Part shown: positions 1-47,339 of the stretch, in pieces
Position numbering within the stretch: position 1 is the first letter of the stretch
Layout: the number at the start of each line of letters is the position of its first letter
Origin: an uncultured Bacteroidales bacterium
Lineage (GTDB): Bacteria; Bacteroidota; Bacteroidia; Bacteroidales; F082
Direction: 5' to 3'
DNA length: 47,339 bases
NCBI GenBank assembly: GCA_947164955.1
Contig: CAMUYT010000003.1
Span: 1 to 47,339 of the forward strand
Notes under the pieces: model-generated
What the model saw: only the letters and a program-made list of their open reading frames with translations
Told to the model about the DNA's origin: nothing
Database searches by the model: none
Position numbers and translations under genes: made by a program

Positions 1-50
1 TACGAGATTGTGGTTGGTGACTGGAGTTCAGACGTGTGCTCTTCCGATCT
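1..50. other. Illumina sequencing adapter remnant (assembly artefact)
   Basis: Bases 17-50 match the Illumina TruSeq index-adapter / read-2 primer sequence, ending in the diagnostic GCTCTTCCGATCT. Bases 1-8 (TACGAGAT) are the end of the P7 flow-cell sequence, and bases 9-16 (TGTGGTTG) sit where an 8-nt index belongs. The match and order are read directly from the sequence and compared with the known adapter. This is untrimmed adapter, not genome, so genuine sequence begins at about base 51 and any ORF starting before that is an artefact. Confidence 0.97.
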
Positions 51-1193
51 GCGCCGATGGCGGTGGAGGAGGGCTTTATTGCGCCTTATCCCATTCCTCT
101 TGAAGGATCTCCGCTTTATGTTGATTTGTATATTGCACCCGTTTATCAAACTCGAAACGGCGATCCGATTACAGAACTTGACTCGGTCGTCATCATGCGC
201 GACGGTGAAGTGGTGATGCAGTTCGATCATGTGAGTACAGGTCATGTTTCGTACCGTGATTTTGTGGACAAAAACGGCACATATTATTATGCGGTGTATG
301 CGGTTAACGAGGCGGGGCATAGTAAGGTGACATGTGACACGATTATGGTTGGCACAACTTGCGATTTGCGTTTCGAGTTGGCCGATAGTGGAAACAATGG
401 TTGGGATTTGTCGTTTATCGCAGTGCTTGATGAAGACGGCAAGGTGTCGCAGCGTGTGGGACTTTGGGATGGCGGCTCTGCTACCCTGTATAGCAATGTG
501 CCAAGTGATCAGACCGCCACTTTCTTCTGGACGTACGACAACACTTGCTATTCGCATGGCAGCCTTTCGGAAGTGTCGTACGAAATCTATGACTGGAACG
601 ACAATTTGATTGTAGCTTCCAACGGATATCCTGAGGTAGGCGATATTACTGACTATGAAATTGGTTGTATTACTGATTGTAGGGCCGTTTCCGAACTTGA
701 TGGCCGATACCAATGGCATGATGCTGATGAGTTTGGCGTCGAGCTGACATGGGAATGGGCTGGCAATGTGACTGATTTCCACGACTTTGCCATTTATAGG
801 AATGATTCATGTGTGGCCATAATTACGGATTCTGAAGTACAAGAGTTCTTCGATGCAGCAAATGAGGTTGGAATGACGGCCTATTCTGTTGTGGTTAATT
901 ATTCAAAATTCAATGGCGAGACATGCCAGTCCGACCCCGTGAGTGTCAATATCGAGGTTACAGTTATAGGTGAGGATGTCGTAAAAGCCTCCCTTTACCC
1001 CAATCCTGCTTCCGACCATTTCAAGGTGGAAAGTCAGGTGAAGGAAATCAAAGTGTTTGATGCTTTGGGTCAGATGGTTTACAAAGGCCAAACCAATGAA
1101 GTGGAAGTGTGTAATTGGAACAACGGTGTGTATTTTGTCCGCATCGTGGACGAAAACGATGTTGTTTCGACAGTGAAGTTCATCAAGGAATAA
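51..1193 (+). CDS. T9SS-exported surface protein, 3' fragment with type A sorting domain
   Basis: This is the 3' end of a gene cut by the contig edge. The frame is open from base 51 and the true start is missing. The readable part (about 380 residues) has FN3-like beta-sandwich segments (around YYYAVYAVNEAGHSKV and later AYSVVVNYSKF). A middle module begins CDLRFELADSGNNGWDLS, of the kind seen in Bacteroidota adhesins. The last ~75 residues are a type A T9SS C-terminal domain: LYPNPASDHFKV, then IKVFDALGQMVYKG, then NNGVYFVRIVDENDVV and a final KFIKE. The family knowledge is that such proteins cross the outer membrane through the T9SS, lose the CTD to PorU and are anchored to the surface. Adhesin function is inferred. 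Its stop lies inside the end of the converging glycosyltransferase gene (11-nt overlap). Confidence 0.88.
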   Translation, partial: APMAVEEGFIAPYPIPLEGSPLYVDLYIAPVYQTRNGDPITELDSVVIMRDGEVVMQFDHVSTGHVSYRDFVDKNGTYYYAVYAVNEAGHSKVTCDTIMVGTTCDLRFELADSGNNGWDLSFIAVLDEDGKVSQRVGLWDGGSATLYSNVPSDQTATFFWTYDNTCYSHGSLSEVSYEIYDWNDNLIVASNGYPEVGDITDYEIGCITDCRAVSELDGRYQWHDADEFGVELTWEWAGNVTDFHDFAIYRNDSCVAIITDSEVQEFFDAANEVGMTAYSVVVNYSKFNGETCQSDPVSVNIEVTVIGEDVVKASLYPNPASDHFKVESQVKEIKVFDALGQMVYKGQTNEVEVCNWNNGVYFVRIVDENDVVSTVKFIKE

Positions 1194-2361
1194 CGACTTC
1201 CTTATAGACTTCAAATATTTGCCGTCCAATGTTTTGGGCGGCAAATGTTTTTATGGCGTAGTCGCGAATGGCTTCGCGGTCGTATTCGCGGCAGTGGTCG
1301 AGCATTTGGTTCATGCCTTGCAGCAGGGCTTCCTCGTCGCCTTGCGGAATGAGGATGCCGCGTTCGTCTGAAACGATTTCGGCAATGCCCCCAACTGAAG
1401 TGCTCAACACCGGCACACCGCTTGCAAAAGCCTCGACGATGACGCAAGGCAGGTTCTCGAAGTTGGAAAATAAAACGAAAAAGTCGGCTTTTTGGTAGGC
1501 TTCGGCCACTTCGGCAGAGGTCTTTTTTCCGTGGAAAATGACGCAATCGGTAAGATTGTGTTCTGCCACAAACGTCTTGAACTCAGGGGCTTCGTAATCG
1601 TGGATGACGTGCAACTCGAAGTCGTCGCGTTGCTGTTTCAGCTTCTCGACGACGCGCAGGATGCCGCTGAAATTCTTGGCTTCGTCGCGCAAAGTCGAAA
1701 TATGAAGCATTCGTTTTTTCCCGCCGTGCATGTCATTCCCACGCAGGTTTGTGCGCAGGCTGGAATCTATGCACGGCTGTCCAAGCTTAAACATATCCGT
1801 ATTCACCAAGTTGTATATCACTTGGAAACGGTTGTGTACGCCATGGCCTTCCATACAATGCTGCAAGTCGAGGCTGACGGGCATGATGAGCTCGGCATTG
1901 TTGGCAATCTTGACAATCTTTTTCTTCAGCCTGCCGACCAAAACGTCCTTGTTCTGAGGCTGATAGATGGTCCAGTGTTCGGTCATAACATACTTGTAGC
2001 CAAGTAGTTTCTTCCACAATAAAGCCACTTGTCCAAGCGGATAGGCCACATGCAGATGCACCAAATCCGGCTCGAAGAAATGTTTTTTGATATATTTCAA
2101 ACCGTATTGGTACATGCGCAACATCTTCAGTTTGCGAATGGCATTGACCTTTGGCGGACGGATATAGATCTGCACATGGGTGTGGTGTGCACCTTTTATC
2201 TCCTTGACCTCGAAGGATTTCGTCATGTCCTTGCCGTCACAGACGGAAAGGATGACGGAATGGCATTCCTCAGGCAGCGCGTCGATCATTCGGACGCAGA
2301 AGTTGCCCAAGGTGGGGTCGTCGGGGCTGGGAAACCAGCTTAGGAGGTGCAGGATATTCAT
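1183..2361 (-). CDS. Glycosyltransferase family 4
   Basis: A 392-residue GT-B fold glycosyltransferase. The N-terminal acceptor domain starts MNILHLLSWFPSPDDPTLGNF. The C-terminal donor domain carries the GT4 E-x7-E signature (E302 in ENLPCVIVEAFASG to E310) followed by GVPVLSTSVGGIAEIV. Family members transfer a sugar from an activated nucleotide donor, retaining configuration, usually onto a growing lipid-linked glycan at the cytoplasmic face of the inner membrane. It follows a methyltransferase and a Wzx-like flippase on the same strand, which suggests O-antigen/capsule or protein-glycan assembly. Donor and acceptor cannot be read from sequence. Its 3' end overlaps the end of the convergent surface-protein gene by 11 nt. 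Confidence 0.9.
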   Translation of the reverse strand: MNILHLLSWFPSPDDPTLGNFCVRMIDALPEECHSVILSVCDGKDMTKSFEVKEIKGAHHTHVQIYIRPPKVNAIRKLKMLRMYQYGLKYIKKHFFEPDLVHLHVAYPLGQVALLWKKLLGYKYVMTEHWTIYQPQNKDVLVGRLKKKIVKIANNAELIMPVSLDLQHCMEGHGVHNRFQVIYNLVNTDMFKLGQPCIDSSLRTNLRGNDMHGGKKRMLHISTLRDEAKNFSGILRVVEKLKQQRDDFELHVIHDYEAPEFKTFVAEHNLTDCVIFHGKKTSAEVAEAYQKADFFVLFSNFENLPCVIVEAFASGVPVLSTSVGGIAEIVSDERGILIPQGDEEALLQGMNQMLDHCREYDREAIRDYAIKTFAAQNIGRQIFEVYKEVVIP

Positions 2362-2399
2362 CAGTTGTTAGTTTGCAGTTGTCAGTTGTTTAGTTGTAG
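2362..2399. repeat. Degenerate CAGTTGT-type tandem repeat in spacer
   Basis: The spacer between two minus-strand genes holds several imperfect copies of (C)AGTTGT with varying T/A filler. Related GTTTAGTTGTTT-like text occurs at about 32800-32820. Low-complexity intergenic repeat with no recognised function. Confidence 0.6.
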
Positions 2400-2447
2400 G
2401 GCTGTCACAATTCCCCCTTCCAAAGGGGGCAGGGGGATTGGGCAGCC
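2400..2447. repeat. REP-like palindromic element (CCCCCTTCCAAAGGGGG type)
   Basis: A nested inverted repeat. The outer arms are GGCTG and CAGCC. Inside is a CCCCCTT / AAAGGGGG stem around a 2-nt loop, followed by CAGGGGGATT. A diverged relative lies inside anmK at 4926-4956. It is predicted to fold as a G/C-rich hairpin. Mobile or repetitive status is inferred from the second copy and from its palindromic form. Confidence 0.65.
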
Positions 2448-2453
2448 GTACAT

Positions 2454-3263
2454 TTATTCAATTATACGTGTTTTAATGTCGATTTCAAAGTATTTCTTGG
2501 GCGTTTCGTAAGGCACAAGTTTATGCGTGGTGAAGTCATCAGGAAGATAAACAGCGCACAAAGTATTGGAAACGTGGTAGATATGCTTGCGTTTTTCGGC
2601 AGGTGTTCCATCGAGGATGGCCCCCATCACGTCCCAACGGATGGTCTCGGGGTCGAGGCCGTAGTCGTGCCAAACGATGATGCTGCGGTCGCCTTTCAGT
2701 AGCTTGAAGGCGGTCTCGGTGTCTTTCTTCACGCTTTCGTAGTGGTGGTCACCGTCCACAAAGACCATATCGTATTTTCCGAAATGCGGCGCGAAGTCGA
2801 AGGTCTGGGAGTCGCCGTAAAGTTGCTCCACATTGGGCAAATCCTTACTGAAGAAACTGTGCAAATCAGCGTATAACTGGTTGTTGGTCAGCTTGATGAT
2901 GTCTTCTTTAGGCAGGTTGAAGGTGACGCAATGCTCGGCTATATCGGCTAAGTTAGCCACGCTCTCGCCGCGCCAGGTGCCGATTTCGAAGTAGTCTTGC
3001 ACCGCATATTTCTTGGCCAAGGCCCGCATCAGCGCAATGTCGATGGGCATGGTGGCGCCCGAAAGATAGGCGTATGGCTTCGCGATTTCGTGGAAGTCGG
3101 GAAACAACACGTTGATTTCCAAGAGCGGAAGGCCGTCTTTGAGGCCATATTTTTGGATGACATCCTCTTTGTTGCTGCTTTCGTCTTGCAGGACGAGGTT
3201 GAGTAGGTAAGGATGCTTGACGATGCGCCCAATGGCTTTGAAGAATTTATTCAGTTTGTTCAT
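2454..3263 (-). CDS. Class I SAM-dependent methyltransferase (Methyltransf_24-like)
   Basis: A protein of about 269 residues. The SAM-binding core is visible as DYFEIGTWRGESVANLA (motif I), with the acidic strand DMVFVDGDHHYESVKKD downstream, typical of Methyltransf_24 enzymes found in glycan and secondary-metabolite loci. The start chosen is ATG at 3263 (MNKLNKFFKAIGR). An upstream in-frame start at 3305 would run deeper into the flippase gene. With the chosen start the overlap with the flippase end is 17 nt. Position between a flippase and a GT4 glycosyltransferase suggests that it methylates a sugar or glycan, but the substrate is not visible. No membrane segment or signal peptide. Confidence 0.82.
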   Translation of the reverse strand: MNKLNKFFKAIGRIVKHPYLLNLVLQDESSNKEDVIQKYGLKDGLPLLEINVLFPDFHEIAKPYAYLSGATMPIDIALMRALAKKYAVQDYFEIGTWRGESVANLADIAEHCVTFNLPKEDIIKLTNNQLYADLHSFFSKDLPNVEQLYGDSQTFDFAPHFGKYDMVFVDGDHHYESVKKDTETAFKLLKGDRSIIVWHDYGLDPETIRWDVMGAILDGTPAEKRKHIYHVSNTLCAVYLPDDFTTHKLVPYETPKKYFEIDIKTRIIE

Positions 3264-4551
3264 TTTCAATGGGTTGCTTAAAGAATTGTTGTTTGAGCTC
3301 AGCAAGGTAATTTTGTATCTCGCTCTTTTTCAACAGGAAGTCGCGGCCTTTGAAATGTGACTCCTTGACGAAGAAGATGAATAGGAATATCGCATTGACC
3401 GTATATGCCGCTGCCGAGGTGATGGCCGCTCCGGTGATGTCGTAACGCGGTATCAGCGTGAAGCCGCAGACAAAGGTGACCACCAGTCCGCAGAGGGCGG
3501 CGAAGGTGTTCATCTGATAACGGCCGGTGCCCGAATAATAGTGTCCGAGGATGAGGAAAATGCAGTAGAAAAGGATGCCCGGCGCGAGGATGCGGATGAG
3601 GTGGGCCATCTCGCCGAAGTCCTTGCCGAAGACGAAGACGTAGAACTGCGGCGGGAGCAGGCAGAGCACCACGACGGCAATGGCCGAGACCAAAAGGCAG
3701 ATTTTGCCTAAGTCCAAGGTGAGTTTTTGGGAATATCGCCGGTCGTCGGCGTTGGCGATGCGGGCGTATTGCACCAAGGCGATGCTGTTGCTGATGATCC
3801 AAATGGACTCGGCCAACGAGACGGAACGTGAGAATACGCCGACTTGTCCGCGGCCGATGTAACTGTCTAACAAATAGTAGCTTAGACGAAGGTTGAAAAA
3901 CTGCACGAAATGCCCCGTTTGGTTGAGGAAACCGTATTTGAACAGGTCTTTCAGGACGGGTTTATAGTCTTTGTCCTTGTCGTGGCGCAGGTTGGCGTAT
4001 TCGTTTCGTAACATCCAGATTCCCAGCAAGAAAGTCCCTCCATAGGCGGCGTAAAGGCCAATGAGGTAGCCGTAGATGCCTTCGCGCTTGAGGATGAAAT
4101 GATAGAGCACGAGGGTCAGGGTGAGCAGCACGGGTTGGAGCAGCGTGTTGTAGTTGGCCTTTTGTATTTCCTCCTTGCCGACCAAGAAACGGAAGTTGAT
4201 GTTGGAGAGCGAGGAGATGAACGACAGAATGGCGACGTGGAGGACCAAGTTAGGCTCCAATTTGGGGTAGAACAGCCTGATACCGAAGCCCATGACCACG
4301 GCAATCAATGCGGCCCATACCACCGATGCGACCAAAATCTTCTTGAACGAATGGCGTGGCGCGAGGTAGATGATGCTGGCACCGCACACGATTTCGGAGA
4401 AGATGAGGATGAAGGCGATGGTGGCCACCACCAGCGATTGCGTCCCCGAGCCGGTGTCACCCAGCGTTTGCGAGATGATGATGGCGATGAGGAAATTGAG
4501 CGCGGCGGCCACAATCTTCGTCCCGAAGGTATTTAGGATTTTCTTGAACAC
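3247..4551 (-). CDS. Wzx-like polysaccharide flippase / MATE-fold exporter
   Basis: A polytopic inner-membrane protein of about 434 residues with roughly 12-14 hydrophobic helices. It opens FKKILNTFGTKIVAAALNFL, like Wzx/oligosaccharide flippases that turn undecaprenyl-linked glycan units across the inner membrane. The start is uncertain. There is no ATG near the beginning. GTG at 4551 gives the usual short N-terminus, whereas TTG at 4590, directly abutting the anmK stop, adds 13 hydrophobic residues. It sits between anmK upstream and a methyltransferase downstream on the same strand, and overlaps the latter by 17 nt, so co-transcription is likely. Substrate unknown. Confidence 0.85.
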   Translation of the reverse strand: MFKKILNTFGTKIVAAALNFLIAIIISQTLGDTGSGTQSLVVATIAFILIFSEIVCGASIIYLAPRHSFKKILVASVVWAALIAVVMGFGIRLFYPKLEPNLVLHVAILSFISSLSNINFRFLVGKEEIQKANYNTLLQPVLLTLTLVLYHFILKREGIYGYLIGLYAAYGGTFLLGIWMLRNEYANLRHDKDKDYKPVLKDLFKYGFLNQTGHFVQFFNLRLSYYLLDSYIGRGQVGVFSRSVSLAESIWIISNSIALVQYARIANADDRRYSQKLTLDLGKICLLVSAIAVVVLCLLPPQFYVFVFGKDFGEMAHLIRILAPGILFYCIFLILGHYYSGTGRYQMNTFAALCGLVVTFVCGFTLIPRYDITGAAITSAAAYTVNAIFLFIFFVKESHFKGRDFLLKKSEIQNYLAELKQQFFKQPIENEQTE

Positions 4552-4590
4552 GGGGGCTTTTCTGATTATCAATGGCAAAAATAGAAACAA

Positions 4591-5733
4591 TCAATCATTT
4601 TTCCAAATTTTCCCGCTACAACTATTGCTTTCGGCACCCGTCACCGAGGCCAGCACATTGGTCTTGCCCTCCAGTCGGCGCAAGCCGAGGAAAGCGAAAA
4701 TCAGGGCTTCTTTATAGTCGATGATTTCCTTTTCGGGGATGATGACTTCGTGCTTGGTGCGGGCTTGCAGGCGCTCCATCAGGAACTTGTTGCGTGCACC
4801 ACCGCCCGTTACCAAAATCTTACCCTTGGGCAGCAGCGAGATAGGGATGGCAATCTGCAAGGCGATATGCTCCACAAATGTCGCCAACATGTCTGCGATG
4901 GAAAGATCCGTGTCCCGCGTCCCGTTCTCCCTTTGGAAAGGGGAGTAAGGGGGAATAAAGATACGCGTCCCTTTATCTAATAAATCCTTCTGATACATCT
5001 CAAAATACTCTCTTCCCAGCGACTTGGGCGGCTCTTGCATGAAAAACGGGCTGTTGTTGAGTTTCTTCAGCAGGTCGAAGTCCACTTTCCCGCTCCGGGC
5101 GAGGTTGCCGTCTTTGTCGTAGTCGAGGCCTTCCATTTGGGCGAGATAGTTTAGGGCTTGGTTGGCGATGCAGAGGTCGTAGGCGATGCGTTTGCCGTTC
5201 TCGTCATACGAAATGTTGGCGATGCCACCGATGTTGAGGCACATCTCGTAGTCGCCGAAAAGCAGCTTGTCACCGATGGGCACCAGAGGCGCTCCCTGAC
5301 CGCCTTTGCTGACGTCTTCCGTGCGAAAATCGTTGACGACGGTGAAACCGCATGCGTTGGCCAACGCCTGTCCGTCGCCGATTTGCAGGGTGTAGTGCTC
5401 CTCGGGACGGTGGAAGATGGTGTGGCCGTGCGAGGCTACGAAGTCGGGCTTCGCGTTGTGTTTTTGAGCGAAGTTGCGGACTTGCTCGCCAAGATATTTG
5501 CCGTAATCCTTATCCAGTTGCACCAAGTCTTGGGGCTGCTGTTGGAAGGCTTCGGCGAGTTGTTTTTTCCAGTGCTCGGGATAGGGAAGGGTCTCGGCTT
5601 GGAGGATTTGGAATCGGTATTCTGGGTTCGCGCACGTCTTGTCCGCACCCTCTACAGAGAACCTGACGAGGGCGATGTCCAAGCCATCGAGCGAGCTGCC
5701 CGACATTAATCCTATGGCAGTATAAGAATTCAA
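4591..5733 (-). CDS. anmK: Anhydro-N-acetylmuramic acid kinase
   Basis: A 380-residue ASKHA-fold sugar kinase. The family signature GLMSGSSLDGLDIAL is at the N-terminus, followed by ASHGHTIFHRP, NDFRTEDVSKGGQGAPLVP, LNIGGIANISY and LVTGGGARNKFLMERL. AnmK hydrolyses and phosphorylates 1,6-anhydroMurNAc to MurNAc-6-P in cytoplasmic peptidoglycan recycling. The only standard start in frame before the signature is TTG at 5733, since an in-frame stop lies just upstream. Oddity: about 20 residues (TRIFIPPYSPFQRENGTRD) between LLDKG and TDLSIADMLATFVEHIA look inserted. The DNA there is a copy of the window's CCCCCTTTGGAAAGGGGG-type palindrome (see 4926-4956). All recognisable kinase motifs remain, so the enzyme is probably functional. 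Confidence 0.95.
   Translation of the reverse strand: MNSYTAIGLMSGSSLDGLDIALVRFSVEGADKTCANPEYRFQILQAETLPYPEHWKKQLAEAFQQQPQDLVQLDKDYGKYLGEQVRNFAQKHNAKPDFVASHGHTIFHRPEEHYTLQIGDGQALANACGFTVVNDFRTEDVSKGGQGAPLVPIGDKLLFGDYEMCLNIGGIANISYDENGKRIAYDLCIANQALNYLAQMEGLDYDKDGNLARSGKVDFDLLKKLNNSPFFMQEPPKSLGREYFEMYQKDLLDKGTRIFIPPYSPFQRENGTRDTDLSIADMLATFVEHIALQIAIPISLLPKGKILVTGGGARNKFLMERLQARTKHEVIIPEKEIIDYKEALIFAFLGLRRLEGKTNVLASVTGAESNSCSGKIWKND
4926..4956. repeat. REP-like palindrome embedded in frame in anmK
   Basis: A CTCCCTTT-GG-AAAGGGGAG hairpin followed by TAAGGGGGAATAA, closely resembling the spacer element at 2411-2441 in order, spacing and orientation on the plus strand. Here it is translated on the minus strand as part of an apparent ~20-residue insertion in AnmK. 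Confidence 0.6.
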
Positions 5734-5739
5734 GATTGA

Positions 5740-5812
5740 AAGATTTAAAATTTAAAGATTTAAGATCTTGGTCGCTTTGCGTAATTTTAAATATTGAATT
5801 TTGAATTTTAAA
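5740..5812. repeat. AT-rich AAGATTTAA-type degenerate repeat in spacer
   Basis: The spacer between murF and anmK consists largely of AAGATTTAA / AATTTTAAA / TTGAATTTTG permutations. A similar stretch is upstream of gcvT at 36496-36547. No gene or clear promoter was found inside it. Confidence 0.55.
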
Positions 5813-5815
5813 TTC

Positions 5816-7093
5816 TCAAAGCAACGGTAACACCTTTCCAAGTTGTATGCTGTTTGAGCCTTTGACAAGTATCGTTTTCTCGCTGACAGGCTTTGTTTCA
5901 AGATATTCGTACAAGTCTTCCACTTTGGCAAAGGTCTTCCATTCCGCGTTGTCGTTGTATGCGCAGAAATTCTGTCCAACCAAATAGGCTTCCTTGAAGC
6001 CCAGTTCCTTCATCAGGTTGAGGATGTTGCGGTGCTCTTCTTCGGAGGCGGTGCCCAACTCGCGCATGTCACCTAATATTAATAGGTGTTGCTCGCCGCA
6101 GATGTTGGCGAAGTTGCGCAAGGCGGCTTGCATCGAGGTGGGATTGGCGTTGTAGGCATCCATGATGATGTGGTTTTTCTCAGTATCTATCACTTGCGAG
6201 CGGCTGTTGGTGGGCGTGTAGGCTTCCAAGGCTTCAACGATGGCTTTCTGGTCTACCCCAAAATAACTCCCCACGGCGATGGCAGCGGCCACGTTCTCAA
6301 AATTGTAGGCACCCACGAGCCGGGTCTTGATTTCTTGCTCTTGCCATTTCACGCTGAGGTAAGGGGCACATGGGCCTTGCTCCACGGGATAGTCGGCGCT
6401 ACTGTGGCAACCATAGCTGATGCGGTTTTGCCCTTCCGAGCGTTGCCAAAGGATGTCGTTCATTCGGTTGACGAACACCGCCTGGCCGTTTGCCTTAATG
6501 TGCCGGTAGAGTGCAGTCTTTGTCTCGATGACGCCTTCAAAACTGCCAAAACCTTCCAAATGTGCTTTGCCGACATTGGTGATGAGGCCAAAGTCGGGGT
6601 CGGAGAGGAGGCAGAGGTCAGCAATCTCGCCTGGGTGGTTGGCCCCCATCTCCACGACAGCCATTTCGGTGTCGGGCTTGATGCTCAAGAGGGTGAGCGG
6701 CACGCCGATGTGGTTGTTCAGGTTGCCCATCGTGTGGATGAGCTCGTATTTCTTGGCCAGTACTGCCGAAACCAATTCTTTGGTGGTGGTCTTGCCGTTG
6801 GTGCCGGTGATGCCGATCACGGTGGCTTTCATCTGTTGGCGATGGTATTGTGCCAATTGTTGCAAGGTCTTCAGCGTGTCGTCGACGATGAGGATGCGTT
6901 CATGTTTGGGTAGGTCTTTGCGGTCGGCGACAACGAGACTGGCTTTGCCTTCCTTGGCCACTTGCATGGCGAAGTCGTTGGCATCGAAGTTCTCGCCTTT
7001 GAGGGCGAAGAAAACGGCTCCGTCTTCAATCTTACGGCTATCGGTTGAGACCTTGAAGGTCTTGATGAAGTGTTGATATATTATTTCGATCAT
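5816..7093 (-). CDS. murF: UDP-N-acetylmuramoyl-tripeptide--D-alanyl-D-alanine ligase
   Basis: A 425-residue Mur ligase that adds D-Ala-D-Ala to UDP-MurNAc-tripeptide in the cytoplasm, the last soluble step of peptidoglycan precursor synthesis. Visible features: the N-terminal MurF motif VSTDSRKIEDGAVFFAL (UDP-MurNAc domain), P-loop GTNGKTTT at 97-104, VVEMGANHPGEIADLC, GNLNNHIGVPLTLL, AYNFENVAAAIAVG, and the C-terminal DAYNANPTSMQAAL and ILGDMRELG. The start chosen is the ATG at 7093 (MIEIIYQHF). An ATG further upstream would only add nine low-complexity residues. It lies 82 nt upstream of anmK and downstream of gldJ on the same strand. A strong terminator separates it from gldJ, so it probably has its own promoter, which I could not identify. 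Confidence 0.96.
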   Translation of the reverse strand: MIEIIYQHFIKTFKVSTDSRKIEDGAVFFALKGENFDANDFAMQVAKEGKASLVVADRKDLPKHERILIVDDTLKTLQQLAQYHRQQMKATVIGITGTNGKTTTKELVSAVLAKKYELIHTMGNLNNHIGVPLTLLSIKPDTEMAVVEMGANHPGEIADLCLLSDPDFGLITNVGKAHLEGFGSFEGVIETKTALYRHIKANGQAVFVNRMNDILWQRSEGQNRISYGCHSSADYPVEQGPCAPYLSVKWQEQEIKTRLVGAYNFENVAAAIAVGSYFGVDQKAIVEALEAYTPTNSRSQVIDTEKNHIIMDAYNANPTSMQAALRNFANICGEQHLLILGDMRELGTASEEEHRNILNLMKELGFKEAYLVGQNFCAYNDNAEWKTFAKVEDLYEYLETKPVSEKTILVKGSNSIQLGKVLPLL

Positions 7094-7129
7094 AGTGTTT
7101 TTGTTTGATTGTGTGGGCATAAGACACTT

Positions 7130-7171
7130 AGGACTTAGGACTTGGGACTTGGGACTTAGGACTTAGGACTC
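7130..7171. repeat. Six-copy 7-bp tandem repeat (A/G)GGACTT
   Basis: Six contiguous heptamers run in register (AGGACTT, AGGACTT, GGGACTT, GGGACTT, AGGACTT, AGGACTC). A short inverse copy (CTTAAGTCCT) follows at about 7191-7201. It lies in the gldJ-murF spacer, downstream of the gldJ terminator. No function recognised. Confidence 0.8.
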
Positions 7172-7206
7172 AGGCCTTTTGTCCCATAAGCCTTAAGTCC
7201 TTTGTC

Positions 7207-7241
7207 AAAAAAAGAAGCCGCCTGACGGATCAAACGGCTTC
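7207..7241 (-). terminator. Rho-independent terminator of gldJ
   Basis: On the minus strand GAAGCCG (7241-7235) pairs with CGGCTTC (7220-7214) across a 14-nt loop, followed by seven Ts (7213-7207). It lies 29 nt after the gldJ stop and separates gldJ from murF. Confidence 0.85.
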
Positions 7242-7269
7242 AATGTTATCATGAAAAAGAATCTATTAT

Positions 7270-8760
7270 TTACTTAGCGAAGGAACTTCCCACCTTGTTC
7301 ATCGCGCAGCGGAAGCCAATGGTGGAGGCGGATTGGTTCTGGTTGAGGTAACGACGCGTGCCAGGACTCAGGAAGTAAGGACCATCGGCCCATGAACCAC
7401 CTTTATACACTCTCGATTCGTCGCTGATAAGGGTCGTACCAGGGTTGTCGTTAGTGGCGAACTCATACATCTCTTTGGTGAAGATGCTTTGGTCGTCTTG
7501 TGGGTCGCTCCAACGGTTACGAATGGCCGACATGTAGTCACCGTCGTCGTAGTTGGAGTTGAAGCTCGTACGATAGTTTTGACGTTTGGCAGCTTCTTCT
7601 TGGGGGATGGGTTCTCTACGGATGCGACCGAGAGAGTCTTTCTGCAGGAGGAAGCCTTCATCGTCGACGGCCTTGCGGGTAAACACATTACCACGGAATG
7701 GGCTGTAGTCGGCAACGTCTTCATGCGACAAGGGACGATAGACATCTTGGCACCACTCGGCAACATTGCCTGCCATATTGTACAGACCGTAGTCGTTAGG
7801 CCAATATGAGCCGACAGGAGCCGGCAGGGCTGCACCGTCATTCAAGTGACCCGCAACACCCATGTAGTCACCAGGGCCTCTCTTGAAGTTAGCCATAAAG
7901 CTTCCATAGTATCTCTTGTTGTCGGTGCGGAGACCATCGCCATTCCAAGGATAGACTTTGCGTTCGCTGACGATTTCATTGCTGGTGTTGCCCACCAAAC
8001 CGACAGCGGCATATTCCCATTCGGCTTCTGTAGGAAGACGATAGGAGGGCAGCAGGATACCGTCGTCCATTCTGACATTACGGACGCCATCGCCACCTTT
8101 CGAGAGGTCCTTCTTGCCGTTCTTCACCTTGCCCGTGTATTGTCCAGCAAGATAAGCATCGGTATTGAAGTTCTCTTCGTCTTGTTGCGTCGGATCCCAG
8201 TCAAGGACGCCTGCTTCAACGAGCATCAACTCGTTGACACGGTCGGTACGCCATGAGCAGTAGTCGTTGGCTTGCACCCAGGTCACACCTACGACAGGAT
8301 AGTCGTTGTAGGACGGGTGCCGGAAATAAATCTCAACCATGGGCTCGTTGTAGGACAAACGGTCGCGCCACACCAATGTGTCCGGAGCGGCATTGCGAAC
8401 CACTTGAGGATAATTTTGGCCGTAAACACGGTTGAGCCAATAGATGTACTCGCGATAGTCAACGTTGCTGACCTCCGTGCGGTCCATCAGGAAGGAAGGC
8501 ACGGTGACCTTGCGGGGCGAGTTGTCCCATGAATAGGTCAGGTTGTCGGTCGTGGCACCCATGACAAAAGTGCCGCCTTCAATGGCAATCAAGCCAGGAC
8601 CAATCTCTTGGTCGTTGACTTCGGTGACTTCGAAACCACCGTTGTTGGCGTCGTTGTAGGCCCAACCCGTTGTGCGCGAAGACTTCTCGGAACAGGAAAC
8701 AGTGAGTAGTCCTGCCAAAACAATGATGGATAATGTCTTGAATCCTTGTTTTTTATACAT
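7270..8760 (-). CDS. gldJ: GldJ-type T9SS/gliding lipoprotein (FGE-sulfatase fold)
   Basis: A 496-residue lipoprotein: N-terminal signal KTLSIIVLAGLLTVSC with the acylated Cys at about residue 23, then a domain related to formylglycine-generating enzymes. Diagnostic text: GPGLIAIEGGTFVMGA, FLMDRTEVSNVDYREYIYWL, PDTLVWRDRLSYNEPMVE, YPVVGVTWVQANDYCSWRTDRVNE, YRLPTEAEWEYAAVGL, YNMAGNVAEWCQDV, YKGGSWADGPYFL and GFRCAMN. The opening pattern (RTTGWAYNDANNGGF) and the PDTLVWRDRLSYNE block match GldJ better than PorK/GldK, as I recall those families. GldJ is an outer-membrane lipoprotein needed for the gliding/T9SS machinery in flavobacteria and is not thought to be enzymatic. It is divergent from porU across 256 nt; linkage of gldJ with porU-porV is known in Flavobacterium. 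It ends at a clear terminator. Confidence 0.9.
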   Translation of the reverse strand: MYKKQGFKTLSIIVLAGLLTVSCSEKSSRTTGWAYNDANNGGFEVTEVNDQEIGPGLIAIEGGTFVMGATTDNLTYSWDNSPRKVTVPSFLMDRTEVSNVDYREYIYWLNRVYGQNYPQVVRNAAPDTLVWRDRLSYNEPMVEIYFRHPSYNDYPVVGVTWVQANDYCSWRTDRVNELMLVEAGVLDWDPTQQDEENFNTDAYLAGQYTGKVKNGKKDLSKGGDGVRNVRMDDGILLPSYRLPTEAEWEYAAVGLVGNTSNEIVSERKVYPWNGDGLRTDNKRYYGSFMANFKRGPGDYMGVAGHLNDGAALPAPVGSYWPNDYGLYNMAGNVAEWCQDVYRPLSHEDVADYSPFRGNVFTRKAVDDEGFLLQKDSLGRIRREPIPQEEAAKRQNYRTSFNSNYDDGDYMSAIRNRWSDPQDDQSIFTKEMYEFATNDNPGTTLISDESRVYKGGSWADGPYFLSPGTRRYLNQNQSASTIGFRCAMNKVGSSFAK

Positions 8761-8840
8761 TGTCGTTCAAATTTGTTATCTATTAACTCAACCAAAATGC
8801 TTTTATTGTGCACTTCGTGATATTTTTCAAAAAAATCAGG

Positions 8841-8848
8841 CAAATGTA
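8841..8848 (-). promoter_or_regulatory. Candidate -7 box (TAnnTTTG) for gldJ
   Basis: TACATTTG on the minus strand matches the Bacteroidota -7 consensus, about 80 nt before the gldJ start. No convincing -33 TTG is visible. The rest of the 256-nt gldJ/porU spacer is AT-rich. For porU I see only near-matches (TATTTTCG at 8933-8940, AATATTTG near 8993-9000). Confidence 0.5.
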
Positions 8849-9016
8849 GTGACTTTTTTTGAATCCGTGGTCACTTGACAGAAAAAAAACTTTTTTGTCG
8901 CCAAAAAATTGTGTTCGGCAATAAAAAAGTTGTATTTTCGTTTTCCCAAAGTAGGCATTTGCCAAATCTGGTTTGTTATTTGTAAAATATTGAATATTTG
9001 ATAATTAAGAAAAGAT

Positions 9017-12000
9017 ATGAAATGTAAGTCTCGTTTGATTGCGATAGTTTACCTACTGTTTTCGGTCGTTCTATGCCCGCTTTCGGTCTTGAGTCAAGTG
9101 ACAATGAGCTTGCCTGTCAGCCTGGAGTGGAAGGGCATCGCGCAGCAACGTATGGCCAACGACACCTTATTATATATATGTTTGGAGTCGGCCGAATATA
9201 AAAATGCAATGCCAGTGTACCAACAATCTTTCCCTATTTTTGATGATGCGGTGAAAGTTGATGTGAAATTAGTGAACGTGAAGGCGGAACCGCTGTCGTA
9301 CGATGAGTTGAAATTGGCAGAGGGCTTTGTGTATCAATCTGGTTTTGAGGTGAATGCCAAACCGTTGCGTTCGCGCGACGAGTCGTTGCTTTCGGTGAGC
9401 ATCTCACCTTTCCGACAAAAGGGTGGAAGCTATGAGAAATTGCTTTCGGCGACGCTTCTTGTGACGTTGACACCTGATTTCAGTACACAAAAACCGAATC
9501 CGACGTATGCTCGTCGTTCGGTTCTGGCATCTGGCGAGTGGTACAAAATTGGCCTTCCCGAAACAGGTGTCTATAAGCTGACGGCATCCGATCTTAGTGC
9601 ATTGGGCATCGATGTGTCGGGCGTTGACCCGCGTCAGATTCGTATCTATCATAATGGAGGAGGTGTGTTGCCGGAGATGAACGTCGTCACGCGGCCCGAC
9701 GATTTGGTCGAAGTGCCTATCTACGTGTCGGGAGAAGCCGATGGCAGGTTCGATAACGCCGATTACATCCTTTTTTATGGCCGAGGTCCAGTTTGTTGGT
9801 CGCTTGATGCCCAAAGGCTTGCTTTTACGCATACCCAAAATGCATATGACGACTATGCTTACGCCTTCCTTTCCGTAGGTTTAGGGCAGGGAAAGCGTAT
9901 CAGCGAAGGCAATGCGCCTACAGGAAACGCCAACGAGGTTGTCGACAAGTTCTTGGATTATCGCGTGCATGAAAACGATGACTATAATTTGAACCATGTC
10001 GGTCGTACGTATTATGGCGACAAAATGGACCTTACCTCGACAAAGAACTTTGATTTCAGTTTCCCCAATGTGCTGACAGACAGCCCGTGTTGGGTCAAGA
10101 CGGCTTTGGCGGGGCGCAATTTCCAACCTGCCAATTTCGAGGTGCTGGTCGACAATGATAAGAAAGCCACCTACAATATCGCTTCCACTACGTCGTCTAC
10201 CCAAAGTCCCTATGGCTACAATGTGGGCGGATGGGTCACTTCGCAACCTGTTAGCGAAACGGTGCGTGTTACGCTGAAACACAACTCGTTGGGCTACAAT
10301 ACCAATTCGGAGGGCTATGTGGACTATATCATTGTCAACGCTTGGCGTCGTCTGTCGCTCTCTGGCGGACAAATGCTTTTCCGTAATCCTGAGGCTTCTG
10401 TGATCTCCAAAACCTACGATTTCAGACTCGCCAACGCGACGCAACAAACGCAGGTTTGGGATGTCAGCGACCCCTGCAATCCAACGATCGTCAAAGGCCA
10501 GCTGAGCGGTTCCACCTTGAGTTTTAAGATGATGGGCAAAAGCGATAATGAATTTGTTGCCCACAATGGAAGTTCCTATCTCTCGGCACAGCCCATCGGA
10601 AAAGTCGACAACCAAAACCTTCACGGGATCCGCGACATTGATTTCGTCATCCTGACGTATGCCGATTTCGTGTCGCAAGCCGAGCGTCTCCAGGCCATCC
10701 ACAGTCGGCTGGACCCCGACCTCAATGTATTGGTCACCACGCCTGAGAAGATCTACAATGAATTCTCCTGCGGTGCCAAGGATGTTACGGCCATTCGCGA
10801 TTTTTGTCGTATGCTGTATTGGGATAGCAATATTGGCCATCGATTGAAGTATCTCATGCTTTTGGGCGACTGTTCCTACGACTACAAGAACAAGGAAGGC
10901 CTCGATGATTTTGTGCCGTCGTTCGAGTCCGTGCCGTCGCTCGCCATGGATGAGACATTCGTGACCGACGATTATTTTGGCTTCATGGATGAAAACGAAG
11001 GTGCCATCGACGCTTCGCTTGCCGACATCGGAATAGGGCGTTTCCCCGTGCAGACGTTGGAACAAGCCACGCAGATGGTCGACAAGATCGAACGTTATAT
11101 CGCAAAAGACGCCACCACAATGCAGCCTTGGCGCAATACGGTGACATTTTTTACCGACGACCAGAGTGATTTCGTCGGCCATTCCGAGGAGTTGGCTGCC
11201 CTGTTGCCCGATGTAGGTGGCGAGGGCATCGTGACCGACAAGATCTATTTGGATGCTTATCCTCAAATTAGCGCCCCTGGAGGTGAAATCTGCCCAGAGG
11301 TGAATGCTGCCATCAATAGCCGCATGGAGAAAGGCACATTGGTGCTCAATTATATGGGCCATGGTGGCGAGGTGCAGTTGGCTGAAGAGAAAATCATGCA
11401 GAGAAAAGATGTCGATTCGTGGCGCAATGCTCCGATGTATCCCTTGATGATCACAGGCACTTGCGAGTTTAGCCGTTTCGACGACCATAAACGCACATCC
11501 TTGGGCGAGTATGCCTTCCTGAACCAATATGGCGGCATGATTGCCATGTTTACCACTTCACGAGTGACCTATGGGCCTCAAAACCAGAAGTTTATCAAAG
11601 CGGTTTACAATAATCTGTTTCGCATTGTCGGCGAAGAGCATTACCGATTGGGTGATGTGTATCGCATGGGCAAGACCACAGGTGGCGTTGCGGAAAAACG
11701 CTATGTTTTCTTTGGCGATCCGGCCTTGCGCTTGGCTTATCCCAAATGGAAGGTGGAAACGTTGAGTATCAACGGACAATTCCCTGGTTATGAACTCGAT
11801 TCCATCCAAATCAACGATACTACCCGGCAAACCTATCCTATATATCTTGATACCATTAGCGCTTTGCAACCGGTTGAGATAGAAGGTGTTGTGAAGAATA
11901 TTTATGGGGAAATCGCTTCGAACTTCAATGGTATGGTGAGCGTGATTGTTTACGACAAGGTGACGGAACTGACAGCCAATGGGGTTAACTATCAATTGCG

Positions 12001-12856
12001 TAATAGCGTGGTGTTCAATGGAAAGACGAGGGCGGAGAATGGAAGGTTCAAGATCAATTTCATCGTTCCTCGGGATATCGCTTATCGATATGGCCAAGGT
12101 TTGATTAATTATTACGCGACCGATTATGAACATGAAGCCAACGGAAGTTGCGACTCGTTCATCATTGGCGGCTTTTATGACGAAGCACTCGAAGATCAGG
12201 AGGCTCCTGACATTCGGTTGTTTATCGACGACACGCTTTTCGTTAGTGGCGGCATCACAGGCCAAAATCCCATGCTGCTGGCTTTCATTGATGACGAAAG
12301 CGGCATTAACACCACGGGTGCAGGTATTGGCCACGACATTATGGCTACCTTAGAAGGCCCAGCCAAGAATACCTATTGCCTCAATGATTACTTTGTCGGT
12401 GAACTTGGTCATGCCGGCAAAGGCACCATCACCTATAAGATGCTTGATCTTGTAGACGGCGATTATACCCTTACCCTCAAGGTATGGGATATATACAACA
12501 ATTCAAGTACGGCTTCCATCGATTTTACGGTGGTCAACAATAATGGCATGGTTATTGAGAATGCTTTCAATGCACCGAATCCTGTAACGGACGAGACCTA
12601 TTTCGTGTTCGACCATAACCAAGTGGGCAACAATGTTAAGGTCGACATCCATATCTTTGATATCATGGGGCGTTGGGTGACCACGCTCTCCGAGCAGGTG
12701 TCGGGCACTTCGACGCGTGTCGCGCCCATCCGTTGGGATGGCCGTGGAGCAGGAGGGCAGGACTTACGCAATGGACTCTACGTCTACCGTATTGTAGCCA
12801 CCAACGACCAAGGAGAGACGGCCACTATTGTCTCGAAGTTAGTGTTAAGTAAATGA
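9017..12856 (+). CDS. porU: PorU, T9SS C25-family sortase (first of two)
   Basis: A 1279-residue secreted C25 (gingipain-clan) protein. Order: signal peptide (about 1-26, ending VLSQ); an N-terminal ~150-residue pro-like region; the PorU-type module WYKIGLPETGVYKLTASDL with GVDPRQIRIYHNGGGVLPE; then the peptidase region from about IDFVILTYADFV to RYVFFGDPALRL. The catalytic dyad is visible: His782 in NYMGHGG and Cys816 in TGTCEFSRFD. The C-terminus (AFNAPNPVTDETYFVFDHN, VDIHIFDIMGRWV, NGLYVYRIVATND) is CTD-like and, as known for PorU, may be retained. PorU cleaves the sorting domain of T9SS cargo and joins the cargo to anionic LPS at the cell surface, acting with PorV. The stop overlaps the start of the next porU-like gene (ATGA), implying translational coupling. 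Confidence 0.93.
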   Translation: MKCKSRLIAIVYLLFSVVLCPLSVLSQVTMSLPVSLEWKGIAQQRMANDTLLYICLESAEYKNAMPVYQQSFPIFDDAVKVDVKLVNVKAEPLSYDELKLAEGFVYQSGFEVNAKPLRSRDESLLSVSISPFRQKGGSYEKLLSATLLVTLTPDFSTQKPNPTYARRSVLASGEWYKIGLPETGVYKLTASDLSALGIDVSGVDPRQIRIYHNGGGVLPEMNVVTRPDDLVEVPIYVSGEADGRFDNADYILFYGRGPVCWSLDAQRLAFTHTQNAYDDYAYAFLSVGLGQGKRISEGNAPTGNANEVVDKFLDYRVHENDDYNLNHVGRTYYGDKMDLTSTKNFDFSFPNVLTDSPCWVKTALAGRNFQPANFEVLVDNDKKATYNIASTTSSTQSPYGYNVGGWVTSQPVSETVRVTLKHNSLGYNTNSEGYVDYIIVNAWRRLSLSGGQMLFRNPEASVISKTYDFRLANATQQTQVWDVSDPCNPTIVKGQLSGSTLSFKMMGKSDNEFVAHNGSSYLSAQPIGKVDNQNLHGIRDIDFVILTYADFVSQAERLQAIHSRLDPDLNVLVTTPEKIYNEFSCGAKDVTAIRDFCRMLYWDSNIGHRLKYLMLLGDCSYDYKNKEGLDDFVPSFESVPSLAMDETFVTDDYFGFMDENEGAIDASLADIGIGRFPVQTLEQATQMVDKIERYIAKDATTMQPWRNTVTFFTDDQSDFVGHSEELAALLPDVGGEGIVTDKIYLDAYPQISAPGGEICPEVNAAINSRMEKGTLVLNYMGHGGEVQLAEEKIMQRKDVDSWRNAPMYPLMITGTCEFSRFDDHKRTSLGEYAFLNQYGGMIAMFTTSRVTYGPQNQKFIKAVYNNLFRIVGEEHYRLGDVYRMGKTTGGVAEKRYVFFGDPALRLAYPKWKVETLSINGQFPGYELDSIQINDTTRQTYPIYLDTISALQPVEIEGVVKNIYGEIASNFNGMVSVIVYDKVTELTANGVNYQLRNSVVFNGKTRAENGRFKINFIVPRDIAYRYGQGLINYYATDYEHEANGSCDSFIIGGFYDEALEDQEAPDIRLFIDDTLFVSGGITGQNPMLLAFIDDESGINTTGAGIGHDIMATLEGPAKNTYCLNDYFVGELGHAGKGTITYKMLDLVDGDYTLTLKVWDIYNNSSTASIDFTVVNNNGMVIENAFNAPNPVTDETYFVFDHNQVGNNVKVDIHIFDIMGRWVTTLSEQVSGTSTRVAPIRWDGRGAGGQDLRNGLYVYRIVATNDQGETATIVSKLVLSK

Positions 12857-15800
12857 ATGTCAGTATGAAAAAATATATCCTACTTGTTCTGACGACGGCT
12901 TTCTTCTGGCTTTTGGGTCAAGAGGGGAGTGCTCAGGAAAGCACACACCAATCTGTATTGAGTGAGCACACTTGGTATCGCCTTGCAGTGACCCAAGAGG
13001 GGGTCTATCAGCTCGACCGTGCCACTCTACAATCCATGGGTATTGATGTTGATGCATTGAGTCCGAAACAGATAAGGCTTTTCGGACGTTCTTCGGGAGC
13101 CCTGCCCGAACTGAATTCTGCGCCTCGTCCCGACGATTTGACGGAAATGGCCTTGTTCGTGACCGGTGCCGAAGACAATCGTTTTGATGAAGACGATAGG
13201 GTGTTGTTTTATGGACAGGAAGCTACGCGTTGGACTTTGGTCGACAGCGGAGGCAAGACCTATAAGCGTGAACGCAATTACTATTCTGACACTACTTATT
13301 ATTATTTGTGCGTGGATAGCGGTGTTGAAGGCCTGAGGGTGGACTCAAAGGCCTCACTACCAGTGGAAAACGCCACAACGGTTATTTCTGAGTTCCCCGA
13401 TTTTTTCTGGCACGAGGCGGAACAGTTTTCCCCTTATTCCATCGGGCAGAATTGGTTTGGGGAACGCCTCTCTGCCGGTAATTTATCGCTTTCAATTCCC
13501 TTTGTCTTCCCCAATTTGGTGAAAACCAAGCCGTTGACGGTGAAATCGAGCATTATGGGTCGTGTCAAGCCAGGCAACGTTTTTTATAACGTGATGATTG
13601 GAGACAACCATGTGGCAGCTAATGCTTCGATCGGCTCATACGGGAATAATTACTTTGGTAAGGTGTCGAATATCGACAAGCAAATCACTTTGGAGACCGA
13701 TAGCGCCCAATTCGACTTAAGCATGGTTTCGCATGAGACGGCGGCTATTTATCTCGATTATGTGGAGATTTACGCATGGCGTCTGCTGAAGCGGACGGGC
13801 AGTAATTTCCTGTTTCGCTTGATGCCGAGTCAGTTTGGTGCGGAGAAGAGTGCCGTGTGGGTTCAGAATGCCAGTGCCAATTATTGGCTTTGGGAGGTCA
13901 CTTCGCCGTTGCAGCCTGTTAGGCAGGAAGGCATGTTGAGCGGTGGGAATCTTGTTTTTGCCACTGATGAACAGTTGGAGAAACGCTATGTGATGTTTGA
14001 TCCGGCCTCGGCATTCCAAATCGCGGCATGGACCAAGCTTCACAACCAAAATGTGCATGCCATCGCTTCGGCTGATAACCTTATCCTTACTTCAACGCTT
14101 TTCCTTGAGCAGGCACAGGCTTTGGCCGATTACCATGCTGAAAAAGACGGGTTGGAATGTGTTGTGGTCGATGTGGACGAGATCTACAATGAGTTCTCGG
14201 CTGGTAACCCCGACCCGACAGCAATACGCGACTTCGTTAGGATGGTGTATCTGCGGAGCAACGGACGAATGAAATACTTGACCTTGTTTGGACGAGCTTC
14301 GTTTGATTTTCGTAACATCTTGGGATACAATCAGAATTTTGTGCCCACCTACGAAACCGCCGAGAGTCCGCAACATGAGTTGAGTTTCTGCGCCGATGAT
14401 TATTTTGGCCTGATGGATGAAGACGAAGGCCTCAATTGCCGTGGCCGGGTTGACATCGGCATCGGGCGCCTTCCTGTGGCAACGGTGGCTGAGGCAGAGA
14501 CCATGTTGAACAAGATCCGGCATTACGACGATCTCTCTGCTTCCCATGGCCCATGGAAAGCGGACCTTATGCTGTTTGCCGATGATGAGTCATGGAGTTA
14601 TGTCGACTACGCTGAGAAATATGGCCGTTCGCTCGATACGATTTGCCCTTCGTTGACGCAGAAAAAACTGTTTTGCGGGGCTTATCCTACCGTGAGTACT
14701 TCGAGCGGTGTGGAGATACCTGGCGCTAATGCCGACTTGATGCGTGCCTTGGACAAGGGCCTTTTGGTGTTGTTGTATAATGGCCACGGAGGGGTCAAGG
14801 GACTGACGGGTGACAATGTGTTTACCAATGCCGATATTGCAAAGCTCACCAACTTCGACAAGATGCCTTTCGTTTATACCGCCACTTGTGAGTTTACCAA
14901 ATATGACAATCCGCAGCTCATTTCGGCGGGTGAGAACCTGATCCTTAGTCAACGTGGCGGATGCGTGGCTCTTTTCACTACATGTCGGCCCACAATTGGC
15001 TTCCAAAACGACCGACAAACGAAATCGCTTATTCCCTTGCTAGGGCAACGCGACGAGAATGGCCGGCCATTGCGTTTTGGCGATATCATCAGATTGTCGA
15101 AGAACGATGTGATCAATTTCGACAATCAGAACAACCCTGTCAATAATGTCAACATCCGCTTTGTGTTCATGGGCGATCCCGTACAGCGTTTTGCCATGCC
15201 TCAAGAGCGGGTGAATGTGCAAAGAATCAACGGTGTTGCGGTTAACGATGCCGATGATTTCTCACTCCACGCCATGAGTATGGTTACGGTGGAGGGACGA
15301 ATCGAGTTTTTCGATGGACGTCTCGACACGGGCTTTAACGGTTCACTATGGGCTAGCTTTTACGACCAGAAATCGAAAGTCAATGTGAAGTTCGGTAACC
15401 ATGACCCGGCCGATGTGTACTATTACAGGGATTTGCTCTTTCAGGGAGAGGTCAGTGTGACCGCTGGCAAGTTCAGCATTTCATTCCAAGTGCCCAAATC
15501 CATCATGGCAGGCCAAGGAACACCGCGGTTCAGTTTCTATGCATATGACCCGAATCGAGGTACCGATGCCTTGGGCAAGTTTGACGCCCTCACCCTTGGT
15601 GGCGTCGATCCCGCTGTAATCCCTGATGATGAGGGACCCAAGATCACGTTCTATTGGAACACACCCGACTTCGAAAACGGCCAATCTGTCGAACGCCAAG
15701 GTGTGCTTTATGCCGACCTCTATGATGCGCAGGGAATCTATCACTACGATTATAGCCTCGGTCGTGATATCATGATGAGCAGTAATTTTGCAGCATACAA

Positions 15801-16281
15801 CAGCCTTGTGCTAAATGATTTGTATGAACCGGTGCTGAACGACTATCGTCGTGGACGAGTCGCGCTTCCTGTCGAAGGCCTAGAGCCAGGTACCTATGAG
15901 TTTAAGATCAAGGTGTGGGACACGCAGGACAACCCATCCGAGGCGAGCCTTTGGTTTGTCGTCGACGAGGACCTCTTCCTCTCGCAAGTGTGCAACTATC
16001 CTAATCCCTTTTCTGATGAGACGCGCATCACGCTTTCCCACGATGGTGAAGATGGCAACTTCGATGTCAATATCGAGATTTTCGATATGTTGGGTCGACC
16101 TGTGCAACATCTTAGTAAGAGGGTTAGCGCGACAGGCGGTGTGGTCGAACCCATACTTTGGAATGGGTGCGGTTTTTCTGGAAGTCCCTTGCGTTCAGGA
16201 GTTTATCTTTATCGTTTGACATTGACGGATGAAAATGGTTATTTCCGTACCGTGAGCCAACGCATGGTGATTCAGCGATGA
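12853..16281 (+). CDS. Second PorU-like C25 sortase
   Basis: A 1142-residue paralogue of the preceding protein. ATG at 12853 overlaps the porU stop. A second ATG at 12865 (MKKYILLVLTTAFFW) gives a more usual signal peptide and may be the real start. It lacks most of the N-terminal pro-like region of the first copy and goes almost straight to WYRLAVTQEGVYQLDRATL, ALSPKQIRLFGRSSGALPELN. The C25 domain keeps both catalytic positions: His645 in YNGHGG and Cys679 in TATCEFTKYD. The C-terminal part ends with NYPNPFSDETRITL, VNIEIFDMLGRPV, SGVYLYRLTLTDENG, so it has its own CTD-like fold. It is either a functional second sortase or a specialised partner. Only one PorU is described in the model species I know. 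A promoter candidate for porV follows it. Confidence 0.9.
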   Translation: MNVSMKKYILLVLTTAFFWLLGQEGSAQESTHQSVLSEHTWYRLAVTQEGVYQLDRATLQSMGIDVDALSPKQIRLFGRSSGALPELNSAPRPDDLTEMALFVTGAEDNRFDEDDRVLFYGQEATRWTLVDSGGKTYKRERNYYSDTTYYYLCVDSGVEGLRVDSKASLPVENATTVISEFPDFFWHEAEQFSPYSIGQNWFGERLSAGNLSLSIPFVFPNLVKTKPLTVKSSIMGRVKPGNVFYNVMIGDNHVAANASIGSYGNNYFGKVSNIDKQITLETDSAQFDLSMVSHETAAIYLDYVEIYAWRLLKRTGSNFLFRLMPSQFGAEKSAVWVQNASANYWLWEVTSPLQPVRQEGMLSGGNLVFATDEQLEKRYVMFDPASAFQIAAWTKLHNQNVHAIASADNLILTSTLFLEQAQALADYHAEKDGLECVVVDVDEIYNEFSAGNPDPTAIRDFVRMVYLRSNGRMKYLTLFGRASFDFRNILGYNQNFVPTYETAESPQHELSFCADDYFGLMDEDEGLNCRGRVDIGIGRLPVATVAEAETMLNKIRHYDDLSASHGPWKADLMLFADDESWSYVDYAEKYGRSLDTICPSLTQKKLFCGAYPTVSTSSGVEIPGANADLMRALDKGLLVLLYNGHGGVKGLTGDNVFTNADIAKLTNFDKMPFVYTATCEFTKYDNPQLISAGENLILSQRGGCVALFTTCRPTIGFQNDRQTKSLIPLLGQRDENGRPLRFGDIIRLSKNDVINFDNQNNPVNNVNIRFVFMGDPVQRFAMPQERVNVQRINGVAVNDADDFSLHAMSMVTVEGRIEFFDGRLDTGFNGSLWASFYDQKSKVNVKFGNHDPADVYYYRDLLFQGEVSVTAGKFSISFQVPKSIMAGQGTPRFSFYAYDPNRGTDALGKFDALTLGGVDPAVIPDDEGPKITFYWNTPDFENGQSVERQGVLYADLYDAQGIYHYDYSLGRDIMMSSNFAAYNSLVLNDLYEPVLNDYRRGRVALPVEGLEPGTYEFKIKVWDTQDNPSEASLWFVVDEDLFLSQVCNYPNPFSDETRITLSHDGEDGNFDVNIEIFDMLGRPVQHLSKRVSATGGVVEPILWNGCGFSGSPLRSGVYLYRLTLTDENGYFRTVSQRMVIQR

Positions 16282-16328
16282 GACAAATTTATTTTTGATT
16301 CGATACAATAACCCGTATGAATTATCGT

Positions 16329-16336
16329 TATCTTTG
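16329..16336 (+). promoter_or_regulatory. Candidate -7 box (TATCTTTG) for porV
   Basis: A perfect TAnnTTTG match 24 nt before the porV ATG, in the 79-nt gap after the second porU-like gene. It suggests that porV can be transcribed separately from the sortases. The -33 element is not clear. Confidence 0.6.
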
Positions 16337-16360
16337 CAATTTTAAACACTAAATCTGAAT

Positions 16361-17602
16361 ATGAAAGTAAAGAAGTTTCTTGTTGCCGCCCTTCTTTTGG
16401 TCGCGGCAGCCTCTTATGGCCAGAACAACAATTACATCGGACAGAGTGTTTCACCTAATGTGATTACCACTGCTGTGCCTTTCGTTTCCATTGCGCCCGA
16501 TGCGCGCGGTGGTGCTTTGGGCGATTGTGGTGTTGCCACAGACCCCGATGTCTATTCCATGCATTACAATGCTGCCAAGTACGTCTATTTGCAGGACAAG
16601 TTCGCGGCTGGTTTGGGCTACAGCCCGTGGCTGCGTAATCTGGTGCCTGACATGAACTTGGCTTATCTGGCTTTGGCCTATAAGATCAACGAGCGCTCGT
16701 CGGTGGCTGGTACTTTGCGTTACTTCAGTTGCGGCGAGATCGAGTTTAGGGATTCCTATAACAATTCCTTGGGCAAATACAGCCCCAATGAATGGGCTAT
16801 CGACGCCACTTATTCGCGTATGCTTGGCGATTATCTTTCTGGCGCTGTGGCGGGACGCTTCATCTATTCCGACCTGACGCAGAACCAAGGCAATGACGCT
16901 CGTCCGGGCATCTCGGTTGCTGCTGACGTCGCTGTGTTCTACAAGAGACCAGTCGAGTGGTTCAGCACGATGGATGCCGACTTTTCATGGGGCGCTGCTA
17001 TCACCAATATCGGTAGCAAAATCAGTTACAACGGTGTCTCCGAACGTCGTGACTTCATCCCCACCACACTTCGTGCCGGTGCAGCCTTGAAACTCGAACT
17101 TGACGAATACAATTCTTTGGCTTTTACTGCCGACCTCACCAAGTTGATGGTGCCTACGCCGCCTGTTATCGCGAGAAATGAACAAGGTAGCCCTATCTTG
17201 AATGACGATGGCACCTACCAGATCCTTTATGGTAAGGACAATAATGTTTCCGTGGTGCAGGGCATGATCCAGTCGTTCTACGACGCCCCTGGTTATGGCT
17301 ATAATTCGACTTACGATCTTGTCAACTACGGAAAGTTCTATGAAGAACTTTGCGAGATCAACATCGGTGGAGGTATCGAGTATTGGTATAATAATATCTT
17401 TGCCGTGCGTGCAGGTTATTTCAACGAAACCGCCTTGAAGGGTAACCGTAAGTATGTCACCTTAGGTGCTGCTTTGAAATACAATGTGTTAGGCATTGAT
17501 GTTTCTTATCTGATTCCGGTCAATACGGTGGCTGGCAGCAATCCCCTGGAGAACACGTTGCGCTTCAACTTGAGCTATGGCTTGGGTGCCAAGAAGGGTT
17601 GA
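16361..17602 (+). CDS. porV: PorV, T9SS outer-membrane shuttle/barrel protein
   Basis: A 413-residue outer-membrane beta-barrel of the PorV (LptO) family. After the signal peptide MKVKKFLVAALLLVAAASYGQ comes the PorV hallmark ITTAVPFVSIAPDARGGALGDCGVATDPDVYSMHYNAAKY. Alternating beta-strand segments follow, ending LGIDVSYLIPVN and LRFNLSYGLGAKKG. PorV collects folded cargo from the SprA translocon at the outer membrane and delivers it to PorU. Placement after two porU-like genes fits one attachment-complex operon, with an internal promoter candidate at 16329. Transcription ends at a bidirectional terminator 15 nt after the stop. Length is normal for the family. Confidence 0.95.
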   Translation: MKVKKFLVAALLLVAAASYGQNNNYIGQSVSPNVITTAVPFVSIAPDARGGALGDCGVATDPDVYSMHYNAAKYVYLQDKFAAGLGYSPWLRNLVPDMNLAYLALAYKINERSSVAGTLRYFSCGEIEFRDSYNNSLGKYSPNEWAIDATYSRMLGDYLSGAVAGRFIYSDLTQNQGNDARPGISVAADVAVFYKRPVEWFSTMDADFSWGAAITNIGSKISYNGVSERRDFIPTTLRAGAALKLELDEYNSLAFTADLTKLMVPTPPVIARNEQGSPILNDDGTYQILYGKDNNVSVVQGMIQSFYDAPGYGYNSTYDLVNYGKFYEELCEINIGGGIEYWYNNIFAVRAGYFNETALKGNRKYVTLGAALKYNVLGIDVSYLIPVNTVAGSNPLENTLRFNLSYGLGAKKG

Positions 17603-17616
17603 TCCCTTGTTGAATA

Positions 17617-17656
17617 ACACAAAAAAAGGAGGCCAATCGACCTCCTTTTTTTGTGT
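17617..17656. terminator. Bidirectional terminator between porV and the GATE permease
   Basis: A perfect 16-bp inverted repeat: ACAC, seven As and GGAGG, then an 8-nt loop, then CCTCC, seven Ts and GTGT. It gives a hairpin followed by a T-tract on both strands, serving porV (+) and the converging permease gene (-). Confidence 0.92.
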
Positions 17657-17657
17657 G

Positions 17658-18899
17658 TTAGAATATCAATGCCAACAGCACATACAGCCAGTGCGCTGCG
17701 ATGCCCGCACAGAGACCACCGATGGTGTGTGCTCCGATGGCTTTGCCGATGAGCTTGCGGTAGCCAAGGCTGTCGAGCATGGCGGCATGGGTGCTGAGGA
17801 AACCGCTCCAGCACATGCCGATGGCCGTGAACACAGCGATGGCATTGTTGTCGATGATGCCTTCGGTGATAAAACGTGGCACCAGACCGATAGCGGCACC
17901 TACTGCACCGAGGGCGGTCATTGGGAACGAAATCAAGGCACCGTCCTTGAAACCGAAGAGCCAGTCGAAGATGAAGTTGACCTTGTTGGCCAGCCAGCTG
18001 ATGACGGGCACGCCCTCGTAGGCTACACCCATATATTCGCCATTGGTACCTGATGGGCCGAAGGTGAGCATCATCACGATGGTGGAGATGCACAACACGC
18101 CAGGGATGATGGCCACGCCGATGCTGACGCCGTCCTTGCCACCATCCAAGAGCGAGTTGAGGAAACGCATGAACACGCTGCCTTCGCTCTTGAAGGTGAT
18201 TTGCTGCTCGTCGCCACCATACTCTTCGTCGACGGGCGCGTCAAGTTCGGGATAGGCTTTCAAGGTGGAGCGTTGCATCAGTCGTGTGGAGACGATGCTG
18301 CCGATGATGGCACCGGCCACACCGATCAAGGCGCCCTTACCGAAGCCAAGACCCGTCATGAAGGCCACCACGACCAAGCCCATGCCGAAAGCCGTGCCGA
18401 AGTTGGTGAGCGACACGAGCTGGTATTTCTTGAAATAACGGTTGAAGTTTTTGTCGTGTGCGAGGGTGATAATGGCAGGATTGTCGCTCAAGAATGTCAT
18501 GATGGCACCCAAAGCCGCCACGCCAGGAAGGTTGTACAAGGGCTTCATCAGCGGACGGAGCAGGTTTTCGAGCAGGCGCACCACACCAAACTCGGTGAGC
18601 ATTTTGCTGATGGCGCCCATCAGCACGCAAATGGCCATAATATAGAACACAGTCTCCAATAGCAGGTGATAGGCTGTTTGCATGAAGGTGTTCAGCATCT
18701 TGGGCAGGGTCATCTTGTAAGCCAGCAGCCCGAAGAAAGCAAAGAAGATGATGAGGAAAATGATGGCCTCAACGCTTCGTTTGGTAGTGAAGGTCAAAGG
18801 CTTCTTTAGTTTCTCTTCGATTCTTTTGTAGATTTTTTCCACCCTGTGGTGATAGTCGAGGGTGCTGCGTTTTTCGGTGTCGTATTTGGTTTTTGCCAT
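17658..18899 (-). CDS. Nucleoside-recognition (GATE) domain membrane protein
   Basis: A 413-residue inner-membrane protein resembling the CD0519/CD1768 family with GATE (nucleoside-recognition/spore-maturation-like) domains. It has a charged N-terminal cytosolic stretch of about 40 residues, then some 9-10 hydrophobic helices. Telling segments: MGAISKMLTEFGVVRLLENLLRP, GAIMTFLSDNPAIITLAHDK, and the C-terminal GMCWSGFLSTHAAMLDSLGYRKLIGKAIGAHTIGG. The transported compound is unknown. Nucleoside transport is only the domain name's implication. It begins 6 nt after the stop of a porin-like outer-membrane protein, so the two form an operon that could serve uptake across both membranes. Confidence 0.78.
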   Translation of the reverse strand: MAKTKYDTEKRSTLDYHHRVEKIYKRIEEKLKKPLTFTTKRSVEAIIFLIIFFAFFGLLAYKMTLPKMLNTFMQTAYHLLLETVFYIMAICVLMGAISKMLTEFGVVRLLENLLRPLMKPLYNLPGVAALGAIMTFLSDNPAIITLAHDKNFNRYFKKYQLVSLTNFGTAFGMGLVVVAFMTGLGFGKGALIGVAGAIIGSIVSTRLMQRSTLKAYPELDAPVDEEYGGDEQQITFKSEGSVFMRFLNSLLDGGKDGVSIGVAIIPGVLCISTIVMMLTFGPSGTNGEYMGVAYEGVPVISWLANKVNFIFDWLFGFKDGALISFPMTALGAVGAAIGLVPRFITEGIIDNNAIAVFTAIGMCWSGFLSTHAAMLDSLGYRKLIGKAIGAHTIGGLCAGIAAHWLYVLLALIF

Positions 18900-18905
18900 G
18901 ATGGA

Positions 18906-19949
18906 TTATTTTTTGATACTCGCGTGAAGCAAATCGACTTTCCAGGTGAGACCCATATTGGCTTGGAACTTGCTGATGCCGTCGCTGCTGGTGTGGGAGC
19001 CACAAAGGTGCAGGCGTAAACTTCTGTCGCCCAATGGGTAATACTCGAAACCTAGGCTTTCGAAATCGACTTTTTTCCCTGGAACAACATATTGGTCGTA
19101 GGCCTCGGTGTTGGGCAGTTGGGCTTGGTTGTAGTCGTAGCCCGCTTTGGCGAACACGATCCATTTGTCGCCGATGTCGACACCGATGCCGAAGATGGCG
19201 GTGATGTCTTGCCCGAAGAAATGCTCTTGCTGGAAGGAAGCACGGTTGATGACATCAAGGTACATCTCCACGCCCTTGAATTGCAGCTTGTTGCCTAAGG
19301 CGATATAGTTGATGTACTTGCCAGGTTGGTATTCGATCAAGTTGGCTGAATAGGTTGTTTTGAAATGCTCGAAGTTGCCGTACCACATCAGGTTGTAGGC
19401 ATACATGCTCTGCATGGCTTGATTGATGAAAGGCGAGTTGCTCACTTGGAAAAGCACGTGATTCTTGTGGGAATTGTCGATGAAGTTGAACGAGGCGCCC
19501 ATCTCGTAGCAGCACACGGTGTTCCAAAACTCGGTGCCGTAATAGATGTCGATGGGGTTGGAGTCGTATTCCCAGCCGCCGATGGCCACGACCTGCTTAC
19601 CTGCCGAGAGGAACAGGTTGTCGGTGAAGTTCCAGTTGAGGTAGGCCCAGTCGGTGCCTTGGAAGAAGGTGTTGGCGAAGCCGATGTTGGGCGCGTTGAT
19701 GCGCTGGCGCAAGTGGTAGCTGAACTTGCTGCCGATGGTGCCGTCCAAGGCCACGACCAAATATTTGCCTGCGAAGCCGTGGTCCCACGAGGGCGCAACG
19801 GTGTCGTGCTCAGGGTGATAGTCGACGGTAAAGTCGGCGCGGGTGTTAAGTTGAAGGTTGTCTAATGTGATGAAAGGCTTCTTGTCTTGCGAGAAGGCTT
19901 GCAAGACGAAAAACAAGCCAAAAAAGGTGAGGAGTAACGCTTTTCTCAT
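18906..19949 (-). CDS. Porin-like outer-membrane protein (OprP/OprO-like)
   Basis: About 347 residues from MRKALLLTFFGLF (ATG at 19949), with signal peptide ending QAFSQ. A promoter box 19 nt upstream supports this start over earlier in-frame ones. The body is a run of amphipathic strands with many aromatic residues (YLVVALDGTIGSKFSYHLRQRIN, WAYLNWNFTDNLFLSAGKQVVAIGGWEYDSNP, IYYGTEFWNTVCCYEMGASF), typical of phosphate-selective porin-like barrels in Bacteroidota. It closes with a strand pattern ending LTWKVDLLHASIKK. The gene ends 6 nt before the GATE permease start, pointing to one transcript. Substrate selectivity cannot be told; assignment to the O/P group is by resemblance only. Confidence 0.75.
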   Translation of the reverse strand: MRKALLLTFFGLFFVLQAFSQDKKPFITLDNLQLNTRADFTVDYHPEHDTVAPSWDHGFAGKYLVVALDGTIGSKFSYHLRQRINAPNIGFANTFFQGTDWAYLNWNFTDNLFLSAGKQVVAIGGWEYDSNPIDIYYGTEFWNTVCCYEMGASFNFIDNSHKNHVLFQVSNSPFINQAMQSMYAYNLMWYGNFEHFKTTYSANLIEYQPGKYINYIALGNKLQFKGVEMYLDVINRASFQQEHFFGQDITAIFGIGVDIGDKWIVFAKAGYDYNQAQLPNTEAYDQYVVPGKKVDFESLGFEYYPLGDRSLRLHLCGSHTSSDGISKFQANMGLTWKVDLLHASIKK

Positions 19950-19967
19950 ACGCAAATAATTTTGCTG

Positions 19968-19975
19968 CAAAGGTA
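19968..19975 (-). promoter_or_regulatory. Candidate -7 box (TACCTTTG) for the porin-permease operon
   Basis: A perfect TAnnTTTG match on the minus strand, 19 nt upstream of the ATG at 19949. It supports that start codon. Confidence 0.65.
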
Positions 19976-20011
19976 AGGAATAAAACTGTCGAGAATTGCG
20001 TTTGTGGCAAC

Positions 20012-20044
20012 AAAAAAAACGGGACGGAGTCATCCGTCCCGTTT
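20012..20044 (-). terminator. Rho-independent terminator of the Hsp20 gene
   Basis: A 10-bp perfect stem (ACGGGACGGA / TCCGTCCCGT) with a 4-nt loop. On the minus strand it is followed by eight Ts, 24 nt past the Hsp20 stop. Confidence 0.92.
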
Positions 20045-20067
20045 AAGAGGTTGGTTTTATGAAGGCT

Positions 20068-20487
20068 TTACCCGATTTCGATGGTCTGCACGGCCTGTTT
20101 CTTCTCATCCATGGTCACCTTCGGGATGACGATGTCCAAGATGCCGTTTTCGACCTTGGCGCTGATTTGCTCCTTGTGGATGTCCTCAGGCAGCATCACC
20201 GTCTGGCGGAAGTGTTCCACCGAGAACTCGTGGCGCAGGTAGCGTACATCGTTGTTCTTTTCCTCGTGCTTGGTTTCCTTGGTCATCTCGACGACCAGGT
20301 TGCCTTCTTGGTCGATGCTCAACTTCACGTCATCCTTGGTGAGACCGGGGATGCAGAGTTCGAGTTTGTAGTTGTCCTTCGTCTCCATGATGTTCATGCG
20401 AGGCGTTGAATACGTGTTGTCGTTCCAGTTCATCAGTTCGTTGAACAGTGTAGGCATAAAGTCTTGGTTTCTTCTAGTTACTAACAT
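20068..20487 (-). CDS. Small heat-shock protein, Hsp20/alpha-crystallin family
   Basis: A 139-residue ATP-independent holdase. A short N-terminal arm (MLVTRRNQDFMPTLFNELMNW) leads into the alpha-crystallin domain from about residue 30: MNIMETKDNYKLELCIPGLTKDDVKLSID, then RYLRHEFSVEHFRQTVMLPEDI, VENGILDIVIPK. It ends in a short tail with the I-x-I-type motif (QTIEIG). Family members bind unfolding proteins in the cytoplasm and pass them to other chaperones. It is monocistronic, ending at a strong terminator. Upstream lies a long repeat-filled spacer in which I could not identify its promoter. Confidence 0.95.
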   Translation of the reverse strand: MLVTRRNQDFMPTLFNELMNWNDNTYSTPRMNIMETKDNYKLELCIPGLTKDDVKLSIDQEGNLVVEMTKETKHEEKNNDVRYLRHEFSVEHFRQTVMLPEDIHKEQISAKVENGILDIVIPKVTMDEKKQAVQTIEIG

Positions 20488-20563
20488 GGTTTTGATCTCC
20501 TATTTTTTTGTTGTTTGTTTATTGTTCGTTTTTGTGCAGGGACTTACGTCACCTGTTGGCTGT

Positions 20564-20586
20564 CGTCCCTTCGGGACTTTGCGTCG
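20564..20586. repeat. 23-bp repeat copy A with GTCCC-TTC-GGGAC hairpin
   Basis: Differs from copy B at 20629-20651 only at two bases that pair with each other in the hairpin (C:G here, T:A in copy B). Both copies end GACTTTGCGTCG. Confidence 0.75.
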
Positions 20587-20628
20587 TCGGTTGTCGTCGG
20601 GGATTGAAATCGCCCGTTGACATCTGGA

Positions 20629-20651
20629 CGTCCTTTCAGGACTTTGCGTCG
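20629..20651. repeat. 23-bp repeat copy B with GTCCT-TTC-AGGAC hairpin
   Basis: The second copy, starting 65 nt after copy A, with a compensating base-pair change in the stem. Confidence 0.75.
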
Positions 20652-20684
20652 CTTCGCGTCATTGCGAGGAACGAAGCAATCCAG
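20651..20684. repeat. CGTCATTGCGAGG-type interspersed repeat
   Basis: GCTTCGCGTCATTGCGAGG followed by AACGAAGCAATCCAG. A related and partly inverted copy occurs at 33558-33631. It resembles MITE/REP-like elements seen in many bacterial genomes. Confidence 0.65.
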
Positions 20685-20779
20685 AATTCCTTTCTTTTTC
20701 TTCGTCCCTTTCCTTTCGCTCGGACGACTCTGCATAGTCAAATTCTTTGCCAGAGCCGAAATGAGGCAAATTTCACTGC

Positions 20780-20844
20780 TTTTGCTGACAAAATTTCCGA
20801 ATTAATATCGCTTGGGTTGATTTTTTGCTGACAAAATTTCCGAA
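20780..20844 (+). repeat. Pair of perfect 22-bp direct repeats upstream of the MFS gene
   Basis: A 22-mer (starting TTTTGCTGACAAAATTTCC) occurs at 20780-20801 and again at 20823-20844, a 43-bp period or about four helical turns. The copies lie roughly 40-105 nt upstream of the predicted MFS transcription start, suitable for regulator binding, or they are relics of promoter duplication. A near-copy sits in the EamA/rhomboid spacer at 26294-26309. Confidence 0.8.
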
Positions 20845-20870
20845 ACAGACGGCTTTATGGCTTTATTCCG

Positions 20871-20878
20871 TACTTTTG
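20871..20878 (+). promoter_or_regulatory. Candidate -7 box (TACTTTTG) for the MFS gene
   Basis: A perfect TAnnTTTG match, 25 nt upstream of the MFS ATG at 20904. Confidence 0.6.
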
Positions 20879-20903
20879 CCGCCTCAAAATCGGAGACGAA
20901 ATC

Positions 20904-22097
20904 ATGGAAGAGAAGCTTTTTAATAAGAATTATTTGTGCCTTTGTGCGGCCAACTTCTTGTTTTTCTTTTCGTTCTATCTGTTGCTTCCTGTGCTACCCT
21001 TCTTCATCATGGAGAAATTCCAGGCAGGCAATGCGGTAATCGGAACGGTCATTTCGTGTTACACTTTGGCAACCCTCGTGGTGCGACCTTTTTCGGGCTA
21101 TATGATGGATACCTTCAAACGCAAGCCTTTGTATCTGTTGGCTTTGTCGATATTCACGGCGGTGTTTGTGGGCTATCTTTTTGCGGCGACTATCACCTTA
21201 TTAATAGTGATTCGCATCGTGCATGGTTTGGCTTTCGGCCTCACATCGGTGGGGGGCAACACGTTGGTCATCGATGTGGTGCCGTCGGAGCATAGGGGAG
21301 AGGGCATAGGCTATTTTGGTGTGGCCAACAACATCGCCATGGCCGTAGGCCCGATGACGGGATTGTTTGTCTACGAGCATTTCAGTTTCAATGCCATTTT
21401 TATGGGTTGTATGGCCTGTAGCCTGTTGGCCGTTGTGTTTGCTTCCCAAATCAAGCATCGGGTGCGTCCACCTGTGAAGCGCCCGCCCATATCACTCGAC
21501 CGTTTCATCCTGTTGAAAGGGCTTTTGGCCGGTGTTTCGTTCACCTTGTTGGCTTTTGCCTATGGCCAGATTTCCAACTACATCGCGCTTTATGCCAAGG
21601 AGATGGGCCTGACCATCAGTAGCGGATTGTTCTTCACCGTCTATGCCGTCGGCCTCATCGCGTCACGCTTGTTTGCTGGAAAGATGATTGACCGTGGCAA
21701 GGTGACACAAATCATTGCATTGGGCTTGGGCATCGTCGTATTGGCTATGTTCGGTTTGGGCATGTGCCATCATTTCAACGCCTTGGGAACGGATTATACT
21801 GCAGTTGCTTTTTTGGTGGTCGCCTTGGTTTGCGGTTTGGGTTTTGGGGCGGCTTTTCCGGCTTTCAATGCCTTGTTCATCAATCTTGGCACCAATGCGC
21901 AACGCGGTACAGCCACGTCCACCTACCTGACTACCTGGGACTTGGGTCTGGGCATCGGCATCTTCTCGGGCGGTATGCTCTCGGAGCATTTCTCGTTCTC
22001 GGCGGCCTATCTTGTCGCCGATGCGGTGGTGCTGGTTTCGCTCATCTTTTTTGTGATTGTCGTAACGCCTCATTATCAGAGGAATAAATTGAGATAG
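20904..22097 (+). CDS. Major facilitator superfamily transporter
   Basis: A 397-residue, 12-helix MFS protein. Helix 1 is CLCAANFLFFFSFYLLLPVLPFFI. The loop 2-3 MFS signature is RPFSGYMMDTFKRKPLYLL, followed by RIVHGLAFGLTSVGGNTLVIDVVPSEHRGEGIGYFG, typical of drug/sugar efflux-type MFS carriers. The equivalent loop in the C-terminal half is SRLFAGKMIDRGKV. Substrate cannot be predicted; small-molecule efflux is the usual role of such sequences. The next gene, a GNAT acetyltransferase, starts 11 nt downstream and is probably co-transcribed. A -7 box and tandem 22-bp repeats precede it. Confidence 0.9.
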   Translation: MEEKLFNKNYLCLCAANFLFFFSFYLLLPVLPFFIMEKFQAGNAVIGTVISCYTLATLVVRPFSGYMMDTFKRKPLYLLALSIFTAVFVGYLFAATITLLIVIRIVHGLAFGLTSVGGNTLVIDVVPSEHRGEGIGYFGVANNIAMAVGPMTGLFVYEHFSFNAIFMGCMACSLLAVVFASQIKHRVRPPVKRPPISLDRFILLKGLLAGVSFTLLAFAYGQISNYIALYAKEMGLTISSGLFFTVYAVGLIASRLFAGKMIDRGKVTQIIALGLGIVVLAMFGLGMCHHFNALGTDYTAVAFLVVALVCGLGFGAAFPAFNALFINLGTNAQRGTATSTYLTTWDLGLGIGIFSGGMLSEHFSFSAAYLVADAVVLVSLIFFVIVVTPHYQRNKLR

Positions 22098-22108
22098 GGA
22101 TTATTTAT

Positions 22109-22723
22109 ATGGATGCAAGACTTCTGGACTCGGGATGCAAGACCTTGTGCAATGTTCAGTTGCGGGATGCTTCAATGGCGGATGCACCGTTCATTGCTCG
22201 TGTGGTATTGGCCGGCATCGACATGCTCGATATGGGCGAAGAAATACCGGAAGAACAAAACATGATTTTCGAGCACTTGGTTGACATTTGTAGGATGGAG
22301 GATACACTATATAGTTTTCGCCACACCCGGATCGCCGAGGCCGACGGCATGGCTGTTGGTGCGTTGGTGGCTTACGATGGCTCCCCATACGGCGAGATGC
22401 GGGCCAAGACCTTTGGCCTCGTACAGCAAACCTCAGGCATGGACTTGTCGAAAAACGCGATGGAGACGGGGCCTGGCGAGTTCTATTTGGACAGCATGGC
22501 CATCCTTCCCGAGTATCGCGGCCATGGCATCGGTCATGCACTGATGCGCGACCGGATGGAATGGGCTTTCAGGAAGGGCTTCGAGTCGGTCACGTTGCTC
22601 GTCGACAAGGATAAGCCGCATTTGCAAGCTTATTATGAAAGCCTTGGTTTTGTTCAGATGTGTGAGATGTTTGTGTTTGGGGCTTGGTACTGGAAGCTAT
22701 GTTGCGTGTCTTCGACACGTTGA
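22109..22723 (+). CDS. GNAT-family N-acetyltransferase
   Basis: A 204-residue acetyl-CoA-dependent acyltransferase. An N-terminal strand-helix (NVQLRDASMADAPFIARVVL) is followed by the acetyl-CoA binding motif A, FYLDSMAILPEYRGHGIGHALM, with the R-G-x-G-x-G pyrophosphate loop. Motif B is ESVTLLVDKDKPHLQAYYESLGF. Acceptor unknown. It lies 11 nt after the MFS gene, so both may deal with the same small molecule. The last residues (LCCVSSTR) run into the spacer and may be a variable tail. The upstream promoter box of the next gene begins 38 nt after the stop. Confidence 0.87.
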   Translation: MDARLLDSGCKTLCNVQLRDASMADAPFIARVVLAGIDMLDMGEEIPEEQNMIFEHLVDICRMEDTLYSFRHTRIAEADGMAVGALVAYDGSPYGEMRAKTFGLVQQTSGMDLSKNAMETGPGEFYLDSMAILPEYRGHGIGHALMRDRMEWAFRKGFESVTLLVDKDKPHLQAYYESLGFVQMCEMFVFGAWYWKLCCVSSTR

Positions 22724-22760
22724 GTGCGAGCGCCAGCTTCGTTGTTTTTTTACTTTTCTG

Positions 22761-22790
22761 TTTGGTAAAGTCGATATTTTACTACCTTTG
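22761..22790 (+). promoter_or_regulatory. Promoter: TTTG -33 and TACCTTTG -7
   Basis: TTTG at 22761-22764, then 18 nt, then TACCTTTG at 22783-22790. This is the best full match to the Bacteroidota promoter consensus in the window and supports the ATG at 22812 for the next gene. Confidence 0.78.
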
Positions 22791-22811
22791 TGCCAACAAA
22801 ACTTGTTGAAA

Positions 22812-23762
22812 ATGAAAAAACTGTTCTTTATTTCACTCCTTTTGCTGGCTCTTCAGTTGAATGCCCAGCAAATGCTCGTCGGCACCTACAACATCCGCTA
22901 CAAGGCCTGGAACGACAGCGTCCAAGGCAACCAATGGCAGAAACGCTGCCAAGTGATCTGCGACCAAGTGAACTTCATGGCTCCCGACCTCTTCGGTGCA
23001 CAAGAAGTGCTGTGGGGACAGCTTCAAGACATGCTCAAAGGCCTCGACGGCTACGACTTTATCGGTGTCGGTCGCGATGATGGCAAACGCGGTGGCGAAC
23101 ATGAGCCGATCTTTTACAAAAAAGACAAATTCCAGCTCCTCGACCATGGCGATTTCTGGCTGAGCGAAACCCCTGACAAGCCTGGCTTGGGCTGGGACGC
23201 AGCTTGCGTCCGCATCTGCACATGGGGCAAATTCGCCATGAAGAAGGGTGAACAGATACGCCACGGTCTCTTCAACCGCAGGAAAAAGGATAATCACATT
23301 GTGTTTTATTACTTCAACCTCCATATGGACCATGTAGGTGTGGTGGCACGTCGCGAGGCGGCCAAATTGGTCGTGCAACGTATTCGCGAGATGGCCGACG
23401 GCTATCCAGTCATTCTCACTGGCGACTTCAACGTGGACCAAACCAATGAGGTTTATTCGATTTTCACGAAGTCGGGGCTGCTGAAGGATTCGTATGACGC
23501 TGCCCGCATCCGCTTTGCGGAAAACGGCACTTTCAACAGTTTCAAGCCTGAATTGCTTACCAACAGCCGTATCGACCATGTTTTTGTCTCGCCTCAGACC
23601 CATGTTGAGGCCTACGGTGTTCTTACCGATAGCTATTGGACGCACGATGATGTCGACGATGCCCTCAAAGGCAATGATGCTCCACGCGAAATTTCCTTCG
23701 ACTCATGCACGCGCCGCAATCCTTCAGATCATTATCCGGTGTTTGTCAAGCTGAAGCTTTAG
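22812..23762 (+). CDS. Secreted endonuclease/exonuclease/phosphatase (EEP) family hydrolase
   Basis: A 316-residue exported EEP-fold enzyme. The signal peptide is MKKLFFISLLLLALQLNAQ. The metal-dependent active-site series is complete: TYNIRY (Asn), GAQEVLWGQ (Glu), NLHMDHVG, ILTGDFNVD (Asp/Asn), SRIDHVFVS and the C-terminal NPSDHYPVFVKL (Asp-His). Members cleave phosphodiester or phosphomonoester bonds in nucleic acids, sphingomyelin, inositol phosphates and others; the secreted Bacteroidota group is often annotated as nuclease or phosphatase. The start is fixed by the promoter at 22761-22790 rather than earlier in-frame codons. Its 3' end overlaps the convergent EamA gene by 17 nt. Confidence 0.9.
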   Translation: MKKLFFISLLLLALQLNAQQMLVGTYNIRYKAWNDSVQGNQWQKRCQVICDQVNFMAPDLFGAQEVLWGQLQDMLKGLDGYDFIGVGRDDGKRGGEHEPIFYKKDKFQLLDHGDFWLSETPDKPGLGWDAACVRICTWGKFAMKKGEQIRHGLFNRRKKDNHIVFYYFNLHMDHVGVVARREAAKLVVQRIREMADGYPVILTGDFNVDQTNEVYSIFTKSGLLKDSYDAARIRFAENGTFNSFKPELLTNSRIDHVFVSPQTHVEAYGVLTDSYWTHDDVDDALKGNDAPREISFDSCTRRNPSDHYPVFVKLKL

Positions 23763-24624
23763 GCTTTTTTGTTTCGCTCAGGGTTTGTAGTATTACTGAT
23801 ATGATAATCAGTGCGATACCAATGCAGAACGAGAAGTTCAACTCCTTGTATTCGTGGAAGATGAACATCGAAAGGATGATGCTGTAAACAGGCTCTAGGT
23901 TGTAGGTCAGGTTGACGGTGAATGCTGGAATCTTCTGCAAAACAATGATTTGCAGCAGGCAAAGACCGATGGTGCAAATGACGACCATAAAGGCCAAATA
24001 GGCATAGTCCATTCCGACGGGATAAATGCGCCCGACGGGGATGAACATATTATATAAAGGTATGAGGCAGGTCAGCCCGATGAGACCGCCGACCATCTCC
24101 CAAAGCAGCATGTTCTTGGCCTCATAATGCTTGCCAACCCTTTGGTTGACAATGGCAAACAAGGCATAAAGCGCCGACGACACCACGCCCAAAGCGATGC
24201 CTAACCGGTAGCGTGAGTCGAAATGGAAGATGAGGTAGATGCCGAGGATCGTGAGTAGGCTGAACAGGAATTCGCGCCCCGAAAACCTGTGCTTGTTGAT
24301 GATGGGTTCGAACAAGGCCGTGAAAAAACCCACTAGCGAGAAACACACCACCCCGATGCTGACGTTGGAGGCCTTGATGCTGGCATAAAAGAACACCCAA
24401 TGCAGGCACAGCAACATGCCTACGCCGCCCATCTGCAATTTGTCCTTAAATTGGTAACGGTTCAAATCCTTCCTGATGGCTAGGAACGCCCACATCAACA
24501 AGGCTGCAGCCGCCATGCGCCACCAAACCAAAATGGCAGAATCAAGCGTGATTAGGCGGCCCAACACGCCTGTGAATCCGGCGATGAAGACGGAGAGATG
24601 CAGCAGCAGATAGTCTTTTTTCAT
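23746..24624 (-). CDS. EamA/DMT-family transporter (third gene of operon)
   Basis: A 292-residue drug/metabolite transporter with about ten helices in two EamA repeats. The first repeat includes LVWWRMAAAALLMWAFLAIRK and LHWVFFYASIKASNVSIGVVCFSLVGFFTALFEPI. The second includes ALFAIVNQRVGK, LLQIIVLQKIPAFTVNLTYNLEPVYSIILSMFIF. Members export amino acids, nucleotides or other metabolites across the inner membrane. Its ATG overlaps the stop of the RNA methyltransferase gene (ATGA), so it is translationally coupled as the last gene of a three-gene operon. The other EamA gene of the operon is clearly different in sequence, so this is not a recent duplication. Substrate unknown. Confidence 0.88.
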   Translation of the reverse strand: MKKDYLLLHLSVFIAGFTGVLGRLITLDSAILVWWRMAAAALLMWAFLAIRKDLNRYQFKDKLQMGGVGMLLCLHWVFFYASIKASNVSIGVVCFSLVGFFTALFEPIINKHRFSGREFLFSLLTILGIYLIFHFDSRYRLGIALGVVSSALYALFAIVNQRVGKHYEAKNMLLWEMVGGLIGLTCLIPLYNMFIPVGRIYPVGMDYAYLAFMVVICTIGLCLLQIIVLQKIPAFTVNLTYNLEPVYSIILSMFIFHEYKELNFSFCIGIALIIISVILQTLSETKKPKASA

Positions 24625-25391
24625 GGCTTCCTCCGTTGGCGCACAGCCTCAAAAGTGACGATAGCGGTGGTCACCGACACGTTGAGCGAGTCGGCGATGC
24701 CGTTCATGGGGATGATGATGTTTTGGTCGGCGGCTTCGACCCAAGCATCGGAGATGCCTGTGGCCTCAGTGCCCATCACGAGGGCTGAAGCTTTGCGGAA
24801 GTCGGCATCAAGATAGTCGATAGAGGCCTTGAGGTAGGTGCAATAGATGGTGATACCATTCTCTTTCAACCATTTGATACATTTTTCTGTAGAGCAGGCA
24901 TAGACCGGCACACTGAAAATGCACCCGATGCTGGCTCGGATGGCATTGGGATTGAAGAGATCGGTGGCGGGGTCGGCCACGATGACGGCATCTACGCCTG
25001 CCGCATCGGCGGTGCGCATGACGGCACCGAGGTTGCCGGGTTTTTCCACCGTTTCCAATACAATTATCAAAGCATTTTTCTTGGGCTTGAACTCACTGAG
25101 GCTCTTGTATTTGGGTATAGCCACAGCCACCAGCCCGTCGCTGCCTTCGCGATAAGCGATTTTCTCAAAAACCTCTTCCGAAACGGTTTCTGTAAAACTG
25201 GCTTTTATTCTCACAGGCTCACGCAAAAGAGCTTCGCACACAAATAGTTGTTCAATCTCGAAGCCGCATTTCTGGGCACGTTCAATCTCGCGCTGTCCTT
25301 CGATGAGGATGCGGTTTTGCTCGCGACGCTCCGAGGCTTTTTGCAGGCGTACGAGGTTCTTTATCTTTTCGTTGGTTTTGCTGGTGATCAT
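24621..25391 (-). CDS. TrmH/SpoU-family RNA 2'-O-methyltransferase
   Basis: A 256-residue SPOUT-fold enzyme. The N-terminal part (KIKNLVRLQKASERREQNRILIEGQREIERA) is the substrate-binding region seen in 23S rRNA/tRNA ribose methylases. The three SpoU motifs follow: PGNLGAVMRTADAAGVDAVIV, ASALVMGTEATGISDAW and NIIIPMNGIADSLNVSVTTAIV. It should methylate a ribose 2'-OH in rRNA or tRNA using SAM; the target base cannot be told. ATG at 25391 (MITSKTNEK) overlaps the preceding EamA stop by 4 nt, and its own stop overlaps the next EamA start by 4 nt. Earlier in-frame starts would lie inside the upstream gene and are rejected. Confidence 0.93.
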   Translation of the reverse strand: MITSKTNEKIKNLVRLQKASERREQNRILIEGQREIERAQKCGFEIEQLFVCEALLREPVRIKASFTETVSEEVFEKIAYREGSDGLVAVAIPKYKSLSEFKPKKNALIIVLETVEKPGNLGAVMRTADAAGVDAVIVADPATDLFNPNAIRASIGCIFSVPVYACSTEKCIKWLKENGITIYCTYLKASIDYLDADFRKASALVMGTEATGISDAWVEAADQNIIIPMNGIADSLNVSVTTAIVTFEAVRQRRKP

Positions 25392-26275
25392 GGCTTTTTT
25401 CCTTTCATCTGAGAGAATACCAATCCGAGCACGACCAACACGATGCCGATGATTTTGTTCACCGTCAGGTCTTCCTTGATGATGAAATAACTGAAGATGG
25501 CCGTGAAGACGGGTATCAAGTTGGTGTAGACGTTGGCTTTTGAGGCACCGAGTTTGCTGTAGGCAAAGGCCCATAAGGAGTAGGAAATCGCGCTACAAAA
25601 CACGCCAAGGCAGACCAACGGCACGATGTAATCTTTGACGTTGCCAAAATTCGATGGCTGGAAATGCTCCATGATAATGACCAAAGGGATGAAATACAAC
25701 ATGCCGATGATGTTTTGCACCCATGTGATTGTCAATGGCTTATAGAGTTTTGTCAGGCGTATCAAGGCAATGGAATAGCCCACGGCCACCAAGACGCAGC
25801 CTGTGAGTAGAAGCACACCCTTTGGCGATGCGGTGAACTCGAGGTTCTTGTTGATGAGCATGATGATAACACCTATGAATGAGACGATTAGGCCCACGAT
25901 ATTCATAGGGCTCAGATGTTCCTTCAGGAAAACCCGCGCTGCAAAGGGGGTCACTAAAGGAATCATCGCCACGATGGCAGATCCGATGATGGGGGAGGTG
26001 TTTTTCAGCCCATAGCCTTCGAAGATGAAATAGAGGAACGGCTCGAACAAGGCCGCCAAGGCGAACAGTCCGAGGTGCTCTTTTTTGACTTTTTCGTTGA
26101 GGCGGAAGGCGAAAAGGATCGCGGTAAAAAAGATCGTGGCCACTACGAGGCGCAAAAAGATGGTTGCTGTGGGGTTGAGGCTTTGGTATACCTGTGTCGA
26201 CCAAACGAACGAGATACCCCAGAAGATCATGGCAATGACCCCGGCGAAGTGAACTAAATAGTTTCGGTTTTTCAT
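25388..26275 (-). CDS. EamA/DMT-family transporter (first gene of operon)
   Basis: A 295-residue inner-membrane transporter with ten predicted helices and two EamA repeats. Features include GVIAMIFWGISFVWSTQVYQSLNPTATIFLRL, FEGYGLKNTSPIIGSAIVAMIPLVTPFAARVFLKE, and the second-half equivalent AFAYSKLGASKANVYTNLIPVFTAIFSYFIIKEDLT with VLGLVFSQMKGKKP at the end. It heads an EamA-TrmH-EamA operon with ATGA junctions. A TAATTTTG box lies immediately upstream of the start, and the divergent rhomboid gene shares the spacer. Function beyond metabolite export is not visible. Confidence 0.9.
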   Translation of the reverse strand: MKNRNYLVHFAGVIAMIFWGISFVWSTQVYQSLNPTATIFLRLVVATIFFTAILFAFRLNEKVKKEHLGLFALAALFEPFLYFIFEGYGLKNTSPIIGSAIVAMIPLVTPFAARVFLKEHLSPMNIVGLIVSFIGVIIMLINKNLEFTASPKGVLLLTGCVLVAVGYSIALIRLTKLYKPLTITWVQNIIGMLYFIPLVIIMEHFQPSNFGNVKDYIVPLVCLGVFCSAISYSLWAFAYSKLGASKANVYTNLIPVFTAIFSYFIIKEDLTVNKIIGIVLVVLGLVFSQMKGKKP

Positions 26276-26279
26276 GCCG

Positions 26280-26287
26280 CAAAATTA
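26280..26287 (-). promoter_or_regulatory. Candidate -7 box (TAATTTTG) for the EamA-TrmH-EamA operon
   Basis: A perfect TAnnTTTG match, but very close to the ATG (4 nt), so transcription would be almost leaderless. GACCTTTG at about 26308-26315 on the plus strand is a one-mismatch -7 box for the divergent rhomboid gene. Confidence 0.4.
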
Positions 26288-26346
26288 CAAAATCTGTCAA
26301 AATTTCCGACCTTTGCAGCGGAACAATTGTTGATGAGCCTCAACGT

Positions 26347-27084
26347 ATGGAAGAGAAGCAAGAACGAAGGAAGTTTTTTGGCAGTTTGGTTATCCCAATG
26401 CTGATCGTCACCATCATGTGGTTGGTGAAGCTCATTGAGGTGTCGTTTGGCATTGATTTGGGCCGTTGGGGCGTTACACCGCATACCTCACAGGGGTTGA
26501 TAGGCATCCTGACGTTGCCGTTCCTACACGGCAATTGGGAGCATCTTTTGTCGAACACGGTGCCTATCTTGGTGTTAGGGACGGCATTGTATTATTGCTA
26601 TCCTTCACTTGCCAACCGTGTCTTGCTTATCATTTATCTCGGTAGTGGGTTGCTTACATGGTGCATAGGCCTTCCTGAAAGCACCCATATCGGAGCGAGC
26701 GCCTTGGTTTACGGACTCAATCTTTTCTTGATCTTCAGCGGTTTCATACGAGGCAATAAAATGCTTATCGTTATTTCACTCATTATGGTGTTCCTGTATG
26801 GCAGTTTCATTTGGGGCATGATTCCATCCTTGGCCATTCCGCAAAACATCTCTTGGGAAGGACATCTCAGTGGAGCCATCATTGGGGTCTTGTTGGCTTT
26901 CTTCCTTCGTAAAGAGGGACCACAGAAAGAGGTGTTCCATTGGGATGAAGAGGATGAAGAGGATGACGCTTCGGCAGACACTGCGTCGGGTGATTCCACG
27001 GATCCGGCGTCCGAAAAACCTTATTGGGATGTGCCTACACCAAGTGACGAAGAATTAACGGTACGTTATCGTTTCAGGCATTAA
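26347..27084 (+). CDS. Rhomboid-family intramembrane serine protease
   Basis: A 245-residue integral membrane protein with about six helices. The rhomboid fold is marked by FLHGNWEHLLSNTVPILVLG (the H-x4-N-type motif of helix 2), the catalytic Ser118 in HIGASALVYG (G-x-S-x) and the partner His173 in SWEGHLSGAIIGVLLAF. Rhomboids cut single-pass membrane proteins inside or near the bilayer. A ~45-residue acidic cytosolic tail (WDEEDEEDDASAD and onwards) follows the last helix. The stop shares the TTAA tetranucleotide with the stop of the converging SGNH gene. Substrate unknown. Confidence 0.93.
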   Translation: MEEKQERRKFFGSLVIPMLIVTIMWLVKLIEVSFGIDLGRWGVTPHTSQGLIGILTLPFLHGNWEHLLSNTVPILVLGTALYYCYPSLANRVLLIIYLGSGLLTWCIGLPESTHIGASALVYGLNLFLIFSGFIRGNKMLIVISLIMVFLYGSFIWGMIPSLAIPQNISWEGHLSGAIIGVLLAFFLRKEGPQKEVFHWDEEDEEDDASADTASGDSTDPASEKPYWDVPTPSDEELTVRYRFRH

Positions 27085-27815
27085 ACGGGCTCAATGGATA
27101 TATAATCCAACACTTGTCGTGCAATGTCTTTGTGCCCTGTTGCGTTGGGATGCCATTGGCTTTTGTGTATTCCGGTCAAGTCGATGCAATCCACGTCATA
27201 ATGATTGGCAATACGATGAATCGAAGCAAGAAACTCAGCACGACGTGCTTCAGTTACGCCGTTAGTCCCGAGGTTCATGTCGAGCAGGAAATACAACTTG
27301 GCTTGTGGATAGCGTGTTTTCAGATGGTTGAAGATATAGGCCAGAGCGGGACGGAACTCACAGAGCTGTTCGTCGGTCCAGTCGGAATAGATGTAGTCAC
27401 CCAATGACACAACGGGGCAATTGTCATCATGGGCGCAGGCATCGTTGGTGGCACCGAAGATGAAAATCACATCAGGTTGGCCCAAATTGTCCATGCGGCG
27501 GATAAAAGAGTATTGTCCGTAGTAGTTCACGTAATCGTAGTTGCACATCAAAGCGCCTGAAAAAGAGTTGTTTTTTTCGAGAATCCAACCTGTCGAATCA
27601 GCAACTTGAGCCCACCACATTTGTTCGACACCGGTCAGGCCAATATTTTGGTAGGGATAAACATCGTTCGAGTCGGGATGCACATAACCTTCGAAAGTGG
27701 AATAGCTGTCGCCCAGAATCGAAAATCGCAGGGCGTCCGAATCGCCTGGAGTTTTTGTGCATGCCGACATCATGGCGGCAAAGGCTAAAACCATAAAAGG
27801 AAGTAATTTTTTCAT
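27081..27815 (-). CDS. SGNH/GDSL-hydrolase lipoprotein
   Basis: About 244 residues from MKKLLPFMVLAFAAMMSAC (ATG at 27815; an in-frame TTG two codons earlier is less likely). The lipobox cysteine is residue 19, predicting a lipoprotein. SGNH blocks: I is SILGDSYSTFEGY with nucleophile Ser37; III is FIFGATNDACAH (Asn124); V is WHPNATGHKDIA with the catalytic His. The Asp that usually precedes this His by three positions (DxxH) is a Ser here (SQWH), so the enzyme may use a Ser-His dyad or another acid. Likely an esterase or deacetylase on a glycan at the cell envelope (inference). It follows the PorE-like gene after 2 nt in a three-gene operon of exported proteins. Confidence 0.85.
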   Translation of the reverse strand: MKKLLPFMVLAFAAMMSACTKTPGDSDALRFSILGDSYSTFEGYVHPDSNDVYPYQNIGLTGVEQMWWAQVADSTGWILEKNNSFSGALMCNYDYVNYYGQYSFIRRMDNLGQPDVIFIFGATNDACAHDDNCPVVSLGDYIYSDWTDEQLCEFRPALAYIFNHLKTRYPQAKLYFLLDMNLGTNGVTEARRAEFLASIHRIANHYDVDCIDLTGIHKSQWHPNATGHKDIARQVLDYISIEPV

Positions 27816-27817
27816 GT

Positions 27818-29470
27818 TCAATTGATTATAATCATTTCTGTTCTGCGGTTCAAGGCGCGATGCTCTTCAGTGTCGTTGGCAACCATGGGCTTTGTGGCGC
27901 CATAGCCTTTGGCTGTCAATCGCGTTTCTTCAATGCCATTGGCAATCAAGGCCTTCCTGACCGATTCGGCACGGTCGGAAGAGAGTTTCAAGTTGTAGTT
28001 GTCGTTGCCCACATTGTCGGTATGTCCGGCAAGTTCCACCTTCAAGTCGGGATTGCGTTTGAGGAATGCCGTCAATATCTGTAGGCCCGTCTCAGAGTCG
28101 GCCGTCAAAGCGGCGCTGTTGAATTCAAACTGTATGTTTTGTAGCACTACGGCATCGCCGGGCGCAAGTTCTACCACGTCTACAGACGAAAGGTAATCGG
28201 CTGAATCTGAGCGTATGTCGTCAGGCAGCTCGAAGGAGTAAATGTCGTAGCCGCCTTGTCCACCCTCGCGTTGTGAGGAGATGAAGGCTGTCTTGCCATC
28301 CGCTGCCACGAAAAAGTTGATCTCGTCGCCAGAGTTGTTGATGGGAAACCCTAAGTTGATGGGCTGTTGCCATTGCCCTTCATCATTTCTGCGGCTCATG
28401 AACAAGTCGAAGCCACCCATGCCAACATGTTTATCCGACGAGAAATAGAGCGTGCGACCATCGGGATGCAGGAAGGGAGCCATTTCGGTCCCTTTCGTGT
28501 TGATGGGCTCGCCTAGGTTTTGGGGCTCGCCCCAAGTACCATCAGCATGGCGCACCGATCGATAAATGTCGGCATTGCCCGAACGGCGTGAAACAAAAAA
28601 CAGCTCGCGTCCGTCGCTGCTCACGCAGGGTTGTGATTCCCAGTTTTGCGTGTTGATATGGTCGGGTAATGCATCGGGAGTCGACCATTGTCCATCATTC
28701 CATCGCGAAACGTATAGATCGCAGCTGCTGTTGCGGCTCCAACCGCAGCCTGTAAGGTAGAGTTTGCTGCCATCAGCAGAAATGAAAGCCGCACCAGGGT
28801 CGATGTCTTCCGGAAAATCGGCAAATGCAAGAGGTTGAGGGGCAGACCATTGCATGCCATCCCATTGGGCGACAAGGAGGGACTCTTTATGATAGCCATT
28901 GCCCATAGGCATTTTGCGCGTAAAGAGCAGTTGTGTGCCATCAAACGAAAGCATGTTCACATATTCGTCGTCTTTTGAGTTGATAGCCATGCCGAGATGA
29001 TTGGGCTCAAATGGGACGGGATGGCTTGTGGCCCAATCGCGAAAGCTGGCCAGTGTCAGCATTTCTGCCACTACGGCATCATTGGCGGCATTGCCTTTGG
29101 CAGCTTTTTGATACCAATCCAAAACCGCTTTTTCCTTCTTGTACGCATTTTTTCGGTCATAGAGTCTTGCCAAGGTGATGGCCGCAGGCGGAAACAGCAT
29201 CGAATCGCAGGCCAAGGCTTTTTCATAGCCCAAGATGGCCATGTCGTAATCTTGGGTCTCCATACCGATTTCGCCTTCCAAGAGCCATGCCTCGGCATAG
29301 TTGGGGTCTTCCACAATGGCTTTCACCACCTGCTGGTAGGCTTTCTTGTAGTCGCGGTTCAGGAAGGCCGACTCGGCATTTTCGTATGCTTTGACGGCTT
29401 TTTTGGGGCGTTGGCTGAAAGCGGGAACCAATCCCATGCACAAAACCATAAGAAGGATCATGCGTTTCAT
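27818..29470 (-). CDS. PorE-like TPR / beta-propeller / OmpA-domain protein
   Basis: About 550 residues from MKRMILLMVLCMGLVPAFSQ (ATG at 29470). N-terminal TPRs cover about 27-150 (AYENAESAFLNRDYKKAYQQVVKAIVEDPNYAEAW). A PD40-type beta-propeller covers about 165-425, with repeats such as SADGSKLYLTG, SSDGRELFFVSRRSG, HPDGRTLYFSSDKH and AADGKTAFISSQREGG. The C-terminal OmpA peptidoglycan-binding domain has IQFEFNSAALT, ELAGHTDNVGNDNYN and LSSDRAESVRKALI. The architecture matches PorE of Porphyromonas gingivalis, which links the T9SS to peptidoglycan. Unlike PorE, the signal peptide looks like type I with no lipobox. It overlaps the upstream gene by ATGA. Whether it is the T9SS PorE or one of several homologues cannot be settled here. 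Confidence 0.85.
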   Translation of the reverse strand: MKRMILLMVLCMGLVPAFSQRPKKAVKAYENAESAFLNRDYKKAYQQVVKAIVEDPNYAEAWLLEGEIGMETQDYDMAILGYEKALACDSMLFPPAAITLARLYDRKNAYKKEKAVLDWYQKAAKGNAANDAVVAEMLTLASFRDWATSHPVPFEPNHLGMAINSKDDEYVNMLSFDGTQLLFTRKMPMGNGYHKESLLVAQWDGMQWSAPQPLAFADFPEDIDPGAAFISADGSKLYLTGCGWSRNSSCDLYVSRWNDGQWSTPDALPDHINTQNWESQPCVSSDGRELFFVSRRSGNADIYRSVRHADGTWGEPQNLGEPINTKGTEMAPFLHPDGRTLYFSSDKHVGMGGFDLFMSRRNDEGQWQQPINLGFPINNSGDEINFFVAADGKTAFISSQREGGQGGYDIYSFELPDDIRSDSADYLSSVDVVELAPGDAVVLQNIQFEFNSAALTADSETGLQILTAFLKRNPDLKVELAGHTDNVGNDNYNLKLSSDRAESVRKALIANGIEETRLTAKGYGATKPMVANDTEEHRALNRRTEMIIIN

Positions 29471-30387
29471 GGCTGCTGGTTTTTTTTGTGGTCTGCAATC
29501 CATTTCCTGAAGTCGGCCACAAGGACGCGCGAAGTCATGGTAGGAGTGGCCTCGGCTGTGATAAAGCACCTTCCATCGTCGAAGAAGCAGATGCCTTCTG
29601 TTTGTGCACCTGCGAGTTGTGGCATTTCAAAACGTCGGTGCGAAAGCTTCACGCCTTTCTCGTCAAAGTCGAAGATGAGGTAAATGAAAGGCTTCATAAT
29701 CGTCTTTACATAGCCCACCAATACTAGTATATTGAGTTCCTCATTGTAGTCGACACCGGTAATCAGCCCTTGCGAGTTGAAGCCGTTAACCACTTCAGCG
29801 ACTTGTCTTCCAGGCGTTTTTTGGAGGCGGTAGAGCCGTGTCGTGCCCGTTTGCCAGCCTTTGCTGAACAGATAGAGGTAGTCGTGTGTGGCAAAGAAGG
29901 CCTCACAGTCGAAATCGTGCACCTTGCGTTTCGTGAAATTGGTTTGGTCGCCAAAGCGGAAGCAGATGGAGTCGACCGCAATTGTCGCGTTGCCCTCTTC
30001 AGGTATTTCGGAGAGCGGGAAAACGTATATTCGTAAATCTTTTCGGTTGCCTTTGTTGTTGCCGAAATCGCCTACAAAGACTTGGCGCCCATCGCAGCAT
30101 ACATCCTCCCAATCCTTGTTTTTGACGTTGGCCAACGTTATTCTTTGCACAATTTCGAAGTTGGTCGTGTCGATGGCAAAGAGGATGGGCTTACCGCCAC
30201 TGTCGTTATGGGTCCAAAGGCGGCCGTTATGGAAGAAGGCCCCGGAAGTCTCGTTGACTTCCTTGGGTAGCTCCGACTTGAACTGGGGAATAAAAACAGG
30301 AGAGAAGCGCGCCGTCCCTCCCTTTTGCGCCATTGCCAGGATGGGGAACGACAACAGAAGCAAACCGATGAGCCATTTTTTTTTCAT
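29467..30387 (-). CDS. Secreted beta-propeller-like protein of unknown function
   Basis: About 306 residues from MKKKWLIGLLLLSFPILAMAQ, a clear signal peptide. The start at 30387 is preferred over 30474 because a TATTTTTG promoter box lies between them. A conserved Bacteroidota pattern is visible: RLWTHNDSGGKPILFAID, then VKNKDWEDVCCDGRQVFVGDFGNNKGNRKDLRIYVFP, and later HDFDCEAFF and GAQTEGICFFDDGRCFITAE. It resembles SdiA-regulated-type propellers, but no enzymatic motif is evident. It is the first gene of an operon with the PorE-like and SGNH genes (ATGA overlap). A structural or ligand-binding role at the envelope is a guess. Confidence 0.82.
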   Translation of the reverse strand: MKKKWLIGLLLLSFPILAMAQKGGTARFSPVFIPQFKSELPKEVNETSGAFFHNGRLWTHNDSGGKPILFAIDTTNFEIVQRITLANVKNKDWEDVCCDGRQVFVGDFGNNKGNRKDLRIYVFPLSEIPEEGNATIAVDSICFRFGDQTNFTKRKVHDFDCEAFFATHDYLYLFSKGWQTGTTRLYRLQKTPGRQVAEVVNGFNSQGLITGVDYNEELNILVLVGYVKTIMKPFIYLIFDFDEKGVKLSHRRFEMPQLAGAQTEGICFFDDGRCFITAEATPTMTSRVLVADFRKWIADHKKNQQP

Positions 30388-30407
30388 AGTTGCAGTCATT
30401 AAAGATG

Positions 30408-30415
30408 CAAAAATA
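30408..30415 (-). promoter_or_regulatory. Candidate -7 box (TATTTTTG) for the propeller-PorE-SGNH operon
   Basis: A perfect TAnnTTTG match on the minus strand, 20 nt upstream of the ATG at 30387. Confidence 0.6.
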
Positions 30416-30438
30416 GAAAAAAGTCTCAAATAGACCAT

Positions 30439-30469
30439 AAAAAGAACCGCTGTTTTTTTACAGCGGTTC
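30439..30469 (-). terminator. Rho-independent terminator downstream of folD
   Basis: A 10-bp stem GAACCGCTGT / ACAGCGGTTC with a 6-nt loop. On the minus strand it is followed by five Ts, 33 nt after the folD stop. Confidence 0.85.
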
Positions 30470-30501
30470 AACAACCATTAAAAATAAAAACAATGAAAAA
30501 C

Positions 30502-31386
30502 TTATTTCGGATAGACCTCGCCTTTGGCGGCTTTCAGTGTATTCTGAAGCAGCGAGACAATGGTCATGGGGCCTACGCCTCCTGGGACAGGGGTGATTTT
30601 AGAGGCCACCTTGTATACTTCGTTGTAGTCAACGTCACCCATGATTTTGTAGCCTTTCGGGCTGGTGGCGTCTTCGATGCGGTGGATGCCCACGTCGATG
30701 ACCACGGCTCCAGGTTTCACCATGTCGGCGGTCACGAAGCCTTGCTTGCCGATGGCAGCCACGAGGATGTCGGCCTGACGGCAAATGTCAGGTAGGTTCT
30801 TGGTGCGGCTGTGGCACAAGGTGACGGTCGAATCGATGCCTTTGCGCGACATGAGGATGGCCATAGGTGTGCCGACAATATTGGAACGTCCGAGGACGAC
30901 TACATTCTTTCCGACGGTCTCAATGCCAGAGCGTTTGATAAGCTCCATGATGCCGTTTGGCGTGGCTGGGATGAAGCAGGGAAGTCCCAGTTGCATCCTT
31001 CCCGCATTGACGCTTGTGAAGCCGTCGACGTCTTTCTCGGGTTTGATGGCGTTGATAATCTTGTTTTCGTCGATGTGTTTGGGTAAAGGAAGCTGTATGA
31101 TGTATCCATCGATTTCGGGGTCGTTGTTGAGGAACGCCACCATGTCAAGCATCTCTTTTTCGGTGGTGCTTTCGGGCAGACGGTAGACCGACGAGGTCAT
31201 GCCCACCGAGTGGCAAGCTTTCTCTTTCGAGGCCACGTAGGTCTTGCTTGCTCCGTCGTCGCCCACGATGACAGCGGCAAGATGCGGTGCCTCGATGCCG
31301 TGGTCAATCATGTCAGCCACTTCAGCGGCGATTTCCTTCTTGATTTGTTCGGAGATGAGTTTGCCATCTATTATCTTGTTATCCAT
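30502..31386 (-). CDS. folD: Bifunctional methylene-THF dehydrogenase / methenyl-THF cyclohydrolase
   Basis: A 294-residue cytoplasmic enzyme of one-carbon metabolism that interconverts 5,10-methylene-, methenyl- and 10-formyl-THF. Catalytic Tyr50 and Lys54 lie in ASKTYVASKEKA. The signatures GYIIQLPLPKHIDENKI, KDVDGFTSVNAGRM, the Rossmann segment VVVLGRSNIVGTPMAILM and the C-terminal TPVPGGVGPMTIVSLLQNT are all intact. It starts 30 nt after the ffh stop and ends at a strong terminator, so ffh-folD is probably one transcript. The gcvT gene nearby also handles one-carbon THF units but is not in the same operon. Confidence 0.97.
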   Translation of the reverse strand: MDNKIIDGKLISEQIKKEIAAEVADMIDHGIEAPHLAAVIVGDDGASKTYVASKEKACHSVGMTSSVYRLPESTTEKEMLDMVAFLNNDPEIDGYIIQLPLPKHIDENKIINAIKPEKDVDGFTSVNAGRMQLGLPCFIPATPNGIMELIKRSGIETVGKNVVVLGRSNIVGTPMAILMSRKGIDSTVTLCHSRTKNLPDICRQADILVAAIGKQGFVTADMVKPGAVVIDVGIHRIEDATSPKGYKIMGDVDYNEVYKVASKITPVPGGVGPMTIVSLLQNTLKAAKGEVYPK

Positions 31387-31416
31387 AATTTTAAAATTTA
31401 ATTCTTGAATACTAAA

Positions 31417-32751
31417 TTACCGGCGCTTCATGTTTCCGGCCATTCTCAGGAGCTTTTTGCCACCGCCCGTGGTCATCATACGCATCATCTTCGAGGTCTC
31501 CTCGAATTGCTTCACGAGGCGGTTCACTTCGACGATACTGGTGCCGCTACCGTCGGCGATGCGTTTGCGACGCGTGCCGTTCAAGAGTTTCGGGTTCTCG
31601 CGTTCCTGTGGCGTCATAGAATAGATGATGGCCTCGATGCTCTTAAAGGCATCGTCGTCAATCTCTTCACCCTTCATGGCTTTGTCCATTCCAGGAATCA
31701 TGCTGGCCAAGTCTTTCAGGTTGCCCATCTTCTTGATTTGCTGGATTTGTTTCAGGAAGTCGTTGTAGTTGAACTCGTTTTTGGCCAGTTTTTTCTGCAA
31801 TTTTCGGGCTTCCTCTTCGTCGAACTGTTCCTGGGCACGTTCCACGAGGCTTACGATGTCGCCCATGCCGAGGATACGGTCGGCCATGCGCTTGGGATGG
31901 AACACGTCAAGTGCATCCATTTTCTCGCCGATACCGACGAACTTGATGGGCTTCTCGACCACCGTGCGGATGGTGAGGGCCGCACCGCCACGGGTGTCGC
32001 CGTCCAATTTGGTTAGCACCACGCCGTCGAAGTCCAAACAGTCGTTGAAGGCCTTGGCCGTGTTGACGGCATCCTGACCCGTCATGGCATCCACCACAAA
32101 CAGGGTCTCGTGGGGTTTTACCGTCTCCTTGATTCTGGCAATTTCATTCATCATCTCCTCGTCAACAGCCAAACGACCGGCGGTATCGATGATGACCACG
32201 TTCTTGCTTTGCCTCTTGGCGTATTCGATGGCGTTTTGTGCAATCTGAACCGGATTCTTGTTTCCGTCTTCGCTATATACTTCAACTTCAACTTGTTGTC
32301 CCAACACCTTCAACTGCTCAATGGCAGCCGGACGATACACGTCGCCAGCCACCAGCAGCACTTGCTTGCTACGCTTGCGTTTCAGATAGGAGGCCAATTT
32401 CGCCGAGAAAGTGGTCTTACCCGAGCCTTGCAGACCTGCAATCAGGATGATGCTTGGCTGACCTTTGAGGTTGATGTCGACGGCATCGCCGCCCATCAGT
32501 TCGGCCAATTCGTCGTGCACGATCTTGACCATCATCTCGCTCGGCTTCACCGAGGTAAGAATTTCCTGGCCTAATGCCTTTTCCTTAATATTATTCGTGA
32601 CATCCTTGGCGATTTTGTAGCTGACATCCGCGTCGAGCAAGGCACGACGGATTTCCTTCATCGTGTCGGCCACATTCACCTCGGTGATATAGGCTTGTCC
32701 CTTAAGGACTTTGAACGAGCGTTCAAGTTTTTCGCTTAATCCTTCAAACAT
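31417..32751 (-). CDS. ffh: Signal recognition particle protein Ffh (SRP54)
   Basis: A 444-residue GTPase that binds 4.5S RNA and delivers ribosomes translating membrane proteins to FtsY. The N domain is at 1-90 (MFEGLSEKLERSFKVLKG). The G domain has P-loop GLQGSGKT at 106-113, DVYRPAAIEQL, DTAGRLAVDEEMM and TKLDGDTRGGAAL. The methionine-rich M domain starts at about 320 (MGDIVSLVERAQEQ) with the RNA-binding GSGTSIVEVNRLVKQFEE and a KKLLRMAGNMKRR tail. The start at 32751 is chosen because a TACCTTTG promoter box at 32771-32778 lies just upstream; longer in-frame N-termini would include the promoter. Followed by folD. Confidence 0.97.
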   Translation of the reverse strand: MFEGLSEKLERSFKVLKGQAYITEVNVADTMKEIRRALLDADVSYKIAKDVTNNIKEKALGQEILTSVKPSEMMVKIVHDELAELMGGDAVDINLKGQPSIILIAGLQGSGKTTFSAKLASYLKRKRSKQVLLVAGDVYRPAAIEQLKVLGQQVEVEVYSEDGNKNPVQIAQNAIEYAKRQSKNVVIIDTAGRLAVDEEMMNEIARIKETVKPHETLFVVDAMTGQDAVNTAKAFNDCLDFDGVVLTKLDGDTRGGAALTIRTVVEKPIKFVGIGEKMDALDVFHPKRMADRILGMGDIVSLVERAQEQFDEEEARKLQKKLAKNEFNYNDFLKQIQQIKKMGNLKDLASMIPGMDKAMKGEEIDDDAFKSIEAIIYSMTPQERENPKLLNGTRRKRIADGSGTSIVEVNRLVKQFEETSKMMRMMTTGGGKKLLRMAGNMKRR

Positions 32752-32770
32752 AGTTTTCAAAATTTGGGTG

Positions 32771-32778
32771 CAAAGGTA
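32771..32778 (-). promoter_or_regulatory. Candidate -7 box (TACCTTTG) for ffh-folD
   Basis: A perfect TAnnTTTG match 19 nt before the ffh ATG. The spacer also carries GTTTAGTTGTTTAATTG-like low-complexity sequence. Confidence 0.65.
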
Positions 32779-32850
32779 AGAAATAATGTTGATTGTTGAA
32801 CTGTTTAGTTGTTTAATTGTTGGAATGATGGCTTGCAATTAGATTTTCAG

Positions 32851-32858
32851 TATTTTTG
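32851..32858 (+). promoter_or_regulatory. Candidate -7 box (TATTTTTG) for the YggS gene
   Basis: A perfect TAnnTTTG match 22 nt before the ATG at 32881. It argues against an upstream in-frame start at 32809. Confidence 0.6.
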
Positions 32859-32880
32859 CACGTTTTTAAATCATAAAGCT

Positions 32881-33552
32881 ATGATTAAGGAAAACCTGGA
32901 AATAATCAGGGCGACATTGCCCGAAACGGTCACCTTGGTGGCCGTTAGTAAAACCAAGCCTGTCAGCGACTTGAAGGAAGCCTACGATGCCGGCCAGCGC
33001 ATTTTCGGCGAAAACCATGCTCTTGAGATGCGGGACAAGTATGAAGCTTTGCCCAACGACATCCAATGGCATTTTATCGGTCACTTGCAGACCAACAAAA
33101 TCAAATACATCATTCCTTTCGTGACGCTTATCCACAGCATCGACTCGGCCAACCTGCTTGAAGCCGTCAACAAGGAAGCTGCCAAGCACGGCCGCGTGGT
33201 AGATTGCCTACTGCAATTCCACATCGCGCAGGAAGAGACCAAATTCGGTTTGAATATGACCGAAGCCCGACAACTGCTTGATTCGGATGCGTTCAAGCAG
33301 ATGCAAAATGTCCGCATCTGCGGCGTGATGGGCATGGCCACCTTCACGGATGACGAAGCCGAAGTGCGCAAGGAATTCAAGCATCTGAAAGAGATTTTTG
33401 AAACTTTGAAAACGGATTATTTTGCTAACCAGCCACAATTCAAGGAACTCTCGATGGGCATGTCGGAAGACTATCCGATCGCCATCGAGGAAGGTGCGAC
33501 CCTCGTTCGTGTGGGAAGCAAGATTTTCGGCGCAAGGAATTATAATGTCTAA
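32881..33552 (+). CDS. YggS/PLPBP-family pyridoxal phosphate homeostasis protein
   Basis: A 223-residue PLP-binding protein (COG0325) with an alanine-racemase-like barrel. Lys24 in TLVAVSKTKP carries the cofactor. Other family blocks: RIFGENHALEMRDKYE, IQWHFIGHLQTNKIKYI, HSIDSANLL, GLNMTEARQLL, RICGVMGMATFTDD, ELSMGMSEDYPIAIEEGATLVRVGSKIFGARN. Members buffer PLP and influence amino- and keto-acid balance; no catalytic reaction is established. The gene is divergent from ffh. Downstream, a repeat-rich 134-nt spacer separates it from the antiporter gene, so co-transcription is uncertain. Confidence 0.95.
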   Translation: MIKENLEIIRATLPETVTLVAVSKTKPVSDLKEAYDAGQRIFGENHALEMRDKYEALPNDIQWHFIGHLQTNKIKYIIPFVTLIHSIDSANLLEAVNKEAAKHGRVVDCLLQFHIAQEETKFGLNMTEARQLLDSDAFKQMQNVRICGVMGMATFTDDEAEVRKEFKHLKEIFETLKTDYFANQPQFKELSMGMSEDYPIAIEEGATLVRVGSKIFGARNYNV

Positions 33553-33557
33553 CGGTC

Positions 33558-33631
33558 GCTTCGCGTCATTGCGAACGCAGTGAAGCCATCCAGGAATGTC
33601 ATCCATATTTGGACTGCTTCGTTCCTCGCAA
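33558..33631. repeat. MITE-like imperfect inverted repeat (CGTCATTGCGA type)
   Basis: The left arm (33558-33593) starts GCTTCGCGTCATTGCGAACG and ends CCATCCAG. The right arm (33613-33631) reads ACTGCTTCGTTCCTCGCAA, the inverse of the element at 20661-20680. About 20 nt separates the arms. No ORF is carried. Confidence 0.65.
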
Positions 33632-33686
33632 ATCAAGGATTCGACGGAGTCTATGACGGGAAGCGCATCAAATGCAACAATAAACA

Positions 33687-34649
33687 ATGGAATCACTTCT
33701 ACCTTTATTATTACTTGCTGTCGGTTTTGTCGCCCTCATTTTGGGTGCCAACTGGCTTGTCAATGGGGCTACCAGCATCGGAGTGCGTGCCAAATTGTCG
33801 CCCCTCATCATCGGGCTCACCATCGTGGCCTTCGGCACCTCGTTGCCCGAACTCATCGTCAACATCTTCTCGTGTGCCAAAGGCAGTCCGGGATTGGCCA
33901 TCGGCAATATCATCGGTAGCAACACGATGAACATTTTGCTCATTTTGGGCGTGAGTGCTACCATCTGGCCCATTGATGTGAGCCGTGTCTCCATCCGCCG
34001 CGACATACCGGCTGGCTTTTTCGCCACATTGGTTATCGCCTTGATGGCCAATGATTTTTTTATGAGTAAGGATGCTGTAATTGATGTCAACTGGATCGAA
34101 GGTGTCGTTTTATTGGCATGCGGTATCGGTTATTTGTTGTTGACTTTACGGAAAAACGACGACGCCGACAAGGCCGATGATGTACAAGAGGCCATGCCAT
34201 GGGGAAAGACCATTCTTTCGCTGGTTCTCGGTATCGTTGGTCTGTATTTCGGCGGTGAACTTGTCTCGCATAATGCTCAGATTCTGGCCCGCAATTGGGG
34301 TATGAGTGAGAGCACCATTGGCCTTACCGTGGTCGCCACTGCCACTTCATTGCCCGAATTGATCACTTCTATTGTAGCAGCCACCAAGAAAAACTCGGGT
34401 ATTGCCATTGGCAATGTGTTGGGCTCCAATATTTTGAATATCTTTATTGTCTTGGGTGTCAGTGCACTCATTACACCATTGCCTTTCGAGCCGCTGATGA
34501 ACAAACAACTGATGATCCTCTTTGCTGCCAACATTTTGATGCTGCTCTTCGTGTTCACTGGTAAAGGTCGCAAGTTGTCGCGCTTCGAAGGCGTCTTGCT
34601 TACCTTGGGTTATGTTGGGTTCATTTGGTTCTCGTTGGCGATGCAATAA
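33687..34649 (+). CDS. Calcium/sodium antiporter (CaCA superfamily, YrbG-like)
   Basis: A 320-residue membrane exchanger with ten helices in two inverted halves. Each half carries an alpha repeat: GLTIVAFGTSLPELIVN in the first and GLTVVATATSLPELITS in the second, each followed by IAIGN-x-x-GSN (LAIGNIIGSNTMNILL; IAIGNVLGSNILNIFI). These Glu/Asn positions form the cation site. It exports Ca2+ in exchange for Na+ or H+ across the inner membrane. A short hydrophilic loop (KNDDADKADDVQEAMPW) lies between the halves. Its stop codon overlaps the left arm of a long bidirectional terminator. Transcription from its own promoter or from yggS is unresolved. Confidence 0.95.
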   Translation: MESLLPLLLLAVGFVALILGANWLVNGATSIGVRAKLSPLIIGLTIVAFGTSLPELIVNIFSCAKGSPGLAIGNIIGSNTMNILLILGVSATIWPIDVSRVSIRRDIPAGFFATLVIALMANDFFMSKDAVIDVNWIEGVVLLACGIGYLLLTLRKNDDADKADDVQEAMPWGKTILSLVLGIVGLYFGGELVSHNAQILARNWGMSESTIGLTVVATATSLPELITSIVAATKKNSGIAIGNVLGSNILNIFIVLGVSALITPLPFEPLMNKQLMILFAANILMLLFVFTGKGRKLSRFEGVLLTLGYVGFIWFSLAMQ

Positions 34650-34687
34650 AAAAGTAGAGACGTAGCGCGCTACGTCTCTACTTTTTT
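34648..34687. terminator. Perfect 40-nt palindromic bidirectional terminator
   Basis: Six As, then GTAGAGACGTAGCG directly abutting its exact reverse complement, then six Ts: a 20-bp perfect inverted repeat. It lies between the converging antiporter gene and lipoprotein gene and would terminate both. The GTAGAGACG...CGTCTCTAC core resembles interspersed palindromes found in other genomes. Confidence 0.92.
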
Positions 34688-34702
34688 CAGTTAGATACTA
34701 TT

Positions 34703-35239
34703 TTAGTCAGCCAGCTGGAAAGCGGTCTTTACGGCGTTGTAGTCGCTGTAGTCGACATCGGAACGGTCGTTGTAAACCGAGGCTTCGATGGCCACAATCT
34801 TGAAGTCGTGTTTGTCAGGACGGGCGCCATCAAAGAAGTCGCTCTCAGTCCAGAAGAGTTGTACACCACCATCGTTCAAAGTGGCCACTTCAATGGAAGC
34901 GGCGCAGTTGATGATTTCCTCTTGTCCTTGATCGTTGATGAAGGAGTCTTGGTAGTAATACGTCAGCGGTACTTGCGACCAGGCGTTGCCGACCATCATG
35001 TAAACGAGCACCGCACCATAGTTGTAAACGTTGCTGTTGATGGCGGGATAGTCTATGGTTACTGTCCATTGGCAGTCGTTCACCCATTCCCAGTCATCGG
35101 TGTGGATGGTCACTGTTGAGGAAGATACGTTGGCGTTGCCATCGTGGCCGGCAGGACCTTGAGGGCCTTGAGGACCGCGGCAGGAAGCCATGGCAAATAC
35201 GGCCAAAACCGTCATGCAGATGAAGCTTAACTTTTTCAT
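34703..35239 (-). CDS. Lipoprotein with a short collagen-like stretch
   Basis: A 178-residue exported protein. The signal peptide ends in a lipobox (AMASC, Cys20), immediately followed by a collagen-like G-x-y run (GPQGPQGPAGHDG) and a low-complexity NVSSSTVTIHTDD hinge. A compact beta-rich domain follows with several aromatic residues (WEWVNDCQWTVTIDYPAI, GAVLVYMMVGNAWSQVPLTYYY, VQLFWTES, FKIVAIEASVY). This layout is common among Bacteroidota proteins of unknown function, with the G-x-y run probably a stalk. No enzymatic motif. It has its own promoter box and shares a bidirectional terminator with the antiporter gene. Confidence 0.85.
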   Translation of the reverse strand: MKKLSFICMTVLAVFAMASCRGPQGPQGPAGHDGNANVSSSTVTIHTDDWEWVNDCQWTVTIDYPAINSNVYNYGAVLVYMMVGNAWSQVPLTYYYQDSFINDQGQEEIINCAASIEVATLNDGGVQLFWTESDFFDGARPDKHDFKIVAIEASVYNDRSDVDYSDYNAVKTAFQLAD

Positions 35240-35290
35240 TTCGATCGTTTTTAATTATTAGACAATGATTGATTCTCCTTATTTACGCTG

Positions 35291-35298
35291 CAAAACTA
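35291..35298 (-). promoter_or_regulatory. Candidate -7 box (TAGTTTTG) for the collagen-like lipoprotein gene
   Basis: A perfect TAnnTTTG match on the minus strand, about 52 nt before the ATG at 35239 and just downstream of the gcvT terminator. Confidence 0.6.
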
Positions 35299-35310
35299 CA
35301 AAAATCCTGC

Positions 35311-35349
35311 CAAAAACACAGCCGCCCCTGAAAAAAACAGAGACGGCTG
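35311..35349 (-). terminator. Rho-independent terminator of gcvT
   Basis: CAGCCG (35349-35344 on the minus strand) pairs with CGGCTG (35324-35319), with an inner CTG/CAG extension around a T-rich loop. TGTTTTTG follows. It lies 24 nt past the gcvT stop. Confidence 0.75.
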
Positions 35350-35372
35350 ATGATTTCTTGAAAAACCAGGTT

Positions 35373-36488
35373 TTACGGCAGGAACGGCATCTTCACCACG
35401 ACAGCCTTGATGAGTTTGTTGCGAATCTTGATATAGATTTCGGTGTCTTTCTTGCTGAAAGCTTTCTTCACCAGAGCGGTGCCGATGTTCTTGCCAGTCG
35501 AGGGTGATGGGCTGCCTGAGCGCACCATGCCGATGCAGTTGCCTTCGGCATCGCACACCTCGTAGCCATTACGCGGAATGCCGCGGTCGATCATCTCGAA
35601 GCCGACAATCTTCTGGCTCACGCCATTGGCTTTCTGGGCAGCGAAGATTTCGCGGTTGAGGAAGTCGTTGCCGTCAACGAACTTGGTGATCCAGCCCAAG
35701 CCAGCCTCGATGGGGCTGATGGTGTCGTCAATCTCGTGACCGTAGAGGCAGAAGCCTTTCTCGAGGCGCAGGGTGTCGCGGCAGCCCAAACCGGCGGGCA
35801 TGATGCCGAACTCCTTGCCGGCCTCAAACACGGCGTCCCAAACTTCCTTGGCGTGGGCAACGGGGATGTAGATCTCGCATCCGCCGGCACCCGTGTAACC
35901 TGTCGTCGAGAAAATGACACCGTCCACACCAGCAAAGTTGATGATCTGGAACGTGTAGTACTCCATGTCGACCACGTTGGCTTTGGTGAGTTTCTGCATG
36001 GCTTTCAGGGCGTTGGGACCTTGCACGGCCAGTTGTGCCCATTCTTCGCTCTCGTTCTTGAAATCGTCACCGAGGGTCATCCCAAACTTTTCGGCAATCT
36101 GGCTCATCCAAGCCCAGTCCTTGTCGATGTTGGCAGCGTTGGGCACCATGAAGTAATGGTCGTCGGCGATGCGGTAGACGAGCATGTCGTCCACGATGCC
36201 GCCTTTACCGTTGGGCAGGCAGGTGTATTGCACCTTGCCGTCGCTCAAAGCGGCCACGTCGTTCACCGTGCAGTATTGCATGAACTGCTTGGCCATGGGG
36301 CCTTTGGCGCGGAACTCGCCCATGTGGCTCACGTCGAACACGCCGACGTTATTGCGGACGTTGTTGTGCTCTTCGACGAGGCCAGTGTATTGGATAGGCA
36401 TGTCGTAGCCGGCAAATTCAGCCATCTTGGCTCCCAGGTCGTGATGGATCTGGTTGTAAGGGGTTTTCTTTAATTCGATGTTTTCCAT
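35373..36488 (-). CDS. gcvT: Glycine cleavage system T protein (aminomethyltransferase)
   Basis: A 371-residue cytoplasmic enzyme that moves the aminomethyl carbon from the lipoylated H protein to THF, releasing ammonia and 5,10-methylene-THF. Landmarks: KMAEFAGYDMPIQYTGLVEEHNNVRNNVGVFDVSHMGEF at the N-terminus, GGIVDDMLVYR, LAVQGPNALKAM, FSTTGYTGAGGCEIYIP, GLGCRDTLRLEKGFCLYGHEID, SPIEAGLGWITK and VRSGSPSPSTGKNIGTALV. No gcvH or gcvP lies in the window. It is monocistronic, with an AT-rich repeat upstream (36496-36547) in which no TAnnTTTG box is clear, and a terminator downstream. Confidence 0.97.
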   Translation of the reverse strand: MENIELKKTPYNQIHHDLGAKMAEFAGYDMPIQYTGLVEEHNNVRNNVGVFDVSHMGEFRAKGPMAKQFMQYCTVNDVAALSDGKVQYTCLPNGKGGIVDDMLVYRIADDHYFMVPNAANIDKDWAWMSQIAEKFGMTLGDDFKNESEEWAQLAVQGPNALKAMQKLTKANVVDMEYYTFQIINFAGVDGVIFSTTGYTGAGGCEIYIPVAHAKEVWDAVFEAGKEFGIMPAGLGCRDTLRLEKGFCLYGHEIDDTISPIEAGLGWITKFVDGNDFLNREIFAAQKANGVSQKIVGFEMIDRGIPRNGYEVCDAEGNCIGMVRSGSPSPSTGKNIGTALVKKAFSKKDTEIYIKIRNKLIKAVVVKMPFLP

Positions 36489-36495
36489 TGTGTTG

Positions 36496-36547
36496 GATTT
36501 AAGATTTAATATTTAAAGATTTAAGATTCAAGATTTAAAGATTCAAG
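36496..36547. repeat. AT-rich AAGATTTAA-type degenerate repeat upstream of gcvT
   Basis: About six imperfect copies of (AA)GATTTAA / AAGATTCAA in tandem, similar to the sequence at 5740-5812. It sits where the gcvT promoter or 5' leader should be. Confidence 0.6.
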
Positions 36548-36593
36548 GAGGTTGATTGGTTTATGGCTGCCATAAGCACTTTCAACGCTCAGT

Positions 36594-37484
36594 TTATCTC
36601 GTGGTGTCATGCAGCCCTTTCTTGAAGCTGGGGCCGAAGTACAAGCGGGTGTATTTGAGGTCGTAGACTGTGACTGTCCTTGCGGGATCGGCGTTCATCT
36701 GGCGTTTCAGCGTGCAGCCGTTGGTGGGGTCGACCCAATATTGGATGACCGTGCCGTCTTCGAAGTCGACGAAGAAATGCCAGCAGTCGATGTCCATGGG
36801 TTTGTCGGAGCTACCGACCGTGAGTTTTTCGGTACCCACAAAGTAGTTGGATAAGTCGCTTTTGTCCACTTCGTTGGCAAACGAGTTGAGCGGAGCAAAA
36901 CTTTCGCCGAAGGGCTCAAACTCCCAATCAACGTCGTCAGTCCAGCCTTGGGCGTCGGGACGGTAGAACCAGTTCTTGCCGGTCTTGATGTTCCAGAAGC
37001 GGTCGACGCCTTGTCCGTCATTGAAGGCTTCGTTGTCGCCAAGTTTCATGTAAGTCTCGTTGAAATGCGAGCCTTCGTCGGTGATGGTGACAAAGAAATG
37101 GTCGGTCGGAGGATTGAAACTGTATGTGCCGGTGAAAGGTTGGGTGGCAGGTTTTACGGGTTTCTCGACCACGACAGTGACGACGTTGGGGTCGAATACG
37201 GTAATGTTGGCCACGGCTTCAGCATCGCTTTCGTTGCAAGTGGCGATAATACTGCTTTGACCTTCAGCCTTAGCGACGATTTCAATCTTTTCGCCGAAAT
37301 GGACAGGCTTGAAGCTGATGACTTTGGGGCCTGAGATGTTGTAACCATGGTTGTTGCAGGCAGCAAACGGCTTCCATATGACCGTGTCGCCTATGGCCAT
37401 TTTGAATTCAGTTGCGTTGCTCTCTTGAGCCATCGTAATGCTGGCAATGCAGAGAAGCATGAGGGTTATCAGTGCTTTTTTCAT
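36594..37484 (-). CDS. Secreted protein of unknown function
   Basis: A 296-residue protein with signal peptide MKKALITLMLLCIASITMAQ. Residues 25-110 form a beta-rich module (TEFKMAIGDTVIWKPFAACNNHGYNISGPKVISF, IEIVAKAEGQSSIIATCNESDAEAVANITVFD) that looks like a bacterial Ig-like fold. A Pro/Val-rich linker (EKPVKPATQPFTG) leads to a C-terminal domain rich in Phe, Trp and Asp (DHFFVTITDEGSHFNETYMKLGD, DIDCWHFFVDFEDGTVIQYWVDPTNGCTLKRQ). There is no lipobox and no T9SS sorting domain, so it is probably periplasmic or exported by another route. I recognise no family. It has its own promoter box at 37509-37516. Confidence 0.8.
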   Translation of the reverse strand: MKKALITLMLLCIASITMAQESNATEFKMAIGDTVIWKPFAACNNHGYNISGPKVISFKPVHFGEKIEIVAKAEGQSSIIATCNESDAEAVANITVFDPNVVTVVVEKPVKPATQPFTGTYSFNPPTDHFFVTITDEGSHFNETYMKLGDNEAFNDGQGVDRFWNIKTGKNWFYRPDAQGWTDDVDWEFEPFGESFAPLNSFANEVDKSDLSNYFVGTEKLTVGSSDKPMDIDCWHFFVDFEDGTVIQYWVDPTNGCTLKRQMNADPARTVTVYDLKYTRLYFGPSFKKGLHDTTR

Positions 37485-37508
37485 TTTTTCGATGGTTTAA
37501 ATTTGACG

Positions 37509-37516
37509 CAAAAATA
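37509..37516 (-). promoter_or_regulatory. Candidate -7 box (TATTTTTG) for the unknown secreted protein
   Basis: A perfect TAnnTTTG match on the minus strand, 24 nt upstream of the ATG at 37484. Confidence 0.6.
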
Positions 37517-37569
37517 CAAAATATCTTAATCCGTCGAAAATTTGGGCGGCAAATAGTGCTTTTTGTTGT

Positions 37570-37992
37570 TTAGTGTTGTCGTTTTTGGCACTGGGGGCAA
37601 ATGCCTTTGAGGATGAAGTTGGCACTTTGCATCTGGTAGCCTTCGGGTAGGGCTACCTCGGGGATGGGCAGGTCTTCGAGACAGATGGTGGCTCCGCACT
37701 GCTCGCAGTGGAAATGCATGTGCATGTCGTTGTCGACGCTGTGGTCGTGGCTGTGGCAGAGCTCGTAACGTACGCCTTCGCTGTCTTCGAGCGTGTGCAC
37801 GAGATGGTGCTCTCTGAAGAGTGTAAGGGAGCGAAAGATGCCTGACTTGTCGATGCTTCCGATGTGGTCTTCGAGTTCGGCCATCGTCATCGGGCAGTGC
37901 CCCGCTGCCAAAGCCTTGGCCACAATAATCCTGTTGGCCGTCGGCCTGATGCCATGTTGCTCGAATAATAGTGTAAGCTCTTGGTCGGTCAT
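37570..37992 (-). CDS. Fur-family transcriptional regulator
   Basis: A 140-residue metal-responsive repressor. The N-terminal winged helix includes FEQHGIRPTANRIIVAKALAA and SIDKSGIFRSLTLFREHHLVHTLE. The dimerisation/metal domain has the His-rich CHSHDHSVDNDMHMHFHCEQCGATICLED and the C-terminal CPQCQKRQH, giving two CxxC pairs that in the family bind structural zinc. Whether it senses Fe, Zn, Mn or peroxide cannot be read. The ATG overlaps the HD-hydrolase stop (ATGA), making it the last gene of a four-gene operon that starts with surface proteins. Its target genes are unknown. Confidence 0.92.
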   Translation of the reverse strand: MTDQELTLLFEQHGIRPTANRIIVAKALAAGHCPMTMAELEDHIGSIDKSGIFRSLTLFREHHLVHTLEDSEGVRYELCHSHDHSVDNDMHMHFHCEQCGATICLEDLPIPEVALPEGYQMQSANFILKGICPQCQKRQH

Positions 37993-38612
37993 GGTCTTAT
38001 GGTTCTGAAGGTTTCTTCGAAGGCCGCCCTAAGTGCTTTTTCGTCGCGGATGGTTTTCCTGAGCTCTTCCAAACGGACGGCATTGTCCGATTCGGGAATC
38101 CAGAGTTTTAGGTAGCCCGTGTCGGAGTATTTCTCCATCATGTGTTCGCGGAAGCGTTGGTATTGTTGCTCCTTGTCGTAGTCGGGGAAGTGGTCGCGGG
38201 TGTATTGTATGGTGCGCTGGATGACTTTCTCGGGCAGGATGAGACGGTCGGCTTCGGCCACGATCTTGCCGTAGATGGAGCGAGGCTCGTGATTACTCGA
38301 AGCCCGATGGTCTTCGGCGGCTTGTGCCATGGTCTCAATTTGTTCTTCGCTGAACCATTCCCTTAGTTTCTTGTCTTCACGGATGATGCGACCCGACGCG
38401 AGATGATGGGTGTCGCGGCCTTCGCAAAGTCCGGTGTCGTGGTAGGCGGCAATGGCGTACACCATATTAATAATAACGTCGTAGTGCTCGGCCAAGGCCA
38501 TGCTGCGTTCGATGACTTCCTCAGCATGGTTGCGCTGATGGGCCGCATCGAAATGGTCGTAGCGAGGGAGAATGTCTCGCTCGATGTATTCGGTTAGGGT
38601 GGAGCTTACCAT
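37989..38612 (-). CDS. HD-domain phosphohydrolase
   Basis: A 207-residue HD-superfamily protein. Metal ligands: His29 in AHQRNHAEEVIERS, His58-Asp59 in AIAAYHDTGL, with further conserved residues in AAEDHRASS and KIVAEADRL. Such proteins hydrolyse phosphate esters of nucleotides or related molecules; the substrate is unknown. The start is ATG at 38612, which overlaps the TAA of the beta-helix gene by 7 nt. The frame stays open far upstream to 39248, but that part is only a read-through of the upstream gene's complementary frame (Arg/His-rich nonsense) and is rejected. The stop overlaps the Fur start by 4 nt. Confidence 0.88.
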   Translation of the reverse strand: MVSSTLTEYIERDILPRYDHFDAAHQRNHAEEVIERSMALAEHYDVIINMVYAIAAYHDTGLCEGRDTHHLASGRIIREDKKLREWFSEEQIETMAQAAEDHRASSNHEPRSIYGKIVAEADRLILPEKVIQRTIQYTRDHFPDYDKEQQYQRFREHMMEKYSDTGYLKLWIPESDNAVRLEELRKTIRDEKALRAAFEETFRTIRP

Positions 38613-40879
38613 CCGCCACCTCCCGCACTCACCGTGGTCACCATCGAGTTGACATTGACATTGGTGCTTTGGCCGCCGCTGTAGGTGACGTTGCCCGTGT
38701 AGTAGCCGTTCCAGTTGGTGCCGCCACTGATGGTGCCACCATACTTCACGGTGTATTGACTGCCCGTTTGTAGCTGCGGATCGGTGAAGAGCATCACCAA
38801 GCCGCTGCCACCGCCTGGACCCGGCCAACCGCCTCCTCCGGAAAGAGTGGGGCATTGGTACGTGCAGATAACTGTGCCGTCGGACTTCAGGATTTGGATG
38901 GCATAGCCCGACTGCGTGTTGATTTTCAGCGAAGGTTGGGTGCAAACGTTCTGGGTCGGGTTGCTCGTAGCGCCGCCGGTGCCAATGTGGGTGCCGCCCG
39001 TGATCTTGAATTGGTTGTTGTCGCAGTCGAAGCCTTCCTCGGGTTGGCGCGCGCCGTTGGAGATGACGAAGCCACCGTTGAGGAACAAGGTGCCGTTCGA
39101 GTCGATGCCGTCGTTGTTGTCGCTGTGCGAATAGACTGTGCCGCCGTTGATGGTGAGGTTGGTCCGTGCGTTGATGGGGTCGTCGGTCTTCGAGTAGGTC
39201 TCGATGTTGCCACCGTTGATGGTCAGCGTGGCCTTGCTTTCGATGCACTCGCCGCCTTCGTTGTTCTGCGTGCAGTTGACGGTAATGGTGCCGCTGTTGA
39301 TGGTCAGGTTACCGCGACTCTTGATGCCCTTTGGGTTGGCGTAGTCGCCGCCGCCAGGCCAGCCGCCGCCACCGCTCGAAATGGTGATGCGCTCACCTGA
39401 GGTGGTCACGTTGAGGATGAGGTCGTTGTCATCGCCGCCCTCGGTGCCGATGATGAGGGTGGAGGTGGTGTGGTCGTCGTCGCCCACGTTGATGCCTTTG
39501 CCGCCCGTGCCCGAGCTGATCAGGGTGAGGTTGCCCGAGAGGATGCTCATATTGCCGTCGGAACGCAGGCAGGCCGAGGTGTAGGCGTCTTTGGTGGAGC
39601 CGCTCACGGTGTACGACGCACCATTACCTTGCGTGGTGACGTTCATCGTGGCACCGTCGATGGTGAGGTTGCCATCGGCGCTGATGCCTTTGCCGCCGTG
39701 GTTGGAAGTGGGCAGCGTGATGGTAAAGTCGCCACCAGTGATGTTGATATCGGTGTCGCACTTGATGGCGGTGCAGTAGGAGGGGACGTTTTGTCCGCTG
39801 ACCGATTCGAGCACGGTGCTTCCCGATGCCGTAATGTCAATCGTGCCGCCGCTGATGTTGATTTGGCCGTCACATTTGAGGCCTTTCGACATATCACCTG
39901 AGTTCGTGATGGTAAGCGTGCCACCATTGATATTGAGGTCACTGTCGGCCTTGATACCCTTACTATCAGTGCCACTCGTGTTGATGCCGAGCGAGCCGCC
40001 GTTCATGGTGAAAAGGCCCGAGACCTTGATGCCTCTTTGGGCTTCTGCGGTCGTGTTGATGGTGAGATTGCCGTTAGCAATGGTGACGTTGCCCGAAACA
40101 TCCATGCCATCGGAGCCTGCTGATGCGATTTCAAGCGTACCGCCGTTCCAAGTCAGGTTGCTGCTGCAATGGATACCGTCGCTGTTGCTGCCAAGGATGC
40201 GGATGGTACCCGAGTTGACGGTAACATTGCCGTCGAAGTTGATGGCGTGTTTGGCATTGCCCGTGACTTGTAGCGTTCCTGGGCCTTCAATGGTGAGCCC
40301 GAAAGGCAAGTCCATGGTGGCCGTTTGCGTGCCGTTCGCACCATCGGCAAGCGTGGAAGTGCCTTTGAGCTTCAGCGTTACGGGGACGATGACTCCAGCA
40401 CTGATGGCGGCACCTGTTGGGTTGGATAGGGTCAGGTTGTCAAAGGTTACATGGAAGGGTGTCATGCTGTAATAGAAGAGCCTGCCATTGTCGGAGCTGC
40501 CCGAAACCACATAGGGCACGTTTTCGTGGTAGGATTGCACATCCACATAAGCGCCGTCGACGGTGATTTGAACCATGTCATCGGCAAAAGGATTGTCGAT
40601 GGTGACGGAATTGCCGTTGTAGGTGATGTAAACCGTGTCGCCAATGTGTGCCGACTCCTGGCGGAAAACGATGCTGTCAATGTCCTGAATGTTAAGGTGC
40701 TGGCCACCGTTCTCATCGTTGATGTTCATGCGTGTGCCGTCGAAGCGGAATTCTTCGATGGTGCTCACGCCCTTGTCATACAGCAAGAAAGCGTTGTTGT
40801 AAACTTTCATGTGGTATTCTTGTGCACTGAGGCCCATGCAAGCCAAAAGAAAGGCTGCGATGAATAAGGTCTTTCTCAT
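38606..40879 (-). CDS. Secreted beta-helix carbohydrate-binding protein (Cthe_2159-like)
   Basis: A 757-residue exported protein with signal peptide MRKTLFIAAFLLACMGLSAQ. Residues 20-75 form a small beta domain with the IDSIVF motif common at the N-termini of Bacteroidota surface proteins. From about 85 to 660 runs a right-handed beta-helix of many short rungs of the type G-x-L-T-I-N-G-G-T-x-x-I (GNVTVNSGTIRILGSNSDGI, SDLNINGGTLTITNSGDMSKGLKCDG, ATLTINGGNIETYS), matching the carbohydrate-binding/pectate-lyase-like Cthe_2159 family. Three Gly-rich GGGGW motifs occur, one of them at the extreme C-terminus. No T9SS CTD is present, unlike the operon neighbour upstream. The N-terminus overlaps that neighbour by ATGA. 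Polysaccharide binding is inferred from the family. Confidence 0.88.
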   Translation of the reverse strand: MRKTLFIAAFLLACMGLSAQEYHMKVYNNAFLLYDKGVSTIEEFRFDGTRMNINDENGGQHLNIQDIDSIVFRQESAHIGDTVYITYNGNSVTIDNPFADDMVQITVDGAYVDVQSYHENVPYVVSGSSDNGRLFYYSMTPFHVTFDNLTLSNPTGAAISAGVIVPVTLKLKGTSTLADGANGTQTATMDLPFGLTIEGPGTLQVTGNAKHAINFDGNVTVNSGTIRILGSNSDGIHCSSNLTWNGGTLEIASAGSDGMDVSGNVTIANGNLTINTTAEAQRGIKVSGLFTMNGGSLGINTSGTDSKGIKADSDLNINGGTLTITNSGDMSKGLKCDGQINISGGTIDITASGSTVLESVSGQNVPSYCTAIKCDTDINITGGDFTITLPTSNHGGKGISADGNLTIDGATMNVTTQGNGASYTVSGSTKDAYTSACLRSDGNMSILSGNLTLISSGTGGKGINVGDDDHTTSTLIIGTEGGDDNDLILNVTTSGERITISSGGGGWPGGGDYANPKGIKSRGNLTINSGTITVNCTQNNEGGECIESKATLTINGGNIETYSKTDDPINARTNLTINGGTVYSHSDNNDGIDSNGTLFLNGGFVISNGARQPEEGFDCDNNQFKITGGTHIGTGGATSNPTQNVCTQPSLKINTQSGYAIQILKSDGTVICTYQCPTLSGGGGWPGPGGGSGLVMLFTDPQLQTGSQYTVKYGGTISGGTNWNGYYTGNVTYSGGQSTNVNVNSMVTTVSAGGGGW

Positions 40880-41364
40880 AGCTTGATCATTTTAAGGGTT
40901 GCAGACTCGGTTTTCACAAGGTAGACGCCCATCGCGAGGTCGGAAATGTCGATGGCTTGTTCGCCCGAAGCCTCGAAGCTTTTCATCAGGCGGCCATCGA
41001 GGGCATAGATGTTGATGGTTTGCAAGCCTTGAAGGTTGCGGATGACCAATGCATCGTGAACGGGGTTGGGGAAGATGCTTAATGCCGTGGCGTCGTTTTC
41101 ATTGGTGCCTTCTGTTTCATGGCAGGTCAGCTTGCGGATGTCAGCCAACGGGATTTTCACTGTGCTTTTGTATTCGTTTATTTCGATGACGAGTATCGTA
41201 TTGTCCTCGAAATACATACGGTCGGCTTCCGTCATCGTATAGTTCTGCTCGGCTCCGTTGTTGAGCGTGACAACAACTTGCGTGGATTGCGCTGCCATGC
41301 TTAAAGCCATTCCAAAAGTGGAGATTAGCAGGAACAGCGTTCGTTTGATTATGTGCTTCATCAT
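40876..41364 (-). CDS. Small T9SS type A sorting-domain protein
   Basis: A 162-residue exported protein. The signal peptide ends near SMAAQ. Residues 27-82 (TQVVVTLNNGAEQNYTMTEADRMYFED, TVKIPLADIRKLTC) form a small beta domain like that at the N-terminus of the next protein in the operon. The last ~75 residues are a complete type A CTD: LSIFPNPVHDALVIRNL, TINIYALDGRLMKSF, LAMGVYLVKTESATLKMIKL. So nearly half of the protein is sorting signal, and the mature surface part would be only ~60 residues. It heads a four-gene operon and has its own promoter. It may serve as a surface anchor or partner for the beta-helix protein (inference). Confidence 0.9.
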   Translation of the reverse strand: MMKHIIKRTLFLLISTFGMALSMAAQSTQVVVTLNNGAEQNYTMTEADRMYFEDNTILVIEINEYKSTVKIPLADIRKLTCHETEGTNENDATALSIFPNPVHDALVIRNLQGLQTINIYALDGRLMKSFEASGEQAIDISDLAMGVYLVKTESATLKMIKL

Positions 41365-41387
41365 CTTTTAATTGAAAAATAAGAATG

Positions 41388-41395
41388 CAAAAATA
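41388..41395 (-). promoter_or_regulatory. Candidate -7 box (TATTTTTG) for the four-gene surface/HD/Fur operon
   Basis: A perfect TAnnTTTG match on the minus strand, 23 nt upstream of the ATG at 41364. Confidence 0.6.
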
Positions 41396-41455
41396 GACAA
41401 TCTTGTTGAAATACAAGTTGTGTTTTGTCAACGAAATAGGTTAGTTTAAACCGAA

Positions 41456-43714
41456 TTATTTATTGTTTGCGACCAGATATGGGCGCGTAATCGAGGTTTT
41501 GCAATACAATATGGCTTTAGGTGTGCCGCTGAAGATGAGCTTGCCGCCCATGTCGCCGCCTCCGGGACCGAGTTCGATGAGATAGTCGCATTGCTTCAGC
41601 ATTTCCAAGTTGTGTTCAATGAGGAAAATGGTGTTGCCCGCCTCGACCATTTTGCCAAAAAGGTCCAAAATCCGCTTGATGTCGTTGAGGTGGAGACCGT
41701 CGCTGGGCTCGTCCATGATGAAGATCTTGCCCGCGTCGCGCAGATAGGAAGCCAACTTGATGCGTTGCAGCTCGCCGCCCGAGAGTGTCGAAAGCGACTG
41801 GTTGAGATGCAGATAGCCCAAGCCGACCTTGCGCAAAGGCTCCAGCTTATCGGCGATGACGGTGCCGCCGAATACTTCGGAGGCTTTGTTGGCGGTCAGG
41901 TCCATCACCTCAGCGATGTTCATGCCTTGCACCTTATATAATAGTACCTCGTTGCTATAGCGTAGTCCGCCGCATGCCTCACAAACGGTTTCGATGCTAT
42001 CCATAAAGGCCATGTCGCTGACAATCACGCCCTTGCCTTGGCAAACGGGACAGCCGCCTTTGCCGTTGAAGGAGAAGAGGTCGGCCTTGGTTTTGTTTGT
42101 CTTGGCGAAGAGCTTGCGGATGTCGTCGGCCACTTCGAGGTAGGTGGCAGGCGTCGAGCGCAGGCTGATGCCGATGTTCTTTTGGCTGATGTAGACGATT
42201 TCCTCAGGCTTCGGATATGCCTTGCGGAAACATTCCATCAACGAGCTTTTGCCCGAACCGGCCACGCCAGCGATGCCGCACATCACGCCCAAGGGCAGGT
42301 CAATGGTCAGGTCTTTGATGTTATGTAATGTGGCGTTCTCCAAACGGAAAAACGAGTTGGGTTGGCGCACCGTCTCCTTGATTTCGGTCGTCGCGCTGAG
42401 CGATTTGCCCGTTAGCGTTGGGCTGTGGAGCAGTTCGTCGTAGCTGCCTTCAAACACGATTTCGCCGCCGGCCATGCCCGCGCCTGGACCCATGTCGATG
42501 ATGTGGTCGGCGATTTTGATCATGTCCTTGTGGTGCTCCACGAGGATGACCGTGTTGCCGTGGTTCTTCAATTTTTGCACCGACTTCTGCATCAGCAGGA
42601 TGTCGTGGTTGTGCAGGCCCACGCTAGGTTCGTCCAAAATGTACATCACGTCGGATAGTGGCGAGTTGATGTATTTGGCGATCTTGCAGCGTTGCGCCTC
42701 GCCGCCCGAGAGCGTCCCGATGGCGCGGTCAAGGGTGAGGTAGCCGAGGCCGATTTCCTCCAAGGCGGCCAAACGTTCAATGGTGGCATGCTTGATGTCT
42801 TCGGCCAATGGATTGTTTATGGTCTCCATCCATGTTCGGGCATCGGTGATGCTCATGGCGGTCACCTCGGCGATGTTCAGCCCGTTGATTTTGCAGGAGC
42901 GGATTTTCTCGTTGAGGCGCGTCCCCTTGCATTCGGGGCAGGTGCCCATCGTCAGCATCGGGTTGAGCACGGCGGCATGGAGCAGGCCTTCCTCCGAGTT
43001 GATGATGCTGCGGTACATGCGCGGGATGAGGCCTTCGTATTTCGCGCTTTTTGGCCAGTTCGACGGTGGGTTCTTCAGCTTGATTTGTGGCGAGTTGAGG
43101 AAGAGGTCGAGTTCCTCGGGCGAGTAGTCGCGGATTTTCTTGTCGAGGTCGAAGAGGCCGCTGTGGGCGTAGCGGATCCAGCGCCAGCCGCCCTTGCCGA
43201 AGGCGATGTAGTGGATGGTGTCCTCGTCGTTGAGCGACTTGTCGAAGTCGACGAGCTTGTGGATGTCCAACTCGCGGATTTCGCCCAAACCTGCACAACG
43301 CGGACAACTGCCCGACGGATGGTTGAACGAAAAAGCGTCGGAATAGCCCACAAAAGGCTGCCCGATGCGCGAGAATAACAATCTGAGTAGCGCGTAAATA
43401 TCTGTATATGTGCCTACTGTAGAACGTGAGTTTGAAGTCGGTTTCCGTTGCTCAATCACGATGGCGATGGGCAGATTTTCAATGTCGCCGACGTGCGGAC
43501 GACCGTATTTGGGCAAATACTGCTGCGTGAACGACGGGAAAGTGTCGTTCAGCTCGCGCCGCGACTTGGCCGCGATGGTGTCGAGCACCAATGACGACTT
43601 GCCCGAACCTGAAACGCCCGTCACCACAGTGATTTGTCGCTTCGGGATGCGCACGTCGACGTGTTTCAGGTTGTTTTCGGTGGCGTCTTTGATGATGATA
43701 TAATCTGATGTCAT
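41456..43714 (-). CDS. UvrA paralogue (short, UvrA2/DrrC-like ABC ATPase)
   Basis: 752 residues from MTSDYIIIKDATENNLKHV (ATG at 43714). It has two ABC modules as in UvrA: P-loops GVSGSGKSS (N-terminal) and GVAGSGKSS (second half), signatures TLSGGEAQRCKIA and TLSGGELQRIKLA, and Walker B YILDEPSVGLH and IMDEPSDGLH. Zinc-module cysteines are present (CPRCAGLG, CPECKGTRL, CPVCQGKG, CEACGGLRY). It is ~190 residues shorter than housekeeping UvrA (~940), and the segment after RLLFSRIGQPF goes directly to CPRC. The UvrB-interaction domain therefore appears missing, as in UvrA2/DrrC-type proteins linked to drug resistance or auxiliary repair. Function is inferred. It starts 38 nt after the amidohydrolase stop. 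Confidence 0.9.
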   Translation of the reverse strand: MTSDYIIIKDATENNLKHVDVRIPKRQITVVTGVSGSGKSSLVLDTIAAKSRRELNDTFPSFTQQYLPKYGRPHVGDIENLPIAIVIEQRKPTSNSRSTVGTYTDIYALLRLLFSRIGQPFVGYSDAFSFNHPSGSCPRCAGLGEIRELDIHKLVDFDKSLNDEDTIHYIAFGKGGWRWIRYAHSGLFDLDKKIRDYSPEELDLFLNSPQIKLKNPPSNWPKSAKYEGLIPRMYRSIINSEEGLLHAAVLNPMLTMGTCPECKGTRLNEKIRSCKINGLNIAEVTAMSITDARTWMETINNPLAEDIKHATIERLAALEEIGLGYLTLDRAIGTLSGGEAQRCKIAKYINSPLSDVMYILDEPSVGLHNHDILLMQKSVQKLKNHGNTVILVEHHKDMIKIADHIIDMGPGAGMAGGEIVFEGSYDELLHSPTLTGKSLSATTEIKETVRQPNSFFRLENATLHNIKDLTIDLPLGVMCGIAGVAGSGKSSLMECFRKAYPKPEEIVYISQKNIGISLRSTPATYLEVADDIRKLFAKTNKTKADLFSFNGKGGCPVCQGKGVIVSDMAFMDSIETVCEACGGLRYSNEVLLYKVQGMNIAEVMDLTANKASEVFGGTVIADKLEPLRKVGLGYLHLNQSLSTLSGGELQRIKLASYLRDAGKIFIMDEPSDGLHLNDIKRILDLFGKMVEAGNTIFLIEHNLEMLKQCDYLIELGPGGGDMGGKLIFSGTPKAILYCKTSITRPYLVANNK

Positions 43715-43752
43715 CGTGAATGGAGTTGGGATGCAAAATTGCAAAGAATTCC

Positions 43753-45393
43753 TCAATGAATGTGGCAGAGCTTCACTTTGGCATTGACGATTTTGTCTTC
43801 TGAAACGGTCATGATGTCACGGTCGAGAATGACAAAATCAGCGTCTTTGCCCACTTCGATGCTGCCTTTGCGGTTTTCGAGGAAGCAGCCTTTGGCCACC
43901 CATATGGTGATGGAACGCAAGGCTTGTTCACGACTGAGGGCGTTTTCCATTTGGAAGCCTTCTGCGGGTGTGCCGTCCAAGTGCTTGCGGGCCACGGCAG
44001 CATAGAAAGTGTAGATCGGGCTGATGTCCTCGATGGGGAAGTCAGTTCCGTTGATCACCCAGCCGTTTTGCTGAAGCAGGCGCTGATAGGCGTATGCATT
44101 CTTGATGCGGTCGCCAAGGCGTTCCTCGGCCCAATCCATGTCGGAAGTGCAGTGCGTGCTTTGGATGGAGGGGATGACGCTGAGGTCGGCAAAGCGTTGG
44201 AAGTCGGCATCGTCGATCACTTGCGAGTGCTCGATGCGCCAGCGGAGGTCGTTGCCGCCTTTGAGGTATTCGGAGTAGATGTCCAAAATGTGGTGCGCAC
44301 CGCCATCGCCGATGGCATGGCAACACACTTGGTAATGGGCATCGTAGCATTTTTGGCAGACGTGCCGGTAGAAATCGTCTGTCTCCAATATCAGGCCGCT
44401 GTTGGCCGGGTCGTCGGCGTAGGGTTCAAGCAGCTTTGCGCCGCGTGAGCCAAGGGCACCGTCGGCGTAGATTTTCACACTGCGCACGGTGAGCCTTTCC
44501 TTGTCGATGACGCCTTGGCGCATGAAGTGGTCCATGGTCTCATCGTCGGGGTTGATCATCGCGTTGACGTGCATCTTCAATTGACCGTTTTGTTGCAGGC
44601 TGTCGATGAGCTCGATGGTGGCGATGTCCAAGCCTGCGTCGGTGACGCTGGTCAGACCTACGCCCATACAGTTCTCTTGGGCCTTGAGCAAGGCTTGGGT
44701 TTGCTGGGCGGCATCCATCTTGGGCACCAAGGCTTTGGCTACATCGGCAAGGTTGTCCATCAGCACACCCGTGCAACGCCCGTCTTTGACGATGGCCATG
44801 CCGCCATCCATCTTCGTGTCAGCGTCGATTTTGGCTAATTCTAGAACCTCCTTTGAAACTAACACTGCATGTCCATCCACACGGGTCAGTAGTACGTTTT
44901 TGTTGGGGAAAGCCTCGGCAAGCCTTTGGTTGTCAGGAAACTCAGTTACTTCCCAAAGGTTTTGGTCCCAGCCGCGACCCAGGAGCCATTCGGCAGGGTA
45001 GAGGCTGTCATGCACCTTGAGGCGCTCGATGACTTCGTCGTATGAGCGGCAGCCCTTCAGGTCGGCCCAGCGGATGAGGTTCTCTCCGTAACCGTTGAAG
45101 TGGCAGTGCCCGTCCATGAAGCCTGGATACACAGCATTGCCTTGTGCGTCAATGGTTTCCTTGGCAACGTATTGCCGCATGATGGTCTCTTCGTCGCCGA
45201 CTGCGACAAATTTGCCGTCTTTCACGGCAAAGGCTTGGGCTTTGGAGAAGTCGTCGTCAACGGTGTAGACATTGGCATTGCGGACGATGAGGTCTACGGG
45301 TGTCTTGGAGTTGCAGAAGGTCATAATGAAGATGATTGAAGCAAATAATGCTGGGATGAATGCCTTAAGTAGGTGTCGTATTGTGGTTTTCAT
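43753..45393 (-). CDS. Exported amidohydrolase (YtcJ-like, amidohydrolase 3 family)
   Basis: About 546 residues from MKTTIRHLLK (ATG at 45393, supported by a promoter box upstream). The N-terminal hydrophobic segment (AFIPALFASIIFIMTFCNSK) is a signal or anchor; Cys27 could be lipidated, but the box MTFC is a poor lipobox. The TIM-barrel metal site begins with His96 and His98 in PGFMDGHCHFNG. Later: DGALGSRGAKLLEPY, CCHAIGDGGAHHILDIY, WRIEHSQVIDD, NGTDFPIEDISPIYTFYAAV. The small beta-sandwich is formed by the N- and C-terminal ends (ADFVILDRDI). Members hydrolyse amide or ester bonds in cyclic or aryl substrates; the natural substrate is unknown. Confidence 0.9.
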   Translation of the reverse strand: MKTTIRHLLKAFIPALFASIIFIMTFCNSKTPVDLIVRNANVYTVDDDFSKAQAFAVKDGKFVAVGDEETIMRQYVAKETIDAQGNAVYPGFMDGHCHFNGYGENLIRWADLKGCRSYDEVIERLKVHDSLYPAEWLLGRGWDQNLWEVTEFPDNQRLAEAFPNKNVLLTRVDGHAVLVSKEVLELAKIDADTKMDGGMAIVKDGRCTGVLMDNLADVAKALVPKMDAAQQTQALLKAQENCMGVGLTSVTDAGLDIATIELIDSLQQNGQLKMHVNAMINPDDETMDHFMRQGVIDKERLTVRSVKIYADGALGSRGAKLLEPYADDPANSGLILETDDFYRHVCQKCYDAHYQVCCHAIGDGGAHHILDIYSEYLKGGNDLRWRIEHSQVIDDADFQRFADLSVIPSIQSTHCTSDMDWAEERLGDRIKNAYAYQRLLQQNGWVINGTDFPIEDISPIYTFYAAVARKHLDGTPAEGFQMENALSREQALRSITIWVAKGCFLENRKGSIEVGKDADFVILDRDIMTVSEDKIVNAKVKLCHIH

Positions 45394-45422
45394 ATAGATG
45401 TGGCATTTGATGAATACGGCCA

Positions 45423-45430
45423 CAAAAATA
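45423..45430 (-). promoter_or_regulatory. Candidate -7 box (TATTTTTG) for the amidohydrolase gene
   Basis: A perfect TAnnTTTG match on the minus strand, in the 59-nt gap after the exonuclease gene and 29 nt before the ATG at 45393. Confidence 0.6.
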
Positions 45431-45452
45431 CTAAAAACTTCGTTGTCTTTGA

Positions 45453-45947
45453 TTACAAAATCTCCCGCGCAATCCAGGCGCAAGCCTCGGCATCGGCAAG
45501 GGCGTTGTGGTGGTTGAACTCATGGTAGCCGCAGGCCTCGGCCACAGTGTGCAACTGGTGGTTGGGCAATCGTTTCCCGAAATGTTTGCGTGAGGCGCGA
45601 CAGGTGCAATAGAACTTGTAGTCAGGGTAATCCATCTGGTAGCAGCGCATCACAGCCTTCAGGCAACCCTCGTCGAAAGGGCTGTTGTGGGCCACGAGGG
45701 GCAAGCCTTCAATCAAAGGCTCGATTTGATGCCAAACATACGGGAAAACTGGAGCATCTTCGGTATCAGCCTTGGTGATGCCATGTACGAGCGTGTTCCA
45801 ATACAGGTAATAGTTCGGCTCAGGCTGGATAAGGGAATAAAACGAGTCCACGAACTCGCCTTCTTTCACAATCACCACGCCCACGCTGCACACGCTGGTG
45901 CGCTCGTTGTTGGCGGTCTCGAAGTCGATGGCGGCGAAGTTGTTCAT
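45453..45947 (-). CDS. DnaQ-like (DEDDh) 3'-5' exonuclease
   Basis: A 164-residue nuclease of the RNase T/DnaQ superfamily. Exo I is FAAIDFETAN (Asp8, Glu10). Exo II includes LVAHNSPFDEGCLKAVM. Exo III is HHNALADAEACAWIA, with the His and Asp of the DEDDh type. The compact size matches single-domain exonucleases such as the polymerase III epsilon-like group. It starts 2 nt after the stop of the HTH-Fic gene, so both belong to one transcript under the palindromic operators at 46833-46933. Its nucleic-acid substrate is unknown. The pairing with a Fic protein is unusual, and a link in function is a hypothesis. Confidence 0.93.
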   Translation of the reverse strand: MNNFAAIDFETANNERTSVCSVGVVIVKEGEFVDSFYSLIQPEPNYYLYWNTLVHGITKADTEDAPVFPYVWHQIEPLIEGLPLVAHNSPFDEGCLKAVMRCYQMDYPDYKFYCTCRASRKHFGKRLPNHQLHTVAEACGYHEFNHHNALADAEACAWIAREIL

Positions 45948-45949
45948 GA

Positions 45950-46831
45950 TTAGAATTTGATTTTGAAATACTTTAGTGTCGCCTTGAAATTGTCCTGTGC
46001 TGTTAGGCAGGTGTCGCGCAGGAAACCGTTGATTTTTCCCCAGTTCTGTATGCCTCGGTAATAGAACAAGCGCAAATCATCAGTGATGATGAATGGGACA
46101 ATGGCGTTTTGCAGGCATTGCCAGAAAAGTAGCAGTCTTCCTACACGTCCGTTGCCGTCTTGAAAAGGATGGATGTGTTCGAATTGCACATGAAAATCCA
46201 GCAAGTCATCGAACGAGGCTTTCTTTTTGGAGTTGTATTCTGCAAGAAGTGATTTCATCTTGCTATGAACATCCTTTGGTTGGACTGTCTCTTCTTCTCC
46301 CACGGCATTAGCAAGACGTTTGTAGTCTCCCACGGCAAACCACGACTTGCGGCTGTCGGAAGTGTTGGTTTTCAATATCAGATGCAGTTGTTTGATGTGT
46401 GTTTCGGTGATCTTGTCGGTGGCGTGTTCGATGACATAGTCGATGCAACGGAAGTGGTTGACGGTCTCCATGATATCGTCGATGCGCGTGTTTTCCGTGG
46501 TGATGCCTAAGGTGTTGGTCTCGAAGATATATCGCGTCTGCTCCTTAGTCAGGCGGCTACCTTCAATATGGTTGGAATTGTAGGTCAAGTCGATTTGTAC
46601 GCGATGATAAATGCCGCCTTTCATCTTGGCTTCTTTTTGTTCGCGCAAAGCAGCAAGTAAAGGCGACACCTTCTTTTTACTTCGTTTGGGCATGGATGCA
46701 TCGGCGGGAATGTTCCATGTCTTTCCCGTAAGAAACGCACCTTCTATCTTTCCCGTAGCACAATAGTTTCGTGCGGTGCGCTCGCTGATTCCATGCTTCT
46801 CGGCAAACTGACTGACTGAAATGTATTCCAT
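45950..46831 (-). CDS. Fic-domain protein with N-terminal HTH
   Basis: A 293-residue protein. Residues 1-48 are a helix-turn-helix of the MerR/excisionase type (ISVSQFAEKHGISERTARNYCATGKIEGAFLTGKTWNIP). The Fic core follows. An N-terminal inhibitory-helix motif (S/T-x3-E-G) is seen as S86-N-H-I-E90-G91. The catalytic loop H221-P-F-Q-D-G-N-G-R-V-G-R232 matches HxFx(D/E)GNGRxxR fully. Fic enzymes usually transfer AMP to Ser/Thr/Tyr of target proteins, and the inhibitory Glu restrains ATP binding. The upstream DNA carries three copies of a CGGCAAG palindrome around the promoter, so the HTH probably autoregulates. It is followed after 2 nt by the exonuclease gene. Confidence 0.93.
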   Translation of the reverse strand: MEYISVSQFAEKHGISERTARNYCATGKIEGAFLTGKTWNIPADASMPKRSKKKVSPLLAALREQKEAKMKGGIYHRVQIDLTYNSNHIEGSRLTKEQTRYIFETNTLGITTENTRIDDIMETVNHFRCIDYVIEHATDKITETHIKQLHLILKTNTSDSRKSWFAVGDYKRLANAVGEEETVQPKDVHSKMKSLLAEYNSKKKASFDDLLDFHVQFEHIHPFQDGNGRVGRLLLFWQCLQNAIVPFIITDDLRLFYYRGIQNWGKINGFLRDTCLTAQDNFKATLKYFKIKF

Positions 46832-46832
46832 C

Positions 46833-46842
46833 TATCGGCAAG
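46833..46842. promoter_or_regulatory. Operator half-site 1 (TATCGGCAAG)
   Basis: Starts 2 nt from the Fic start codon, in the 5' leader. Shares TATCGGCAAG with the right arms of sites 2 and 3. Confidence 0.6.
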
Positions 46843-46861
46843 TTTTCTCTCAAATCCGCTG

Positions 46862-46869
46862 CAAAAGTA
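46862..46869 (-). promoter_or_regulatory. Candidate -7 box (TACTTTTG) for the HTH-Fic/exonuclease operon
   Basis: A perfect TAnnTTTG match on the minus strand, 31 nt before the Fic ATG. It sits between operator site 1 (leader) and operator site 2 (spacer/-33 region). Confidence 0.65.
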
Positions 46870-46875
46870 GCAATT

Positions 46876-46893
46876 CTTGCCGATATCGGCATG
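46876..46893. promoter_or_regulatory. Operator site 2 (palindrome CTTGCCGATATCGGCATG)
   Basis: An inverted repeat with arms TGCCGAT/ATCGGCA, placed 6 nt upstream of the -7 box on the minus strand. A protein bound here would cover the -33/-7 spacer, as expected for a repressor. Confidence 0.72.
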
Positions 46894-46917
46894 TTTTAAG
46901 CAAATAACATTCAAAAT

Positions 46918-46933
46918 TTGCCGTTATCGGCAA
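46918..46933. promoter_or_regulatory. Operator site 3 (palindrome TTGCCGTTATCGGCAA)
   Basis: Arms TTGCCG/CGGCAA, lying 40-42 bp upstream of site 2 (about four helical turns), between the ABC-transporter and Fic genes. Both sites are followed by TTTTAA-like text. Confidence 0.7.
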
Positions 46934-46959
46934 GATTTTAAGAAACTTTTTCATGGTTT

Positions 46960-47339
46960 TTACCCAATCGCCTGCAAATCGGTCAGCTTTTTGTAAACAC
47001 CGCCAAGGGCAATCAGTTCGTCGTGCTTGCCGCGTTCGATGATTTGGCCTTTCTGTAGCACCACAATCTCGTCGGCGTGTTGGATGGTCGAGAGGCGATG
47101 GGCGATGACGAGTGAGGTGCGCTGGCTCATCACTTTGCCCAAGGCGTCTTGCACCAAACGCTCGCTCTCGGTGTCGAGCGACGAAGTGGCCTCGTCCAAT
47201 ATTAATATAGGTGGGTTTTTCAGCACGGCCCGGGCGATACTCAGGCGTTGCCGTTGACCGCCGCTGAGGTTCATGCCACGGTCACCGATGCGGGTGTCGT
47301 AGCCGTGTTCCAACGCCATGATGAACTCGTGCGCGTTGG
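46960..47339 (-). CDS. MsbA-like ABC exporter, C-terminal ATPase fragment
   Basis: The last ~126 residues of an ABC transporter; the gene continues beyond the right edge. The reading frame enters as [21 protein letters not shown], the segment before the signature in MsbA/type IV exporters. It continues with [16 protein letters not shown] (ABC signature), [12 protein letters not shown] (Walker B and D-loop) and [19 protein letters not shown] (H-loop). The C-terminus is [24 protein letters not shown]. Exporters of this type flip lipid A core or other lipids and drugs. With the membrane half missing, the substrate class cannot be set. The ATG at 47319 is an internal Met, not the start. Confidence 0.93.

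Follow-up and report, generated by a model that had tools for sequence, protein, structure and literature searches.

An old tandem pair of predicted PorU sortase paralogues ahead of porV in Bacteroidales

The window analysed here, i.e. the whole stretch of 47,339 nucleotides from a contig of an uncultured Bacteroidales bacterium, encodes two putative PorU-type sortases, PorU-A and PorU-B, in tandem ahead of porV. They probably represent an old paralogue pair in a locus of gldJ, porU-A, porU-B and porV, in which PorU-A would act as the standard sortase and PorU-B as an accessory one, a reading that we hold with moderate confidence. Judged from the comparisons of genomes, many gut and environmental Bacteroidales apparently carry two old, different and working PorU copies, the second of which is often lost. 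What is new in relation to the known systems is this predicted A/B tandem, as against the single PorU of the best-studied species; no description of tandem PorU was found in the literature searched.

Identity of the two proteins and organisation of the locus

Two complete PorU-type sortases lying side by side ahead of porV, each with an intact C25 dyad and a CTD-like end, had been described in an earlier note on this DNA, and the open reading frames, the profile scores and the position of porV confirm this description (Table 1). Both proteins match the NCBIfam PorU model NF033707 over its whole length, with scores well in excess of its cut-off of 420, and the C25 domain PF01364 (304.7 bits for PorU-A, 284.1 for PorU-B). 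The type A CTD model TIGR04183 (cut-off 23) is exceeded by both (25.9 and 28.3 bits, respectively), and the scores with the Pfam CTD model PF18962 (19.7 and 23.7) lie below its cut-off of 27. The sole solved relative found at E 0.001 is the P. gingivalis PorU (6za2), with E-values of 1e-128 for PorU-A and 8e-97 for PorU-B. The two proteins share 32% identity over 1148 columns, and the catalytic His and Cys are both kept in all of the 99 aligned PorUs, PorU-A and PorU-B included. Profile matching and alignment show PorU-A and PorU-B to be C25 peptidases of the PorU type, each complete, with an intact dyad and an end that resembles a CTD; both look catalytically competent.

Table 1. Features of the porU locus, with positions and strands in the window
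Feature	Position	Strand	Remarks
gldJ-like lipoprotein gene	7270..8760	-	left, divergent neighbour; TIGR03524 460.6 bits, cut-off 458.2
porU-A	9017..12856	+	predicted PorU sortase, 1279 aa, clade A, long form; NF033707 1152 bits
PorU-A signal peptide and N-terminal 'long form' region, residues 1-160	9017..9496	+	NF052318 44.1 bits, cut-off 40
PorU-A catalytic His782 (GHGG)	11360..11362	+	alignment of 99 PorUs
PorU-A catalytic Cys816 (GTCEF)	11462..11464	+	alignment of 99 PorUs
PorU-A pre-CTD domain, residues 1076-1180	12242..12556	+	region with greatest B-over-A divergence
PorU-A motif D-ESGINTTGxGIGHDI	12293-12340	+	inside the pre-CTD domain
porU-B	12853..16281	+	second predicted PorU sortase, 1142 aa, clade B; NF033707 992 bits
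ATGA overlap, porU-A stop and in-frame porU-B ATG	12853..12856	+	
porU-B alternative start, ATG	12865	+	1138 aa; at least as likely as 12853
PorU-B catalytic His645	14785..14787	+	alignment of 99 PorUs
PorU-B catalytic Cys679	14887..14889	+	alignment of 99 PorUs
PorU-B eroded counterpart of the GIGHDI motif, D-AQGIYHYDYSLGRDI	15724..15771	+	
porV, type A shuttle gene	16361..17602	+	NF033710 431 bits, cut-off 250

Other identities were considered for PorU-B and rejected. Grouping with the ordinary secreted C25 peptidases, named earlier as the observation that would speak against a PorU, was looked for in a C25 tree, in which 22 PorU rows and ten gingipain-like secreted C25s of the own genome, members of the same peptidase family, form separate groups (100/100) with PorU-B on the PorU side. 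With the PorU model, none of the 12 weaker matches in the own genome scores above 59 bits, whereas PorU-B reaches 992. PorU2 (NF052324, cut-off 450), which has a related C25 region, is matched weakly by both proteins (180 bits for PorU-B, 174 for PorU-A), and no PorU2 above this cut-off was found in the own genome, which is 73% complete. A decaying copy was rejected in view of the open frames, the retained dyad and the dN/dS values, which in close pairs lie at about 0.05-0.17 for either gene (38 locus pairs, with some genomes present twice and dS saturated in many). As estimated from these codon comparisons, porU-A and porU-B are both under purifying selection.

The order of the genes at the locus is gldJ-like, porU-A, porU-B and porV, the last adjoining porU-B, and genes for PorQ and PorZ are present in the own genome. 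A gldJ-like ORF was found in 69 of the 121 PorU stretches fetched, many of which stop short of its expected place. A foreign origin was rejected on base composition, as the G+C of the locus (0.48-0.50) lies inside the range of the surrounding DNA. Promoter scanning returned 16 predictions (11.7 expected) and terminator scanning 12 (10.2 expected), and Rfam searches at gathering cut-offs and a tRNA scan of the window gave no matches.

Start of porU-B and the N-terminal region

The ATGA overlap of the two porU reading frames is present, but the fixed stoichiometry that had been read from it does not follow, because a start lying downstream is conserved to at least the same extent and the junctions vary among loci. 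An in-frame porU-B ATG is found at -4 in 34 of the 43 distinct own-genus-like loci and between +6 and +14 in 39 of them; all the nine loci without the -4 ATG have a downstream one. In the window the downstream ATG is that at 12865, 8 nt downstream. Among 108 tandem loci, 85 have the nearest start of B at a distance of -38 to +30 from the A stop; in these 108 loci A and B were assigned by the sign of the score difference, and they come from two collections that share genomes, so that they do not correspond to 108 genomes.

The second copy had also been described as lacking most of the N-terminal pro-like region. This holds for the window, where PorU-A matches the long-form N-terminal model NF052318 above its cut-off and PorU-B gives no match at E 0.001, but it is not a mark of clade B, the region being found in 28 of the 45 B copies, while of the 45 A copies 33 possess it and 12 do not. 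PorU-B is close in length to the P. gingivalis PorU chain (1156 aa), and by that measure is not truncated.

Phylogeny of the tandem copies

The phylogeny of C25/PorU proteins across Bacteroidales, proposed in the earlier note as a check on the age of the two copies, places them in two old clades with IQ-TREE, FastTree and the C20 mixture model alike. In 14 of the Bacteroidales families sampled with IQ-TREE, and in 19 with FastTree, the first genes of the tandems belong to clade A and the second genes to clade B. With support of 93/87, clade A takes in all the 26 first copies used; clade B, supported at 87/99, has 24 of the 25 second copies, and both groups reappear under C20. The main trees and tests comprised 98 of 174 sequences, chosen by family, L093_2 being left out for its long branch, and the C20 tree was calculated also without L093_1 and L072_2. 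In topology tests a single B clade was not rejected (p 0.397), and both a duplication confined to the family of the window (p 0.0021) and a forced union of the two copies of genome G178, from another family (p 0.006), were rejected. On the basis of these trees, the A/B pair is shown to stem from a duplication inside Bacteroidales that is older than the window's family.

The fork uniting A and B is weakly supported (67/27, and 12 under C20), and beside it lie the single-copy lineages L079, L081 and L085 and one second copy, L061_2. Single-domain trees recover 11, 24 and 19 of the 25 B copies, the 24 with six other rows inside, and the B copies split into two places in a small C25 tree. Widespread gene conversion between A and B was not seen in the per-domain trees, where the own A is closer than any other B to the B copies of only 0 or 1 of 25 genomes; the direct repeats found between porU-A and porU-B are at most 37 nt long.

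Copy number of PorU and its partners

PorU numbers were derived from the best candidates of each genome (six in the family and genus surveys, four in the multi-PorU Bacteroidales and three in the phylum sample) and may score a split gene twice. One PorU was found in 134 of 136 PorU-bearing genomes of the Bacteroidota sample outside Bacteroidales, with the best three candidates per genome scored, the remaining two being the own genome and one with a gene in two pieces. PorU-A keeps the layout and the GIGHDI motif of the single long-form PorU of other Bacteroidota (NF052318), lineages which, unlike the window, have no second copy in these 134 genomes. Of the 62 genomes of the window's family that belong neither to the own genus nor to genus g3, 61 gave at least two PorU matches. 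The rule of one PorU per genome, as known from model species, fails for many Bacteroidales, and a paralogue can go unnoticed under a name transferred from P. gingivalis.

Among 42 multi-PorU Bacteroidales genomes, PorZ is single in 40 and PorV gives a single match in 39; neither a second PorZ or PorV proper nor a larger number of type B CTDs was seen to accompany B in the genomes surveyed, some of the type B matches being the CTD of PorU itself. Besides PorV and PorQ, the own genome encodes one more barrel of the PorV family, C93. It scores 145.7 bits (cut-off 90) but stays below the PorV and PorQ cut-offs, and in view of it PorU-B may have a shuttle of its own.

Divergence between PorU-A and PorU-B

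Divergence was analysed in 45 of the 52 loci with two PorUs on one stretch; L042, L070, L071, L073, L093, L094 and L133 were omitted because they are truncated, have long branches or do not form an A/B pair. B diverges faster than A. The excess is greatest near the active-site segment, residues 735-849 of A, and in the pre-CTD domain (residues 1076-1180), foremost in the latter, where the B/A distance ratio is 1.69 as compared with 1.25-1.29 in the other mature segments (circular-shift p 0.010). This domain, which gives weak Pfam matches, we take to be Ig-like. The core positions of its GIGHDI motif are 91-100% conserved in the A copies and eroded in the B copies.

Probable roles and alternative explanations

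Under the favoured reading of a standard PorU-A and an accessory PorU-B, each protein would use its own CTD for export by Sec and the type IX route, and PorV would hold both at the cell surface. PorU-A would then work in the standard PorQ-U-V-Z complex, cutting the CTDs of cargo proteins and joining the cargo to surface glycan, and PorU-B would take its place in a minority of the complexes, where it might serve a cargo subset, use another acceptor or be subject to different control. PorU-B could also be nearly redundant. In P. gingivalis, PorQ, U, V and Z are reported to occur as 1:1:1:1 (PMC12704123), and the CTD-type end of PorU is reported to remain uncleaved (PMC11285876).

The distribution of B within the window's genus bears on these roles. 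Its presence, mapped on the A tree (26 genus loci and five outgroup rows), requires five changes, four of them forced by well-supported branches, and of the 27 genomes in the genus that have a single PorU, the 11 whose loci were read all keep A. Different cargo sets for the two copies, as suggested earlier, are weakened in the form of an all-or-none split, because B is repeatedly absent while type A CTD candidates per Mb remain steady (medians 45.8 with B and 46.7 without, p 0.64, for unscored first-look candidates, the scoring of CTDs being capped at 92); nothing in these values points to a cargo set specific to B. Nor do the two groups of genomes differ in C25 peptidases per Mb (p 0.25).

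More tentatively, and with clearly less probability than the favoured reading, the pair may form a two-sortase attachment complex across much of Bacteroidales, in which the ancient A and B would share one PorV and one PorZ, and B, with its altered active-site segment and pre-CTD domain, would gate A by a mixed dimer or send cargo to a second acceptor. If this were true, anchoring as against release of the cargo would be set by which PorU handles it.

An A-B heterodimer with cross-latency, one copy gating the other until the pair splits in the attachment complex, appears unlikely to us. In P. gingivalis two PorUs are reported to pair, the beta-hairpin of one blocking the protease site of the other (review PMC10202324), and this intermolecular latency, the adjacency of the A and B genes with their closely spaced stop and start, and the greatest departure of B from A in a domain outside the protease are in keeping with such a dimer; however, A stands alone in the 11 genus loci and a single PorU is usual in the phylum sample, so that A does not need B.

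To a similar degree we doubt that B is a matter of dosage or backup, doing the same job as A and adding sortase capacity where type A cargoes are many. Genomes with B (n=32) are larger than those without (n=17; median 2.9 vs 2.4 Mb, p 0.0001) and have more CTD candidates (127 vs 107, p 0.012) and, apart from PorU, more C25 peptidases (10 vs 8, p 0.006), all uncorrected for kinship, and B is absent several times over in the genus; but neither the CTD candidates nor the C25 peptidases differ per Mb, and dosage alone leaves unexplained the distinctness of the clades across families, the one-sided erosion of the motif and the scarcity of signs of gene conversion.

It is still less probable that the P. 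gingivalis PorU is orthologous to B, with A lost there and the PorUs of model species not one-to-one orthologues. FastTree, with 173 rows, nests within B the short single PorUs that several Bacteroidales families have; the P. gingivalis PorU groups with these rows in the main and C20 trees, and the AU test does not reject the orthology (p 0.107). The FastTree placement was not kept because the two better models disagree, leaving the P. gingivalis PorU outside both clades, together with other Bacteroidales of single copy. Both the short single PorUs and B are long branches, which attract. Separate tandem duplications, one per family, are very improbable, for although recent lineage-specific PorU duplicates occur elsewhere in Bacteroidales (L071, L073, L115/L116, L117/L118, L133) and the deep A/B fork is weakly supported, such origins were rejected in both cases tested and the sampled tandems put the first gene in A and the second in B.

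Comparison with known systems

The P. gingivalis PorU belongs to the same family as PorU-A and PorU-B over the whole mature length and has the same Cys/His dyad; it is described as one copy without the long-form region, whereas the window has two paralogues, A with this region and B without it. How PorU selects cargo for release or attachment is called unsolved in a review (PMC10202324), and related genomes with and without the diverged second sortase offer a natural comparative system for this question. The same review describes GldJ/GldK and GldN/GldO of Flavobacterium johnsoniae as paralogue pairs in the type IX machine; these are duplicated parts like PorU-A and PorU-B, but they belong to the outer-membrane ring and not to the attachment complex.

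Organisation of the PorU locus

Two complete paralogues of PorU, the C25 sortase of type IX secretion (T9SS), both under selection and bearing the catalytic dyad, adjoin one gene for the shuttle protein PorV. They stand in tandem upstream of porV, as the earlier note had proposed, and both products (PorU-A and PorU-B, in gene order) exceed the cut-offs of the PorU profile NF033707 (420 bits) and the type A C-terminal sorting domain (CTD) profile TIGR04183 (23 bits). The retention of the dyad claimed there was likewise borne out, the catalytic His and Cys being present in both copies and in 99/99 aligned PorUs. PorU-A and PorU-B are 32% identical, neither is a member of the NCBIfam family PorU2, and the sole solved relative of either at E 0.001 is the P. 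gingivalis PorU (6za2). The long-form N-terminal region is absent from the PorU-B of the window, as noted before, but this is no hallmark of B in general, since among 45 A/B pairs the region occurs in 33 A copies and 28 B copies; the P. gingivalis PorU chain is of about equal shortness.

Features of the window with profile scores
Feature	Position	Strand	Profile match
ORF ending in type A CTD	36..1193	+	TIGR04183 47.4 bits
gldJ-like gene	7270..8760	-	
porU-A	9017..12856	+	NF033707 1152 bits; TIGR04183 25.9 bits
porU-B	12853..16281	+	NF033707 992 bits; TIGR04183 28.3 bits
porV	16361..17602	+	
Weak rhombosortase match	26347..27084	+	30.9 bits (cut-off 84)
OmpA-like protein	27821..29569	-	CHU_0125 279.7 bits (cut-off 620), PorE 258 (cut-off 600); under both
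ORF ending in type A CTD, merely 162 aa	40876..41364	-	TIGR04183 40.9 bits
UvrA-like, 766 aa	41459..43756	-	TIGR00630 683.9 bits (cut-off 729.8; model longer, 924 positions)

The ATGA overlap was confirmed at 12853-12856, and the tight gene spacing makes coupled translation of A and B likely; the fixed stoichiometry earlier deduced from the overlap does not follow, however, as a downstream ATG is widely present too. Of 75 distinct tandem loci, 42 show an in-frame ATG at position -4 and 31 show one at +8. Among 43 tandem loci resembling those of the window's genus, 34 have an in-frame ATG at -4 and 39 have one anywhere from +6 to +14, with a downstream ATG in all nine that lack the former; the downstream start in the window is ATG 12865, directly followed by two lysines. 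When GTG and TTG are counted as starts along with ATG, 108 tandem loci, from two collections with genomes in common, have their nearest one between -38 and +30 in 85 cases and at -4 in 31.

Phylogenetic analysis

PorU-B does not fall among the ordinary secreted C25 peptidases, the placement that would have spoken against a second sortase: 22 PorU rows including B are separated from ten C25 domains of its own genome by a branch with 100/100 support. Inside PorU, this short C25 alignment separates the window's B and two other second copies (L028_2, L043_2) from three other B copies. The own genome carries 16 C25 matches including PorU, and its twelve weaker matches (L003-L014, ten aligned) are gingipain-like; 50 genomes from the genus carry between 5 and 20 C25 matches each.

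First and second copies form two old clades, a possibility the earlier note had raised for checking, and a duplication restricted to the window's family was rejected (p 0.0021). The first and second genes split in 19 families (f1, f4, f6, f38, f43, f46, f48, f64, f70, f72, f73, f80, f92, f94, f95, f96, f103, f107 and f112) in a FastTree analysis of 173 PorUs; the A and B genes of f107 lie on different contigs. With IQ-TREE (98 rows; f4 second copy dropped or unused, f64, f73 and f107 left out), clade A comprised 26/26 first copies (support 93/87) and clade B, with support 87/99, 24/25 second copies from 14 families; the exception is L061_2 of f6, which lies outside. Holding all B together was not rejected (p 0.397), nor was A plus B alone as one clade (p 0.381) nor, formally, a group of B with Porphyromonas-like rows (p 0.107). 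Pairing the A and B of one genome (G178) was rejected (p 0.006). The P. gingivalis PorU was placed beside other single-copy Bacteroidales, outside A and B, in LG+G4 and C20 trees. Support is weak at the fork uniting the two clades (67/27 and 12), and three single-copy rows (L079, L081, L085) stand beside it, so the number of single-copy lineages descended from the duplication is uncertain.

Distribution of multiple PorUs

Within the window's family (100 genomes listed), at least two PorU matches were found in 61 of 62 genomes outside the own genus and another genus, g3, where ten of 12 genomes have one PorU, an eleventh has three and the last has no PorU. Two PorUs occur in 15 of the 26 own-genus genomes of this listing, and a genus-wide search (99 genomes) gave at least two in 70, one in 27 and none in 2. 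At the level of the order, 42 of 132 PorU-bearing genomes sampled have at least two, split genes possibly included; in the phylum sample, with the best three candidates per genome scored, PorU was detected in 136 of 198 genomes and was single in 134 of these, the others being the own genome with two and one with a single gene in two pieces. Among 80 relatives, those with names are uncultured members of Bacteroidales and Bacteroidia, with rumen, abomasum and horse faeces as frequent sources; Candidatus Limimorpha equi (L164) and a MAG of Lentimicrobiaceae (L179) belong to this set.

Two MAGs titled Chlorobiota (L203, L207), titles that may be wrong, carry an A-B-porV tandem near Bacteroidales copies. 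Genomes G126 (f28) and G205 (f107) have at least four PorU matches each, four being the most scoreable there, and a different genome of f28 has its own PorU tandem (L073). An apparent second independent old PorU pair (L121-L124), on separate contigs and outside the A and B clades, is common to families f66 and f29.

No paper on two PorU genes in one genome, and no description of a tandem PorU in this lineage, was found, most subscription papers being outside the coverage. In the passages of three texts that matched, 'two PorU' refers to two mutants (PMC11285876), PorU mentions are locus tags and the duplication concerns collagenase candidates (PMC8861167), and porU1 matches are reference numbers (PMC5121618).

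Apparent loss of PorU-B, and attachment partners

PorU-B is missing in 11 of 26 own-genus loci read, these 11 being drawn from the genus's 27 single-PorU genomes, and A adjoins porV in 11/11. Mapped on the A tree with five outgroup rows, the presence of B must have changed five times, and well-supported branches force four of these changes; they are read as losses because B follows the branching of A. Genomes without B (n=17) are smaller than those with B (n=32), with a median of 2.4 versus 2.9 Mb (p 0.0001), and have fewer CTD candidates (107 versus 127, p 0.012) and C25 proteins besides PorU (8 versus 10, p 0.006). When scaled per Mb, the two sets did not differ in CTD or C25 numbers (p 0.64 and 0.25), which argues against a large B-exclusive cargo set. 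All 50 genus genomes examined have 1-4 type B CTD matches each (1-2 in 46/50), alike with single or double PorU; some of these matches are PorU's own CTD.

In the order sample, 40 of the 42 genomes with several PorUs have a single match for the attachment-complex partner PorZ (PF21544), G101 has two and G220 yielded none; PorV (NF033710) is single in 39, two in G220, three in G233 (two under cut-off) and absent in G116. G101, from Bacteroidales, has two close PorUs on separate contigs (C9 111003-114299; C25 24806-28105) and two adjacent PorZ matches (C20 212772-215595), both components thus being doubled. The own genome (73% complete) encodes PorV, one PorQ (238.8 bits, cut-off 220), a further PorV-family barrel on contig C93 (L215:294-1382; NF033709 145.7 bits, cut-off 90) and a weak fourth PorV-family match. 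By cut-offs the C93 barrel is neither PorV (88.2 versus 250 bits) nor PorQ (53.1 bits), and it is possibly an extra shuttle. Passages of two reports give PorQ, U, V and Z as 1:1:1:1 in P. gingivalis (PMC12704123) and suggest an excess or recycling of PorV in F. johnsoniae (PMC12618676); one PorV gene could therefore serve both sortases, and the C93 barrel would leave another route.

Divergence and probable functions

Both genes have dN/dS of about 0.05-0.17 in close pairs. Across 45 genomes, whose relatedness makes the divergence measures descriptive, the B/A divergence is 1.25-1.29 in four mature segments versus 1.69 in residues 1076-1180, an excess unlike that at most other placements of a segment of this size (circular shift p 0.010); a second high-divergence stretch, A residues 735-849, surrounds the dyad. 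Core positions of the motif D-ESGINTTGxGIGHDI show 91-100% conservation among A copies and, for the most part, 77-100% among other PorUs, but the motif is eroded in B, its His1106 being Arg in 64% of B. With thresholds set at 0.9 and 0.85, B falls below at 33 positions that A and other PorUs conserve, versus 10 in reverse, an asymmetry suggesting that A has retained the older function.

PorU-A would fill the housekeeping role as CTD peptidase and sortase, and PorU-B may be an accessory sortase that works in alternative attachment complexes and differs in substrate, acceptor or control. A serious rival is a mixed A-B pair in which one PorU inhibits the other; inhibition by pairing is described for PorU in a passage of PMC10202324, with a hairpin of one monomer lying on its partner's protease domain.
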